DNA from: Lachnospiraceae bacterium UBA1818
GTDB lineage: Bacteria > Bacillota > Clostridia > Lachnospirales > Lachnospiraceae
Assembly: GCA_904419285.1 (NCBI GenBank)
Contig: CAJFQZ010000018.1
Location: 1 to 53,788, forward strand
Reading direction: 5' to 3'
Length of the DNA stretch: 53,788 bases
Within the stretch, counting starts at the first letter, position 1; each line of letters begins with the position of its first letter. The position numbers were made by a program, and so were the translations under genes. Below are positions 1-53,788 of this stretch, in pieces. The notes beneath the pieces are model-generated. The model did no database searches, was not told the origin of the DNA, and saw only the letters and a list, made by a program, of their open reading frames with translations.

Positions 1-499
1 CCTCTTTCATCTGTGCAGAGAATCCTTCATCTTCAAACGAATAAAAGCGGTCTTTATTCGTCTCTTTGTTGTGGCTGCGGATTACAATCCCTCCTCCTGC
101 CATAGTCCGGAACACTACTCTGTCGGATGTGATCAACTTCTCGGGAATCTGTATGATTTTTTCCAGTTTCATTGCATTTCCATCAGGTAAAAGAAATTCT
201 TTTCCTTTTACCTGAATAAATGCCTGAAAAAAAATCAGTCCTGTTTTCTTTCTATCATCTGCCGAAAACATTATTTTCAGACTATTTTTGTCAAATGCAA
301 TAATATTCTCTTGAAATTTTGGATTGGGAAGGATTACACTAAATGTATAGTCTTTCGTGGGTGTTCCTTCAAAATATTGCTTGTAAAACCTTCCGTCTCC
401 GCTTTTAGCCAGACAACTTTTCAGGAAAGAAATCCAGATCCGTTTATTATCGACAGGCAACCTGGGATACTTAAGCGAGAAACTTAATTCTAATCTCAT
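1..499 (-). CDS. cas6: Cas6-like CRISPR RNA endoribonuclease, 5' part only (runs off left edge)
   Basis: An open frame of 166 codons starts at ATG 497-499 and continues past position 1. A good ribosome-binding site (AAGGAG, 8 bases before the ATG) and a near-consensus promoter lie upstream. The protein begins MRLELSFSLKYPRLPVDNKR, with a 'KDYTFSVILPNPKF' segment, a 'LKIMFSAD' segment and 'VVFRTMAGGGIVIRSHNKE' near the visible end. This is the layout of the Cas6 RAMP fold: an N-terminal beta strand, the FTFS-type strand, then the F+T(M/L)SP-like segment followed by the K-E-T loop. Cas6 cuts CRISPR precursor RNA inside each repeat and is usually part of type I or III operons. The catalytic C-terminal half and glycine-rich loop are outside the window, so the subtype cannot be given. 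The call rests on motif resemblance alone; an unrelated RAMP protein is the main alternative. Confidence 0.68.
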   Translation of the reverse strand, partial: MRLELSFSLKYPRLPVDNKRIWISFLKSCLAKSGDGRFYKQYFEGTPTKDYTFSVILPNPKFQENIIAFDKNSLKIMFSADDRKKTGLIFFQAFIQVKGKEFLLPDGNAMKLEKIIQIPEKLITSDRVVFRTMAGGGIVIRSHNKETNKDRFYSFEDEGFSAQMKE

Positions 500-525
500 T
501 TTTCCGTTCTCCTTTCTTGATTTAG

Positions 526-554
526 ATATTATCACATTCTCCATTTTTTGTCAA
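526..554 (-). promoter_or_regulatory. Promoter of the cas6-like gene
   Basis: Reading leftward, -35 TTGACA (549-554) is followed by a 17-base spacer and -10 TAATAT (526-531), 27 bases upstream of the cas6 ATG. It is close to the sigma-70 consensus, which suggests that cas6 is the first gene of a constitutively transcribed operon continuing to the left. Confidence 0.7.
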
Positions 555-821
555 AATATTTATATATTTTTAGTATAATAATTATAGGATTCATTATAAA
601 ATTATTATCATTGCTTTTCATAAACCAAACTAGTATAATGCATACATATAGCTCCATACTGGAATGTAAATATAATCATTATTCTAACTTTATCAGTAGT
701 ACCATATTGGATTGATCAAAAAGATTAGCTTCCCTTGCGTCCTCAAAACCAGTGCAGTAAAGCAATTCTGATAAGATTGTAAAAGTAAAAACACCTACCT
801 GCCGATAGATGTTTTTTCAAA

Positions 822-839
822 ATTGTTTACCTAAACAAT
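822..839 (-). terminator. Hairpin after rlmD
   Basis: A perfect inverted repeat, ATTGTTTA-CC-TAAACAAT, sits just past the rlmD stop. On the leftward strand it is followed by TTTTGAAAAAA. The stem is short and AT-rich, so this is a modest rho-independent terminator. An operator is the alternative. Confidence 0.4.
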
Positions 840-843
840 CCGG

Positions 844-2208
844 TTATTCTCTTATCATCAAACAAACCACCTCACAATGCACCGTCTCACAGAACTGATC
901 CACCGCCGTCATCTTCTCCACCCGGTACCCCGCAAGCTGCATCATCTCCAGATCTCTCGCCAGGCTCGTCATCTTACAGGAGATATACACAATCCGCTCC
1001 ACTCCATAGTTCAGGATCTTAGGCAGCGCCTTCGGGTGGATCCCGTCTCTCGGGGGATCCAGCACGATCACATCCGGCTTCTCTTCAATCTGATCCAGCA
1101 CCTGAAATACATCGCCTGCTATGAATTTACAGTTGGAAATACCGTTCCTTGCGGCATTTTCCTTTGCTGCCTCTACAGCTTCCTCAACGATCTCCACGCC
1201 CACGACTTCCTTCGCAACCGGCGCCAGCACCTGACTGATCGTCCCGGTCCCGCTGAAGAGATCGAATACTGTCATATCATGGATATCTCCGATATACTCC
1301 CGGACCGTCTCATACAGCACTTCCGCGCCCCTTGTATTGGGCTGGAAGAAGGAGAACGGCGTGATCTTGAATTCCAGATCAAGGAGCTTTTCGTAAAAGA
1401 AGTCCTGCCCCCAGAGGATGCGGGTCTCGTCACTCTTCACCACATCAGAGAGGGAATCATTCAGGATATGGAGGATACCGACGATGCGCCCCTCCAGTTC
1501 CAGAGAGAGAAGCTCGTCCACCAGCGGCTGAAGATCATGCTCTTCCTGTGTGGTAGTCACCAGGTTCACAAGGATCTCTCCTGTTGTATCTCCTCTCCGC
1601 AGGAGAAGATGGCGCAGGTATCCTGTATGCTGCATCTTTTTATAGTAGCTGACGCCCCGCTTTCTGAAATGCTCCAGCACGCACACAAGAATCTCATTCA
1701 TATCCGCATGCACCAGTCTGCAGTCCGCTGCTGTCAGGACATCATAAGTGCTTCCTTTTTTATGAAGGCCCAGGGAGAGCGGCCCGTCCTTATACTCATC
1801 CCCAAAGGAGAACTCCATCTTGTTCCGGTATCCGAACTCTTTCGGGCTTGCCTTTACACCCTCGAAGACATAACTTCCCTTCACTGCCTCATCCATGATC
1901 CGCCGAATCTGCCCTTCCTTCATCTTCATCTGTTCTTCATAGGGCATGGTCTGATACATACAGCCGCCGCAGGCGGGAAAGATGCTGCAGACGGGCTCTC
2001 TTGTCTCCAGCGGAGACTTCTCCAGCACCTCAAGGAGCCGTCCCTCTGCATTTCCACGCTTGAATTTATTGATGAGAAAACGCACTTTCTGTCCCGGCAT
2101 TCCGTTCTTCACCGTGACATACTTGTCCTCCTCAGCAAGATACACGATCCCCTTATTCGGAAAGTCCACTCTCTCTATAGTTCCTTCAAAAATCTGTCCT
2201 TTCTTCAT
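844..2208 (-). CDS. rlmD: 23S rRNA (uracil-5-)-methyltransferase, RlmD/RumA family
   Basis: SAM-dependent methyltransferase that makes 5-methyluridine in 23S rRNA. From the chosen start (ATG 2206-2208, preceded by GGAGGA) it is 454 residues, the usual family length. An N-terminal TRAM-like RNA-binding domain covers residues 1-65. Four cysteines (C74, C80, C83, C163) fit the family's 4Fe-4S cluster. The FQPN motif is at 288-291, the SAM motif FDLFSGTGT at about 315-323, DPPRDG at 384-389, and the catalytic nucleophile C411 lies in 'ISCKMTSLARDL'. An in-frame GTG 12 bases upstream would give four more residues but overlaps the ribosome-binding site. Clostridia often have several paralogues (RlmCD), so the exact target uridine is not certain. 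It appears to be transcribed alone, since hairpins lie on both sides. Confidence 0.93.
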   Translation of the reverse strand: MKKGQIFEGTIERVDFPNKGIVYLAEEDKYVTVKNGMPGQKVRFLINKFKRGNAEGRLLEVLEKSPLETREPVCSIFPACGGCMYQTMPYEEQMKMKEGQIRRIMDEAVKGSYVFEGVKASPKEFGYRNKMEFSFGDEYKDGPLSLGLHKKGSTYDVLTAADCRLVHADMNEILVCVLEHFRKRGVSYYKKMQHTGYLRHLLLRRGDTTGEILVNLVTTTQEEHDLQPLVDELLSLELEGRIVGILHILNDSLSDVVKSDETRILWGQDFFYEKLLDLEFKITPFSFFQPNTRGAEVLYETVREYIGDIHDMTVFDLFSGTGTISQVLAPVAKEVVGVEIVEEAVEAAKENAARNGISNCKFIAGDVFQVLDQIEEKPDVIVLDPPRDGIHPKALPKILNYGVERIVYISCKMTSLARDLEMMQLAGYRVEKMTAVDQFCETVHCEVVCLMIRE

Positions 2209-2249
2209 CTCTTCCTCCACGTTCGTTTCATCTGCTTCATCACAGCAAA

Positions 2250-2287
2250 ACAGGCAGGGTGCAGTCCATCTACCACATCCTGCCTGT
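2250..2287 (-). terminator. Terminator after the small acidic-tailed membrane protein gene
   Basis: The arms ACAGGCAGG (2250-2258) and CCTGCCTGT (2279-2287) are perfect complements. In the leftward direction the stem is followed by TTTTGC. It separates the upstream small gene from rlmD. Confidence 0.6.
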
Positions 2288-2328
2288 ATTCTGTTTCATC
2301 ATTTTTCGATACCGGATCCGTCCGTCTC

Positions 2329-2571
2329 CTATACCTGGTCATCCTCATCGAAATAGTCATCGAAGTCATCGTCAAAATCATCTTCGAAGTCTTCCAGATA
2401 GTCCGGTGTGAAGAAACGGTATACCGCATACGCGATCGCTGCGACTGCTGCAACTGCTCCGATGATCGCCAGCACCCAGATCACTGTGTTTTTCTGTTTC
2501 TCTGCATCATTTCTGTGCAGCAGCTCAGTTAATTTTGATTCCGCAATCATGTCTTCTATTTTTTTGTTCAT
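2329..2571 (-). CDS. Small single-pass membrane protein with acidic C-terminal tail
   Basis: An 80-residue protein. Residues 1-27 are a charged cytoplasmic-type segment (MNKKIEDMIAESKLTELLHR), about 29-53 form one hydrophobic, alanine/isoleucine-rich membrane helix, and the last 25 residues are almost all Asp, Glu, Phe and Tyr (repeated DDFDD-type units). AAAGGA precedes the ATG by 10 bases. It lies between pcrA and rlmD on the same strand, with its own terminator. Small acidic-tailed membrane proteins of this kind are common hypothetical proteins in Lachnospiraceae. No function is known to me and nothing in the sequence suggests an active site. Confidence 0.75.
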   Translation of the reverse strand: MNKKIEDMIAESKLTELLHRNDAEKQKNTVIWVLAIIGAVAAVAAIAYAVYRFFTPDYLEDFEDDFDDDFDDYFDEDDQV

Positions 2572-2779
2572 ATCTACACGTCCTTTCCCCGCCTCAGGGC
2601 GGCGATTACTTTCTGTTATTATACCACTATCATTTTCAGATTACTACTAATTTATTCCAAAATCCTCAGAAAGATGATTTCTCAGATTACTGTTCACATC
2701 GCGCTCAGGAATAGGAAACTGTATAGTCATGCTATCATGTAAAAGGCGGTTTCCTATCACTCCGATCTGCGCCCTCATC

Positions 2780-5068
2780 TTATGAAACCTTCACCAGCCT
2801 TGCGAACATGGCGAACATCTTTCTGACGCCGGCGCTGTCGAATTCCACCGTCACCTCATAGTCTCTGCCGCCTTCCTTGATCTCGAGCACAGTTCCCTCT
2901 CCGAATTTTGTATGGCGCACCCTGTCTCCCACCTGATAGGAAAGGCTTCCGCTCTTTCCGGCCAGAATCTGGCTTCCCTTCTGAAGAGAGGAAAATGGCT
3001 GCTTTCCTGTTGTCTTTCCTGAAGACTGAGATGCGGAAAACTGGGAGGCAAACGGTCGTGCGCGGAACGCTTCCTTCGCATGAGAATATGTATTCTGGAC
3101 CGGGATCTGTGTTCCTTCCTCGATCTTCCGGTTTCCCGTATCGATCAATTCCATGGGGATCTCCTTGATGAACCGGGACATCTTGTTGAACTGTGTCTCT
3201 CCCCGCACCATCCTGCGCCGTGCGCAGGTCAGGGTGAGTTTCTCCTCTGCGCGGGTGATGCCCACATAGCAGAGCCTGCGTTCTTCCTCCAGATCTTCAT
3301 TGTCATCCGATGTGATCGTCATATAGCTCGGGAACAGACCATCTTCCATCCCCGCCAGATATACATGGGGGAATTCCAGTCCTTTTGCACTGTGAAGTGT
3401 CATCAGGACCACATAGTCCTGATCCTCGTCCAGACTGTCGATATCAGCGACGAGGGCAACTTCCTCGAGGAACCCGCTCAGAGACGCCTCTTCGCCCCTG
3501 TCCTGGCAGTCCTCCTCATACGCCGCCGCCTTATTGACAAGCTCGTCGATATTCTCAATCCTGGACTCCGCCTCCACTTTGTCTTCCGCTTCCAGGCTCT
3601 CCACATATCCGGTCTTCTCTATGATCTCCCGAAGAAGGTCCGTGATGCTCTCTTTCTCTGTCTGACCTTTGAAATATTCGATCAGCGCCGCGAAGGAATC
3701 CAGCTTTGATGCACTCCTTCCCACGCCGGGGATCAGTTCCGGCGCCAGCAGCGCTTCGTAAAATCCGATTCCTCTCTCATCGGCAGACTCCTGGATCCGG
3801 TTGATCGTCGTCAGCCCGATCCCACGCTTCGGTACGTTGATGATGCGGCGCACGGCAAGATCGTCCTGCCCGTTATCCACCGTCTTCAGGTAAGCGAGGA
3901 GGTCCTTGATCTCCCTGCGCGCGTAGAAATTGATGCCTCCTACGATCTTATAAGGGATATTCATGGCTATAAATTTTTCCTCGAACAGACGGGACTGCGC
4001 ATTCGTCCGATAGAGGACCGCACTGTCATTGTAAGAAGCGCCTTCCTGTACTTCTTTTTTAATATCTTCAGCTATATATTCCGCTTCATCGAATGCAGTA
4101 TCAAACTGCCTGAGCTGGATTTTCTCTCCCTCTCCGTTGTCCGTCCAGAGCGTCTTCTCTTTCCGGTTCCTGTTGTTCCTGATAACTCCGTTCGCCGCGT
4201 TCAGAATATTGCCCGTGGATCTGTAGTTCTGCTCCAGCCTGACCACATGTGCATCCGGGAACTCATGCTCGAAGTCCAGGATATTCCGGATATTTGCCCC
4301 CCGGAACTTATAGATCGACTGGTCGTCGTCTCCTACTACACAGAGATTCCTGTATTTTCCGGCAAGCAGCCTGACAAGACGGAACTGGACCGTGTTTGTA
4401 TCCTGGTACTCATCCACCATGATGTAGCGGAACCGTTCCTGATAGTATTCCAGCACATCGGGCTGGGTCTCCAGAAGCTGCACGGTCTTGACGAGAAGAT
4501 CGTCGAAATCCAGCGCATTGTTCGCCTTAAGCTGGGCTTCATATTCGCGGTACACCTTCGCGATCTTGAGTTGTCCGAAATCGCCTCCTGCGTTCAGCTC
4601 AAACTCGTCCGGCAGGATCATCTCATTCTTCGCCGACGAGACCGCTGCCAGAAGATTCCTTTCCTTATATACTTTTGTGTCAATATCCACTTTCCGGCAG
4701 ACTTCCTTCATCAGTGTCTTCTGATCATCCGTGTCATAGATCGTAAAACGGTTGTCATACCCCAGCCGGTCGATGAACCGTCTCAGGATCCTGACACAGG
4801 CTGAATGGAACGTGCTCACCCAGATGCTCTCTGCACCGAAGCTCACCAGAGAATCCACCCGCTGACGCATTTCCTCCGCCGCCTTGTTCGTAAATGTAAT
4901 GGCAAGGATATTCCAGGGATTCACGCCTCTCTCATCGATCAGATATGCGATACGGTGAGTCAGCACCCTGGTCTTTCCCGAACCCGCTCCCGCCAGGATC
5001 AGAAGCGGACCATCCGTATGCAGGACCGCCTCCCTCTGGGGTTCATTCAATGTATCATAAATGCTCAT
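2780..5068 (-). CDS. pcrA: ATP-dependent DNA helicase PcrA (UvrD family)
   Basis: Superfamily 1A 3'-5' helicase acting in repair and rolling-circle replication. From the chosen ATG (5066-5068; AGGAG six bases upstream) it has 762 residues, close to the usual PcrA length. Walker A is GAGSGKT at 27-33, followed by the 'ITFTNKAAEEM' motif, the DEYQDTN Walker B motif, the DDDQSIYKFRGA motif, and 'VVLMTLHSAKGLEFPHVYLAGMEDG' and 'EEERRLCYVGITRA' in the second RecA lobe. The C-terminus ends in a Tudor-like domain (GDRVRHTKFGEGTV) known to contact RNA polymerase. An upstream in-frame ATG at 5194 would add 42 residues, but that stretch contains the divergent symporter promoter and lacks conserved sequence, so I reject it. 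Confidence 0.95.
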   Translation of the reverse strand: MSIYDTLNEPQREAVLHTDGPLLILAGAGSGKTRVLTHRIAYLIDERGVNPWNILAITFTNKAAEEMRQRVDSLVSFGAESIWVSTFHSACVRILRRFIDRLGYDNRFTIYDTDDQKTLMKEVCRKVDIDTKVYKERNLLAAVSSAKNEMILPDEFELNAGGDFGQLKIAKVYREYEAQLKANNALDFDDLLVKTVQLLETQPDVLEYYQERFRYIMVDEYQDTNTVQFRLVRLLAGKYRNLCVVGDDDQSIYKFRGANIRNILDFEHEFPDAHVVRLEQNYRSTGNILNAANGVIRNNRNRKEKTLWTDNGEGEKIQLRQFDTAFDEAEYIAEDIKKEVQEGASYNDSAVLYRTNAQSRLFEEKFIAMNIPYKIVGGINFYARREIKDLLAYLKTVDNGQDDLAVRRIINVPKRGIGLTTINRIQESADERGIGFYEALLAPELIPGVGRSASKLDSFAALIEYFKGQTEKESITDLLREIIEKTGYVESLEAEDKVEAESRIENIDELVNKAAAYEEDCQDRGEEASLSGFLEEVALVADIDSLDEDQDYVVLMTLHSAKGLEFPHVYLAGMEDGLFPSYMTITSDDNEDLEEERRLCYVGITRAEEKLTLTCARRRMVRGETQFNKMSRFIKEIPMELIDTGNRKIEEGTQIPVQNTYSHAKEAFRARPFASQFSASQSSGKTTGKQPFSSLQKGSQILAGKSGSLSYQVGDRVRHTKFGEGTVLEIKEGGRDYEVTVEFDSAGVRKMFAMFARLVKVS

Positions 5069-5180
5069 AGATCTCTCCTGTTCTCCGATAAATTTCTGTT
5101 CATCGAACATTTGTCCGATGCCGGTAACTACCATTATCAGATACCCCTCACTGATTGTCAACCTGACTTTCCCAATTTTT

Positions 5181-5210
5181 TTGTCATTTTCCATCCTTTT
5201 GTGCTAATAT
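5181..5210 (+). promoter_or_regulatory. Promoter of the sodium:alanine symporter gene
   Basis: -35 TTGTCA (5181-5186), 18-base spacer, -10 TAATAT (5205-5210), about 70 bases upstream of the symporter ATG. The leader in between is GC-rich, with a possible small hairpin at 5229-5250, but no known riboswitch is recognisable. Confidence 0.6.
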
Positions 5211-5282
5211 AGAAAGGCTGGCGTCCGTGCGGCACTGCCGGGCGCCGGAGCTAGTTTATCACCAGAAAGGAATCAGATTCTC

Positions 5283-6668
5283 ATGTTGGAAATATTTGAA
5301 AAAATCAACAGTGCAGTCAACGGCTTTGTATGGGGCGTCCCCGCCATGGTCTGCATCATTGGAGTGGGGCTTCTCCTCAGTATCCGGACCCGCTTCATCC
5401 AGTTCCGCAAATTCGGATATACCTTCAAGGTAACTCTGGGGCGCATATTTCATAAGAAGGAAGCCTCCGACGGATCCATCACCCCGTTCCAGGCAGTGTG
5501 CACCGCCCTCGCTGCCACCGTGGGCACCGGTAATATCGCAGGCGTCGCAGGCGCGATCGCGATCGGCGGCCCCGGCGCGGTTTTCTGGATGTGGATCTCT
5601 GCCCTGCTCGGCATGTGCACCAAATTTTCTGAGGTGACTCTCGCCGTACATTTCCGCGAAAAGAACAGGCAGGGAGACTGGACCGGAGGTCCCATGTATT
5701 ACATCAAGAACGGACTGGGGCCGAAATGGCGCTGGATGGCAGTCCTGTTCGCCCTGCTGGGAGTTCTGACTGTATTCGGCACAGGAAATGCAACACAGGT
5801 GAACACGATCACCTCCGCCATCAACACGGCTCTGCTAAACTATCATGTGATCGACGCGTCCTCCGTCTCTGTCTCGAGCCTGATCATCGGCATCATCATC
5901 GCAGTCCTTGTGGCGCTGATCCTGCTGGGCGGGATCAAACGGATCGGAAGAGTTGCGGAGATGCTCGTGCCGTTCATGGCGCTGCTCTACATCATCCTTG
6001 CTCTGGGCGTGATCTTCCTGAACATCGACCGTGTACCCGGAGTATTTGCCTCGATCATCGAAGGCGCGTTCTCTCCGGCATCCGTGACAGGCGGAGTCGT
6101 TGGCAGCTTCTTTCTCAGTATGCAGAAGGGTGTCGCCAGGGGAATCTTCTCCAATGAGGCCGGTCTCGGTACAGGCTCTATCGCCCACGCAACCGCTGAT
6201 ACAGATCACCCGGTAAAACAGGGATTCTTCGGTATCTTCGAAGTGTTTGCAGACACGATCGTGATCTGCACTATGACCGCCCTGGTCATCCTTTGCAGCG
6301 GAGTCAGCGTCAGCTACGGAACAGACGCAGGAGCCGAACTCACGATCAACGGATTCATCACCACCTACGGAAGCTGGGTATCCATCTTTACCGCTGTTGC
6401 TCTGTGCTGCTTCGCATTTTCCACGATCCTGGGCTGGGGGCTCTATGGAACACGGTGCATTGAATTTCTCTTCGGCTCATGGATCAACAAGCCCTTTATG
6501 GTCGTCTACTCACTTGTAGCAGTCATCGGAGCGACCGCAGATCTGGGACTCCTCTGGAGCGTCGCCGAGACATTCAACGGGCTGATGTCCATCCCGAACC
6601 TGATCGCCCTGTTCCTGCTGTCAGGCACAGTGGTAAAACTTGTAAAGGACTATTTCAAGAATCATTGA
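5283..6668 (+). CDS. Sodium:alanine/glycine symporter (AGCS family)
   Basis: A 461-residue integral membrane carrier that moves alanine or glycine inward with sodium. Family signatures are clear: 'IQFRKFGYTFKVTLGRIF' near residue 40, 'TPFQAVCTALAATVGTGNIAGVAGAI' at about 60-85, 'WMWISALLGMCTKFSEV', 'GGPMYYIKNG' and 'RGIFSNEAGLGTGSIAHA' near 285. About ten hydrophobic segments are visible. AAAGGA lies 11 bases before the ATG. It stands alone, divergent from pcrA, and the next gene has its own promoter. Which amino acid it carries cannot be told from sequence. Confidence 0.92.
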   Translation: MLEIFEKINSAVNGFVWGVPAMVCIIGVGLLLSIRTRFIQFRKFGYTFKVTLGRIFHKKEASDGSITPFQAVCTALAATVGTGNIAGVAGAIAIGGPGAVFWMWISALLGMCTKFSEVTLAVHFREKNRQGDWTGGPMYYIKNGLGPKWRWMAVLFALLGVLTVFGTGNATQVNTITSAINTALLNYHVIDASSVSVSSLIIGIIIAVLVALILLGGIKRIGRVAEMLVPFMALLYIILALGVIFLNIDRVPGVFASIIEGAFSPASVTGGVVGSFFLSMQKGVARGIFSNEAGLGTGSIAHATADTDHPVKQGFFGIFEVFADTIVICTMTALVILCSGVSVSYGTDAGAELTINGFITTYGSWVSIFTAVALCCFAFSTILGWGLYGTRCIEFLFGSWINKPFMVVYSLVAVIGATADLGLLWSVAETFNGLMSIPNLIALFLLSGTVVKLVKDYFKNH

Positions 6669-6678
6669 GGGAAAAGGC

Positions 6679-6707
6679 TTGTCATATAGTTTTCAATACT
6701 ATATAAT
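6679..6707 (+). promoter_or_regulatory. Promoter of the DUF1836 gene
   Basis: -35 TTGTCA (6679-6684), 17-base spacer, -10 TATAAT (6702-6707), immediately upstream of a GAGGTGATA ribosome-binding site. Confidence 0.7.
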
Positions 6708-6727
6708 AAGTACACTGAGGTGATAAT

Positions 6728-7342
6728 ATGACAATAGATACGAATGATATACTGAACAGCATCCTGGAAAGTCTCTCCCGCATCGATTATATCAAACCGG
6801 GAGAGATCCCCAATATAGACCTGTATATGGATCAGGTCACGACCTTCATGGATGAGCAGCTTTCATCGACAAAGCGCTATGAGGAAGACAAAATTCTGAC
6901 AAAGACAATGATCAACAATTATACAAAGAATAATCTTCTTCCGCCGCCTGTCAAAAAGAAGTATTCCCGAGAGCATGTCCTGATCCTTATCTTTATTTAC
7001 TATTTTAAGAACATTCTTTCCATCAAAGACATCGAGACAGTCCTGACTCCTCTGACGGAAAAGTACTTTTCCGGAGAAGGCCCCATGGATCTGTCCTCCG
7101 TGTACAAAGAGGTCTGCGAGATGGAAAAGGGACGGATCAAGCCACTCCAGGAATCAGTCCGGGAAGCATACGAAAAATCAATGTCTGCGTTTTCGGAGAT
7201 ACCGGACGGCGAAGACCGTGATGAACTGAAGCTCTTCGCCTTTATCTGCAGCCTGAGCTTCGACGTCTATCTGAAAAAGACAATGATCGAGAAGATCATC
7301 GACGAACTGGCAGAAAAGCACACGAAAAAAAAGAAAGATTAA
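6728..7342 (+). CDS. DUF1836 domain protein
   Basis: A 204-residue soluble protein. The central part (residues about 50-120: 'DKILTKTMINNYTKNNLLPPPVKKKYSREHVLILIFIYYFKN') matches the DUF1836 family, whose N-terminal half resembles a MerR-type helix-turn-helix: it recognises 'T..MINNY.K..LLPPP..K.Y...H'. This suggests a DNA-binding or regulatory role, but no function is established for the family. GAGGTGATA lies just before the ATG. It has its own promoter and a strong terminator, so it is probably monocistronic. No frameshift or unusual feature is seen. Confidence 0.8.
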   Translation: MTIDTNDILNSILESLSRIDYIKPGEIPNIDLYMDQVTTFMDEQLSSTKRYEEDKILTKTMINNYTKNNLLPPPVKKKYSREHVLILIFIYYFKNILSIKDIETVLTPLTEKYFSGEGPMDLSSVYKEVCEMEKGRIKPLQESVREAYEKSMSAFSEIPDGEDRDELKLFAFICSLSFDVYLKKTMIEKIIDELAEKHTKKKKD

Positions 7343-7397
7343 TGCTGTAAGAGCAGGTTCCGCACCGCGGCCGGGACCTGCTCCTGAAGCATTTTTT
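7341..7397 (+). terminator. Terminator after the DUF1836 gene
   Basis: The core stem GAGCAGGT/ACCTGCTC is extended by outer pairing of AATGCT with AGCATT and is followed by a run of six T. It begins at the stop codon. Confidence 0.8.
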
Positions 7398-7424
7398 ATT
7401 GTACCGGCATCCTCACCGTGCCGT

Positions 7425-7718
7425 TTATTCTTCTTTATTGATCCTCTCAAACACCATATCATACCCGTCGTTTCCGTAATTCAGGGATCGGTTTACACGA
7501 CTGATCGTCGCAGTGGAAGCACCTGTCTTCTCCGCGATCTCGAGATATGTCTTCTGCTCTCTCAGCATCCTGGCCACCTCAAAGCGCTGCGACAGGGAGA
7601 GAAGTTCATTGATGGTACAGATATCTTCAAAAAATGTATAGCACTCTTCTTTATTTTCCAGGCTGAGAATCGCACGAAAGAGATAGTCTACAGCCTCTGT
7701 TCTGATCTTTTTACTCAT
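7425..7718 (-). CDS. YerC/YecD family TrpR-related regulator
   Basis: A 97-residue protein of the TrpR/YerC family of small helical DNA-binding proteins. The helix-turn-helix is visible as 'YLEIAEKTGASTATISRVNRSL' (about residues 58-79), preceded by 'LCTINELLSLSQRFEVARML'-type helices. GGAAGGAG lies 11 bases upstream of the ATG. The target is unknown. Family members are usually annotated as regulators of unknown ligand, and a tryptophan-specific role should not be assumed. It is convergent with the DUF1836 gene. Confidence 0.88.
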   Translation of the reverse strand: MSKKIRTEAVDYLFRAILSLENKEECYTFFEDICTINELLSLSQRFEVARMLREQKTYLEIAEKTGASTATISRVNRSLNYGNDGYDMVFERINKEE

Positions 7719-7828
7719 AATTATTCAGACTCCTTCCAACCTAAAAAACGGCAGCCCGGTCTGTACCAAGCCACCGTTACATTTTAGCACACTAAATTTG
7801 TAAAGTCCACAGTTTTATGAGAATTTTA

Positions 7829-7992
7829 GTGACAGTTCAGCTATAAGGGAAGGGGCATACTGATTTATGCTGGCATAAGAATCAGTCTGTCCCTTCCCTT
7901 ATGAGCGGAGCGCCCGTATATGAGCAAAGGAGCGGCGCAGCCGCAGAAGCACGTATGTGCGGCTTTGCGAATGGCGCGGGCTGAACTGTCAC
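7829..7992. repeat. 164-bp structured element with 13-bp terminal inverted repeats
   Basis: The ends are perfect inverted repeats, GTGACAGTTCAGC (7829-7841) and GCTGAACTGTCAC (7980-7992). Inside, ATAAGGGAAGGG (7843-7854) pairs with CCCTTCCCTTAT (7891-7902), enclosing nested stems ACTGATT/AATCAGT and TTATGC/GCATAA. The right half folds separately, with GCGCC/GGCGC, GCAAA/TTTGC and AGCCGCA/TGCGGCT. It encodes no protein and lies between yerC and the PHP gene. It could be a MITE-like or REP-type mobile repeat, or a structured RNA. I see no second copy in this window. Confidence 0.7.
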
Positions 7993-8007
7993 ACTATTAC
8001 AACTATA

Positions 8008-8733
8008 TCAGATATTTTTCAGGGAAGGGATAAAGCTTTTAAGCAACTCCAGATTTGCAGTCGCGATCAGCTCCTCCGGGAAACCGCAGTAATCGATCAC
8101 TTCCTTTATATAAGTAAAGTTGCCGGCATCCACGTTCACATGTGCATCGCTTCCTGTTGTGACCGGCACCTCATACTGACGGCACAGATCCAGCATGGTG
8201 ATCATATTCTCCCTAGTTCCTTTTCTGCTGCTCTGCGGGCGGAGAGACGAGTTGTTCAGTTCAAGAAGCGTCCCCGTCTCCTTCGCCGTACGGACGAGAA
8301 CCTCATAATCCAGCGGAAATCTTCCGTCGTCCGGGTGTCCGATAATATGGATATAGGGCTTTTTCATTGCCTCCACGTAGGCACGCGTATTCTCCTTTTC
8401 CGTGTGTCCAAGCCCGTAGCACGGCGGATGGACACTGGCAACGACGATATCAAGATCTCTGCAGGTATTCTCCGGGAGATCAATCGTCCCGTCCGGGTCC
8501 ATGATATTGACCTCTGCGCCCATGAGCAGTCGGATCCCCTTCTGCATCCTCGGCACCACGTCCAGATTCTGAAAATAGAACAGCCCGCAGGTCCCCGGCA
8601 TCTCAGGTGCATGCTCCGTCAGAGCAAGTGCCTTCAGCCCCTTCGCCGCAGCCGCCTCCGCCATCTCCGTGATCGTGCTGTACGCATGCCCGCTGGCAAT
8701 GGTATGGGAGTGTGTATCCACTAAAAATTTCAT
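8008..8733 (-). CDS. PHP-domain metal-dependent phosphatase/hydrolase (YcdX-like)
   Basis: A 241-residue PHP-family protein from ATG 8731-8733 (AGGAGG 11 bases upstream). Metal-binding motifs are 'DTHSHTIASGHAYST' at the N-terminus, 'LTEHAPEM', 'GAEVNIMDPDG' and 'HIIGHPDDGRFP', with a final 'TTGSDAHVN'. These are the histidine and aspartate ligands of the trinuclear zinc site found in YcdX. YcdX-type proteins are phosphatases whose physiological substrate is unsettled. The gene has its own promoter and no operon partner. A longer start at 8757 contains the ribosome-binding site and is rejected. Confidence 0.88.
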   Translation of the reverse strand: MKFLVDTHSHTIASGHAYSTITEMAEAAAAKGLKALALTEHAPEMPGTCGLFYFQNLDVVPRMQKGIRLLMGAEVNIMDPDGTIDLPENTCRDLDIVVASVHPPCYGLGHTEKENTRAYVEAMKKPYIHIIGHPDDGRFPLDYEVLVRTAKETGTLLELNNSSLRPQSSRKGTRENMITMLDLCRQYEVPVTTGSDAHVNVDAGNFTYIKEVIDYCGFPEELIATANLELLKSFIPSLKNI

Positions 8734-8781
8734 AAAACAATCTGCCTCCTTTGTCATGTATCATCTCAATTCAACTCAGTT

Positions 8782-8809
8782 ATTATACCATATTTTTCCC
8801 CGAATACAA
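8782..8809 (-). promoter_or_regulatory. Promoter of the PHP hydrolase gene
   Basis: Leftward -35 TTGTAT (8804-8809), 16-base spacer, -10 TATAAT (8782-8787). Confidence 0.65.
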
Positions 8810-8881
8810 TTTCAGGAATAGAAGACAATACTGTACTGAATCAGTCACTGAAACAAAAAATGACCGGCGCAGCATCCAGCC

Positions 8882-9115
8882 ATGCCGGCACACACAGATC
8901 AGGAGGTGAGTGATCTGAAAAAGAAGACCAACCGGGAGATCATCGACGACTATGATTACCTTGCCAATGCAGCCTCATCCATGGACTGCACCGGATTGAT
9001 CCCGTCTCTTCCGAAAGATGAAGAAGAGATCCGATCTTACAATGAAATCTATCAGTTTCTGCCCAGGGCAGCAGCGCCCAAAACGGAAGAAACACACCGT
9101 GCGGATCAGACCTGA
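8882..9115 (+). CDS. Small hypothetical protein (start uncertain, possibly CTG)
   Basis: An open frame of 77 codons from ATG 8882. The ATG has no ribosome-binding site, while a perfect AGGAGG (8901-8906) stands 8 bases before an in-frame CTG at 8915, so a 66-residue product starting there is plausible. The in-frame GTG at 8906 overlaps the AGGAGG. The body is acidic and soluble: 'NREIIDDYDYLANAASSMD', then 'CTGLIPSLPKDEEEI'. I do not recognise a named family. It is rightward and isolated between the PHP gene and the zinc-ribbon gene. Codon use looks genuine, but the start codon and expression are unproven. Confidence 0.55.
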   Translation: MPAHTDQEVSDLKKKTNREIIDDYDYLANAASSMDCTGLIPSLPKDEEEIRSYNEIYQFLPRAAAPKTEETHRADQT

Positions 9116-9402
9116 TCCGCCGCCGGCATTCTGACGGGCTGTGTATCTGAGGGTTCGCTGCTGTTCACTCCTGACCACCGCCCTCATGCGCACTCGTCAC
9201 GGTGCCGCGCCCCAGTTCTGCACTTCGTGCCAAGACCGCCTATACGGGCGGCGGTTACGAGTTCTATAAGTATGGTGCGGACAGTAACGAAGGTTCGACA
9301 GATTTCGGTGTAATGTTTCATTTTTCCATTGTCCTCTCGGTTTCAAAATGCTATAATAAATGCGTTATAGGTTTGTCAATAACAAGAGAGGAGTACATAA
9401 TT
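9116..9402 (+). other. Intergenic leader region before the zinc-ribbon gene
   Basis: About 290 bases without a convincing gene. Small hairpins are visible (GCAC-TTC-GTGC near 9222-9232 and a CCGCC/GGCGG stem near 9237-9254) in a GC-rich section at 9180-9260. No known RNA family is recognised. The right part carries the next gene's promoter. Confidence 0.4.
9329..9357 (+). promoter_or_regulatory. Promoter of the zinc-ribbon membrane protein gene
   Basis: -35 TTGTCC (9329-9334), 17-base spacer, -10 TATAAT (9352-9357), 45 bases before the ATG. Confidence 0.7.
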
Positions 9403-10560
9403 ATGAAGTGTCCAATATGTGGAAAAGATGTCGAATTAAAGAAGAAACAGATTGGCACCGATGAAAACGGTGAACCGGTCTTTAACGAATATGCGATCTG
9501 CCGCGACTGCAAAAAGCAGTGGAATCTTGACAAGCAGCGCGCGAAGAAAATGGCAGCCAAGAAAGCGGCTGCGGAACAGAAAGAAGAACCCGTAAAGAAG
9601 GCTCCTAAGAAAGTTTCTGAAGCAGATTCCGCTGAAGGCGGCGCTGCTCCGAAGAAGAGGGCTCCAGAAGATGGACCCGTGAGAAAGAGACCTGCCGGCA
9701 CAGCACCGAGAAAAAGACCTGCCGGGGAAGCAGCGGCAAACAGACCTGCAGACGGCACAGTCAGAAGGAAACCCCGTCCCGCGGACGGCGCTCCGAAGAG
9801 CGTGACGGAAGACGGTGAAGCTCCGGTCAAAAGGCCGGTCAAAAAGCGTGTTGTCCGGAAGGCTGCCCCTGCTGAAGGAGAAGAGCAGCAGTATGGTAAC
9901 ATCCCTCCGGAGAAGGTCCGCGTCAAGAGAGAGAAAGCGGCACGCAAGGGATATGAAGATATGCTTGCCACAGATCCTGATCACAGACCGCTGAAGAAGA
10001 AAAAGGCTCCGATAGACGATACAGAATTAGAAGAGAACGAGTCCGTAAAACCGGAAGTGCCTGACTACAGCGAGGAGGAACAGACTTCGCCCAAAACTTC
10101 GGACCCGGAGGTCAACGAGTATGACGACGAGGACGATTATGACTATGAAGATGAGGCGAGATTCCGTCCGGGACGCATCTTCCTCGGAATCCTTTCGCTC
10201 CTTGGTTTTGGCTTCTTTATCTACAGAGGATTCGTGGCAGGGCTGAGCAGTTCTGGCGATAATACTTCTGCCGGAATGACCTATGTTATCCTTGCAGTCT
10301 GCCTGCTCGTTTCTGCTCTGCTGTATCTGATCATGCAGAATAAGGCAACATTATTCGCCTTCCTGCTGCCCATGATCGTCTATATCGGTACAGGCGTTTT
10401 CGCGTTCCTCAGAAGAGGCGACAGCATAGAACTTCTTGCTGCTGCCATCGCATGTGCAGTACTTGCAGTGATCTCTCTGATCCTGGCGATCGCGTCCAGA
10501 GGCGGAAGCGACGATGATGATGATTACGATGATCCTTTCGAGGAAGAGCACGACAATTAA
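9403..10560 (+). CDS. Zinc-ribbon membrane protein with long disordered basic linker
   Basis: A 385-residue protein from ATG 9403 (GAGAGGAG upstream). Residues 1-40 hold a zinc ribbon (MKCPICGKDV ... ICRDCKKQW, two CxxC pairs). About 45-190 is a low-complexity segment rich in Lys, Pro, Ala and Arg with repeated RKRPAG/KRPVKK-type units, then an acidic stretch (DDEDDYDYEDE). Four hydrophobic segments follow (about 250-370), and the C-terminus is a run of aspartates (DDDDDYDDPFEEEH). I recognise no named family; zinc-ribbon plus membrane proteins of this build occur in Lachnospiraceae. An open frame extends upstream to 9202, but that part covers the promoter and is not coding. A strong terminator follows. 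The function is unknown. Confidence 0.8.
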   Translation: MKCPICGKDVELKKKQIGTDENGEPVFNEYAICRDCKKQWNLDKQRAKKMAAKKAAAEQKEEPVKKAPKKVSEADSAEGGAAPKKRAPEDGPVRKRPAGTAPRKRPAGEAAANRPADGTVRRKPRPADGAPKSVTEDGEAPVKRPVKKRVVRKAAPAEGEEQQYGNIPPEKVRVKREKAARKGYEDMLATDPDHRPLKKKKAPIDDTELEENESVKPEVPDYSEEEQTSPKTSDPEVNEYDDEDDYDYEDEARFRPGRIFLGILSLLGFGFFIYRGFVAGLSSSGDNTSAGMTYVILAVCLLVSALLYLIMQNKATLFAFLLPMIVYIGTGVFAFLRRGDSIELLAAAIACAVLAVISLILAIASRGGSDDDDDYDDPFEEEHDN

Positions 10561-10623
10561 TAATTAATACCGCAGAAAGAAGGTATACCTCCTTTCCTGT
10601 CGAATCATATGACCGCAGAGTCG

Positions 10624-10662
10624 GCGGATATCGGATTTACAGTCCGGTATCCGCTTTTTTTC
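10624..10662 (+). terminator. Terminator after the zinc-ribbon gene
   Basis: Stem GCGGATA-T-CGGA / TCCG-G-TATCCGC with a short loop, followed directly by a run of seven T. Confidence 0.85.
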
Positions 10663-10772
10663 TTTATTTTTGATTTTCTGCATGCGGAAAAAGTCTGCAC
10701 CGTCCTGCGCACCCCTCTCCTCCACAGCTCATATAGTATAGTGACAACCTAAAACAATACAGGGAGAATATT

Positions 10773-11807
10773 ATGAAAAAGCGTTTACTTGCATGTGCCC
10801 TCGCCGCAGTCTTCACCCTCGCGCTGCTGGCGGGCTGTTCCCGGAAGAGTGAATCCCCCGGACCGGAGGATGCCGGACAGAAAGAAGAAACAGGACTCAC
10901 AGAAGTCACTTTAAACGAAGTTGCGCACTCGATCTTCTATGCCCCGATGTATGCTGCAGTGGAGGAAGGGTATTTTGCCAAGGAGGGAATTGACCTGGAT
11001 CTTGTGTGTGGATTTGGCGCAGATAAGACCATGACCGCCGTGATCTCCGGAGAAGCTGACATCGGCTTCATGGGTTCCGAAGCATCCATCTACACTTACA
11101 ATGAAGGAGCCACGGACTATGTAGTAAACTTTGCCCAGCTCACGCAGCGCGCCGGGAACTTTCTCGTCGCCCGGGAGGAGATGCCCGATTTCCGGTGGGA
11201 GGATCTTAAAGGCAGCGTTGTCCTCGGAGGACGCAAGGGCGGAATGCCGGAGATGGTCTTCGAGTATATCCTGAAGCAGAATGGGATCGATCCCGAGACG
11301 GATCTGGAGATCAACCAGAATATTGATTTCGGTTCCACAGCGGCTGCATTTGCCGAAGGCCAGGGAGAATTTACGGTTGAATTCGAACCCGGCGCGACCA
11401 CACTGGAATCCGAAGGCAAAGGATATGTGGTCGCCTCTCTCGGCGAAGACAGCGGCTACGTCCCGTACACCGCATTCAGCGCAAAGAAGAGCTTTATCGA
11501 CGAGAATCCTGAGATCATCCAGGGATTCACCAATGCTCTGCAGAAGGGCATGGACTATGTCCAGACTCACTCCCCGGAAGAAATCGCCGAAGTCATCGAG
11601 CCTCAGTTCCCGGAGACGGACCTGGAGACTATCACAACGATCGTGACGCGTTATTATGACCAGGATACATGGAAGAGCAATCTGATCTTTGAGGAAAGCA
11701 GCTTTGATCTGCTCCAGGATATCCTGGAGAGTGCCGGAGAGCTGGCTATGCGCGCTCCATATGAAGATCTTGTGACCACTGAATTTGCCGCCAGAGCGGC
11801 ACAGTAA
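10773..11807 (+). CDS. ABC transporter substrate-binding lipoprotein (NMT1/SsuA-like), orphan
   Basis: A 344-residue lipoprotein. A signal peptide with lipobox LLAG-C (cleavage before C22) is followed by a linker and a type II periplasmic-binding fold. The 'EVTLNEVAHSIFYAPMYAAVEEGYFAKEGIDLDL' segment is characteristic of the NMT1/ThiY/SsuA group that binds thiamine precursors, sulfonates, nitrate or similar small ligands. 'GSEASIYTYNEG', 'GRKGGMPEMVFEYIL' and the 'TAFSAKKSFIDENPEIIQGFTNALQKGMDYV' C-lobe also fit. GGGAGAAT precedes the ATG. No permease or ATPase gene adjoins it, which is unusual; it presumably works with a transporter elsewhere. The ligand cannot be assigned. Confidence 0.88.
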   Translation: MKKRLLACALAAVFTLALLAGCSRKSESPGPEDAGQKEETGLTEVTLNEVAHSIFYAPMYAAVEEGYFAKEGIDLDLVCGFGADKTMTAVISGEADIGFMGSEASIYTYNEGATDYVVNFAQLTQRAGNFLVAREEMPDFRWEDLKGSVVLGGRKGGMPEMVFEYILKQNGIDPETDLEINQNIDFGSTAAAFAEGQGEFTVEFEPGATTLESEGKGYVVASLGEDSGYVPYTAFSAKKSFIDENPEIIQGFTNALQKGMDYVQTHSPEEIAEVIEPQFPETDLETITTIVTRYYDQDTWKSNLIFEESSFDLLQDILESAGELAMRAPYEDLVTTEFAARAAQ

Positions 11808-11833
11808 ACCGAGCTCCGCCGCCGGTTTTTCAA

Positions 11834-11862
11834 AAAGGCTGGCACATCCCGGCTTTTTCCAC
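11834..11862 (+). terminator. Weak terminator after the binding-protein gene
   Basis: GCTGG pairs with CCGGC (one G-T pair) across a short loop and is followed by five T. Confidence 0.45.
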
Positions 11863-11962
11863 TATAATAGAGTCAGTATACGGATCGTGCAGGACCTCGT
11901 ATGCTGACTCTGTTCTTCTGCCCGGTTCTGCCGCCCACTGTTAAAGAAAGAAGGTTACTCAC

Positions 11963-12274
11963 ATGATCGACAAGAGACTGATTCCTTTCGGGGGACTGAA
12001 AAAGGAGCCGTTTTCCGGCAGCCATCACGGAATGCGCTATTTCTTCCGCGGCGATGACGGAAAAAACAGCACCACTTTCACTGTCTATATCTACCCGGAA
12101 CCCTGGTGCTTTGAGGATACTCCCGACGAAGACAAGGAGAGCGCCACTTTCCCGCTGTCTGACGAGGGAATGGACCAGGCGGTCGCCTGGCTCTATGAGA
12201 GGTTTGAGGCTGAGAAGCCCCGCTGGATCAGCGCCTCAAAAGAAACGATGCATACTGTGAACAGTGCGTCATAG
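11963..12274 (+). CDS. Conserved hypothetical protein
   Basis: A 103-residue soluble protein with GAAGG ten bases before the ATG. The sequence starts MIDKRLIPFGGLKKEPF and contains 'GMRYFFRGDD' and 'FTVYIYPEPWCFEDTPDE', then an acidic helix 'DQAVAWLYERFEAEK'. I do not recognise a named family, and no motif points to an activity. It follows the orphan binding protein on the same strand, but more than 150 bases and a terminator-like hairpin lie between, so co-transcription is doubtful. The last codons lie inside a perfect 17-bp inverted repeat. Confidence 0.7.
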   Translation: MIDKRLIPFGGLKKEPFSGSHHGMRYFFRGDDGKNSTTFTVYIYPEPWCFEDTPDEDKESATFPLSDEGMDQAVAWLYERFEAEKPRWISASKETMHTVNSAS

Positions 12275-12288
12275 TATGCATCGTTTCT
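12240..12288 (+). terminator. Long perfect hairpin at the end of the hypothetical gene
   Basis: Arms of 17 bases (12240-12256 and 12272-12288, beginning AAGAAACGATGC) are perfectly complementary. The left arm lies in coding sequence. No strong T run follows, so it may act as a stabilising 3' hairpin or a two-way transcription barrier. Confidence 0.55.
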
Positions 12289-12481
12289 TCCTGATATGAC
12301 CTGTTTCCAGGTATTTCAGAGTATTTCATTTTTATTTAATAATCTTCAAAAATTCTTCTGACTCTTGTCACAGCCGATTCACATTTCTCTGATATTGTAT
12401 AGTTATCAACAAAGAAGACGATGGCTGTACATACAGCCTGTGTGCACGGCCATTGGACTTCGCCTAATACATAACTTCAGA

Positions 12482-13861
12482 TCAGACGACATCTTTCATA
12501 TTCCCGGCACTGCCGCGGAATATTTTTTTGATGTCATGGTTCATGATATAGTAATACATCACGATCAGCAGACCGCCTGCCAGGATCCATGCCGCCGGGC
12601 TTGCAAGACAGACGCCCAGATAACTCCTCTGTCCCGCCGCTATGACAGCGACCACGCCTCTTCCGATCAGTTCCGCGATTCCCGCCGTCATCGGCAGCAG
12701 CCCGTAGCCAAGTCCCTGAATTCCGTTCCGGTAGATATTCACAACCGCCAGCGGAATAAAGAAAATTCCCACACACTTCAGATAGATATCCACAGAATTC
12801 ATGATCGTTCCTACATCCTCTGACACAAACAGATAGGTCATATATTTTCCGGCTGTCATGACAAAGGCAGCTGCGATGAACGAATAGACTATGCCAATGA
12901 TCGTGCAGGCTTTAAATCCCTGTCTGATACGCGGGACGTCCCCTGCCCCCATATTCTGCGCGCCGTACGTCGCCATGGTCGTTCCCATCGCAATGTAAGC
13001 CTGCGTGACGACCTGCTCGATCTTTCCCGCCGCAGTGTATGCCGCCACCAGCGTAGAGCCCAGAATATTCAGCGAGGACTGGACCATCATTGTTCCGATG
13101 GCAGTGATCGAATACTGCAGCGCCATCGGAATCCCGACTTTCAGCTGGGCTGACAGGAGTGTTGTCTTGGGTTTCCAGTCCTCCTTTGTCATCCTCAGCA
13201 GCTGTACTTTCTTCCCGATATAGACAAGGCAGAGAAGGCCCGATACACCCTGGGAAATGATCGTCGCCACGGCAGCTCCTGCCGCTCCCATCTGAAACAC
13301 GATGACGAACACCAGATCCAGAACGATATTTAAAACTGCCGACAGGATCAGAAAATACAGCGGCACCCTGCTGTTCCCGAGCGCTCTGAGGATGCTTGCC
13401 AGCAGATTGTACAGCATCTGCGCGAGGATCCCTCCGCTTATGATCATGATATACGCATAGGCATCGTCTAAAATATCCGCAGGTGTGTTCATCAGCGTCA
13501 GCAGCGGCTTCATAAATACCATAAACGCTGCTGTCAGAATCAGTCCCACGATCAGCGACAGCCACGCCGCTCCTGTCACGCTCTTCCGGATTCCCCGCTC
13601 ATCTCCCGCTCCGAACTTCTGGGCAGTCAGAACAGTAAATCCCGCCGTCATTCCGATCACAAATCCATTGTTCAAAAACATGATCGTTCCCGTACTCCCG
13701 ACCGCCGCAAGCGCATTGTTTCCCACAAATTTCCCCACGATGACCGCATCCGCCATATTATAAAACTGCTGAAATACATTTCCGATAAAGATAGGAAGCG
13801 TAAACCAGAGTATGATCTTCATCGGCGAACCGGACGTCATATCACTCTGTGCCGATTTCAT
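12482..13861 (-). CDS. MATE family multidrug/sodium antiporter
   Basis: A 459-residue polytopic membrane exporter (MatE domain twice, about twelve helices). The N-terminal signature 'GSPMKIILWFTLPIFIGNVFQQFYNMADAVIVGKFVGNNALAAVGS' is typical of the DinF/NorM-like clostridial branch, and 'AQNMGAGDVPRIRQGF' marks the second repeat. The start at 13859-13861 has GAGGGG nine bases upstream; an ATG 21 bases further upstream overlaps that site. Substrates of this branch are usually unknown. It lies just downstream of modC on the same strand but has its own promoter. Confidence 0.9.
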   Translation of the reverse strand: MKSAQSDMTSGSPMKIILWFTLPIFIGNVFQQFYNMADAVIVGKFVGNNALAAVGSTGTIMFLNNGFVIGMTAGFTVLTAQKFGAGDERGIRKSVTGAAWLSLIVGLILTAAFMVFMKPLLTLMNTPADILDDAYAYIMIISGGILAQMLYNLLASILRALGNSRVPLYFLILSAVLNIVLDLVFVIVFQMGAAGAAVATIISQGVSGLLCLVYIGKKVQLLRMTKEDWKPKTTLLSAQLKVGIPMALQYSITAIGTMMVQSSLNILGSTLVAAYTAAGKIEQVVTQAYIAMGTTMATYGAQNMGAGDVPRIRQGFKACTIIGIVYSFIAAAFVMTAGKYMTYLFVSEDVGTIMNSVDIYLKCVGIFFIPLAVVNIYRNGIQGLGYGLLPMTAGIAELIGRGVVAVIAAGQRSYLGVCLASPAAWILAGGLLIVMYYYIMNHDIKKIFRGSAGNMKDVV

Positions 13862-13951
13862 GTATGAGCACCCCTCTTTCATTGATTTCTGCGTGAAAAA
13901 AGGATACGCCTGGCCGCGGCATATCCCTCATTCTTCACTTTACGAGTGCTC

Positions 13952-13980
13952 ATTATATAACAGTTTCTGCTGCCTGTAAA
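13952..13980 (-). promoter_or_regulatory. Promoter of the MATE gene
   Basis: Leftward -35 TTTACA (13975-13980), 17-base spacer, -10 TATAAT (13952-13957). It makes the exporter independent of the modABC operon. Confidence 0.7.
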
Positions 13981-14025
13981 TATGTTTTACAGTGTTTTAT
14001 TACTAAAGTTTTTCCGTTGTTCTTC

Positions 14026-15096
14026 TCAGTGGAGAAAGAGGATTCCATCCTCAGCAAACGCGAGATAATCGGGCATTCCTCTCTCATCCAGGAGCGCCGT
14101 CTTGTCTCTCTGGACGAACCAGCAGAGGACTTCCCCCGGGGAGCCGATGTCTTCCGCCCCGCCGGTCTCTGGCCGGATATAATAATTCCGCTCGAACGGA
14201 AGCACTGCGCTGCTCTCCAGACTGAACCGGATCATGTTCTCTCCTCTCCCTCCCCACACCGGGATGAAGTCATGTGCCCTGTATCCGATGTATACCGTAT
14301 CTTCCGGAATCTCCCGGCTGATATGGAGCGTGATTCCCCAGTCCGCCGCCCTCAACGTATGGCTGTCGATCCGTTCTGCCCTGGAGAAGTTTTTACAGCC
14401 GGTCAGTCTCGCCGCCTCCTTCGCGATCGGATTCTGAAAAATCTGCTTCGTCTCTCCGGCTCTCACGATCCGCCCCTGATCGATGATGAGAAGTTCCTCG
14501 CTGAACCGGTAGACTTCATCCCGGTCATGGGAGACAAGGATAACGGTCCCCTGATAGTCCTCCAGCATCTCGATCAGTTCTCTCTGGAGCTGATCTTTAA
14601 GGTACATGTCAAGCGCCGAGAAGGGCTCGTCCAGCAGGATCACATCCGGCTCATACGCCATGATGCGCGCCAGCGCTGTTCTCTGCTGCTGGCCTCCGGA
14701 GAGCTGTCCGGGGAACTGCTTCTCCAGTCCGCCGAGCTGAAATTTCTCCACCATCTGACGCACGCGCCGCGCATTTTCCCGTCTGCTGCCCTTCAGGCCG
14801 GCAGCGATGTTCTTCTCCACCGTCATAGTTGGAAAAAGCGCGTAATTCTGGAACAGATATCCCACATTCCTTTTCTGGGGCTTCAGGTTCACCTTCTCTT
14901 TCCGGTCAAAAAGCGTGCGCCCCTCCACTGTGATCTTTCCCTCGTCCGGAGTCTCGATCCCGGCGATGCTCTTAAGCGTCATGCTCTTTCCGCAGCCGGA
15001 TGCACCAAGTATGCCGATCCGCCTCGATGTACTGCGGAAGCTGATATCAAGATTGAAGGTGTTCAGCTTCTTATGGATCTCAACAGATATCGCCAC
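14026..15096 (-). CDS. modC: Molybdate ABC transporter ATP-binding protein
   Basis: A 356-residue ATPase energising molybdate uptake. Walker A is GASGCGKS at 31-38, followed by the Q-loop 'GYLFQNYALFP', signature LSGGQQQR, Walker B VILLDEPFSALD and switch 'VSHDRDE'. The C-terminal third (about 230-356) is a TOBE-like regulatory region, somewhat divergent from E. coli ModC. The start lies three bases after the modB stop. It is the last gene of modABC and follows the molybdenum/selenium hydroxylase genes on the same strand, so it probably supplies molybdenum to that enzyme. Confidence 0.9.
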   Translation of the reverse strand: MAISVEIHKKLNTFNLDISFRSTSRRIGILGASGCGKSMTLKSIAGIETPDEGKITVEGRTLFDRKEKVNLKPQKRNVGYLFQNYALFPTMTVEKNIAAGLKGSRRENARRVRQMVEKFQLGGLEKQFPGQLSGGQQQRTALARIMAYEPDVILLDEPFSALDMYLKDQLQRELIEMLEDYQGTVILVSHDRDEVYRFSEELLIIDQGRIVRAGETKQIFQNPIAKEAARLTGCKNFSRAERIDSHTLRAADWGITLHISREIPEDTVYIGYRAHDFIPVWGGRGENMIRFSLESSAVLPFERNYYIRPETGGAEDIGSPGEVLCWFVQRDKTALLDERGMPDYLAFAEDGILFLH

Positions 15097-15099
15097 TGC

Positions 15100-15810
15100 T
15101 TACCACCTCCCGATATTCTTCATCTTCTTGCCTGAGATCAGGTTCATCAGAAAGATGACCACGAATGCGATGACCATCACGACCGCCACCCAGATCCCGG
15201 CTGTCAGATAATCGCCATCCTGGATGACCATGGCGATCTTCTGGGAGATCGTTCCCGTCTTTCCCGGAATATTTCCCGCCAGCATGGAGGTGGCCCCATA
15301 TTCACCGAGCGCCCTTGCGAAGGTCAGGATCGTCCCTGATGCGATCCCCGGACCGGCAGTCGGCACAATGACTTTCCAGAATATTTTTATATCGGACATG
15401 CCGAGTGTCCGCGCCGCATAGACCAGATTGGCATCGATCTGCTCCATGGCAGCTCTGGCATTGCGGTACATAAGTGGAAACGCGATCACTGTCGCAGCGA
15501 TCACGCAGCCCAGCCAGGTCTGGACTACCTTGAAACCGAACTCGTCAAACAGGAATTCTCCCAGCGGCCTCCTCCTGCTGAACAGAAGGAGCAGGAAGAA
15601 GCCCGCCACAGTCGGCGGAAGCACCATGGGAAGTGTCAGTATCCCGTCTATGACAGCTTTCTTTCCCGCAGAAGCCTTCACGGCCTTCCTTGCCGCAAAG
15701 ATTCCCAAGAAAAAGGAGAGGACCGTCGCCACGACTCCTGTCTTCAGGGAGATGAAAAGAGGACTCCAGTCCAGTTCTTTCATGATCTGCATTATCTCTT
15801 CCATACTCAT
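15100..15810 (-). CDS. modB: Molybdate ABC transporter permease
   Basis: A 236-residue inner-membrane permease of the CysTW/ModB type with about five helices. The EAA-loop signature 'RTLGMSDIKIFWKVIVPTAGPGIASGTILTFARALGEYGATSMLAGNIPG' is typical of ModB. The start codon abuts the modA stop with no gap (an alternative ATG two codons in is possible), implying translational coupling, and modC follows three bases after its end. Confidence 0.93.
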   Translation of the reverse strand: MSMEEIMQIMKELDWSPLFISLKTGVVATVLSFFLGIFAARKAVKASAGKKAVIDGILTLPMVLPPTVAGFFLLLLFSRRRPLGEFLFDEFGFKVVQTWLGCVIAATVIAFPLMYRNARAAMEQIDANLVYAARTLGMSDIKIFWKVIVPTAGPGIASGTILTFARALGEYGATSMLAGNIPGKTGTISQKIAMVIQDGDYLTAGIWVAVVMVIAFVVIFLMNLISGKKMKNIGRW

Positions 15811-16695
15811 CTACTCTACTTCCGTGTCAAAATAATAGGAATCAAATACCGCTTTCGCCTCATCCGAAAGCACAAATGCGAGGAAATCATCCGCTGCGGC
15901 AGACTGCGCTTCATCTGCCTCCTCGTTTACGACGCGGGCGATCGGGTAGATCACGTCTCCTGTCAGATCATAGCTGACTGTCTGAAGTATATCGAGTTCA
16001 TCCTCATACCCGTATGTATCGGAATAGTATGTTGTCCCCACCTCACAGGAACCTTCCACTACTGCGGAGAGAACCTTGCTCACATTGTCCTGCTCACTGA
16101 TCTCAACGCCTCCCAGCGCCTCAGATATCTGCTCTGTGGTGATCGATGCCGGATCATCTGTCTCAGGCAGAATGCCGAGGCTGATGAGTGCCTGCCGAGT
16201 ATATCTGCCGACAGGCACGCTTCCGCCTGCCAGTGCGATGCTCTCTGCTTCGCCGAGATTCTCAAGTCCCGTCACTTTTGTTCCGCTGTCCTTCAGCGTG
16301 ACGACAACGACCTGATTGTTGACCACATTGGATCTCGTTCCCTCTGCCATAAGTCCGTCCGCTTCCAGTTCATCCATCTGCTTCTGTGCTGCTGAGAAAA
16401 AGATATCGCACTCATAGCCTTCCTCGATCTGTGTCAGGAGCGTCCCTGAACTGTCCGGATTGAACGTAATCTTCACCTCCGGGTGCTCTTCATTGTACAT
16501 ATTTGCAAGCTCTGTCATCACTGTATTCAGGCTTGCAGCGATAAACACCTGGATCTCTGTCTCGTCTTTACTGCCCTCTGCCGTCTTCACCTCTCCGCTG
16601 CCTGATGTCTGACCGCCATCTCTTCCCGATGAGCATGCCGCCATAGAGAATACCATGCTCCCTGCCAGCAGTACCGCTAAAATCCTTCCCTTCAT
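15811..16695 (-). CDS. modA: Molybdate-binding lipoprotein
   Basis: A 294-residue binding lipoprotein from ATG 16693-16695 (AGGAGGAG nine bases upstream). The signal peptide ends in a lipobox (SMAA-C). The mature part has 'VFIAASLNTVMTELANMYNEEHP' and 'TFNPDSSGTLLTQIEEG', the oxyanion-contact segments of ModA, and 'CDIFFSAAQKQMDEL'. The A-S and S-S-G residues correspond to known molybdate ligands in the family. Tungstate binding cannot be excluded. It is first in modABC. A longer upstream start would run through the promoter and is rejected. Confidence 0.93.
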   Translation of the reverse strand: MKGRILAVLLAGSMVFSMAACSSGRDGGQTSGSGEVKTAEGSKDETEIQVFIAASLNTVMTELANMYNEEHPEVKITFNPDSSGTLLTQIEEGYECDIFFSAAQKQMDELEADGLMAEGTRSNVVNNQVVVVTLKDSGTKVTGLENLGEAESIALAGGSVPVGRYTRQALISLGILPETDDPASITTEQISEALGGVEISEQDNVSKVLSAVVEGSCEVGTTYYSDTYGYEDELDILQTVSYDLTGDVIYPIARVVNEEADEAQSAAADDFLAFVLSDEAKAVFDSYYFDTEVE

Positions 16696-16730
16696 AATAG
16701 GGCTCCTCCTGTATAAAATATCCTGTTTAT

Positions 16731-16759
16731 AGTATATCCAATTATTTTTTAAAAAACAA
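16731..16759 (-). promoter_or_regulatory. Promoter of modABC
   Basis: Leftward -35 TTGTTT (16754-16759), 17-base spacer, -10 TATACT (16731-16736). GGATAT occurs twice around the -10 (16-base period), so a regulator could bind here, perhaps the neighbouring ModE-like protein. No clear ModE box of the E. coli type is seen. Confidence 0.6.
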
Positions 16760-16800
16760 TCGATAAATCCATGAACAGAGATAATTTTCCTGCAGGCACA

Positions 16801-16850
16801 AAAGAACACCTCCGCATCGGATGAAATATCCGAACGCAGAGGTGTTCTTT
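16801..16850 (-). terminator. Terminator between the nucleotidyltransferase-ModE gene and modA
   Basis: AAAGAACACCTC (16801-16812) pairs with GAGGTGTTCTTT (16839-16850), with inner pairing of CGGAT/ATCCG. It separates the purine hydroxylase transcript from modABC. Confidence 0.7.
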
Positions 16851-16865
16851 CCGGCGGAAAATATT

Positions 16866-17798
16866 CTACAGAATATCTCCGAAGATCTCTCTATATTTTT
16901 TCTCCGCAGCCTCAGCGGTCTCCCGCTCCAGCCTCTCATATTTCTCCATCAGACTGCGGCCGTTCTCGCTGACTCTGGCAGTCCCCCCAGTCCTTCCGCC
17001 CGGACTCCGTTCCACGATGGTACAGCCAAGCTCGCGCTCCGCTGTTCGGATCAGGGACCAGCCTTTACTGTATGACATTCCTGCTTTCTCGCATGCTTCA
17101 CGCACGCTTCCAAGCACCTCGATCTGTTTCAGGATCACCATCATCCCAGGACCGAAAAATGGTTCGTTCTTTACAAGCTGTACCTTGACTCTCGGATAAA
17201 CAGGCGGCGGACATTCCTTTTCCGCCACCTCCTCGAATCGTTCTTCGCTCCCCGCCCGGATGAGCACGCCGCCGTCGCTCACCTCTGCAAGGACAATCTC
17301 TGCTCCGGATGCGTCGATAGCGCCCTTCAGCCCTCTTTCTCCCAAGTATGAGGCAATACCCCGGGTCAGTCCCGCGTCGATCAGGACAGGATGGCCTTTC
17401 CTCCCCTCATATACCGGGATAACTACCGGAGCGTCCTGTTCCAGCATGATCCTGAGCGTATCCTCTGTGAAAAGCGGAACGTCGGACGGGCAGAAGAAAA
17501 TCCTGCCACAGGTATTCTCCAGGTAGGTGAATCCACGCACCGCGAAATCAATCATCTGCTCCGCCTCATAATCTTCTGCTCTCAGAAAAACAGCCCCCAG
17601 CTTTGCCAGCTTCTTTTCTGTCTCCTCCGCCTTATATCCCGTCACTATGACGATATCTTCCACGCCTGCGCGGCGGAAACTGTAGATCATCCTTCTGATC
17701 ATTCTGCTCCCGTCAATATGCTCCATCTCATCATAGGAGCGAAACCCGCCCGGCGCTCCCGCGGCGGCGATCACCGCTCCGATCCTCATCAATTCCAT
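16866..17798 (-). CDS. MocA/MobA-like nucleotidyltransferase fused to a ModE-like DNA-binding domain
   Basis: A 310-residue two-domain protein. Residues about 6-190 resemble the NTP-transferase fold of MocA/MobA, which add CMP or GMP to molybdopterin. The usual LAAGxGxRxGxxK loop is degenerate (IAAAGAPGGFRSYDEMEHIDG; no lysine at the expected place), while 'PSDVPLFTEDTL' and 'EGRKGHPVLI' are kept. Residues about 205-290 are a ModE-type winged helix ('VKNEPFFGPGMMVILKQIEVLGSVREACEKAGMSYSKGWSLI'). The protein may therefore sense cofactor or nucleotide state and regulate mod or hydroxylase genes (inference). It lies after xdh and before modA. The ATG at 17789 is an equally possible start. Confidence 0.8.
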   Translation of the reverse strand: MELMRIGAVIAAAGAPGGFRSYDEMEHIDGSRMIRRMIYSFRRAGVEDIVIVTGYKAEETEKKLAKLGAVFLRAEDYEAEQMIDFAVRGFTYLENTCGRIFFCPSDVPLFTEDTLRIMLEQDAPVVIPVYEGRKGHPVLIDAGLTRGIASYLGERGLKGAIDASGAEIVLAEVSDGGVLIRAGSEERFEEVAEKECPPPVYPRVKVQLVKNEPFFGPGMMVILKQIEVLGSVREACEKAGMSYSKGWSLIRTAERELGCTIVERSPGGRTGGTARVSENGRSLMEKYERLERETAEAAEKKYREIFGDIL

Positions 17799-17848
17799 CC
17801 CCGCTTTCTGACCCGTCTTAATTTATAGCAGCCTGCATCCATACAGAT

Positions 17849-20443
17849 CTATCGGACCGCCTTCTGCTTTTTTGAATAATATGTATCTTCCATCGGCAGC
17901 TTCGTCCGAAGGACATGATCCATGGCATAATACGCCCCCTGCGCTGCCGGCGCGGTCGGTATAGTTGCGATCTCCCCTATCCCTTTTGCGCCATATGCAA
18001 ACGGAAGCAGTTCTTCCTTCTCCACATAGATGGCATGGATATCCGGAATCTGCGTGGACCGCAGCAGCCCCAGAGTTCCGTATTTTGCCTGGGGTACTGA
18101 ATCCTTCAGCGGAAAGTCTTCGGTCAGCGCATATCCCAGTCCCATCAGGACACCGCCCTCGATCTGTCCCTGGATTGAGATCGGATTGACCACCTTGCCC
18201 GAATCATGGGCCGCATAGACCTCTTTCACCCTTCCCTCATCATCCAGGATGACCACGTGGGTGGCAAATCCATATGCGACATGGCTCTTGGGGTATGGCA
18301 CATCTGCCCCAAGCTTGTCTGTCGGATCGAAGAACTCCGCAAAGAATTCTCTTCCTTCCAGTTCTCCCAGGTCACCGCCCGCCTTCTTCAATTCTTCATT
18401 CAGATCCGCCGCTGCCATCCTGACCGCCTCGCCCGTGATCAGCGTCTGACGGGATCCCGACGTTGTACCGGAATCCGGTGCCACTTCCGAGTTTGCGCCC
18501 ATATTCCTGATCCGCTCTTTTCCCAGTCCGGTCGTCTCCGCGACCATCTGGACAAACACAGTGGCACAGCCCTGGCCGATGTCCGAAGCCGCACTGTACA
18601 GCTCCACCTTCCCGTCATGTACGATCAGCTTCGCCCTTCCTTTGTCCGGAAGCCCGACGCCCACTCCCGCATTTTTCATGGCGCAGGCAATGCCCGCCCT
18701 GCCCGGATTGCTCTCATAGGCGTCCTTCACCGCCAGAAGCGTCTCCTTCAAAGCTGTGGAGCAGTCTGCGATCTGCCCGTTGGGAAGGACTTTCCCCGGC
18801 TCAATGGCATTGCGGTAGCGGATCTCCCAGGGCGAGATGCCCACCTTCTCCGCCAGAAGGTTAATGTTCGACTCCAGAGCGAACTCACTCTGGCAGACGC
18901 CGAATCCCCGGAACGCTCCAGCCGGCGGATTATTCGTATAATATCCGTATCCTCTGATATCCGTGTTCTGATAACAGTAGGGGCCCACCGAATGGGTGCA
19001 CGCCCGCTCCAGAACAGGGCCGCACAGAGATGCATATGCCCCCGTATCGAAATAAATCTCACAGTCCAGTCCCGTAAAGATCCCGTTTTCATCACATCCC
19101 AGCGTGAACGTGCCTTCCATGGCGTGGCGCTTCGGATGGAAATTGATGGACTCCTGCCGGGAAAATACGACCTTTACCGGCCGCTGCACTTTCACTGCGG
19201 CCAGCGCAGCGATATGCTGGGCGGACACATCTTCTTTGCCGCCGAACCCTCCGCCGACCAGCTTGTTCTCAACCACAACACGCTCCGGCTCCCAGCCGAA
19301 CATAATAGAGATTTCCTTTCTCGTGTCGTAGACTCCCTGATCAGTGGAATAGACCTTAACACCGTCCTTATAGGGAAACGCCACCGCACACTCCGGCTCA
19401 AGGAAGGCATGCTCCGTAAACGGCGTCGTATATTTCTGTGTCACCACGTACTTTGAATTCGCCAGCGCTGTCTTAGCATCTCCCCGGGTCACATGACGGC
19501 TCTGGCACAGATTCCCCTTCGAATGGACCTTCGGCGCATCCTCCGCCATTGCTTCATGGACAGAGGTGACCGGCTTCAGCACTTCATAATCGATCTTGAC
19601 CAGCTTCTTTGCCTGGTCCAGGATCTCCCGCGTCTCCGCGATGACCAGACAGACCGCGTCTCCCACACAGCGGGTGATGCTGCCCTTTGCGATCATCACA
19701 TCCCAGTCCTGCTGGAGATGTCCCACCTTATTGTTGGGAACATCATCCGCTGTCAGCACATCCAGTACCCCCGGAAGCTTTAGCACCTTTTCGTAGTGGA
19801 TGTCGAGCACTCTGGCACGCGGATACTTTGAGCGGACAGCCGATGCATACACCATTCCCTCCATCTCCACGTCGTCCGGATATTCGCCGTATCCAAGCAC
19901 CTTCTCCCTGACGTCAAGACGAAAGGCTTTCTTTCCGACTCCGTATACATCGCCCTTCTCCAGACTCGCTTCTATCTTCTCATCTCCGCGCAGGATCGCT
20001 GCCGCGAGCTGGATTCCTTCGATGATCTTCTTATATCCTGTACAGCGGCAGATATTTCCCTTCAGCGCGGTCTTGATCTCTTCCTCTGTCGGATCCGGAA
20101 CCCGGTCGATCAAAGCCTTTCCCGCCATCACCATTCCCGGGATGCAGAAGCCGCACTGTACGGAGCCCTTCGAGCCGAAAGCATATACAAAGGCTTCCTT
20201 TTCCTCCTCCGTCAGGCCTTCCGTCGTAATGATATTTTTCCCTGCGGCAAGCTTTGTCGTCAGCACGCAGGACTTCACCGCTTTTCCGTCCACGACGATG
20301 GTACACGTACCGCAGGCGCCCTCGCTGCAGCCGTCCTTGACAGAATGCAGGTGAAGATCATCCCGCAGATACCGGAGCAGCGGCTTATCCTGATCTGTGC
20401 TCCGCATGATTCCGTTTACTGTAAAGCAATAGTTCTTCTTCAT
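17849..20443 (-). CDS. xdh: Selenium-dependent xanthine dehydrogenase (fused 2Fe-2S and molybdenum domains)
   Basis: An 864-residue molybdenum hydroxylase oxidising purines such as hypoxanthine/xanthine. The N-terminal plant-type 2Fe-2S cluster uses C39, C44, C47 and C59; the second cluster uses C97, C100, C132 and C134 (QCGFC, CRC). From about 175 onward is the aldehyde-oxidase/xanthine-dehydrogenase molybdopterin domain, with 'GGGFGGKEDVSAQ', 'GAFRGFGVCQSEFALE' and the catalytic-glutamate motif 'GAKGIGE' near the end. Fusion and length match the family called selenium-dependent xanthine dehydrogenase, in which selenium is a labile cofactor, not selenocysteine; no in-frame TGA is present. 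It overlaps the polyferredoxin stop by four bases (ATGA). No FAD subunit gene is present nearby. The substrate is inferred from family and context. Confidence 0.92.
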   Translation of the reverse strand: MKKNYCFTVNGIMRSTDQDKPLLRYLRDDLHLHSVKDGCSEGACGTCTIVVDGKAVKSCVLTTKLAAGKNIITTEGLTEEEKEAFVYAFGSKGSVQCGFCIPGMVMAGKALIDRVPDPTEEEIKTALKGNICRCTGYKKIIEGIQLAAAILRGDEKIEASLEKGDVYGVGKKAFRLDVREKVLGYGEYPDDVEMEGMVYASAVRSKYPRARVLDIHYEKVLKLPGVLDVLTADDVPNNKVGHLQQDWDVMIAKGSITRCVGDAVCLVIAETREILDQAKKLVKIDYEVLKPVTSVHEAMAEDAPKVHSKGNLCQSRHVTRGDAKTALANSKYVVTQKYTTPFTEHAFLEPECAVAFPYKDGVKVYSTDQGVYDTRKEISIMFGWEPERVVVENKLVGGGFGGKEDVSAQHIAALAAVKVQRPVKVVFSRQESINFHPKRHAMEGTFTLGCDENGIFTGLDCEIYFDTGAYASLCGPVLERACTHSVGPYCYQNTDIRGYGYYTNNPPAGAFRGFGVCQSEFALESNINLLAEKVGISPWEIRYRNAIEPGKVLPNGQIADCSTALKETLLAVKDAYESNPGRAGIACAMKNAGVGVGLPDKGRAKLIVHDGKVELYSAASDIGQGCATVFVQMVAETTGLGKERIRNMGANSEVAPDSGTTSGSRQTLITGEAVRMAAADLNEELKKAGGDLGELEGREFFAEFFDPTDKLGADVPYPKSHVAYGFATHVVILDDEGRVKEVYAAHDSGKVVNPISIQGQIEGGVLMGLGYALTEDFPLKDSVPQAKYGTLGLLRSTQIPDIHAIYVEKEELLPFAYGAKGIGEIATIPTAPAAQGAYYAMDHVLRTKLPMEDTYYSKKQKAVR

Positions 20444-20994
20444 CGTTCCACCTGCACTTCCCGGACCGTAAAGATTCCGTCATAATCTATGATCGCGCCT
20501 CTCGGACATTTCACCGCGCACATGCCGCACGCGATACACTTCTCTTCATCGATCACTGCATGACTGTTTTCTATGCTGACCGCATTCACCGGACAGTTCT
20601 TCACGCAGATCCCGCATGCGATGCAGCCTGTACTGCAGTACTTTCTCGTCTGTGCGCCAGTGTCCTCGCTGGCACATGCCGGGTATATAGAAGATTCCGG
20701 CAGAATGATCCGGATCAGCCCCCGCGGACATGCCTTCACGCACAGACCGCAGCCCACGCATTTCTCCCGGTCCACTTCTGCCGCTCCGTTTCTGTTAATG
20801 CGGATCGCCTCCATCCTGCAGACCGCTGTGCAGCTGCCCTGTCCGAGACACCCCCACTTACAGATTTCTTCCGGACTGCTTTCCGACATCTGTCTGCAGT
20901 CCCCTGCCCACTCACTCCTCAGAGCATCCATTTCGGCACGGCAGCCGCCCGCGCACTGTACAACAGCCACTCTTTTCTTCCGCTTCTGGCCCAT
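20440..20994 (-). CDS. Polyferredoxin (multiple 4Fe-4S) electron-transfer protein, RnfB-like
   Basis: A 184-residue cysteine-rich protein. It has three 4Fe-4S motifs: 'CVGCGLCVKACP' (with an upstream partial cluster 'CKWGCLGQGSCTAVC'), 'CSTGCIACGICVKNCP' and 'CIACGMCAVKCP'. There is also a CAGGC near the N-terminus. This resembles the C-terminal part of RnfB. It overlaps the xdh start by four bases, so the two are translationally coupled. The tight coupling and the lack of an FAD subunit suggest that it carries electrons between Xdh and a low-potential acceptor or YgfK (inference). No transmembrane segment is seen, so it is probably cytoplasmic. Confidence 0.88.
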   Translation of the reverse strand: MGQKRKKRVAVVQCAGGCRAEMDALRSEWAGDCRQMSESSPEEICKWGCLGQGSCTAVCRMEAIRINRNGAAEVDREKCVGCGLCVKACPRGLIRIILPESSIYPACASEDTGAQTRKYCSTGCIACGICVKNCPVNAVSIENSHAVIDEEKCIACGMCAVKCPRGAIIDYDGIFTVREVQVER

Positions 20995-21098
20995 ACTCTT
21001 CCTCTCCTTTTACCGCGGGAATGCTCCCGGCATTCCCTTCTGTGCGCGCCGGAACTGCCTCTTTTTGTTCTCCCTGGCTGCACGCACCAGTATCCATA

Positions 21099-22457
21099 CT
21101 ACATCAACAGATCTTCCTTCCGGTCAATGTCCTTCAGTTCCTCCGGATCCGCCTGAACGATCCGCAGGCTGTCCCGATGTCTCCTCATCACCTGTCTGCC
21201 GCCCTCATCCCCGGTCAGTCCGAGAAGTTCCGGAAAATATTTTCTGTCCCAGAGGACCGGATTTCCCGTCCTCCCGCCGTTCCCTGCACAGACGATGCTT
21301 CCGGGGTGGAGCATCCCTGCATTGAAGATCCGCTGGATCGTTGAAGTCTCAATTCCCGGCTGATCACATACTGAAAAGAGAATGCCTTTCAGTCCGGGAT
21401 GGCAGTCCAGTGCACGCTCAAGCCCCAGTCTGAGAGAACGGGAGATCCCCCTCTCAGGTTCACAATTCCACACCGGTGTGATCCCTCTCTTCTCAGCCGC
21501 CTCTGCGATCGCTTTCTCTCCTGTAACGATATATGCAGGGAAAGCCCCGAATGCCCTGGTCTTCTCCAGCATATGCTCATAGAGAGGCCTGTTCCTGACC
21601 AGGGCATTCAGCTTGTTTCCTCCGAACCGTGTTCCTGCTCCCGCCGCCAGGATAACGATCCCGAAACGGTCTTTCATCCGCTCAAATCCGGTCACCGCCT
21701 CAAGGACTCCTCCCCCGATCGCTCTGGCTTTATCGGACACCGTATAACAGTGCGCTGTTTCCGTCCTCGCATCGATATCTCCGATCTTCAGGTTTTTCCA
21801 CACATCAACGCCCTCCTGCAGCATCCCTCGGACGATCCCGGACATCTGGGCGTATACCGGCACGCCGCCTGTAAGAGCAACGACCTGTCCTTTCTCCACA
21901 TAGTCGCCGATCTGCGCCTTCGGTTCCATCCTGCCGTCTGCGCCTGCGCGGATCAGCCTCTCGATGGTATAGCCCCCTACATTGCCCGGCACCCCGGTAT
22001 TAGGGATGGCGCTGCCTTTCCAAATGAGATTTCCCAGCGTATGTCCACGTTTTGTCTCTACCACACAGTTGCAGTCCTTCCCTGCAGTAAATCCCGGTCC
22101 TGCGCCGATCACAAACGGGGCATCCGTGATACCTGTCCCCAGATTCTTCTTCGCCAGGATCGCATCCACGATCACATCCGGCCGGAACCATTTCCGGCAC
22201 TCCATCTCCGGATCGACCATCACCGCGATACCGCCCCGCTCCAGCACTGCCTGCGCCGACTGACCGTCTTCTGCCAGAAAGCCTTCCATCTCTTCAATCT
22301 GCACTTTTTTTTCATACACTGCCCTCGAGAGAGCCACTGTCCGCCGTACAGTGAGCGGGACTTCGATCTCTGTCATCAGGATCTGATGCCCGGCTCCATA
22401 AAGCCTGGATGCGATGCCCGTCGCCAGATCCCCTGCGCCTCTAATCAATATTTTCAT
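21099..22457 (-). CDS. yqeB: YqeB-family selenium hydroxylase maturation protein fused to MocA-like cytidylyltransferase
   Basis: A 452-residue fusion. Residues 1-260 belong to the YqeB (EF2563) family of selenium-dependent molybdenum hydroxylase maturation proteins ('MKILIRGAGDLATGIASRLYGAGHQILMTE', 'VIGAGPGFTAG', 'GHTLGNLIWKG'). Residues from about 265 on are a complete MocA/YgfJ-type nucleotidyltransferase with the intact NTP-binding loop LAAGAGTRFGGNKL at 270-283, 'EPERGISRSLRLGLE' and 'FSVCDQPGI'. In E. coli these activities are on separate proteins (YqeB and YgfJ/MocA). The MocA half would convert molybdopterin to its cytosine dinucleotide form; the YqeB half is thought to help insert the selenium/sulfur ligand. 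It sits between yqeC and the polyferredoxin gene on one strand. Confidence 0.88.
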   Translation of the reverse strand: MKILIRGAGDLATGIASRLYGAGHQILMTEIEVPLTVRRTVALSRAVYEKKVQIEEMEGFLAEDGQSAQAVLERGGIAVMVDPEMECRKWFRPDVIVDAILAKKNLGTGITDAPFVIGAGPGFTAGKDCNCVVETKRGHTLGNLIWKGSAIPNTGVPGNVGGYTIERLIRAGADGRMEPKAQIGDYVEKGQVVALTGGVPVYAQMSGIVRGMLQEGVDVWKNLKIGDIDARTETAHCYTVSDKARAIGGGVLEAVTGFERMKDRFGIVILAAGAGTRFGGNKLNALVRNRPLYEHMLEKTRAFGAFPAYIVTGEKAIAEAAEKRGITPVWNCEPERGISRSLRLGLERALDCHPGLKGILFSVCDQPGIETSTIQRIFNAGMLHPGSIVCAGNGGRTGNPVLWDRKYFPELLGLTGDEGGRQVMRRHRDSLRIVQADPEELKDIDRKEDLLM

Positions 22458-22493
22458 TTTTCCGTTTTCCTCCCGGTTTCAGGACAGAGACGC

Positions 22494-23279
22494 TCATCCG
22501 CCGCTCTCTCCGAAGCAGGTCACGATCGTATTTTCGATTCCTTCCTCCTTCAGCATGTTGCAGATCTCGAGGGCATAACCTCTCCGCCTCAAATCGTCCG
22601 CTTTATTTAAAATGACCGTGTACACAGCACCTTTCGGACATCCTTTCCTTCCCGCCTGTTCTGATGCTGCGAGAAACGCCACGTCCTCCACTGTAATCTG
22701 TTCTGTTATATTCTTATTCAAAAGCGCTGCCGCCCGCTCTGGCCTGAAGCAGACATCCCCGATCTTCCCGCCGACCGCATCCAGACCGTATACCGAAAGC
22801 ACGTGGGTCGTCTCCGGCAGGATCACCGGTTCCTGCTCCCCGGGCACTTTCAAAGGAAGACGCCGCGCTCCGTCCGCTTCGATCAGGACAGGCAGTCCCA
22901 TCTTCCATATTATCTCCAGAAATTCACAGGGAACTCCCTGCATCTTTCCGCCAGGCGCCGGTGTCCCCACCCACGCCTGACCGTACGCTGCAAGCAGCTC
23001 CCGCATCTTTTCTTCTGACGGTTCCAGAAGGAACCATGGTCTGTCCTCTGCTGTCATATGTGTGGTCGTCAGAACGATCACCCGCTGTGCGCGCTCAACG
23101 TATTCCTGCGCCAGACAGCGGATCGAACTGGTCTTTCCTCCCGCGCCCACTGCTGAGATGACCGGGGAGGGAATTCCGCACAGTCCCACGGCGCTGCGCA
23201 GCGAATGGACTTCTCGCAGCCTGCCGTCCCTGACACCGCACACCATGGGATATCTATTCACCGGCGCCATGCTTGACAT
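22494..23279 (-). CDS. yqeC: Selenium cofactor biosynthesis protein YqeC
   Basis: A 261-residue protein from ATG 23277-23279 (AAGGG just upstream). The P-loop GAGGKTS is at 45-51, followed by 'VIVLTTTHM', 'PVLIEADGARRLPLKVP' and 'TVILNKADD', which mark a small GTPase-like/P-loop maturation protein of the YqeC family found only with selenium-dependent molybdenum hydroxylases. The start overlaps the hyuA end by 26 bases, so translation is probably coupled. A start at 23330 would add 17 poorly conserved residues. The biochemical step is not established. Confidence 0.88.
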   Translation of the reverse strand: MSSMAPVNRYPMVCGVRDGRLREVHSLRSAVGLCGIPSPVISAVGAGGKTSSIRCLAQEYVERAQRVIVLTTTHMTAEDRPWFLLEPSEEKMRELLAAYGQAWVGTPAPGGKMQGVPCEFLEIIWKMGLPVLIEADGARRLPLKVPGEQEPVILPETTHVLSVYGLDAVGGKIGDVCFRPERAAALLNKNITEQITVEDVAFLAASEQAGRKGCPKGAVYTVILNKADDLRRRGYALEICNMLKEEGIENTIVTCFGESGG

Positions 23280-24624
23280 AGCACCCTTTTCTCTCTGCGA
23301 GGACCTTTCCGTTCTCCGCCACAAGCTCACCTCGCAGATAAACCTGCTCGGCTCTCCCCCGGATCTTCGTCCCTTCCATCGGGCAGTAATCGCAGGCGGA
23401 CTGCTGATCTTCCGCAGTCATCGTCCACTCTGTTTCCGGATTCCACACCACGATATCCGCATCAGCGCCCGGGATCAGCCGTCCCTTCCACGGATACAGG
23501 TGATAGAGCTTTGCCGGGTTTTCCGACAGATACGCGCACATCTGCTCCAGCGTGATGCGCCCCTCATTGACGCCGAACTGCCAGATCAGCGCCGGACGTT
23601 CCTCAGCGCCCGGCATGCCGCAGGGCGTCTTCGCGAAATCCTCTGCTCCCGCCTCTTTCTGCTCTTTTGTAAAACTGCAGTGATCGGTACATATCGTCTG
23701 GATCCGCCCTTCCTTCAGAGCCTCCCAGAGGATCTCCTGGTTTTTCTTTTTGCGGAGCGGCGGCGCGATCATATAACGTCTCGCCTCTTCTGCCGGCAGG
23801 GAATACCTGCTTTCGTCCATGAGAAGATACTGGGGACAGGTCTCCACATAGACCGTCTGTCCCGCTTCTCTTGCACGGAGGATCTCCCGGTACCCTGCCG
23901 CCGTACTCAGATGCACGACGATCACCGGGGTGTCCACACACTTCGCGATCTTGAGAAGCCTTGACACAGCCTCCGCCTCCGCCTCTTTCGGGCGCGTCCA
24001 CGGATAATCGGAGACGTCCTTTCTGTTCCCTTTTTTCTTCTCCACTTCCTTAAGCCTTGCGCTGATGATGCCGTGGTTCTCACAGTGTACCCCGGCGATG
24101 CCGCCCAGCTCCTTCAGGCGGGAGAGCACCTCGTACATGGTCTCATCGTCGACCCGGTTGTCATAAGTCATATAGAGCTTGAAAGAAGAGACCTCCTCCT
24201 TCACCACTTTTTCCAGTTCTCTGCTGATCTCTTCATTCCATTCAGAGAGCGCAAGGTGGAAGGCATAATCGCAGGACGCTTCCCCTTCCGCCTTTCTGTG
24301 CCAGTTCTGGAGCGCCTCAGTCAGTGACTCTCCTGCATACTGGGTGGCAAAATCAATGATACAGGTGGTCCCTCCTGCCAGTTCCGCCTTTGTTCCTGTA
24401 TAAAATCCATCCGCGGTGACCGTCCCGCTCACTTCCAGCGCCATGTGCGTATGCGCGTCAATAAAGCCCGGGAAAAGATATTTTCCCTTAACGTCTACGA
24501 TCTCCGCATCCCGGAACGACAGATCCTTTCCAACTGCCAGGATCTTCTCCCCCTTTACGAGAAGATCGAGTTCCTGCATCCGCTCTCCGCTGACCACTGT
24601 TCCGCCTTTAAATAACCTTTTCAT
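23254..24624 (-). CDS. hyuA: D-hydantoinase/dihydropyrimidinase family cyclic amidohydrolase
   Basis: A 456-residue amidohydrolase that opens cyclic ureides. Metal ligands visible are H58 and H60 (DAHTHM), the lysine K149 normally carboxylated (SSFKLYMTYD), 'GVHCEN', 'VVHLSTA' and the aspartate in 'CTDHCSF'. ATG 24622-24624 follows AAGGGG; a GTG one codon earlier is possible. In E. coli hyuA belongs to the same purine cluster. Here it would hydrolyse a ring-opened or reduced purine intermediate (inference from context). It follows ygfK and overlaps yqeC. Confidence 0.92.
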   Translation of the reverse strand: MKRLFKGGTVVSGERMQELDLLVKGEKILAVGKDLSFRDAEIVDVKGKYLFPGFIDAHTHMALEVSGTVTADGFYTGTKAELAGGTTCIIDFATQYAGESLTEALQNWHRKAEGEASCDYAFHLALSEWNEEISRELEKVVKEEVSSFKLYMTYDNRVDDETMYEVLSRLKELGGIAGVHCENHGIISARLKEVEKKKGNRKDVSDYPWTRPKEAEAEAVSRLLKIAKCVDTPVIVVHLSTAAGYREILRAREAGQTVYVETCPQYLLMDESRYSLPAEEARRYMIAPPLRKKKNQEILWEALKEGRIQTICTDHCSFTKEQKEAGAEDFAKTPCGMPGAEERPALIWQFGVNEGRITLEQMCAYLSENPAKLYHLYPWKGRLIPGADADIVVWNPETEWTMTAEDQQSACDYCPMEGTKIRGRAEQVYLRGELVAENGKVLAERKGCYVKHGAGE

Positions 24625-24740
24625 CACTGACCCCTTCTTTCTGCTGCTGATTTTTTATGCCGACCGGTTGCTCTGCCTCCAGAACGCTCTGCTCATGCAG
24701 TACGTCCCGGTTCCCGCTTTCTTACGTTCCCGGACATTTT

Positions 24741-27737
24741 CTACGGTCTTAACAGGTAAGAATATTCTGTGCACACCGTCTCCATAAGCTTCTGGAGAGC
24801 ATCCGGTATCCTCGTCTCCTCTCCCTTTGTCCAGACGATCGTCTCTCCAAAGAACCGTACCCTGCATCGCACCGCCTCTCTGTCAAGCACCGCGAACCCC
24901 TGATTGCTGCTGTCCTCCATATCCTTCTCATCCGCAAACAGGGTAAACTTATCCAGATAAGGTGCACTGTCGTAAGGACAGAAGCTCCTGCAGTTTCCGC
25001 ATTCATTGCACATATAATCCACATGGATGATCTGGTGCTTCTCCATTCCCGGCACGCGGATGGAAATATTTGCCCGGTTCGGGCAGACCTCTGTACAGTT
25101 CTCACAGATCCCGGAACATCCGAGGCATCGCCCGCTCTCTTCCTTTCCTTCCCTCTGGTCCGCCAGGACTCCTCTCCTGCCATAGATCTCTGTTTCCTCT
25201 GTATGTGCCTCATGATCTTTCACAAGTGCGCTGCCGATAACAGCCTCAGCCGCCTTCAGGCCGTCGCGTACCCCTTCTACCACGGTAGCCGGTCCGCCCA
25301 GGCCGTCGCCGATGACATAGACGCCGGGAAGGTTCGTCTCCAGAGTCTCTTCGTTGACGATCGCCCGCCCTCTGTCGTTTACATTGATTCCATTCGCCTT
25401 ATAGAATGCTGCCGGGACATGTTCACCTACCGCGGCAATGACGGTATCTGCCGGAATCTCTTTCTCCTCTGTTGTCTCCACAACACCACGTCTTCCCGAT
25501 GCGTCGAAATCGCCCAGCTGCATCACCCTGCAGACGAGCCTGCCGCCTTCCAGCTTCACCGGCGCCAGCAGCTCCATGAATTCCACTCCGTCATCAACTG
25601 CCATGACAAGTTCTTCCTCATCCGCCGGCATATACCGCTTCGTTCTTCTGTATACAAGATAAGCGTGCTCCACGCCTTTCGTCCGTTTTACGGCTCTGGC
25701 CGTGTCCATCGCTGTATTTCCTCCGCCGATGACGACTACATTCTTTCCGATATCAAGATCTCCGTCCTTCGCCTTGAAGTCCGCCAGGAACTGCAGAGCG
25801 TTCACCGGCTCTCCCTTCTCCAGCTTCAGCACGCCCGGCTCCGACGCGCCCGCCGCCACGATAACGGCTGTGTAGTCCGCATTTTTCAGCATGCTGATGT
25901 CGCTGATCTCTGAGTTCAGGAAGATGTTCACACCCATCTTCTCCAGGAGCGCCGCATCTCTGTCGATGGCGCTGCCCGGGATGCGGAATTCCGGAATCAC
26001 ATGGCGCACCACACCGCCTAAGGCATTATTCTTCTCAAACAGCGTGACTTCCATTCCGGCCCTTCTCAGGAAATAGGCCGCCGCCATACCTGCAGGTCCT
26101 CCTCCGATCACAGCTGCCTTTCCGGGTCTCGTTACGGCCGGCGTCTCAAGCTTCTTCATGAGTGCCTCATATCCATTCTCCGCCGCGATCAGCTTCATTC
26201 CTCTGATATAGACCGGCTCTTCATAGAAATTCCGGGTACATTTTTCCATACATGCATGGGAGCAGATCGTCCCCGTGATAAAGGGAAGCGGGTTCTTCTC
26301 GGTGATGACCTGAAGCGCTTCCTCATATTTTTCTTCCTTCACAAGCTGCAGATAGGCGGTAATATCCTGATGGATCGGGCATCCTTCTTTACACGGTGCC
26401 GTAAAACAGTCGATGAGCGGGACCTGCTGCTTCATCTTTCTGGACGGAAGCGGCTTCACCGCCTTCACATGGTACGGGCTGGTCTTTGCCTCCTCTGCCA
26501 GTTTTTCGGCTTTTTCTGCACTGACTCCCTCGAAAACAGCATTTTCTTCTTCCAGAAGGGACGCCATCTGCGCCATCCGGTCATATCCGCCCGGCTTCAG
26601 CAGCGTCGTCGCAACCGTCACCGGCCAGATTCCTGCATCCACGATGCCCTTTATATTATGGAAATCTGCTCCGCCTGAGTAGGAGATCCTCAGTTTTCCA
26701 TCGAACTCCTCCGCCAGCTTCGCCGCGAGGGAGATGGACAGCGGATAGAGTGACTTCCCGGACATGTACATTTCTTCGCTTGGAAGTTCATTCTGCTTCA
26801 CATCCACCGGAAATGTGTTTGTGATCTTTACACCGAACTCCAGATTTCTCTCCCCGCAGACCTTCATCAGCCTTGTCAGCATGGGGACCGCGTCTTCATA
26901 CTGCAGATCGTCCTTAAAATGGAAGTCGCTGAACGCCACATAATCATACCCCATGTCATCCATGGTCTTTCTCGCATATTCATACCCGAGAAGAGTCGGA
27001 TTACATTTGATAAATGTATGGAACCCTTTTTCCGTGATCAGATACATGGCGATCTTCTCGATCTCCTGAGGAGGACATCCGTGAAGAGTGGAGATCGTCA
27101 CAGAGTTACAGATGTCCCCTGAGATGCTCTCTATGTCTTCCTCTGTAACATGCTCGAACAGATCAGTATTCCTGAGCAGGTACTCCTTACAGGACCTGAA
27201 GATCTCTGAATCCTGCGCATGCTTCATCGTACTCAGGAAGCTGTCGATCTTCTCTGACTGAATGCCCGCCAGATCATATCCCACACTGATGTTGAACTGA
27301 AATCCGTCCATGCTTCCGAGAGCGAACTCCTTCGCCATCACCTTGCAGAGGAACCACGCCTTAATGTACTCTTCCATCGCCTGCGGCACATACAGCTCTG
27401 TAGACCACTCACAGTTATAGCACTCGTCATCCGCCTTGATGCACGGCTTATTGACGCAGGCCGACAGCTCCGCTCCGTCCATGATCTGAACCGTCTTCAG
27501 TTCGAAGAAACGGCTTCCCGTATAGTATGCCGCGGCGATATTCTGCGCCAGCTGGGTGTGTGGTCCTGCCGCCGGACCGACAGGCGTCTCAAGAGGACGC
27601 CCGAAGATCGTTCTGTCATATTTTTTTTCGGCATGGTAGGGGTGGTGTGTCCCGAATACTGTGCCGCTCTGCTTCTTCTCCGTCAGAATCCAGTTCAGAA
27701 GCTGTTCAAAGGCCATGGGCCGCATTATATCACTCAT
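24741..27737 (-). CDS. ygfK: YgfK-type oxidoreductase (putative selenate reductase subunit)
   Basis: A 998-residue iron-sulfur flavoprotein resembling dihydropyrimidine dehydrogenase. Residues about 1-400 are dihydroorotate-dehydrogenase-like ('GRPLETPVGPAAGPHTQLAQNI', 'STLHGCPPQEIEKIAMYLI', 'IKCNPTLLGYEYARKTM'). Next comes an N-cluster region ('CFTAPCKEGCPIHQDI', 'ICSHACMEKC'), then an FAD/NAD domain (VIGGGPAGMAAAYFLRRAGM; VVVIGGGNTAMDTARAVKR), then a C-terminal ferredoxin part ('CLGCSGICENCTEVCP', 'CNECGNCRSFCP'). The old name selenate reductase is doubtful; presence in purine clusters points to reduction of a purine ring by NAD(P)H or ferredoxin. AGGAGG lies seven bases before the ATG. It sits between the permease gene and hyuA. 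Confidence 0.93.
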   Translation of the reverse strand: MSDIMRPMAFEQLLNWILTEKKQSGTVFGTHHPYHAEKKYDRTIFGRPLETPVGPAAGPHTQLAQNIAAAYYTGSRFFELKTVQIMDGAELSACVNKPCIKADDECYNCEWSTELYVPQAMEEYIKAWFLCKVMAKEFALGSMDGFQFNISVGYDLAGIQSEKIDSFLSTMKHAQDSEIFRSCKEYLLRNTDLFEHVTEEDIESISGDICNSVTISTLHGCPPQEIEKIAMYLITEKGFHTFIKCNPTLLGYEYARKTMDDMGYDYVAFSDFHFKDDLQYEDAVPMLTRLMKVCGERNLEFGVKITNTFPVDVKQNELPSEEMYMSGKSLYPLSISLAAKLAEEFDGKLRISYSGGADFHNIKGIVDAGIWPVTVATTLLKPGGYDRMAQMASLLEEENAVFEGVSAEKAEKLAEEAKTSPYHVKAVKPLPSRKMKQQVPLIDCFTAPCKEGCPIHQDITAYLQLVKEEKYEEALQVITEKNPLPFITGTICSHACMEKCTRNFYEEPVYIRGMKLIAAENGYEALMKKLETPAVTRPGKAAVIGGGPAGMAAAYFLRRAGMEVTLFEKNNALGGVVRHVIPEFRIPGSAIDRDAALLEKMGVNIFLNSEISDISMLKNADYTAVIVAAGASEPGVLKLEKGEPVNALQFLADFKAKDGDLDIGKNVVVIGGGNTAMDTARAVKRTKGVEHAYLVYRRTKRYMPADEEELVMAVDDGVEFMELLAPVKLEGGRLVCRVMQLGDFDASGRRGVVETTEEKEIPADTVIAAVGEHVPAAFYKANGINVNDRGRAIVNEETLETNLPGVYVIGDGLGGPATVVEGVRDGLKAAEAVIGSALVKDHEAHTEETEIYGRRGVLADQREGKEESGRCLGCSGICENCTEVCPNRANISIRVPGMEKHQIIHVDYMCNECGNCRSFCPYDSAPYLDKFTLFADEKDMEDSSNQGFAVLDREAVRCRVRFFGETIVWTKGEETRIPDALQKLMETVCTEYSYLLRP

Positions 27738-27769
27738 GCTCTCTCCTCCTTTTCCGGCATCTCCGGATC

Positions 27770-29200
27770 CTACTCTGCGCCCGGCTTGTCTTTCGGCAGG
27801 ATCAGATTCAGGATCACCGCAAAGATCGTTGCCAGGACAACCGGCGAAGATGCAAATGTATTATTAATGATAGACTGGAAGCTCTCCAGGCTCATGCTCA
27901 TGTTCAGTGCATTGTGGATGCTGGCTGACATCCGGTTCAGACATCCGTCGTTTAAGGATACGCCCATTCCGATGGCGATGGACAGTCCTGCCACTGTTGT
28001 GTTGCGGTAAGTCAGTTTCTCTGTCACGAGCAGCTTGATTCCTGTCATTGCGATTGAAGCGAACACAGAAGCGACCGCTCCGCCGAGCACGCACTGCGGA
28101 ATTGTCCGGAGCAGTGCGGAGAACTTCGGGATCAGTCCCGCGATCAGCAGGATCACTGCGGCTGCGGAAAATACTCTTCTCGCGATAACCTTTGTAGATC
28201 CTACGATACCTACGTTCTGGCTGTATGTAGCCGTCGGAGGACACCCGAAGAATGCGCCTACGATGTTGCTGGCTCCGTATCCGATGATACCGCCGTTCAG
28301 TTCATCATCCGTCGGCAGTCTGTCCATACCGCCGCTGGTCGTTGCCGAGAAATCTCCCATTGCCTGGATCGAGTTGACAAGGAATAGGATCGCCAGCGGG
28401 AGGATGGCTGAAATATCGAACTTCATGCCGAATGCAAGCGGCATCGGAATCTGAAACCATCCTGCGGAAGAGAGTGTTGAGAAGTCCACCATTCCGAAGC
28501 ACAGTGCCACCACATATCCGCAGAGCAGGCCGATCAGGATGGAGGCCAGCTTAAACAGGCCCTTTCCATAATGGTTCAGGAGCACCACGATGATCAGTGT
28601 GATAAATGCCACCAGCCAGTTCTGCCAGGAGCCGTATACGAGCGCCTCTGTCTTTCCCTGCTGCTCCACGATCAGTTCATAGGTGTTGGATGAGTTTCCT
28701 GCCATATAGTTGACTGCCGTACTGTACAGGGAGAGTCCGATCGCCAGGATCACAGTACCGATGACAAGCGGGGGAAACACTTTCCTTATCTGCCTTATCG
28801 TCAGACCGACGATGATCGCGACAACGCCGCCGATTACCATGGCGCCGAATATGGTATCCACGTCCTTCGCCTGCGCCGCGATTGCAGTCATCGTCGGAAC
28901 ATATGCAAAGCTGACTCCGATGATGACCGGGAGTCCGGATCCCATTTTTATCCTGCTTCCATATAACTGCAGCAGCGTCGAGAGCGCCGCGAACACAAGG
29001 GAAACCTGGATCAGAAGTCCCATGTCCACATTTCCGCCCGCATTATTCGCCGCATTCGCCACGAGGATCGCCGGAGTAACGCATCCGACTACCGCGGCGA
29101 GCACATGCTGGGCTGCCAGAGGCAGTGTCTGTCCCATGGACGGACTGCCATTCCATTTAAAAAGTTCTGAATTGTCTTTTGCTGCCTTTTTGCCGTTCAT
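27770..29200 (-). CDS. Xanthine/uric acid-type permease (NCS2 family)
   Basis: A 476-residue nucleobase transporter with 12-14 membrane segments. The family signature is 'ILPLAILFLVNSIQAMGDFSATTSGGMDRLPTDDELNGGIIGYGASNIVGAFFGCPPTATYSQNVG' (around residues 265-325), and 'GSGLPVIIGVSFAYVP' near 90 is the substrate-binding segment in the UraA fold. The ligand is probably xanthine or urate, given its place directly after ssnA and before ygfK in the purine cluster; uracil cannot be excluded from sequence. Confidence 0.93.
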   Translation of the reverse strand: MNGKKAAKDNSELFKWNGSPSMGQTLPLAAQHVLAAVVGCVTPAILVANAANNAGGNVDMGLLIQVSLVFAALSTLLQLYGSRIKMGSGLPVIIGVSFAYVPTMTAIAAQAKDVDTIFGAMVIGGVVAIIVGLTIRQIRKVFPPLVIGTVILAIGLSLYSTAVNYMAGNSSNTYELIVEQQGKTEALVYGSWQNWLVAFITLIIVVLLNHYGKGLFKLASILIGLLCGYVVALCFGMVDFSTLSSAGWFQIPMPLAFGMKFDISAILPLAILFLVNSIQAMGDFSATTSGGMDRLPTDDELNGGIIGYGASNIVGAFFGCPPTATYSQNVGIVGSTKVIARRVFSAAAVILLIAGLIPKFSALLRTIPQCVLGGAVASVFASIAMTGIKLLVTEKLTYRNTTVAGLSIAIGMGVSLNDGCLNRMSASIHNALNMSMSLESFQSIINNTFASSPVVLATIFAVILNLILPKDKPGAE

Positions 29201-29275
29201 TTTCTTATTCCTTTCTCTTCAAGCCTTTTGTCTTGTTTCTTGCCGGACCGGATCTTTCCCGTGCGGTCCGCTGCC

Positions 29276-30610
29276 TTACCGGCTGTTGATCCTGTCCGCC
29301 AGCTCAGCCGCCGCCTGCCTGCAGTCTGCCATGATCTTCTCTTCATCGATCTGTGTGAGCTGTCTGTCCTTCATAAGGACCTTTCCGTTGGCCACTGTGG
29401 TCACCACGTCATGTCCGGTCACGCCGAACACAAGATGACCGTTGATATTGCCTGCATTCATCGGTGTGAGCGGATCATAGTCCACAATGATCACATCTCC
29501 TGCCGCGCCTTCCTTCAGAACGCCCAGTTCCTGCGGGAAATATCTCCCGGCGATCCTGGCGTTGTTCTTAAAGAGCATCTCCGGCACTTCCGCCCACGCT
29601 GCGTTGGGATCGCAGAGATGATGCTTGTGCAGGACGTTCGCCACCTTGAAGGATTCCATCATATCATGGGTGTATCCGTCGGTCCCGAGCCCGGTGAGGA
29701 TGCCCCGGTGCACCAGCTCCATCGTAGGAGGACATCCGCAGGCATTTCCCATATTTGACTCCGGATTATGCACCACCATGGTATCCGTCTCCCTGATCAG
29801 GTCCATCTCATGGGGATTGATATAGATGCAGTGTCCCAGGAGCGTCTTCTCTCCGAGAATCCCGTGATCCATCAGGCGGTCCACGATCCGTTTTCCATAA
29901 TGCTTCAGGCAGTGGTGAAGATCTTCGATTCCCTCTGCGACATGGATATGATACCCGACCTCATCCGGCTTGTTCTCCGCGGCAAATTCAAATGTCTCAT
30001 CCGAGATAGTGAACTGTGCGTGCATGCCCATCATGCCGGCGATCATCCCAGTGTCATCCTTCAGCGCGTGACGGATGAATTCTGCATTTTCCATGACTGA
30101 CTCTCTCGCCTTGTCCATTCCGTCCCGGTCTGAGATCTCATAGCAGAGACAGGAGCGCACGCCGGTCTCCTTCGCCGCCCTCTCGATCTCAAAGAGCGAT
30201 CCCCTTATGGAGCCGAAGCTGGCATGGTGATCGAACACTGTCGTCACACCGTTCTTGATACTGTCAATATAAGTAGCCATAGCGCTCAAATATGTATCGT
30301 GGAGCGTCAGGTTTCTGTCAATCGTCCACCACATTCCATCCAGGATATCGAGAAATCCCTTCGGGTCATACCCCCTGATCGAAAGTCCTCTTGCGAACGA
30401 GCTGTAAATATGCTCGTGCACATTGATAAATGCCGGCATGATCAGGCCGCCCGCCGCATCTATGTACTCTGCCCCCGGATATGCCTTTCTTACCTCTTCG
30501 TCGCCGCCCACCTTACAGATCGCGGTTCCGTCGATCGCCACTGCCCCGTTCTCGATCAGCGGACATGCATCATCTCTTGTGATAACTCTTCCATTACCTA
30601 AAATCAGCAT
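29276..30610 (-). CDS. ssnA: SsnA amidohydrolase (chlorohydrolase family)
   Basis: A 444-residue metal-dependent deaminase-type amidohydrolase. Ligands: 'INVHEHIYSSFARG' (HxH, about residue 65), 'HIHVAEG', 'LGHCIYIN' and 'GLGTDGYTHDM'. It belongs to the family named putative aminohydrolase SsnA, which is nearly always linked to selenium-dependent molybdenum hydroxylases. AAAGGAG lies eight bases before the ATG. It is the first gene of the leftward operon, about 90 bases below the promoter with the paired operators. The likely role is hydrolytic deamination of an amino-purine such as guanine or of a later intermediate (inference). Confidence 0.93.
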   Translation of the reverse strand: MLILGNGRVITRDDACPLIENGAVAIDGTAICKVGGDEEVRKAYPGAEYIDAAGGLIMPAFINVHEHIYSSFARGLSIRGYDPKGFLDILDGMWWTIDRNLTLHDTYLSAMATYIDSIKNGVTTVFDHHASFGSIRGSLFEIERAAKETGVRSCLCYEISDRDGMDKARESVMENAEFIRHALKDDTGMIAGMMGMHAQFTISDETFEFAAENKPDEVGYHIHVAEGIEDLHHCLKHYGKRIVDRLMDHGILGEKTLLGHCIYINPHEMDLIRETDTMVVHNPESNMGNACGCPPTMELVHRGILTGLGTDGYTHDMMESFKVANVLHKHHLCDPNAAWAEVPEMLFKNNARIAGRYFPQELGVLKEGAAGDVIIVDYDPLTPMNAGNINGHLVFGVTGHDVVTTVANGKVLMKDRQLTQIDEEKIMADCRQAAAELADRINSR

Positions 30611-30706
30611 GTTTCATTCTCCTTTTTATTTATTTTTACATACCATTTTCAGCACGCTCGGACAGATCTCTGTGCAATTCGCACACCAATCCTGGTCGTT
30701 GTCTAT

Positions 30707-30735
30707 AGAATAACATTAATAATGTATAAATGCAA
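30707..30735 (-). promoter_or_regulatory. Promoter of the leftward purine operon (ssnA onward)
   Basis: Leftward -35 TTGCAT (30730-30735), 17-base spacer, -10 TATTCT (30707-30712). The -35 is weak, fitting an activated promoter. The upstream operator pair ends 8 bases before it. Confidence 0.65.
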
Positions 30736-30743
30736 CAACGGTG

Positions 30744-30778
30744 CTAAATAATTTTTAGAGCATCTAAAAAATTTTTAG
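30744..30778. promoter_or_regulatory. Operator pair upstream of ssnA (two 15-bp palindromes)
   Basis: CTAAATAATTTTTAG (30744-30758) and the perfect palindrome CTAAAAAATTTTTAG (30764-30778), with starts 20 bases apart. They are centred about 52 and 72 bases upstream of the expected ssnA transcription start. The same motif pair occurs on the regulator side. Confidence 0.7.
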
Positions 30779-30813
30779 GATACTTTCGGACACTCCACGC
30801 CTTTAGCAGAAGA

Positions 30814-30852
30814 AAAGGCGTTTCCACTGTCTGTTACAGAGAAAACGCCTTT
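30814..30852. terminator. Terminator-like hairpin between the divergent promoters
   Basis: AAAGGCGTTT (30814-30823) pairs with AAACGCCTTT (30843-30852). T-rich sequence follows on both strands (TTTTCTTCT on the minus strand). No gene converges here. A short second hairpin (CGGT/ACCG, 30859-30873) followed by CTTTTTC lies to the right. Confidence 0.5.
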
Positions 30853-30987
30853 GTCTCACGGTCTTTTCAACCGGTCCTTTTTCATTTTTCAGACTCCTGA
30901 CAGCTGCCAGCCGTCCTGCTATGGAGGTAAGTATATACAATTTTCAGGCTTCCGTCAAGACTGATCCACATGGCTTTTGCAGTGATT

Positions 30988-31022
30988 CTAAATATTTTTT
31001 AGATAACCTAAAAATTTTTTAG
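30988..31022. promoter_or_regulatory. Operator pair upstream of the PAS/HTH regulator gene
   Basis: CTAAATATTTTTTAG (30988-31002) and CTAAAAATTTTTTAG (31008-31022), starts 20 bases apart, ending 8 bases before the -35. Spacing and distance mirror the ssnA side exactly. Confidence 0.7.
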
Positions 31023-31030
31023 AAAAACTA

Positions 31031-31058
31031 TTGACTCCGCCCTTTTTTATGCTATGAT
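31031..31058 (+). promoter_or_regulatory. Promoter of the rightward purine operon (regulator, ygeXYW, ridA, arcC)
   Basis: -35 TTGACT (31031-31036), 16-base spacer, -10 TATGAT (31053-31058), about 60 bases before the regulator ATG. Confidence 0.7.
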
Positions 31059-31125
31059 GGATTTAACGATACACATACAGAGACACATTTCTGCAGAATA
31101 CTTTCAGGAAAGGGCAGGTGAAATA

Positions 31126-31773
31126 ATGGATCAGAAACTGGATTTTCTAAAGCAGCTCGCACACGGCCTTGCGGTTCAGTTCGGAAGCTCCTGCGAGGTC
31201 GTCATCCATGATCTGACGAAGAAAGATCTTGACAAGTCCATCGTCTATATTGAGAACGGACATGTTTCAGACCGTCACACCGGCGACGGGCCTTCCGGAA
31301 TCGTGCTTGAGACGCTGAGTTCGGATCCGTCCAGGATCAAGGATAAGCTCGCCTATCTCACGCGGACAGATGACGGCAGGATCCTGAAATCCAGCACGCT
31401 CTATATCCGCGACGAAAAAGGCCGCATTATCTATATCTTTTCAATGAACTACGACATCACCACCCTGCTTGCCGCGGAGAACTCTATCCGCGGGCTGCTC
31501 CGGACAGAACCGGAGACGGATGCAGAACACGACGGTGCCGGCTCACCCCAGAGGATCACTCATAATGTGACAGAACTTCTCGACCTTCTCATCGAGCAGG
31601 CCATCGCCAAGGTCGGGAAACCGGTCGCGATGATGAACAAAGACGACAAGATCGCCGTGGTACAGTATCTGAACAATGCCGGTGCTTTTCTCATCACAAA
31701 ATCCGGCGATAAAGTTTCTTCACTTCTCGGAATATCAAAGTTTACATTATACAGTTACATGGACAAAGGATAA
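31126..31773 (+). CDS. YheO-like PAS/helix-turn-helix transcriptional regulator of the purine cluster
   Basis: A 215-residue regulator from ATG 31126 (AGGTGA four bases upstream). Residues about 5-120 match the YheO-like PAS domain ('LKQLAHGLAVQFGSSCEVVIHDL', 'LKSSTLYIRDEKGRIIYIFSMNYDIT'). The C-terminal region from about 150 is the HTH found in the same family ('IAVVQYLNNAGAFLITKSGDKVSSLLGISKFTLYSYM'). Family members such as DauR sense small metabolites. An ATG at 31054 lies inside the -10 box and is rejected. It is first in the rightward operon and divergent from ssnA, so it is the natural candidate to bind the four palindromes; activation in response to a purine is inference. Confidence 0.85.
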   Translation: MDQKLDFLKQLAHGLAVQFGSSCEVVIHDLTKKDLDKSIVYIENGHVSDRHTGDGPSGIVLETLSSDPSRIKDKLAYLTRTDDGRILKSSTLYIRDEKGRIIYIFSMNYDITTLLAAENSIRGLLRTEPETDAEHDGAGSPQRITHNVTELLDLLIEQAIAKVGKPVAMMNKDDKIAVVQYLNNAGAFLITKSGDKVSSLLGISKFTLYSYMDKG

Positions 31774-31796
31774 TAGTATAAGAAGGAGGTTCCACA

Positions 31797-33002
31797 ATGG
31801 ACACAATCAAATGGACAGTGAACAAAATGCCGAAGACAGCGGATGCCAACCTGAAGATCATGGGACTGGACGAGGTCCGGAAAGCCCGTACTTTCCACGA
31901 AAGCTTTCCCCAGTACAGCGTCACTCCTCTGGCAAAACTCGACCACATGGCAGCGCGTCTGGGACTCAAAGAAGTCTACGTCAAGGATGAATCTTACCGG
32001 TTCGGGCTGAATGCGTTCAAGGTGCTCGGCGGTTCGTTCGCCATGGCGCGCTACATAGCCAAGCAGACCGGGAAGGATGTCTCAGAGCTTCCTTACAGTG
32101 TACTCACATCGGAAGAACTGAGGAAAGAGTTCGGGCAGGCCACCTTCTTCACCGCAACGGACGGCAACCACGGACGCGGCGTTGCATGGGCAGCCAGCAG
32201 GCTCGGACAGAAGGCAGTCGTTCTCATGCCCAAGGGCAGCACACAGACCAGGCTGAACAACATCCTGGCCGAGGGCGCCCAGGCTACGATCGAGGAATAC
32301 AACTATGACGAATGCGTGCGCATGGCAAATGCCATGGCGGAAAAGACAGAGAACGGCGTCATGGTCCAGGATACTGCATGGGACGGATACGAAGAGATCC
32401 CTTCCTGGATCATGCAGGGATACGGCACAATGGCGATGGAGGCAGACGAACAGCTTCACGGATATGGCTGTGAACGCCCGACCCACGTTTTCATCCAGGC
32501 CGGCGTCGGTTCTCTTGCCGGAGCCGTCCAGGGGTATTTCGCCAACCGCTATCCCGAGAATCCCACGAAAGTCATCGTAGTCGAAGCAGAAGCGGCGGCG
32601 TGCCTGTACAAGGGAGCCTGCGCCGGAGACGGAGACATCCGCATCGTAGACGGCGACATGGTGACGATCATGGCCGGACTCGCCTGCGGAGAACCGAACA
32701 CGATCTCCTGGGATATTCTGAAAAACCATGTAGATACCTTCACGGCAGTGCCTGACTGGGTAGCGGCACGCGGCATGCGCATGCTGGCCGCTCCGATCAA
32801 AGGAGACCGACAGGTGACTTCCGGCGAATCCGGAGCTGCCCCCTTCGGCACACTGGCGTGCATCATGACAATGGATGAGTATCAGCCCTTAAGAGAGCAT
32901 CTGGGTCTCGACGAAAGTTCAAAGGTCCTCCTCTTCTCCACTGAAGGAGACACTGACCCCGAGAGATACGAGTCCATCGTCTGGAGCGGGAATGACAGAT
33001 GA
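31797..33002 (+). CDS. ygeX: 2,3-diaminopropionate ammonia-lyase
   Basis: A 401-residue fold-type II PLP enzyme converting 2,3-diaminopropionate to pyruvate and two ammonia. PLP lysine K75 lies in 'GLNAFKVLGGS'; 'ATDGNHGRGVAWAASRLG' binds the cofactor phosphate region, and 'VQDTAWDGYEEIP' and 'QAGVGSLAGAVQGYF' are family marks. GAAGGAGG precedes the ATG. It is second in the rightward operon, 23 bases after the regulator stop, and followed by ygeY. In the purine cluster it would be the last carbon-releasing step. Confidence 0.95.
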   Translation: MDTIKWTVNKMPKTADANLKIMGLDEVRKARTFHESFPQYSVTPLAKLDHMAARLGLKEVYVKDESYRFGLNAFKVLGGSFAMARYIAKQTGKDVSELPYSVLTSEELRKEFGQATFFTATDGNHGRGVAWAASRLGQKAVVLMPKGSTQTRLNNILAEGAQATIEEYNYDECVRMANAMAEKTENGVMVQDTAWDGYEEIPSWIMQGYGTMAMEADEQLHGYGCERPTHVFIQAGVGSLAGAVQGYFANRYPENPTKVIVVEAEAAACLYKGACAGDGDIRIVDGDMVTIMAGLACGEPNTISWDILKNHVDTFTAVPDWVAARGMRMLAAPIKGDRQVTSGESGAAPFGTLACIMTMDEYQPLREHLGLDESSKVLLFSTEGDTDPERYESIVWSGNDR

Positions 33003-33139
33003 TCTGCCATTTTCCGAACGCCTTCATAGACAGGAAACTTTTCAACTTTATCTGACCGGGCATCCGGACCTGCTTTCCCGGCAGCCCGGCGCCTGATGAA
33101 ACATGCACACAGGATTTTAAGAAAAGGAGAATGAGAACC

Positions 33140-34450
33140 ATGGACCTGAACAAGATCAAAGAAGCTGCACAGAATTATGAGAAAGATATGACGGCATTTC
33201 TTCGCGCCATCGTGAAAAATCCGGGAGAGAGCTGCGACGAGAAAGCCCACATTGATACGATCGCTGCGGAGATGAAGAAACTGGACTTTGACGAAGTGGT
33301 CATCGATCCCCAGGGAAATGTCATCGGCTACATGGGGACCGGGGATAAGATCATCGCCTACGACGCGCACATCGACACCGTCGGGATCGGGAATATCGAC
33401 AACTGGAACTTCGATCCCTACGAAGGTTATGAGAACGACACAGAGATCGGCGGACGCGGCGTATCGGATCAGTGCGGCGGTCTCGTATCCGCTGTTTACG
33501 GCGCAAGGATCATGAAAGATCTTGATCTGATCCCTGAGGGATGCAGGATCATGGTCGTCGGAACGGTACAGGAAGAAGACTGCGACGGTCTCTGCTGGCA
33601 GTATATTATCAATGAAGACAAGATCCGTCCTGAATTTGTCGTATCCACAGAGCCGACAGACGGAGGCATCTACCGCGGACAGAGAGGACGCATGGAGATC
33701 CGCGTGGACGTCAAAGGCGTCTCCTGTCACGGCTCTGCCCCGGAGCGCGGAGACAACGCGATCTACAAGATGGCTGATATTCTCCAGGATGTACGCGCGC
33801 TCAATGAAAATGACGACGCGGACGAGACTGAGATCAAAGGCCTTGTTAAAATGCTGAACCCGAAGTACAACCCGGACTGGGAGGAAGCCCGCTTCCTCGG
33901 CCGCGGCACGGTAACTGTCTCCCAGATCTTCTACACCTCGCCCAGCCGCTGTGCAGTGGCAGACTCCTGCGCGGTATCTCTTGACCGCCGCATGACATTC
34001 GGCGAGACCTGGGAGAGCTGCCTGGACGAGATCCGCGCACTCCCCAGTGTACAGAAATACGGGGACGATGTGACCGTATCCATGTACAACTACGACCGGC
34101 CTTCCTACACAGGATGCGTCTACGAGATTGAATGCTACTTCCCGACCTGGGCGATTCCGAAGGATCATAAGGTCACGAAGGCACTGGAGAAAGCTTATAC
34201 TTCACTTTACGGCGACAAGAGGATCGGCGCAGAAGAAACTCTTGAGATGCGTCAGAGCCGTCCGCTGACAGACAAGTGGACCTTCTCGACCAACGGCGTC
34301 TCCATCATGGGACGGAACGGGATCCCATGCATCGGATTCGGACCAGGCGCCGAAGCCCAGGCACATGCGCCGAACGAGAAGACATGGAAACAGGATCTGG
34401 TAACATGCGCAGCTGTATATGCAGCCCTGCCGAACTGTTACTGCGAATAA
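33140..34450 (+). CDS. ygeY: YgeY family M20 metallohydrolase
   Basis: A 436-residue M20/ArgE-type hydrolase from ATG 33140 (AGGAG ten bases upstream; the ATG at 33131 is too close to it). Zinc ligands: '[10 protein letters not shown]' (H, D), '[10 protein letters not shown]' (D), 'VQEEDCDG' (E-E), 'STEPTDG' and the final histidine in 'AQAHAPNE'. The family is described as selenium-metabolism-linked YgeY. In this operon it probably removes a carbamoyl or acyl group from a diaminopropionate derivative (inference). It sits between ygeX and ygeW. Confidence 0.93.
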
Positions 34451-34495
34451 AACGTGAACAGGTTTTTAATATGATTTTTAGGAGGATAAACAAAA

Positions 34496-35689
34496 ATGAA
34501 AACATTACAGGATTACATTGATAAACTGAATGCCCTGAACTTTAAAGATATGTACAACGGAGACTTCTTCCTGACCTGGGAGAAGACAGACGATGAGCTT
34601 GAGGCCGTCTTCACCGTGGCAGATGCGCTCCGTTATATGAGAGAGCACAACATTTCCACAAAGGTATTCGAGAGCGGTCTCGGAATCTCCCTGTTCCGCG
34701 ACAATTCCACCCGCACCCGCTTCTCCTTCGCCTCCGCCTGCAACATGCTGGGCCTTGAGGTACAGGACCTGGACGAGGGCAAATCCCAGGTGGCCCACGG
34801 CGAGACGGTACGTGAGACAGCAAACATGATCTCTTTCATGGCTGACGTCATCGGAATCCGCGACGATATGTACATCGGCAAAGGAAACGCCTACATGCAT
34901 GAAGTCGTGGACGCTGTGACACAGGGAAATAAGGACGGCATCCTGGAGCAGAAACCGACTCTCGTGAACCTGCAGTGCGATATCGACCATCCGACTCAGG
35001 CAATGGCGGACATGCTCCACATCATCCACGAGTTCGGCGGAGTTGAGAATCTGAAGGGCAAGAAGATCGCAATGTCATGGGCATACTCTCCGTCTTACGG
35101 CAAGCCGCTCTCCGTTCCCCAGGGCGTCATCGGTCTGATGACCCGTTTCGGAATGGACGTTGTGCTCGCCCATCCGGAAGGATATGAGGTGTTCCCGGAA
35201 GTGGAGGCTGTTGCCGCAGAGAACGCAGCGAAGTCCGGCGGATCCTTCACAAAGACAAACAATATGGCAGAGGCATTCAAAGACGCCGACATCGTATATC
35301 CGAAAAGCTGGGCTCCGTTCGCTGCCATGGAGAAACGTACGGAACTGTACGGCAGCGGCGACTTCGAGGGCATCAAAGAGCTGGAGAAGGAACTGCTGGC
35401 TCAGAATGCACAGCACAAAGACTGGGCGTGCACAGAAGAGCTCATGGCAACGACAAAAAATGGCAAAGCGCTCTACCTGCACTGTCTGCCGGCTGATATC
35501 ACCGGCGTGAGCTGCGAGGAAGGCGAGGTTGACGCAAGCGTATTCGACCGCTACAGAGATCCGCTCTACAAAGAGGCAAGCTACAAGCCTTACATCATCG
35601 CAGCGATGATCTTCCTTGCGAAGTTCGCCGATCCGGCCGACATCCTCAAGAAGCTGGAAGAAAGAGCGACGCCGAGGATCTTCGAGTAA
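34496..35689 (+). CDS. ygeW: YgeW knotted carbamoyltransferase
   Basis: A 397-residue protein of the aspartate/ornithine carbamoyltransferase superfamily. The carbamoyl-phosphate loop is STRTR (71-75, in '[21 protein letters not shown]'), with '[25 protein letters not shown]', '[16 protein letters not shown]' and '[10 protein letters not shown]'. Length and motifs match the YgeW clade, distinct from ArgF and PyrB. AGGAGG lies ten bases before the ATG. With carbamate kinase three genes on, it probably runs in the phosphorolytic direction, giving carbamoyl phosphate from a ureido intermediate such as ureido-diaminopropionate (inference). Confidence 0.94.
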
Positions 35690-35808
35690 ACATATCAGAT
35701 TCTGCAGGCGGAATATTCCTGCAGAGATCAAATCCGGGGCGCAGGAGGACGAAAACGGAGCTGCGCCCTGAAAATACATCAATAAATTCATCAGGAGGTA
35801 ATCTGACC

Positions 35809-36192
35809 ATGTTAAAATATGTTGAAACAAAAAACGCACCTGCAGCAATCGGACCGTATTCCCAGGGCATCGTCCTGAACGGAATCGCATTCTTTTCCGG
35901 ACAGATCCCGCTTTCTCCCGAGACAGGGGAAGTTGTGGGGACTACCATCGAAGAGCAGGCAGAGCAGGTCATGAAAAATGTAGGCGCACTTCTGGAGAGT
36001 CAGGGCGCGTCCTTTACAGACGTTGTAAAGACCACCTGCTTCCTTGCAGATATGGGCGATTTCGCCGCATTTAACGAAGTATATGCAAAATACTTCACAG
36101 GGAATCCGGCCCGCTCTTGCGTCGCTGTCAAAGATCTTCCGAAGGGAGTGCTCTGCGAGGTAGAGACCATTGCTTCTGTAAAAGAGGACTGA
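35809..36192 (+). CDS. ridA: RidA family enamine/imine deaminase
   Basis: A 127-residue RidA/YjgF protein. The conserved '[26 protein letters not shown]' start, the catalytic arginine in 'NPARSCVAV' and the glutamate in 'CEVETIASV' are present. AGGAGG precedes the ATG. RidA hydrolyses reactive 2-aminoacrylate, which diaminopropionate ammonia-lyase is expected to release, so its place after ygeX-ygeY-ygeW makes metabolic sense. It lies 16 bases before arcC. Confidence 0.95.
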
Positions 36193-36208
36193 TCACAGGA
36201 GGCAGGTT

Positions 36209-37153
36209 ATGAAAAAGAAGAAACGAATCGTCATCGCCCTGGGCGGGAACGCCCTCGGCAATACCCTGCCGGAACAGATGAAAGCCGTAAAGATCACATC
36301 CCGTGCGATCGTTGATCTGATCGAAGAGGGCTGTGAAGTCGTCGTCGCTCACGGCAACGGCCCCCAGGTGGGCATGGTGAACAACGCCATGATCGCGCTC
36401 ACACACGAGGATCCGCAGCAGCCCAATACGCCGCTGTCCGTCTGCGTGGCGATGAGCCAGGCGTACATCGGATACGATCTGCAGAATGCGCTCAGGGAAG
36501 AACTTCTCAACAGAAATATCACAGACATCCCTGTGGCTACCATGATCACTCAGGTCAGAGTAGATCCCGGCGATCCGGCTTTTGAACATCCATCCAAACC
36601 GATCGGAAGATTCATGACCAAAGAACAGGCTGATATGATGTCTGAAAAATATGATTATATCATGAAGGAGGATGCCGGCCGCGGCTACCGCCGTGTGGTC
36701 GCCTCTCCGAAGCCACAGGAGATCATTGAGATCGGAACGATCCGCAATATGGTAGATTCCGGTGATCTCGTCATCGCATGCGGGGGCGGCGGCATCCCTG
36801 TCACGCGCCAGGGGAACCACTTAAAGGGCGCCAGCGCGGTCATTGACAAAGACTTTGCCAGCTGTCTGCTTGCGAAGGAGCTGGACGCAGATTTTCTGAT
36901 CATCCTGACCGCAGTGGAAAAGGCTGCGATCAATTACGGTAAACCGGATGAGAAATGGCTGGATGACATCACAGTGGATGAGGCGAAACAGTATATCGCC
37001 GAGGGGCACTTCGCTCCCGGATCTATGCTGCCGAAGGTGCAGGCCGCCGTTGATTTTGCCGCGTCGAAGCCCGGCAGGCAGTCGCTCATCACTCTGCTTG
37101 AGAAGGCCCGCGACGGGATTCTCGGGAAAACAGGGACTCGAATCCATCTGTAG
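36209..37153 (+). CDS. arcC: Carbamate kinase
   Basis: A 314-residue amino-acid-kinase-fold enzyme making ATP from carbamoyl phosphate and ADP. Signatures: 'IVIALGGNALGN' at the N-terminus, 'VVAHGNGPQVGM', 'TMITQVRVD', 'VIACGGGGIPV', 'AVIDKDFASCLLAKELDADFLIILTAVEKAAINYG' and 'GSMLPKVQAAVDF'. AGGAGGCAG lies before the ATG. It is the last gene of the rightward operon and is followed by a strong terminator. It corresponds to yqeA of the E. coli cluster and would be the ATP-yielding step. Confidence 0.96.
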   Translation: MKKKKRIVIALGGNALGNTLPEQMKAVKITSRAIVDLIEEGCEVVVAHGNGPQVGMVNNAMIALTHEDPQQPNTPLSVCVAMSQAYIGYDLQNALREELLNRNITDIPVATMITQVRVDPGDPAFEHPSKPIGRFMTKEQADMMSEKYDYIMKEDAGRGYRRVVASPKPQEIIEIGTIRNMVDSGDLVIACGGGGIPVTRQGNHLKGASAVIDKDFASCLLAKELDADFLIILTAVEKAAINYGKPDEKWLDDITVDEAKQYIAEGHFAPGSMLPKVQAAVDFAASKPGRQSLITLLEKARDGILGKTGTRIHL

Positions 37154-37228
37154 ACTGAGTCAGACCGCATCAGTGCAGTCTGAGACAGATTCCATTTGAC
37201 GACTTACTATAACTCCTAAAAATAGAAC

Positions 37229-37276
37229 AAGGGTATCCTGAAGCTTTGCCATGTCGCTTCAGGATACCCTTCATTT
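37229..37276. terminator. Bidirectional terminator between arcC and nrdJ
   Basis: Perfect 16-base arms (37229-37244 and 37256-37271, core GGGTATCCTGAAGC) with an 11-base loop. T-rich sequence follows on the plus strand. It can serve both converging operons. Confidence 0.85.
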
Positions 37277-37284
37277 TTCAAAAC

Positions 37285-39576
37285 CTAGTGACATTTGCTC
37301 CATCCGCAGCACTTGCAGATATTGCAGCCTTCTTCAAATACCAGCGGTTCGCCGCATTCAGGACAGTACATCCTGTCCGTCTCAGTTTCCGTGTTCACAG
37401 CCTTCGGCTTCGGCGCCTTCTCTGTCCTGCGGGCTGCCGCGGACCTGTTCCCGCCGTTTTTCTCTGCCAGCTCCTCCTGCATCTCATTGTACATATCCAT
37501 CAGGGCGTTTCCCACAGCCATCGGACAGCAGGCACCCTTGCTCGTATCTTTTCTCGACACTCTTCTTGCCGTATAAGACGGGCAGGAACCGCTGGAATTG
37601 AGCTGATCTACGATCGTCTCAATATCGATGCCTCCTCTGGCACTGATCGAGATCATACGGGAGAGGCCGACCATAAAGTTATTGCAGCCTCCGGTGGAGC
37701 CTTTGCTCAGATAAGTCTCCAGCAGTGCTCCGGTATGGGGATCAAAGAGCGCGATACAGTGCAGGCTTCCGCAGCCGGTAGTCAGCTTCCTCTTCTTTCC
37801 GACAACGTCATCTGTCACCAGGAGGATCTCGCCGCGCTTCAGTCCTTCCCCTGCTGAGAGCTTCTTTGTCTCCTTCTTGTCACTTGTGTTCAGTATTCCG
37901 ATCCTCTTGCAGCCGTCGCGGAAGATCGTGATGCCCTTGAGTCCCTTTTCATAGGCATACATATACAGATTCTCCGTCTCCTCCACAGTAAATCTGTTAG
38001 GCACATTCACTGTGGAACTGATAGAGGCATCAATGTGAGTCTGCCATACAGCCTGCATATCAATCCTCTGACGGTAGTCCAGTGTCATCGCAGTCACGAA
38101 ATAATCCGGCAGATCCGCATCATTTCTGATTCCGTGCTGCTTCATATAATTCTCCACGATCTTGGTATATACTTTGTAGTACACATCCGTCCCGTGGAGA
38201 GACTCTGTCTTGCGCTCATAATAATTCGCATAGACCGGCTCGATGCCCCCGGAGATGCCCAGCATCGTGGAGAGCGTTCCTGTAGGCGCTATGGTGAGAA
38301 GCTGGGAATTTCTCATGCCGTATTTCCGGACCAGCTCCCTTGTCTTCTCCGTTGTATTGGCTTCAAAATACGGAGTCGACGTGATCTCCTCTGTATTGCA
38401 CGCGGCGAACGGTCCCTTTTCCTTCGCCAGCATCGCTGATGCCGCGATCGCCGAGTCCGCCATGGCGAATCCGATATTGTCGCACATCTCCACAGCATCC
38501 TCTTCCCCGTAGGTAAGGCCGAGTTTGATCAGGCAGTCCGCCAGTCCCATAATGCCAAGACCGATCTGCCTCCACTCCGCCACGCTCTCCCTCTGCTCTT
38601 CCAGGGGATGGAGCGGAAGCCCTTCCTCGAGCACCTCGTTCAGCGCGCGCACCGCCACGTCCACACAGTGCTTCAGCCCTTCAAAATCAAACTGGGCATG
38701 GTCCGTAAACGGATCCTGCACGAACTCCGACAGGTTGATGCTTCCGAGCAGGCAGCTCCCGCCCGCAGGCAGAGGTTCCTCCGCGCAGGGATTGACTCCC
38801 GCATAAGAGAACTCTTTCGTATTGCTCAGAAGGTTCCACCCCTCGATCCTGTCCCAGAACAGCGCGCCCGGCTCTGCATAATCCCAGTTCGTCTCCGCGA
38901 TTCTGCGGAAAAGCTCCCTTGCATTGACGCTGCGCTCGATGACTTCCCCAGTCGCCTCCCTCTTATAATGGAGCAGATACTCCTCATTCTTCTTCACTGC
39001 CTCCATGAAATCCTCATGGATCCGCACGGAAATATTCGCCTTTGTCACTTTCTCAAGATCTGTCTTCAGATCAATAAATTCCTCCACATCCGGATGGGAA
39101 CAGTCGATGGAGATCATCAGCGCTCCTCTTCTTCCGTTCTGCCCGATCAGCGCTGTCACAAGAGAATACAGTTCCATGAAGGAAACCGAGCCGCTCGTCT
39201 CTTTCGCTGCATTGTTGATCTTCGCGCCTCTGGGGCTCAGCTTTGAGATATCCACGCCGCATCCGCCGCCGTAGCTGTAAGTCCGCGCCAGCTTCTTTGC
39301 ACAGTCGAAAATACTCTCTATATTGTCCTCCGGAGGATCGATCACATAGCAGTTGGAGTAGGTCACCTTTCTGCCCTGCTGATCCAGCCCCCTGTTCGAC
39401 AGGATCCTTCCCCCGAACAGGAATTTTTTCTTTCGGATATACTCCGCTATCTCCTCATTTCCTCCGCTGATACGCGTGATCCACTCATCAAAGCTCTCTC
39501 CGTCATTGCAGTACTTCTTCGTCCAGATATCCGTCCCGAGCTGATTCTCCTCGCCCAGCCATTCTTCTACTGTCAT
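37285..39576 (-). CDS. nrdJ: Adenosylcobalamin-dependent (class II) ribonucleoside-diphosphate reductase
   Basis: A 763-residue enzyme making deoxyribonucleotides with a B12 radical. Visible motifs: 'GGRILSNRG' and 'NCYVIDPPED' near the start, 'TYSYGGGCGVDISKLSPRGA', 'NGRRGALMISIDCSHPD', active-site 'NPCAEEPLPAGGSCLLGS' and 'TIAPTGTLSTMLGISGGIEP'. A C-terminal Cys-rich zinc ribbon ('CPECGEPLVFEEGCNICKCCGWSKC') probably carries the redox cysteines for re-reduction. No cobalamin riboswitch is seen upstream. The leader contains a strong hairpin and two NrdR-box-like palindromes. It is transcribed alone, convergent with arcC. Confidence 0.94.
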   Translation of the reverse strand: MTVEEWLGEENQLGTDIWTKKYCNDGESFDEWITRISGGNEEIAEYIRKKKFLFGGRILSNRGLDQQGRKVTYSNCYVIDPPEDNIESIFDCAKKLARTYSYGGGCGVDISKLSPRGAKINNAAKETSGSVSFMELYSLVTALIGQNGRRGALMISIDCSHPDVEEFIDLKTDLEKVTKANISVRIHEDFMEAVKKNEEYLLHYKREATGEVIERSVNARELFRRIAETNWDYAEPGALFWDRIEGWNLLSNTKEFSYAGVNPCAEEPLPAGGSCLLGSINLSEFVQDPFTDHAQFDFEGLKHCVDVAVRALNEVLEEGLPLHPLEEQRESVAEWRQIGLGIMGLADCLIKLGLTYGEEDAVEMCDNIGFAMADSAIAASAMLAKEKGPFAACNTEEITSTPYFEANTTEKTRELVRKYGMRNSQLLTIAPTGTLSTMLGISGGIEPVYANYYERKTESLHGTDVYYKVYTKIVENYMKQHGIRNDADLPDYFVTAMTLDYRQRIDMQAVWQTHIDASISSTVNVPNRFTVEETENLYMYAYEKGLKGITIFRDGCKRIGILNTSDKKETKKLSAGEGLKRGEILLVTDDVVGKKRKLTTGCGSLHCIALFDPHTGALLETYLSKGSTGGCNNFMVGLSRMISISARGGIDIETIVDQLNSSGSCPSYTARRVSRKDTSKGACCPMAVGNALMDMYNEMQEELAEKNGGNRSAAARRTEKAPKPKAVNTETETDRMYCPECGEPLVFEEGCNICKCCGWSKCH

Positions 39577-39692
39577 TGCCTTGTCCCTCTTTTCACCTTT
39601 TTAGCATATTGTCCGCAGACCTTCTGTCCCGCTGCAGACAGACCCGCTTTTTGCGCCAGCCGCAGAAAACGCCCCTGGCTTCTGCATATATG

Positions 39693-39723
39693 CGGGTGAT
39701 AACATATAAAATGTTATCACCCG
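39693..39723. promoter_or_regulatory. Perfect 13-bp hairpin in the nrdJ leader
   Basis: CGGGTGATAACAT (39693-39705), loop ATAAA, ATGTTATCACCCG (39711-39723). Only a weak T run follows, so it is more likely a regulatory stem or operator than a terminator. Confidence 0.5.
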
Positions 39724-39749
39724 TTTCAGATAATATCAAGGCTTGACAT

Positions 39750-39786
39750 CCTGGAATATATTGTTCCAACCACAAAATATTGTGTT
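39750..39786 (-). promoter_or_regulatory. Two candidate NrdR boxes upstream of nrdJ
   Basis: On the leftward strand, CAATATTTTG and CAATATATTC each differ by one base from the NrdR core CWATATATWG. They are 19 bases apart start to start, closer than usual NrdR pairs, so the call is tentative. Confidence 0.4.
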
Positions 39787-39893
39787 TTTCATGCTTTTTT
39801 CACACATTCACTTGAATCGGCCATTTTCCTTATATTCCCATTTTCATGTGATCCGCCGTTTCCGGGGACCGGGACCGTGCTGCGGAGAAACAA

Positions 39894-39928
39894 AAAGAGG
39901 ACGCCACAGCTTTGGCATCCCCTGCTCA
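39894..39928 (-). terminator. Terminator after the phosphatidyltransferase gene
   Basis: Leftward stem GGATGCCA/TGGCGTCC (one G-T pair) followed by TCTTTTTG. Confidence 0.65.
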
Positions 39929-39955
39929 TCCAGATCTGCTTATTTACTTTGCTCT

Positions 39956-40546
39956 TCAGCGGACTGTCCCGCTGTCCTTTCCGCTTTTCCCTCTCAGGAT
40001 CCTGCTGAACTTCCGTATGTACATGACAAACGCCAGAAGCATAAAGCAGCCGCTCACTGCGATCAGGACATTTGCCAGAGAATACGGGATCCACGGTATA
40101 AAGATCAGTATGACCATGACCGCATAGAATACAGCCGTATTCACCTTACCGTACCACATAGCGCCGTCATTGTGCTCCGTCTTCTCCAGTACCTTATACC
40201 CTGCTGCCGCCACAAGGATCTCCTTCACAAGGAAGAGTGCGAACACCGCGCGCAGCAGCGGATATTCTGAGAGGAGGCAGACGATCAGCACACACTGTGT
40301 GAGCTTGTCCGCAATGGGATCCAGTATCTTCCCGATCTCGCTGACCATGTTCCACCTTCTCGCGATCTTCCCGTCAAGAAAATCTGTCACTGCCGAGAGG
40401 AGCAGCACGCCTGTCAGCCAGTATCTCTTGTTCTCTATCTCCGACGCATAGTACATCCAGAGAAATACTCCTGCAAGTATAAAACGGAACAGACTCAGTG
40501 CATTTGGTATCGTGAAAATATCTTTTTTACTGTTCACAAATTTCAT
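39956..40546 (-). CDS. pgsA: CDP-alcohol phosphatidyltransferase (PgsA-like)
   Basis: A 196-residue membrane enzyme of phospholipid synthesis, probably CDP-diacylglycerol-glycerol-3-phosphate phosphatidyltransferase. The full catalytic signature is present: D55, D58-G59, A62-R63, G72, D76 and D80 (D-x2-DG-x2-AR-x8-G-x3-D-x3-D), with about five or six hydrophobic segments. Related enzymes with the same motif (phosphatidylserine or cardiolipin synthases) are possible. It seems to be monocistronic. Confidence 0.88.
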   Translation of the reverse strand: MKFVNSKKDIFTIPNALSLFRFILAGVFLWMYYASEIENKRYWLTGVLLLSAVTDFLDGKIARRWNMVSEIGKILDPIADKLTQCVLIVCLLSEYPLLRAVFALFLVKEILVAAAGYKVLEKTEHNDGAMWYGKVNTAVFYAVMVILIFIPWIPYSLANVLIAVSGCFMLLAFVMYIRKFSRILRGKSGKDSGTVR

Positions 40547-40751
40547 TTTATCATTCCTCCGTCCGTATGGGAGAGGAAGGCCCCCTCCCCTGCCGGCGCC
40601 TTTCTTCCTATGGTAATCATTGTACCCTTTGACCGGAGAAATGGCAAGGCAAATCTTATTTTGCCCTCATGAGCTATTCTATCCTTCTCAGTTTTTCCAC
40701 TATGCTGCCTTTATTCCATACCCTGTCAATGATCCAGGCAATGACCGCAGG

Positions 40752-41804
40752 TCACACCATCCTCTCCAGCATCACTTCCACGACTCCTCCGCACACCATA
40801 CCTTCGTCCTCCGCCGCTTCCATCGTCAGGTCCGCCTCGCAGATCTGGAATTCCTTTTCTCCGGTCCGCATCATGAGCAGCGCCTTCTGCACGATCTCGC
40901 TTTCCACGCAGCCGCCGCCGATCGTATCCACTGTGGCTCCGTCCTCAAAGATCAGCATCTTCGTCCCGGTTCCTCTGGGCGCAGAGCCTTTTCTCGAGAT
41001 GATCGTCGCCAGCACCTTCTGTCTGCCGTCGTCCGCAAGGATGGCGGACAGGAGCGCCTCCGGATAACCTCCGCATTTCGATCCGCTGTGCTTCACCTGG
41101 ATGATCTCCGCCATGATAGAGACTGCGATCTCTTCCGGAGTCTCAGCACCGATCTTCAGGCCGATCGGTGTGTGCACGCTGTCCAGGAGCTCACGGCTGA
41201 TCCCCTTCGCCGCCAGCTGGTCCTTCACGATCGCCACGCGCCTCCTGCTGCCCATCATCCCCACATAGGCGCAGGTCTTCTTCAGGATGCTCTCCAGGCA
41301 GATGGTGTCATACCGATGCCCTCTCGTCACAATGACAAACCAGGAATCCGAATCTCCTCTGACTCCTTCCAGAGCTTCTTCAAAAGGCTCGCAGATCACG
41401 GTGTCTGCCCCTGCAGCTCTGGCATTGTCTGCGAATTTCGGCCGGTCCTCCAGCACTGTCACTGTGAAGCCCAGCATCTTTCCGATGCGGATAACCGGCA
41501 TGGACACATGTCCTCCGCCGCAGATGATCAGCCTGGGAGTCCTTCCGATGCGCTCGCGGAAAACCGGCGCAGAGCTTTCATCCACAGCAGGAGCTGCATC
41601 TTTCACAGTCTCTCCGAAGGGATCTTCAGAAGCCGGCGCACACTCTCCGCAGGAATCTTCCCCGGTCCCGTTTCGGACAAGATACTTTTCTCCCGCATGA
41701 CTGCCGCTCAGGACCGTCTCCGCCCAGATATCGCCGGAACTTTCGCCGAGCGCCTCCGACAGCCGGATATAAAATTCCTTCTGATCCAGTCTTTCTCTCT
41801 TCAT
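40752..41804 (-). CDS. XdhC/CoxI family protein with reversed domain order
   Basis: A 350-residue protein from ATG 41802-41804 (GGAGG nine bases upstream). Residues about 90-240 are the XdhC Rossmann domain ('LIICGGGHVSMPVIRIGKMLGFTVTVLEDRPKFA', 'VIVTRGHRYDTICLESIL', 'YVGMMGSRRRV', 'IGLKIGAETPEEIAVSI'). Residues about 265-350 are the XdhC/CoxI domain ('ATIISRKGSAPRGTGTKMLIF', 'TIGGGCVESEIVQKAL', 'MVCGGVVEV'). In canonical XdhC the CoxI domain comes first. XdhC binds molybdenum cofactor and inserts it, sulfurated, into xanthine dehydrogenase; this protein may serve the Xdh 20 kb to the left. It is isolated between pgsA and the metallopeptidase gene. Confidence 0.88.
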   Translation of the reverse strand: MKRERLDQKEFYIRLSEALGESSGDIWAETVLSGSHAGEKYLVRNGTGEDSCGECAPASEDPFGETVKDAAPAVDESSAPVFRERIGRTPRLIICGGGHVSMPVIRIGKMLGFTVTVLEDRPKFADNARAAGADTVICEPFEEALEGVRGDSDSWFVIVTRGHRYDTICLESILKKTCAYVGMMGSRRRVAIVKDQLAAKGISRELLDSVHTPIGLKIGAETPEEIAVSIMAEIIQVKHSGSKCGGYPEALLSAILADDGRQKVLATIISRKGSAPRGTGTKMLIFEDGATVDTIGGGCVESEIVQKALLMMRTGEKEFQICEADLTMEAAEDEGMVCGGVVEVMLERMV

Positions 41805-41849
41805 TCCGTATTTCCTCCCTGCCGCCTCTGTGCTTTTCAGGCATGCAGA

Positions 41850-41893
41850 AGAGGCTGTCAAAATTCACATTTTGCAGTCTCTTCTGCCCATAC
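41850..41893. other. Long imperfect hairpin upstream of the XdhC-like gene
   Basis: GCAGAAGAG-G-CTG pairs with CAG-T-CTCTTCTGC around an AT-rich loop that itself pairs AAAT/ATTT. It lies in the leader of the xdhC-like gene; it could be a 5' regulatory structure or an insertion remnant. Confidence 0.45.
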
Positions 41894-42035
41894 GGTCTCA
41901 TTATATCATAGGCTGAAATGAAAAAAAAGAAGTATCCGTCAGCCTTCTCAGCTGTCCGGAACCTTCTTTTGTGCTTGCGTTTTCACCCGATCTCCTGTTA
42001 CACTGATTACATTAAAAAAGAGGTGAACTTATCAG

Positions 42036-42602
42036 ATGAAACATCCTTTTGAATACGAGATCATATACAGCCGCCGCAGAACTGCCGCCATCCAGGTCAC
42101 ATCCGACGGGAAAGTCCTGGTGCGCGCGCCCTTCCGATGCCCCCGCTCCTTCATCGATTCATTTCTTCTCCAGAAAGAGGACTGGGTGCTGAAGCATCTG
42201 GAGCAGGCGGAAAAAAACAGGGGAAAGTGCCCGGACCCTGAACGTCCGCCCCTGTCTGAAGCGGAACGCGCCCGCTATATCAAGATCGCCCGTGATATTT
42301 TCACCCGCAAGACAGAATACTACGCGCGGCTCATGGGAGTAACCTACGGGCGCATCTCCATCCGCGAGCAGAAGACCCGCTGGGGGAGCTGCAGCAGCAA
42401 GGGAAACCTGAACTTTAACTGGCGGCTGATCCTTGCCCCGGAGGAAGTGCTGGACTATGTGGTCGTCCACGAGCTTGCCCACCGCCGGGAAATGAACCAT
42501 TCCAAAGCATTCTATGCCGTCGTTGAATCCATGCTGCCTGATTACCGCAGGGCTCAGAAATGGCTCAGAGATAACGGGCAGTCACTCTGGTACGCCGTGT
42601 AA
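42036..42602 (+). CDS. YgjP-type M48-like zinc metallopeptidase (DUF45)
   Basis: A 188-residue protein. The zinc motif HELAH (H145, E146, H149) is followed by NHSKAF (H155), and 'WGSCSSKGNLNFNWRLILAP' is the DUF45/YgjP hallmark. Members resemble SprT/WSS1 proteases; E. coli YgjP has been linked to nucleotide pyrophosphatase activity, so the true substrate is uncertain. Rightward, isolated, with GAGGTGA before the ATG. Confidence 0.9.
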   Translation: MKHPFEYEIIYSRRRTAAIQVTSDGKVLVRAPFRCPRSFIDSFLLQKEDWVLKHLEQAEKNRGKCPDPERPPLSEAERARYIKIARDIFTRKTEYYARLMGVTYGRISIREQKTRWGSCSSKGNLNFNWRLILAPEEVLDYVVVHELAHRREMNHSKAFYAVVESMLPDYRRAQKWLRDNGQSLWYAV

Positions 42603-42686
42603 GTTTATACCATGCTTTTCTTCTGTGCAGTTTCTTTCTGCACAGCAGTCTGTCCTTACGCCATACATTCCCCCTGCGCCCCATTG

Positions 42687-43868
42687 TCATTCTATTCCGC
42701 TCTCTGCTCCTGTCCTCTCTCCGCTCAGTCCGGCCTCGCTTTTCTTCCGCTTCTTCAGCTTCAGATGCCATGCGCAGATAACTGATACGATCGGAACGGT
42801 TAGGATCACGCCCATTGTGGAGGCAATTCCCTGGATCACTTCAATCCCGATCGAATACATATTGGTGATCTGCATCGCTGTGTAGTTATAGACATACATG
42901 AATACAAGGGTATTGATGGAACTTCCTGTGAACGCCAGGATCAGCGTATTTGACATCGTCCCCATCATATCTTTTCCCACCCGGATGCCTGATGTGAACA
43001 GCTCTTTCCTGCTCAGCTCCGGATTCCGGTAATGGATCTCATTGATCGTAGAGGCAACCGACATCGCAACATCCATCACTGCCCCCAGCGTCGAGATCAG
43101 AATGCCGGCATAGAGCAGTTCTCCGATCTTCACGTTGGTCATCTGTCCCACATATTCAAGCTGTTCGATCTCTGCCACATTGTAGCCGGAAATCTGTGTC
43201 AGCCTTCCGAACAGCACTGCAAGAATACCGGATATTCCCACTCCCGCCACCGTTCCGATCATGGAAGTGACACTCTTGCTTGAGATGCCTCCGATCAGAT
43301 ACATAGTGACAAATGTCGTCAGCACTGCCACGACAATAGCTGCAAATATAGGAGAAATCCCCCGATAGATCATCGGAAGGAAAAGGAATACGATACATAC
43401 AAACGTAAAGACGAGGGCAACGGCGGAATTAAAGCCCTGCTTCCCACCGATCACACAGAGGGTGATCAGGAACAGAAGTACGATCGCATACAGCATCCAG
43501 GTGCGGTCATAACTGTAGACCGTAACATAGAGAGAGTCATCACTTTCGTTTACCTCGGCAATGACTCTCATTCCTGGTTCACAGTGAGCTCCGTAGAGAT
43601 AGCTCGAAGAGCTCACTGCTTCCACTGTATTTCCTTTATAATCTCCGCTTAAAAGTTCCAGCGAGACAACCTGATTACCGATCTGATTGCCCGACTCTGT
43701 CTCATTATCCTCCAGGATCTCTATAACTCTGGCCTTCTCAAATGTCTTTCCTTCTGTGTCATACAGGCCGATCCTCTCGATCTGGTTGTAACGGTACAGA
43801 AAAACTGCAAATACCGCTGTGATCAGCAGGATAATAATGTGTCTTTTATGCTTTTGGATCCACTGCAT
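42687..43868 (-). CDS. YibE/F family multi-pass membrane protein (copy 1)
   Basis: A 393-residue membrane protein. One N-terminal helix (about 8-24), an extracellular domain of about 100 residues containing 'VVSLELLSGDYKGNTVEA', then about seven helices with the family pattern 'GISSKSVTSMIGTVAGVGISGILAVLFG', 'ELLYAGILISTLGAVMDVAMSVASTINEI' and 'GKDMMGTMSNTLILAFTGSSINTLVF'. The function is unknown. It starts one base after the stop of the upstream phosphatase gene, so the two are almost certainly co-translated. A paralogue with the same partner lies at 48351-49490. Confidence 0.88.
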   Translation of the reverse strand: MQWIQKHKRHIIILLITAVFAVFLYRYNQIERIGLYDTEGKTFEKARVIEILEDNETESGNQIGNQVVSLELLSGDYKGNTVEAVSSSSYLYGAHCEPGMRVIAEVNESDDSLYVTVYSYDRTWMLYAIVLLFLITLCVIGGKQGFNSAVALVFTFVCIVFLFLPMIYRGISPIFAAIVVAVLTTFVTMYLIGGISSKSVTSMIGTVAGVGISGILAVLFGRLTQISGYNVAEIEQLEYVGQMTNVKIGELLYAGILISTLGAVMDVAMSVASTINEIHYRNPELSRKELFTSGIRVGKDMMGTMSNTLILAFTGSSINTLVFMYVYNYTAMQITNMYSIGIEVIQGIASTMGVILTVPIVSVICAWHLKLKKRKKSEAGLSGERTGAESGIE

Positions 43869-43869
43869 T

Positions 43870-45873
43870 TCAGCTTCTCTTTCTCCTGATGTAGATTGTT
43901 GTTCCGCCTAATGCCGCTGCGAGTACAAGCACTGCAGCAGGGATCACTACATTTGTATGATCTCCCGTCTTCACAGGTTTTATTGTTGACGGCTTCGCAT
44001 TTACGCCAGGCGCAGATGTATTGCCCTGCGCATTTCCGTTCTGGCCGGGTTCAGCTGCTGTTCCGTTCTGGTCGTCGCCCGCCGGAGTCTGAACCGGTTT
44101 CTCCTCCAGCGCATCCATGGCGCTCTTGAGAGCTGTATATGCGTTCGTCAGTTCTTCTGTCGTCGCTTCCGCATCATCATTTACAGCCTTTGCTGCCTCC
44201 AGAGCCTGCTGCATTACACTGTAGCTGTCTGCTGTATAGTCGTCCGCTGAGAGTGTCTCTGCCTGAGAGATCAGATCCGCCAGCTGACTGTGATCCGCGG
44301 ATTTCACAAGCATGAACTGAGTATCGATCGGTTCATCTGTATCTGTGCGGTATGTGTTCAGAGTCAGGGTCGTCTCTGTTACATCGATCACAGAGTAAGT
44401 CGGCACATCCTGCTGCCATCTGCTGGCAATGTAAGTCTGCTGTCTCGGCACCAGATCGTAGTATTTACTTCCTGAAGAAGAGCCTGCGGTAAGATACATG
44501 ATACCTTCGGAATCGATTGCCACATCCTGTCCTTCTGTAAGCTCCAGCACTGCATCATCGTCCATCACGGAGTGCAGATACTCAAGATATCTCTGCTCCG
44601 CCGGGTCTGTTGTATCGTCCTGGATATTTCCCGGAGCCTCATATCTTGTCTCAGTGCTGTCTCCCACGTCAAGGTCTTTGTCGAGCTGCTCATCGAACTC
44701 ATCGTCTGTATATTCGAATCCTGTCGTGTTTTGTCCGCCCTTGAGCATTTTCGTTCTGGAATATGCATGGTCATGTCCTGTCAGGACGATATCCACGTCG
44801 TTCTCCTCAAAGATCGGTACAAGACTGTAGCGAAGATTTGTGATCTCCGGCTCGTTTGAATGCTCTGCAGAACCATAGATATCCTGGTGCAGAGTCACGA
44901 TCCTCCATTTACAGTCCGGGTTCGCAGCTACTGTCTGCTCAATAAAATCTTTATGCTCACTTACATTCGTATCCTGTGTGTTCAGGATAATAAACAGCGC
45001 GTCGCCGTATGTAAAATAGTAATCTCCGCCAACATAGCCGTTATCGCCCAGGCTGCTCATGTTTGCTGTGTTAAAATGATAGGTATAATTCGCGTTGTCC
45101 GCATCATGATTTCCTACTGTAGTCGCTACCGGAACACTCTTCATGATATCCGCGCTTAAATATCCTGCATACTCCATCTCACTTACCGTACTGTCCCCTA
45201 CCTTCTTGGCGTTGGTCTGGATCTGGTCTCCTGAAGAAAGGATAAAGCTTGCTTTATTTCCCGTCTTCTCGTATGCTCGTTTCAATGTATAATTCCAGTT
45301 GAATGTATCATTGCGCACCGCCTCTGACTGTGCTGTCAGGAAGGTGGGCTTCTGGATATCCTCCGGAGTCTTTGCCTTCTCCTCATTGGAAGAACCGATC
45401 TGCGGGTCACCTACGAACACGAAGCTGAATGAGCTTGTGTCATCGTCTGTTGTGAAAGACTCGATCTCTTTTCCTTCCACCTGATAGTAATAAGTTGTTC
45501 CCGGCTGAAGCCCCTCCAGCGTAACCTTATTGCTTACATAGCCTTCCTGCGCCGCAGTCTGTGTGATCTCAGCGCTCTGTCCGCCGCTTAAATCGCTGTT
45601 TGTCCCATAGACAAAACCTGTCTGCTCACCGTCTTTGCTGTACCACGCAAAGTTCATCTGCGTCTCATCAGATCCCGGCGACATGGAAACCTGTGTCCAG
45701 TCATCCTTGATCGTTTCCCATTCTTCAGACCAGGCTTCCCAGGCGCCGTTCTGCGCTGCCTCTGTCTGGCTGGCGTCAGTCTTTCCATCCGGAGCTGCAT
45801 CCGCGAACACGCTCATCGGCTGACAGACCAGAGCTGCTGTCAGAATCAGCATTGCTGCTTTTTTCCACTTCAT
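43870..45873 (-). CDS. Secreted wall-anchored purple-acid-type metallophosphoesterase (copy 1)
   Basis: A 667-residue exported protein (signal peptide 1-25, GGAGG before the ATG). Residues about 55-150 are a fibronectin-like N-domain of purple acid phosphatases, followed by a calcineurin-type metallophosphatase: 'FVGDPQIGSS', 'SSGDQIQ', 'VGNHDADN', 'TLHQDIYG', 'LTGHDHAYSR'. A FIVAR-like helical domain ('ADLISQAETLSADDY ... DALEE') follows, then a Pro/Gln/Asn-rich linker and a C-terminal sorting signal (VKTGD, hydrophobic stretch, RRKRS). No sortase gene is in the window. It would release phosphate or act on phosphoesters outside the cell. A Pho-box-like repeat lies upstream, and YibE/F follows in the operon. 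Confidence 0.9.
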   Translation of the reverse strand: MKWKKAAMLILTAALVCQPMSVFADAAPDGKTDASQTEAAQNGAWEAWSEEWETIKDDWTQVSMSPGSDETQMNFAWYSKDGEQTGFVYGTNSDLSGGQSAEITQTAAQEGYVSNKVTLEGLQPGTTYYYQVEGKEIESFTTDDDTSSFSFVFVGDPQIGSSNEEKAKTPEDIQKPTFLTAQSEAVRNDTFNWNYTLKRAYEKTGNKASFILSSGDQIQTNAKKVGDSTVSEMEYAGYLSADIMKSVPVATTVGNHDADNANYTYHFNTANMSSLGDNGYVGGDYYFTYGDALFIILNTQDTNVSEHKDFIEQTVAANPDCKWRIVTLHQDIYGSAEHSNEPEITNLRYSLVPIFEENDVDIVLTGHDHAYSRTKMLKGGQNTTGFEYTDDEFDEQLDKDLDVGDSTETRYEAPGNIQDDTTDPAEQRYLEYLHSVMDDDAVLELTEGQDVAIDSEGIMYLTAGSSSGSKYYDLVPRQQTYIASRWQQDVPTYSVIDVTETTLTLNTYRTDTDEPIDTQFMLVKSADHSQLADLISQAETLSADDYTADSYSVMQQALEAAKAVNDDAEATTEELTNAYTALKSAMDALEEKPVQTPAGDDQNGTAAEPGQNGNAQGNTSAPGVNAKPSTIKPVKTGDHTNVVIPAAVLVLAAALGGTTIYIRRKRS

Positions 45874-45920
45874 CCTTATCTTCCTCCAATCAAAATGTAT
45901 GGATCATAAATCCAGGAGGA

Positions 45921-45980
45921 ATTATAACACAGGGACAGAGTCTCAGCGCTTTCTTAACCCAGGTTTAACATGAATTAACC
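45921..45980 (-). promoter_or_regulatory. Promoter with Pho-box-like repeats for the copy-1 phosphatase operon
   Basis: Leftward -10 TATAAT (45921-45926). Upstream are three TTAAC repeats (45954, 45965, 45975; 10-11 base period): TTAACC, TTAACA, TTAACC on the plus strand. They match the Firmicute PhoP direct-repeat pattern, though on the strand opposite to the gene. No clear -35 is present, as at activator-dependent promoters. Confidence 0.45.
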
Positions 45981-46007
45981 TTTCCATTACCTGCTGCGGC
46001 AGTCTTC

Positions 46008-47318
46008 TCACTGATTCTGTGCGTCATCCGCCGACCCGAGGGTTATACTCAGGGTCTGTGCCTGATACTCTCCATTATCAGAACGCTGTACAACAAGATC
46101 CACGGTCTCCCCTGCCGCGTAATATTGTAGCACGTCCTGAAGCTGTGCCATACTGCTGATGCTGCGTCCGTCCAGCTCCGTCAGGATATCTCCTTTCTTC
46201 ACACCTGCCTGATCGGCCGGCCCGTTTTCTACAACCTCTGATATTACTACTCCTGTCGGAATTCCGTACAGTTCTGACGCCTCAGCAGACACATCGCTGC
46301 CTCTGATTCCCAGGTAAGATGCCTGACTCTCATCTACTTTTTCTCTTGTCTTCAGGTTCATGAGCTGCTGCAGGCTGTCCTCCGCCTTGTCGATCGGGAT
46401 TGCAAAGCCGATGTTATCAACTGTAGCCCCCGTTGAAGTAGAAGAACTCTTCGCCTCATTGATGCCGATCAGTTCTCCTTTCATATTCAGGAGCGCTCCG
46501 CCGCTGTTTCCTTCGTTGATCGCTGCATCTGTCTGGATCAGGCCTGTAGAATTGATCGTCGTTCCGCTCTGATCCGTCAATGTAAGATCTCTGTCCAGAG
46601 CGCTCACATAGCCGCTCGTCACAGACTGTCCGTAGCCAAGGGCATTACCGATGGCGACGACCTGGTCTCCCAGCTGAAGATCGTCAGAATCACCGACTGT
46701 CGCGATCTTGATCTGATTCATGGTATCCTCCGGGATATCGGAGAGTTTTACTGACACGACAGCCAGATCGTTGTTGACATCCGTTCCCTTTACTTCACCT
46801 GCTGCGCTCTCCTCATCAATGAAACCCACAGAAAGGCTGGTGGCGCCTTCTACCACATGGTTGTTCGTGGCGATCAAAAGTTCTGTATCGTTCTCCCCCA
46901 CGATCACTCCTGTGCCTGCGCCCTCCACTTCATACTGCTGTGTCCCGCCGAAGAAGCTCCTCATCTCTTCCACTGACATTGTGGAGATCGTCACAACAGA
47001 GGGCATTGCATTTTTCGCTACCTCTGCGACAGTGCCCTGTCCGCTTCCGTCAGAAGAAGAGGAGTTTGAATCGCTGCTTGTTGTCTGGGTCTGTCCGACC
47101 TGATCCGACGAACTGTCGTTTCCCGCCAGATAGTTTCCCGCCGCGTTGACACCAAACATGGTTCCTCCCGCGATCAGCCCGAATACAAGAGCCATTGCAA
47201 CAACCGTCACCCACTTCTTTCCTGTGGTCATCGGCTTTTTCTCCCGCACCTTCTTTGTCTTTTCCTGCTGTTCATCTGTAAAGTCCCTTTCTATATTTTC
47301 ATTGAATTGTTCACTCAT
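46008..47318 (-). CDS. HtrA/DegP-type serine protease with PDZ domain
   Basis: A 436-residue membrane-anchored protease. Cytoplasmic N-terminus, one membrane helix (about 35-58), a Ser/Gly-rich linker, then a trypsin-like domain with catalytic triad H154 (ATNNHVVEG), D184 (NNDLAVVSV) and S272 (NEGNSGGAL), and a C-terminal PDZ domain ('DVSAEASELYGIPTGVVISEVVENGPADQAGVKKGDILTELDG'). It degrades or refolds damaged surface proteins. GAGG before the ATG. It has no evident operon link to the phosphatase genes. Confidence 0.94.
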   Translation of the reverse strand: MSEQFNENIERDFTDEQQEKTKKVREKKPMTTGKKWVTVVAMALVFGLIAGGTMFGVNAAGNYLAGNDSSSDQVGQTQTTSSDSNSSSSDGSGQGTVAEVAKNAMPSVVTISTMSVEEMRSFFGGTQQYEVEGAGTGVIVGENDTELLIATNNHVVEGATSLSVGFIDEESAAGEVKGTDVNNDLAVVSVKLSDIPEDTMNQIKIATVGDSDDLQLGDQVVAIGNALGYGQSVTSGYVSALDRDLTLTDQSGTTINSTGLIQTDAAINEGNSGGALLNMKGELIGINEAKSSSTSTGATVDNIGFAIPIDKAEDSLQQLMNLKTREKVDESQASYLGIRGSDVSAEASELYGIPTGVVISEVVENGPADQAGVKKGDILTELDGRSISSMAQLQDVLQYYAAGETVDLVVQRSDNGEYQAQTLSITLGSADDAQNQ

Positions 47319-47471
47319 AACTCTCTGCCTCTTTTCTTTTTCTGAACCCTTCCCGGTCCCATTTCCTTTTTACATCTCACAAGATAGGCTCAAATTGTGA
47401 CGGAACTATGAAGAAAAGGCAAAGAAAATGTGATTCTTCTCCAGCCTCTCAGACTGCCCGTGAAAGGGCTT

Positions 47472-47927
47472 TTACTCTATAAATATCTGATACCGCTCCA
47501 GCTGATTTCCCGAATCATACACACTCTCTATACGCTCCGATTCTGCCCGGATCCTGAAGACCGGCGGCTCCTCTCCCACATCCTTCTTCTGCAGATAGAC
47601 GTCGATCTCCAGCACCGCCGGCCAGCCCCCGATATCAGTAGAAAAGCGCAGCGACCGAAACGAATTCTCCGTGCACATCCTCACCACCTCCCGGGCAAAC
47701 GCTTCCTTATCCCGGATCTGCCCGCTGTTTGCTACGACAGTGAGACAGCATTTTTCTCCGTCGCTGATACTGCTGACCGCATCCGGAATCCCGCACTCGT
47801 CTATAATCCACTCATCTTTCCTTTTAACCAGATACAAAAAAAGACTGATCAGCAGCACAGCTGCCCCGGCGGCCAGAACAACTCTCATCAGTACAGCTTT
47901 TGTTTTCATTTTGTTGCTTTTTGCCAT
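47472..47927 (-). CDS. Small membrane-anchored protein of unknown function
   Basis: A 151-residue protein from ATG 47925-47927 (AAGGAG five bases upstream). One N-terminal membrane helix (about 14-34, 'VLMRVVLAAGAAVLLISLFLYLV') is followed by an extracellular domain of about 115 residues with 'ECGIPDAVSSISDGEKCCLTVVANSG' and 'REVVRMCTENSFRSLRFSTD'. I recognise no named family. It is divergent from the XRE regulator gene and shares a palindromic site with it, which suggests joint control. Confidence 0.7.
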   Translation of the reverse strand: MAKSNKMKTKAVLMRVVLAAGAAVLLISLFLYLVKRKDEWIIDECGIPDAVSSISDGEKCCLTVVANSGQIRDKEAFAREVVRMCTENSFRSLRFSTDIGGWPAVLEIDVYLQKKDVGEEPPVFRIRAESERIESVYDSGNQLERYQIFIE

Positions 47928-47940
47928 TTTTGCTCCTTTT

Positions 47941-48013
47941 TGTCTCACTTTTACAACCGATTATACATTCCGGCATATATAAAATCAATAAAGGTGGTGC
48001 AAAAAGTGAGACA
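47941..48013. promoter_or_regulatory. Paired operator half-sites between the small membrane protein and XRE genes
   Basis: TGTCTCACTTTT (47941-47952) and its exact complement AAAAGTGAGACA (48002-48013) flank the divergent promoter region. One copy abuts each gene's ribosome-binding region, as for an autoregulatory repressor. Confidence 0.5.
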
Positions 48014-48040
48014 GTGTGCTCACGGAAAGGACAGGTAACT

Positions 48041-48304
48041 ATGCCAAAACCTCAGACGAAAACAGGACAGAAAAATCTGATCAGTGCAAACTTGGTCGAA
48101 CTGCGGAAACGACACAGGTATTCCCAGCGGATTCTGGCATATAAACTCCAGCTTGCAGGGTATGATATGGACAAAAATGTGATCACCCGGATCGAGACGA
48201 ACAAACGGTATGTGACGGATATCGAGCTGAAGGCTCTCTGTGAAGTATTTGACGTGTCATATGAAGAACTGATCGATGGGAAGCGCTCTTCCGAAAAGAA
48301 CTGA
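48041..48304 (+). CDS. XRE-family helix-turn-helix regulator
   Basis: An 87-residue Cro/C1-type protein from ATG 48041 (AAAGGACAGG upstream). HTH_3 layout: 'NLVELRKRHRYSQRILAYKLQLAGYDMDKNVITRIETNKRYVTDIELKALCEVFDVSYEELI'. It binds DNA as a small repressor. The target is probably its own divergent promoter. A terminator follows. Confidence 0.9.
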   Translation: MPKPQTKTGQKNLISANLVELRKRHRYSQRILAYKLQLAGYDMDKNVITRIETNKRYVTDIELKALCEVFDVSYEELIDGKRSSEKN

Positions 48305-48315
48305 ATACCTGCAGA

Positions 48316-48353
48316 AAAATCCCGCCTCCGGTATCAGAGACGGGATTTTCTTA
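48316..48353 (+). terminator. Terminator after the XRE gene
   Basis: AAAATCCCG (48316-48324) pairs with CGGGATTTT (48341-48349), with T-rich sequence on both sides; it probably also serves the converging YibE/F gene. The left arm shares TGCAGAAAAATCCCGCCTC with the terminator near 53253. Confidence 0.8.
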
Positions 48354-49490
48354 TGCATTCTTTTTTCTTGCGAGAAACGCAGCCGTTACTGCAGAGGCCA
48401 CAGGCACTGTGAGGACGATGCCGAATGTCCCGCAGATCCCCTGCGCAATCTCGATCGTGAGATAGTTGGAGTTGAACAGCTGGTCTGCCTGCACCTGATA
48501 CGACAGAAATACAAGCAGCGTGATAAACGCGCTTCCTGTAAACGCCAGGATCAGCGTGTTTGTCATCGTACCGATCATATCCTTCCCCATCTCGATTCCC
48601 GATAGGAACAATTCTTTTGTCCCAAGTCCTGGATTGTGGGTATAGACTTCATACAATGCCGACACGATCGACATTCCCGTGTCCATGATCGCTCCCAGAG
48701 AAGAGATCAGCACGCCCGCAAAAAGCACATCCTTGATCTTGAGCCCGGTTTCCTGATTGATCAGTACAAGCCCCTCTGCTTCTGAACTGCTGAATCCGTC
48801 GATATGCACCAATTGGGACATGATCAGGAAGAGCAGCAGCGAACAGATGACGCCGACTGTTGTGGACAGGATAGCTGCCCATGTTTTCTCGCTCTGTCCG
48901 TTCAGGAGAAGCAGCGTGACCGCTGTAGAAAGAATCCCGCAGAGGATGCTCATCCATATGGGAGAATATCCTGAAAAAACTGCCGGAAGCACAAGATAGA
49001 TGATCATGAACAGCGAGTACGCCAGCCCTGCAATAGCCTTCACTCCTTTGCCCCTGCCGATACAGATGATCGCTGCTGCAAGGACGATAAAGCATCCCGC
49101 CATCGGCAGGGTCCTGTCATAATTATAGACAGTATAGTACGGATCGATATCATCCGGCCTGTCCGCATTGATGATCAGCTTTGTCCCCTCTTCCGCATAT
49201 ACATTATGTGTCTGTGTCAGATAATTGGTCACTTCAATTATACTGCCTTCCTCTTCACCGTCCAGCATTTCCACCTTAAGATCCTGTGTCCCCAGATAGA
49301 TCTCCAGCCCCTCGTCGTATTCCAGACTCTCATCAGAAACCTCCACTACGACTGCTTTTTCGTAGTGGAGGGTGTCTGACGCATATCTGGAATAGGACTG
49401 AAAACTGTATCTCTGGAGCAGCACAGCCGCGATGACTGTTGCCAGTATGATGAAGAGGACAATACTGTTTTCTTTAATCCTGTTCCACAT
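48351..49490 (-). CDS. YibE/F family multi-pass membrane protein (copy 2)
   Basis: A 379-residue paralogue of the protein at 42687-43868. The same family pattern is seen: an N-terminal helix, an extracellular domain with 'YLGTQDLKVEMLDGEEEGSIIEV', then helices with 'VLFAGVLISSLGAIMDTGMSIVSALYEV' and 'GKDMIGTMTNTLILAFTGSAFITLLVFL'. The ATG follows AGGAATAGGAAA. It lies 21 bases after the large phosphatase gene. Function unknown; the repeated partnership suggests a shared role in surface phosphatase export, regulation or substrate handling (inference). Confidence 0.88.
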   Translation of the reverse strand: MWNRIKENSIVLFIILATVIAAVLLQRYSFQSYSRYASDTLHYEKAVVVEVSDESLEYDEGLEIYLGTQDLKVEMLDGEEEGSIIEVTNYLTQTHNVYAEEGTKLIINADRPDDIDPYYTVYNYDRTLPMAGCFIVLAAAIICIGRGKGVKAIAGLAYSLFMIIYLVLPAVFSGYSPIWMSILCGILSTAVTLLLLNGQSEKTWAAILSTTVGVICSLLLFLIMSQLVHIDGFSSSEAEGLVLINQETGLKIKDVLFAGVLISSLGAIMDTGMSIVSALYEVYTHNPGLGTKELFLSGIEMGKDMIGTMTNTLILAFTGSAFITLLVFLSYQVQADQLFNSNYLTIEIAQGICGTFGIVLTVPVASAVTAAFLARKKNA

Positions 49491-49511
49491 TTTCCTATTC
49501 CTGACTTTATA

Positions 49512-52500
49512 TTAGTTTGCTTTTCTTCTTCTGAGAAGGAGGATTCCAGCGCATCCTGCCGCGCCGAACATGATCACAGCCGGCACTGCTGTCACTGTGT
49601 CTCCTGTCTTCGGAGTATTCCATTTCGTGCTGCCGCCCTTGTCTACGCTGCTGCCCGAATTATCGTTATTGCCTGTATTTCCGGCATCGCCCTGATTTCC
49701 GTCGTTGCCTGTATCTCCGGCATTACCCTGGTTTCCGTCGTTACCTGTATCTCCAGTACTGCCCTGGTTTCCATCATCGTCCGGATCATCCTTATTTCCG
49801 TCATCTTCGCCCGGAAGACTTGCCGCAAGCTTATCCATAGCCGCCTTCAAATCAGCATAGAGTGCATCCACGTCTGCCTGTGTTGTATCCATGTTTACTT
49901 CAAAGTTGACTGCCGCATTGTATGCTGTCTCAAACTCTGTCCAGAGATCCGCCGGATAATCTGCCTGGTTCAGTCCCTGAGCTTCATCGATCAGTGCATC
50001 CAGTGCAGAAGTATCTACATCAGACGTCTTATTGATCGTGAACTTATCCAGAACTGTCATATCGTCCGCATAATAGGTCGTCATCGTGTAGGAAGTATCC
50101 GTGACCTCCACTTCTGTGACAGTTCTTCTGTAGGACTGATCCATCACCGCCGAGAATGGAGCTTCCGGAGCCTTGATATCATAGTACTTACTTCCACTGG
50201 CTGAGTTTGCTGTCAGATACAGGACTCCGTCCGGATCTGTCACCTCGCTCTGCACGCCGTCAGCTGCATCCGGCGTGGTTCCATTCATCATGTAGGTCCT
50301 TGTGTACACATGGTCATGTCCCATCAGCACAACGTCGATCCCAAGCTCATCCAGTACCGGAGGAAGCTCAGATCTTCTCTGGATAATGTCGCCGTCGTCG
50401 GTATGGCTTGCCGTTGAATATACGGAGTGATGGAAGATCACTGTTTTCCATTTTACTCCCGGGTTGGCAGCGATCGCAGCTTCCATGAACTCTTTATGCT
50501 CTGCAGTTGAGAGGTCATTGGAGTTAATATCCATGAACAGCGTATTGTTATATACAAACCAGTAATCTGTACCCGCTGCTGTCGCTCCCAGACCTGCGCT
50601 CTCGTTCGGCAGATTAAAGTGCTCGTTGTACGCCGCGTTTCCACTGTCATGGTTGCCGATCGTCGTCACACTTGCCAGGGATGAGAACGCGTCATTGATA
50701 TATCCTGCATACTGCTCTTCGTTGTTGTTCACATTGACCTGGTCTCCCGCTGAGAAGAGGAAATCAACATCCATATCGTTCTGGATCGTATCCAGCGTCT
50801 CGTTCCATCCCTCGATGTCCTCCGGTGTCGTTCCTGCTCCGATCTGCGGGTCTCCCACAAATGCAAAGCTGAATGATGAATCGAAGTCGCCTGTCTCAAA
50901 ACTGTATGTCCTGCTGATTGTGTCTCCGTTCACCACACGGTATACATACTCTGTGTTCTCTTCCAGGTTGGAAAGTACCGCCTGATTGGAGTAGAATCCC
51001 TCATCATTGGTCGGGATCGCTGATGCGTCAACTGCTGTGTACTCTGCCGGGAACTCCCCGTTCACCATGTCTGCAGCCTTCGCATACTGTACCTGTCCGG
51101 CTTCCTCTGTATCCGCATACCATGTAAGCCCCCTGCTGCTCTCATCGCTTCCCAGTGTGAGGAACACTGATTTCTGCTCAACCGTGTTCACTTCCGGAGT
51201 TTTGTTGATCGTGAACTTATCCAGCACTGACATGTCGTCTGCATAATAAGTTGTCAGCGTATAAGAATTATCTGTGATATCCACTTCCGTTACTGTTCTT
51301 CTGTGGGACTGGTCCATCACTGCCGAGAATGCAGCTTCCGGAGCTTTGATGTCATAGTACTTACTTCCGCTGGCCGAGTTCGCTGTCAGATACAGAACTC
51401 CGTCCGGATCTGTCACCTCGCTCTGTACGCCGCCAGCTGTATCCGGTGTGACGCCGTTCATCATGTAGGTTCGTGTATAGACGTGGTCATGTCCCATCAG
51501 CACAACGTCAATTCCCAGTTCATCCAATATCGGAGGAAGCTCTTCACGCCTCTGGATGATATCGCTGTCGTCTGTATGGCTGGCTGTCGAATATACAGAA
51601 TGATGGAAGATCACTGTTTTCCATCTCACATCCGGATTCTGATTGATCGCCTCTTCCATAAACTGCTTATGCTCCGCTGTCGAACGGTTATTGGAGTTGA
51701 TATCCATGAACAGCGTATTGTTGTACACGAACCAGTAATCCGTACCTGCCGCTGTCGCTCCCAGCCCCGCGCTCTCATTCGGCAGATTAAAGTGTTCGTT
51801 GTACGCCGCATTGCCGCTGTCGTGGTTGCCGATCGTGGTCACGCTTGCCAGAGATGTGAACGCGTCATTGATATATCCTGCATACTGCTCTTCATTGTTA
51901 TTTACATTCACCTGGTCTCCTGCGGAGAAGAGGAAGTCAACGTCCATATCGTTCTGGATCGTATCCAGCGTCTCATTCCATCCCTCGATATCCGTCGCCG
52001 TGGTTCCCGCACCGATCTGAGGGTCTCCCACGAAGGCAAAGCTGAAAGACGAATCATAGCTGCCCGTTAAGAAATCATATACATCGCTGACTGTATCTCC
52101 GTTCACCACGCGGTATACATACTCTGTGTTTTCTTCCAGGTTGGAAAGTACCGCCTGATTGGAGTAGAATCCCTCATCATTCGTCGGAATCGCTGATGCG
52201 TCAACCGCTGTGTACTCTGCCGGGAACTCACCGTTCACCATATCGGCAGCTTTCGCATACTGTACCTGTCCGGCTTCCTCTGTATTCGCATACCATGTAA
52301 GCCCCCTGCTGCTCTCATCGCTTCCCAGGGTGAGAACTACAGATTTCTGCTCAACCGGAGCAGCTGCCTCGTTATAATTCACTGTCAGGTCTGTAAACTC
52401 AAAATAAATATCGGAGCTTGATGCTCTGTCGTTATGTAACTCCACAGACAGAACGTTCTCACCTTCTACTGCATACTCTGCGACCTGCTCTGCCGTCAGA

Positions 52501-53084
52501 TTCACATCCAGTTTTTCCGGCGCTCCCTGGGAAACTCCCGAATAGTACAGGTTGCTTTCCTGTCCCTCTGAATTCAGATACTGTGATTTGATCAGATGTC
52601 CGTTCAGATAGACTGCAACAGCATCGTCATGACAGAGGGAGCCTGTGATGGAAGTGATCTCACTTACATTTGTCAAGTTGAATTTTGTTCTGAAGAAAAA
52701 AGTCGGGACATCCGTTGTAGTTCCTTCAATGTACTGCTGAAGGAGCACTGTAGGAGTGTATCCGTCGAACTCTGTAAGCTCTCCTCTCTTTGCGCCGAAG
52801 CTGCCTGCTGCCTCTTTCCAGGAGCTGTCGTCAAACCCTGCCGCTGTCCAGGCTGTCAGTGAGCCGAGCCCTGCTGCCGGATCTGTGTTATTGTCAAGAT
52901 ATTTCCAGCTCGTATTAAGATTTATTACCTGCTGGGACGCACTCTCTGCTCCTGTTCCTTCTTCTGCCTGAACAGTTGCAGGTGCATTTATACAGACATT
53001 ACCGGGCAGAGTGCTTCCGCCAAGGGCAAACACCACAGCTGCGATTCCGGCTTTTACTCTGTAATTCACCTTTTTCATTGCCAT
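49512..53084 (-). CDS. Large wall-anchored metallophosphoesterase with duplicated catalytic domains (copy 2)
   Basis: A 1190-residue exported protein from ATG 53082-53084 (AGGAGG ten bases upstream). Order: signal peptide (about 1-40); a beta-sandwich resembling galactose-binding domains ('NTSWKYLDNNTDPAAG', 'LNGHLIKSQYLN'); fibronectin-like plus calcineurin phosphatase module 1; a second, nearly identical module; a FIVAR-type helix region; Asn/Asp/Gly-rich repeats (GNDGNQGD units); sorting signal TPKTGD, membrane helix, RRRKAN. Each module has 'FVGDPQIGAG', 'FSAGDQVN', 'GNHDSGN', 'IFHHSVYS' and 'MGHDHVY', so both look active. It probably dephosphorylates extracellular substrates. A YibE/F gene follows. 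Confidence 0.9.
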   Translation of the reverse strand: MAMKKVNYRVKAGIAAVVFALGGSTLPGNVCINAPATVQAEEGTGAESASQQVINLNTSWKYLDNNTDPAAGLGSLTAWTAAGFDDSSWKEAAGSFGAKRGELTEFDGYTPTVLLQQYIEGTTTDVPTFFFRTKFNLTNVSEITSITGSLCHDDAVAVYLNGHLIKSQYLNSEGQESNLYYSGVSQGAPEKLDVNLTAEQVAEYAVEGENVLSVELHNDRASSSDIYFEFTDLTVNYNEAAAPVEQKSVVLTLGSDESSRGLTWYANTEEAGQVQYAKAADMVNGEFPAEYTAVDASAIPTNDEGFYSNQAVLSNLEENTEYVYRVVNGDTVSDVYDFLTGSYDSSFSFAFVGDPQIGAGTTATDIEGWNETLDTIQNDMDVDFLFSAGDQVNVNNNEEQYAGYINDAFTSLASVTTIGNHDSGNAAYNEHFNLPNESAGLGATAAGTDYWFVYNNTLFMDINSNNRSTAEHKQFMEEAINQNPDVRWKTVIFHHSVYSTASHTDDSDIIQRREELPPILDELGIDVVLMGHDHVYTRTYMMNGVTPDTAGGVQSEVTDPDGVLYLTANSASGSKYYDIKAPEAAFSAVMDQSHRRTVTEVDITDNSYTLTTYYADDMSVLDKFTINKTPEVNTVEQKSVFLTLGSDESSRGLTWYADTEEAGQVQYAKAADMVNGEFPAEYTAVDASAIPTNDEGFYSNQAVLSNLEENTEYVYRVVNGDTISRTYSFETGDFDSSFSFAFVGDPQIGAGTTPEDIEGWNETLDTIQNDMDVDFLFSAGDQVNVNNNEEQYAGYINDAFSSLASVTTIGNHDSGNAAYNEHFNLPNESAGLGATAAGTDYWFVYNNTLFMDINSNDLSTAEHKEFMEAAIAANPGVKWKTVIFHHSVYSTASHTDDGDIIQRRSELPPVLDELGIDVVLMGHDHVYTRTYMMNGTTPDAADGVQSEVTDPDGVLYLTANSASGSKYYDIKAPEAPFSAVMDQSYRRTVTEVEVTDTSYTMTTYYADDMTVLDKFTINKTSDVDTSALDALIDEAQGLNQADYPADLWTEFETAYNAAVNFEVNMDTTQADVDALYADLKAAMDKLAASLPGEDDGNKDDPDDDGNQGSTGDTGNDGNQGNAGDTGNDGNQGDAGNTGNNDNSGSSVDKGGSTKWNTPKTGDTVTAVPAVIMFGAAGCAGILLLRRRKAN
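50032..51186 (-). repeat. Internal direct repeat, second phosphatase module
   Basis: This DNA is highly similar to about 51190-52350 in the same gene and in the same orientation, encoding module 2 (VEQKSVFLTLGSDESSRG to DKFTINK). The boundaries are approximate. Confidence 0.75.
51190..52350 (-). repeat. Internal direct repeat, first phosphatase module
   Basis: Partner copy of 50032-51186, encoding module 1 (VEQKSVVLTLGSDESSRG to DKFTINKTPEVNT). Most codons are shared; differences are mainly synonymous or conservative. Confidence 0.75.
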
Positions 53085-53136
53085 ACAACTTAAACCTCCT
53101 TTAAAATCGTAAAACATTGGAATCAAGTCCTCAGAC

Positions 53137-53165
53137 ATTCTACATTTAAAAAAAAGGACGTTCAA
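53137..53165 (-). promoter_or_regulatory. Promoter of the large phosphatase operon
   Basis: Leftward -35 TTGAAC (53160-53165), 17-base spacer, -10 TAGAAT (53137-53142). Confidence 0.65.
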
Positions 53166-53211
53166 TACACTTTGCTTTCATTTAAATTTCTTTACATTCT
53201 CTTGATAAAGC

Positions 53212-53229
53212 TATTACGGAACCGTAATA
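53212..53229. promoter_or_regulatory. Perfect palindrome upstream of the large phosphatase promoter
   Basis: TATTACGG-AA-CCGTAATA, about 47 bases above the -35. It could be the binding site of a dimeric regulator; the regulator is not known. Confidence 0.45.
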
Positions 53230-53252
53230 AAAGATTTGTAAAAATGCAGAAA

Positions 53253-53281
53253 AATCCCGCCTCTAATAAGGAGGCGGGATT
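53253..53281 (-). terminator. Terminator after pyruvate phosphate dikinase
   Basis: Arms AATCCCGCCTC (53253-53263) and GAGGCGGGATT (53271-53281) are perfect complements; leftward a T run follows. Confidence 0.85.
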
Positions 53282-53307
53282 GTAAAACTACCGTATTCTG
53301 TTTACGA

Positions 53308-53788
53308 TTAAGCGTTCTTCTGAGCGATCGCTGCCTGTGCCGCTGCCAGTCTTGCGATCGGTACACGGAACGGTGAGCAGGATACATAGTCAAGTCCGAT
53401 GCTGTTGCAGAACTCTACAGAGCTCGGGTCTCCGCCATGCTCGCCGCAGATACCTACGTGCAGTTTCGGATTAACCGGCTTGCCGAGGTCGATCGCCATC
53501 TTCATCAGCTTGCCTACGCCTGTCTGATCCAGTTTTGCGAACGGATCGTTCTCGAAGATCTTCGCGTCATAGTAAGCGTCAAGGAACTTGCCAGCGTCGT
53601 CACGGGAGAATCCGTATGTCATCTGAGTCAGGTCGTTTGTACCGAAGCAGAAGAAGTCAGCCTCTGTTGCAATCTCGTCAGCTGTAAGGGCAGCTCTCGG
53701 GATCTCGATCATTGTACCAACTTCGTACTCAAGGTCGCTGCCTGCTGCCGCGATCTCAGCGTCTGCTGTCTCAACAACGAATTTCTTC
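53308..53788 (-). CDS. ppdK: Pyruvate phosphate dikinase, C-terminal part (runs off right edge)
   Basis: The frame is open from the right edge to the stop at 53308, giving the last 159 or so residues. '[15 protein letters not shown]', '[25 protein letters not shown]' and '[45 protein letters not shown]' are the PEP-binding C-terminal barrel signatures of PpdK; the cysteine of GICGEHGG is the catalytic acid. The enzyme interconverts pyruvate and PEP with PPi in anaerobic glycolysis. The N-terminal domains are outside the window. Confidence 0.96.

Follow-up and report, generated by a model that had tools for sequence, protein, structure and literature searches.

A conserved palindromic dyad between divergent uric-acid operons is the probable operator of a YheO-like PAS_6-HTH_22 regulator

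Results

Gene organization of the locus

The DNA stretch analyzed here (the window) covers 53,788 nucleotides of contig CAJFQZ010000018.1 from Lachnospiraceae bacterium UBA1818 and carries two divergent runs of genes (Table 1). By gene order, the left run comprises 12 genes and reaches an ABC ATPase gene at 14026-15096. It starts with ssnA, an NCS2 permease gene and ygfK, followed by genes for an amidohydrolase, YqeC, a YqeB-MocA fusion and an Fe-S protein, and it continues with a Se-dependent xanthine dehydrogenase, a MobA-like protein and an ABC transporter assigned to molybdate by context alone. The right run comprises 6 genes, which are the gene of the PAS_6-HTH_22 regulator (here called REG), dpaL, ygeY, ygeW, ridA and arcC. 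SsnA, YgfK, YgeX (DpaL), YgeY and YgeW are presented as enzymes of the reductive uric-acid pathway in the available text of PMC12507026. The original prediction counted 16 genes under one signal, a number that has to be replaced by 12 and 6 for the co-directional runs. The extent of each run was judged from the order of the genes and from a rough search for terminators, which gave 19 and 6 terminator-like sites, numbers not clearly higher than in shuffled sequences. At gathering score, Rfam returned 0 matches in the window, and so no match to a xanthine or urate riboswitch.

Two minus-strand ORFs combine domains. The ORF at 21099-22457 fuses YqeB and MocA-type cytidylyltransferase domains, and the one at 16866-17798 joins a MobA-like NTP transferase domain to a LysR-type HTH match just under the cut-off.

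Table 1. Coordinates of the genes, promoters and candidate regulatory features in the window
Feature	Position	Strand	Description
ssnA	29276-30610	-	first gene of left run; TIGR03314/NF005540
ssnA-operon promoter	30707-30735	-	TTGCAT (30735-30730), 17 nt, TATTCT (30712-30707)
Left operator twin (ssnA side)	30744-30778	.	two CTAAA-N5-TTTAG sites, period 20, spacer AGCAT
Insert between duplicated twins	30779-30987	.	209 bp; absent from compact relatives, e.g. L006, L012, L015
Candidate small transcription unit	30810-30958	-	TTGACG-17-TATACT (30958-30930), then hairpin with U-rich tail
Right operator twin (regulator side)	30988-31022	.	two CTAAA-N5-TTTAG sites, period 20, spacer ATAAC
Regulator-operon promoter	31031-31058	+	TTGACT (31031-31036), 16 nt, extended TATGAT (31053-31058)
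REG, PAS_6-HTH_22 (YheO-like) regulator	31126-31773	+	215 aa; proposed binder
dpaL (ygeX), ygeY, ygeW, ridA, arcC	31797-37153	+	downstream of REG

Two pairs of palindromes lie 8 nt from the divergent promoters

Searching the whole window for CTAAA-N5-TTTAG gave four exact matches (30744-30758, 30764-30778, 30988-31002 and 31008-31022) and no further one even when a mismatch was allowed, while shuffled windows contained 0.66 matches on average at ≤1 mismatch and 3 at most. Over the 2.77-Mb genome, 17 places match at ≤1 mismatch and these four alone are exact. The reversed control pattern is commoner in this genome (135 against 17 for the motif); as CTAG-type ends are rare, it was regarded as an unfair null and left unused. 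Scored with a position weight matrix, whose training set included L005 (same sequence as the right twin of the window) and mid rows chosen by eye for clear promoter geometry, the left and right twins reached 39.4 and 44.9, and the next best place outside both reached -4.3.

The sites of each twin repeat with a period of 20 nt. The proximal site has its last base at 31022 (plus strand) and at 30744 (minus strand), and in both cases 8 nt separate it from the -35, TTGACT and TTGCAT, respectively. If transcription starts 7 nt past the -10, the site centres fall at about -50 and -70 on the plus strand and about -51 and -71 on the minus strand. The mismatch-tolerant scan and these measurements confirm what had been predicted on the four palindromes and their confinement between ssnA and the regulator gene, the 20-base period, the 8-base gap on both sides and the placement near -50 and -70. 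The pairs had also been called mirrored, which is correct for their geometry but not for their sequence: in register, the two 35-bp twins are 86% identical with the same order of site variants, as direct duplicates are. Compared as an inverted repeat they still reach 84%, owing to their palindromic make-up.

Both promoters are of the sigma-70 type. The regulator promoter is close to consensus and has an extended -10, and the ssnA core promoter, which was read by eye and not reported by the promoter scan, is weak.

Conservation of the palindrome and of the 8-nt gap

A search for REG relatives yielded 108 proteins, of which 80 loci were kept, and the -35 of each locus was chosen by promoter score alone, blind to the palindrome. 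All loci with a REG identity of 70% or more (48/48) have an exact palindrome that finishes 8 nt upstream of this -35; L005, which is the window's own sequence, is one of them. In 49 loci, the 420 nt upstream of REG contain a twin with ≤3 mismatches, and 45 of these have a TTG on the ssnA side exactly 8 nt past the outer edge; no such twin was found in 31/80 loci, and 24/80 lack even one site (≤1 mismatch) in the 700 nt ahead of REG. Across 21 de-duplicated close promoters, the proximal site never departs from its ten specified bases, the C and G at its ends among them, whereas three central bases and the spacer vary.

Below 70% identity (32 loci), a site at gap 8 was detected with ≤1 mismatch in 6 loci and with ≤3 mismatches in 16, the single-base shuffle rate for the latter being 1%. 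This unselected group is blurrier, and the T-run of the proximal site is its best conserved part. The expectation that the palindrome and its 8-base gap recur in related clusters is thus borne out among close relatives (48/48 and 45/49) and fades farther off (24/80 loci siteless); many far relatives have no close match to the predicted operator. The gap is not invariably 8, since we read values of 9 and 7 by eye in the G025 cluster. In Mediterraneibacter massiliensis (L100/L050), the twin has a period of 19 nt and the exact palindrome still lies 8 nt before the -35.

Compact, duplicated and far forms of the dyad

Compact relatives (L006, L012, L015 and others) have a single twin placed 8 nt from both divergent -35s. 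Directly duplicated twins, with copies 20 to 209 nt apart, are found in the window (and L005), L010, L011, L013, L014, L019 and L060, and L041 has two operator copies of poorer match with 163 nt between them. A full-length match to the window insert was present in its own genome and in G298 only, among 58 genomes of the genus. Because one twin is shared by both promoters in compact relatives, the arrangement of the window most likely represents a split form derived from one shared switch by direct duplication. As for the assemblies, L005 and L011 (record CASFID...) are two different locus copies from one bin (100% and 88% regulator identity), which is possibly mixed, and G298, which has those two copies, is listed at 6% contamination.

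The dyad seems to take a variant form in 16 far loci, a set chosen by eye because the promoter geometry was clear; the following counts describe this set only. At the inner half-sites, the right CTAAA is exact in 13/16 and the left TTTAG in 4/16, its G being kept in 12/16. The outer right half-site becomes TTGTA (exact in 12/16) and the outer left one TACAA-like (exact in 6/16, mean 3.9 of 5). As this variant appears symmetric across the dyad, we read the operator unit as the whole 35-mer. The unit that keeps the symmetry is therefore best read as a putative dyad of 35 bp in which four half-sites follow each other every 10 bp, a refinement of the pairs of a 15-bp palindrome described originally.

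The insert of the window looks like the site of a candidate small-RNA gene nested in the split switch. In the inserts of the window, L010, L011, L013 and L041, a promoter-like TTGACR-17-TAYAYT pair of boxes is followed on the same strand by a hairpin with a U-rich tail. Shuffled sequences gave an equally good promoter match in only 4, 21, 1 and 2 of 300 cases for the window, L010, L011 and L013, respectively, and the match did not stand out from shuffles in L041 (82/300) and L014 (145/300). The window hairpin has a folding z of -3.26 on the minus strand, and the terminator scans reported no terminator-like site at 30810-30958. The hairpin of L010, L011 and L013 occurs in only 3 of the 58 genus genomes.

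The sites track REG across genomes

REG matches PF08348 (PAS_6; E 5.6e-36, 123.3 bits for a cut-off of 27) and PF13309 (HTH_22; E 7.2e-21, 74.4 bits for a cut-off of 29.6), and it belongs to the YheO-like proteins on the strength of these two domains. Its AlphaFold model has a pLDDT of 85.

In the 58 genus genomes, REG is present in 53 and a twin (≤2 mismatches) in 53, and the two are concordant in 56. The discordant pair consists of G285, where the twin stands next to ssnA at the end of a contig, and G267, with a twin of period 19 nt; the reversed control pattern was found in 1/58. In 250 genomes of the family, ssnA (E ≤ 1e-100) was detected in 43, REG (E ≤ 1e-40) in 39 and both in 37 (Fisher 2e-35), so that REG is present in 37/43 genomes with ssnA compared to 2/207 without it. 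Scanning the same 250 genomes with the window-pattern twin (≤1 mismatch) gave matches in 10, five of them upstream of REG (G000, G038, G113, G148 and G214), and the reversed control gave 0. REG-positive genomes make up 8/10 of the twin-matched genomes compared to 31/240 of the others (p 6e-6; p 3e-5 when the own genome is excluded), and the two other matches are in genomes without REG (G067 and G141). A near-type twin (≤1 mismatch) stands beside REG in only 5/39 REG-positive family genomes (4/38 excluding the own genome). The far-type dyad, at ≤2 mismatches, was found in 13/250 genomes and its reversed control in 5/250, in a scan that mainly shows where else the dyad is absent, the pattern having been derived partly from promoters that it then matched. 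At ≤1 mismatch it was found in five genomes, always beside REG; two of the other eight matches are beside REG (G026 and G133) and six are chance-like.

We also considered ssnA-cluster promoters that are not linked to REG. They score above the null maximum in 8/12 REG-positive genomes compared to 0/6 REG-negative ones (p 0.013; rank test p 0.03), with one of the six, G127, having a 27%-identical REG relative near ssnA. Three of the 12 promoters are siteless and one is below the null maximum. In G138, REG lies ~215 kb away and the gap is 8 on both sides. In L062, REG is found at the end of the ssnA operon, and the stretch between ssnA and dpaL contains a twin (period 21, one mismatch) whose distance to either -35 is 8 nt. 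Paralogues of REG, ~60% identical and encoded beside another amidohydrolase-type gene, have an exact site upstream in 6/10 cases (L085, L087-L090 and L093) and a one-mismatch site in two more (L092 and L094).

The window-pattern scan of the family gave three twins away from REG in REG-positive genomes. In L137 (1588-1622), the twin lies 8 nt before the -35 of ridA and REG is on another contig, which makes ridA a candidate trans target. The twin of L135 (1601-1635) precedes a guanine deaminase-like gene followed by xdhA, and that of L136 (1865-1899) precedes an ORF followed by selD. The L135 twin is 2 nt before TATAAT and would therefore overlap the -35 there.

Taken from these sequence comparisons, REG very probably binds the palindromic dyad. 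The YheO-like PAS/HTH protein to which the sites had been attributed is the best-supported candidate, given the 56/58 concordance, the sites of 6/10 paralogues and the trans twins.

Discussion

A REG-bound dyad would probably activate both operons

Sites that lie upstream of the -35 with constant spacing and helical phasing are the layout of an activator that contacts RNA polymerase. The core promoters are left free, distance and phase to the -35 are fixed and the ssnA core is weak, and together these features favour activation; we therefore consider it probable that REG binds the dyad and activates both operons. The operator of this regulator, encoded beside it, would read CTAAA-N5-TTTAG-N5-CTAAA-N5-TTTAG. 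In the compact form, it would be one 35-bp dyad located 8 nt from the -35 of each divergent sigma-70-type promoter, where two REG dimers would sit on one helix face, next to RNA polymerase, and recruit it both ways. The upstream half (permease, Se-dependent xanthine dehydrogenase, YgfK, SsnA, Mo-cofactor genes and putative molybdate transporter) would be switched on jointly with the downstream half, which includes DpaL, YgeY, YgeW, RidA and carbamate kinase, plus REG itself. In the window, the operator would have been directly duplicated round the 209-bp insert, so that each promoter has its own copy.

The sequences themselves show the sites, their spacing and conservation, their co-occurrence with REG and the sites in trans; from these we infer the binding, the activation, the ligand and the stoichiometry of REG on the dyad. 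As a guess, the ligand is perhaps a late intermediate of the pathway, in view of the ridA link and of the DpaL reaction, which passes through 2-aminoacrylate. A wider model would have one REG assembly, made of two dimers on the 35-bp dyad, activate two opposed polymerases at 8-nt offsets and couple both uric-acid halves to one signal, some lineages, the one of the window among them, having duplicated the dyad round a small-RNA gene to obtain a split switch with an RNA output. Taken with all its parts, this model is tentative and rather doubtful.

Repressor sites usually overlap the core promoter, which is left free here by a fixed 8-nt gap on both sides, and the ssnA core promoter (TTGCAT/TATTCT) is weak. 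It is thus unlikely that REG binds the dyad yet represses both operons until a purine-pathway ligand releases it, even if the regulator promoter, near consensus with an extended -10, would need no activator and the trans twin of L135 would overlap its -35. Repression also has a precedent in the one family member with a tested effect among the literature covered: the Campylobacter jejuni protein Cj1387c (PAS_6-HTH) is described as a repressor of the adjacent L-PSP gene, and its mutant over-produces the L-PSP protein (PMC4519771, in the part of the article available). Cj1387c and E. coli YheO, both YheO-like regulators, have the same PF08348 and PF13309 domain pair as REG. According to the same portion of the article, Cj1387c orthologues are encoded beside an L-PSP/RidA gene (PMC4519771), and a ridA link is common to them and to REG, ridA belonging to the same run here and standing under a trans twin in L137. 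In the window, ridA (35809-36192) is three genes away from REG, with dpaL, ygeY and ygeW between them, and is therefore not adjacent. Whereas Cj1387c, as described there, represses one adjacent gene and is given no operator in that text, REG has a conserved operator that faces two operons, which suggests activation.

Other binders, UP elements and chance

Another protein could bind the palindrome, with REG as a mere neighbour in the cluster, and the twin matches of the two REG-negative genomes G067 and G141 would fit such a reading. We find it improbable, as the sites follow the presence and absence of REG, are exact before 6/10 paralogous REG genes and, in the three trans twins of REG-positive genomes, precede ridA, purine or selenium genes. 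ComK, whose AT-box is AAAA-N5-TTTT, would be a candidate by its site: the K-box of Bacillus has two boxes resembling AAAA-N5-TTTT and spaced by roughly two turns of the helix, as the twin does. The dyad differs from the K-box by its conserved end C and G and by the protein family concerned, and control by ComK was rejected because PF06338 was not found in the genome while the control search found it in B. subtilis.

The 15-bp core and the helix sequence prompted the idea of a Fis-like HTH. The operator ends with C...G and the Fis site with G...C. An HTH-only model (pLDDT 91) compared to the PDB gave nothing at E ≤ 0.001, and Fis was not among the best 50 of 114 matches; a similar fold is still conceivable. 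The Fis core site is described as 15 bp, AT-rich and bounded by G/C pairs (PMC4784862, available text). In sequence searches of the PDB, the HTH profile found nothing below E 0.5 and full-length REG found none at E ≤ 1. The fold search with the full REG model gave mostly PAS/LOV-domain proteins among the matches listed, and no ligand clue.

The AT tracts recur at the helical period and could be RNA-polymerase UP elements or phased A-tract curvature only, with no dedicated regulator. On the plus strand, the proximal site and the AAAA that follows it fit the UP consensus in the expected register, and what is best conserved of this site in the unselected group below 70% identity is the T-run. Such tracts would not need the end C and G, which are invariant in 21/21 de-duplicated close promoters. 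The genome has no exact site in any other place, 6/6 REG-negative ssnA promoters lack the site, and in the hand-picked far set the outer half-sites are altered on the left and on the right of the dyad. We thus hold an explanation by these tracts alone to be very improbable, although an UP function overlapping the operator is conceivable. As to chance repeats in AT-rich intergenic DNA, the shuffles (mean 0.66, maximum 3) and the conservation in dozens of species leave this explanation a negligible probability.

Comparison with known systems

Divergent operons that share one local operator are a known arrangement. The activation by REG proposed here is of this kind, with a locally encoded and probably autoregulated regulator between two divergent operons; unlike divergent operons in general, it would have a strict 8-nt/8-nt symmetry round a 35-bp dyad of four half-sites, which is duplicated in the window.

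In Clostridioides, Clostridium and Desulfotomaculum, these genes are reported to have a sigma-54 activator, DioR, with a predicted regulon of dpaL, ygeW-ygfK-ssnA-ygeY, pbuX, tdcF and yqeB (PMC6615313, in the text available). The DioR system uses sigma-54, whereas the promoters of the window are of the sigma-70 type. Control by sigma-54 and DioR was rejected, since the PF04552 DNA-binding domain was not found in the 94%-complete assembly. A -24/-12-like match with 1 mismatch lies at 30746-30731, and 12 such matches were counted at ≤2 mismatches for 23 expected.

A text search of the literature found no operator for the YheO-like PAS_6-HTH family. The accessible portion of PMC6892915 gives the growth conditions used in ChIP-exo of E. 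coli YheO, so published operator data may exist. The architecture thus looks known in kind and the operator looks new for the YheO-like family.

Regulation of uric-acid genes across gut bacteria is called poorly understood, and a uricolytic probiotic against high uric acid is proposed, in the available text of PMC12507026. For the form of the uric-acid cluster seen in Mediterraneibacter and relatives, the dyad and REG are a candidate operator with its candidate regulator, and the dyad gives a widespread regulator family a candidate operator. If the proposed activation is true, both halves of gut uric-acid breakdown would be tied to one signal. The motif can be used to find more targets, among which ridA, the guanine-deaminase-like/xdhA pair and selD already emerge.
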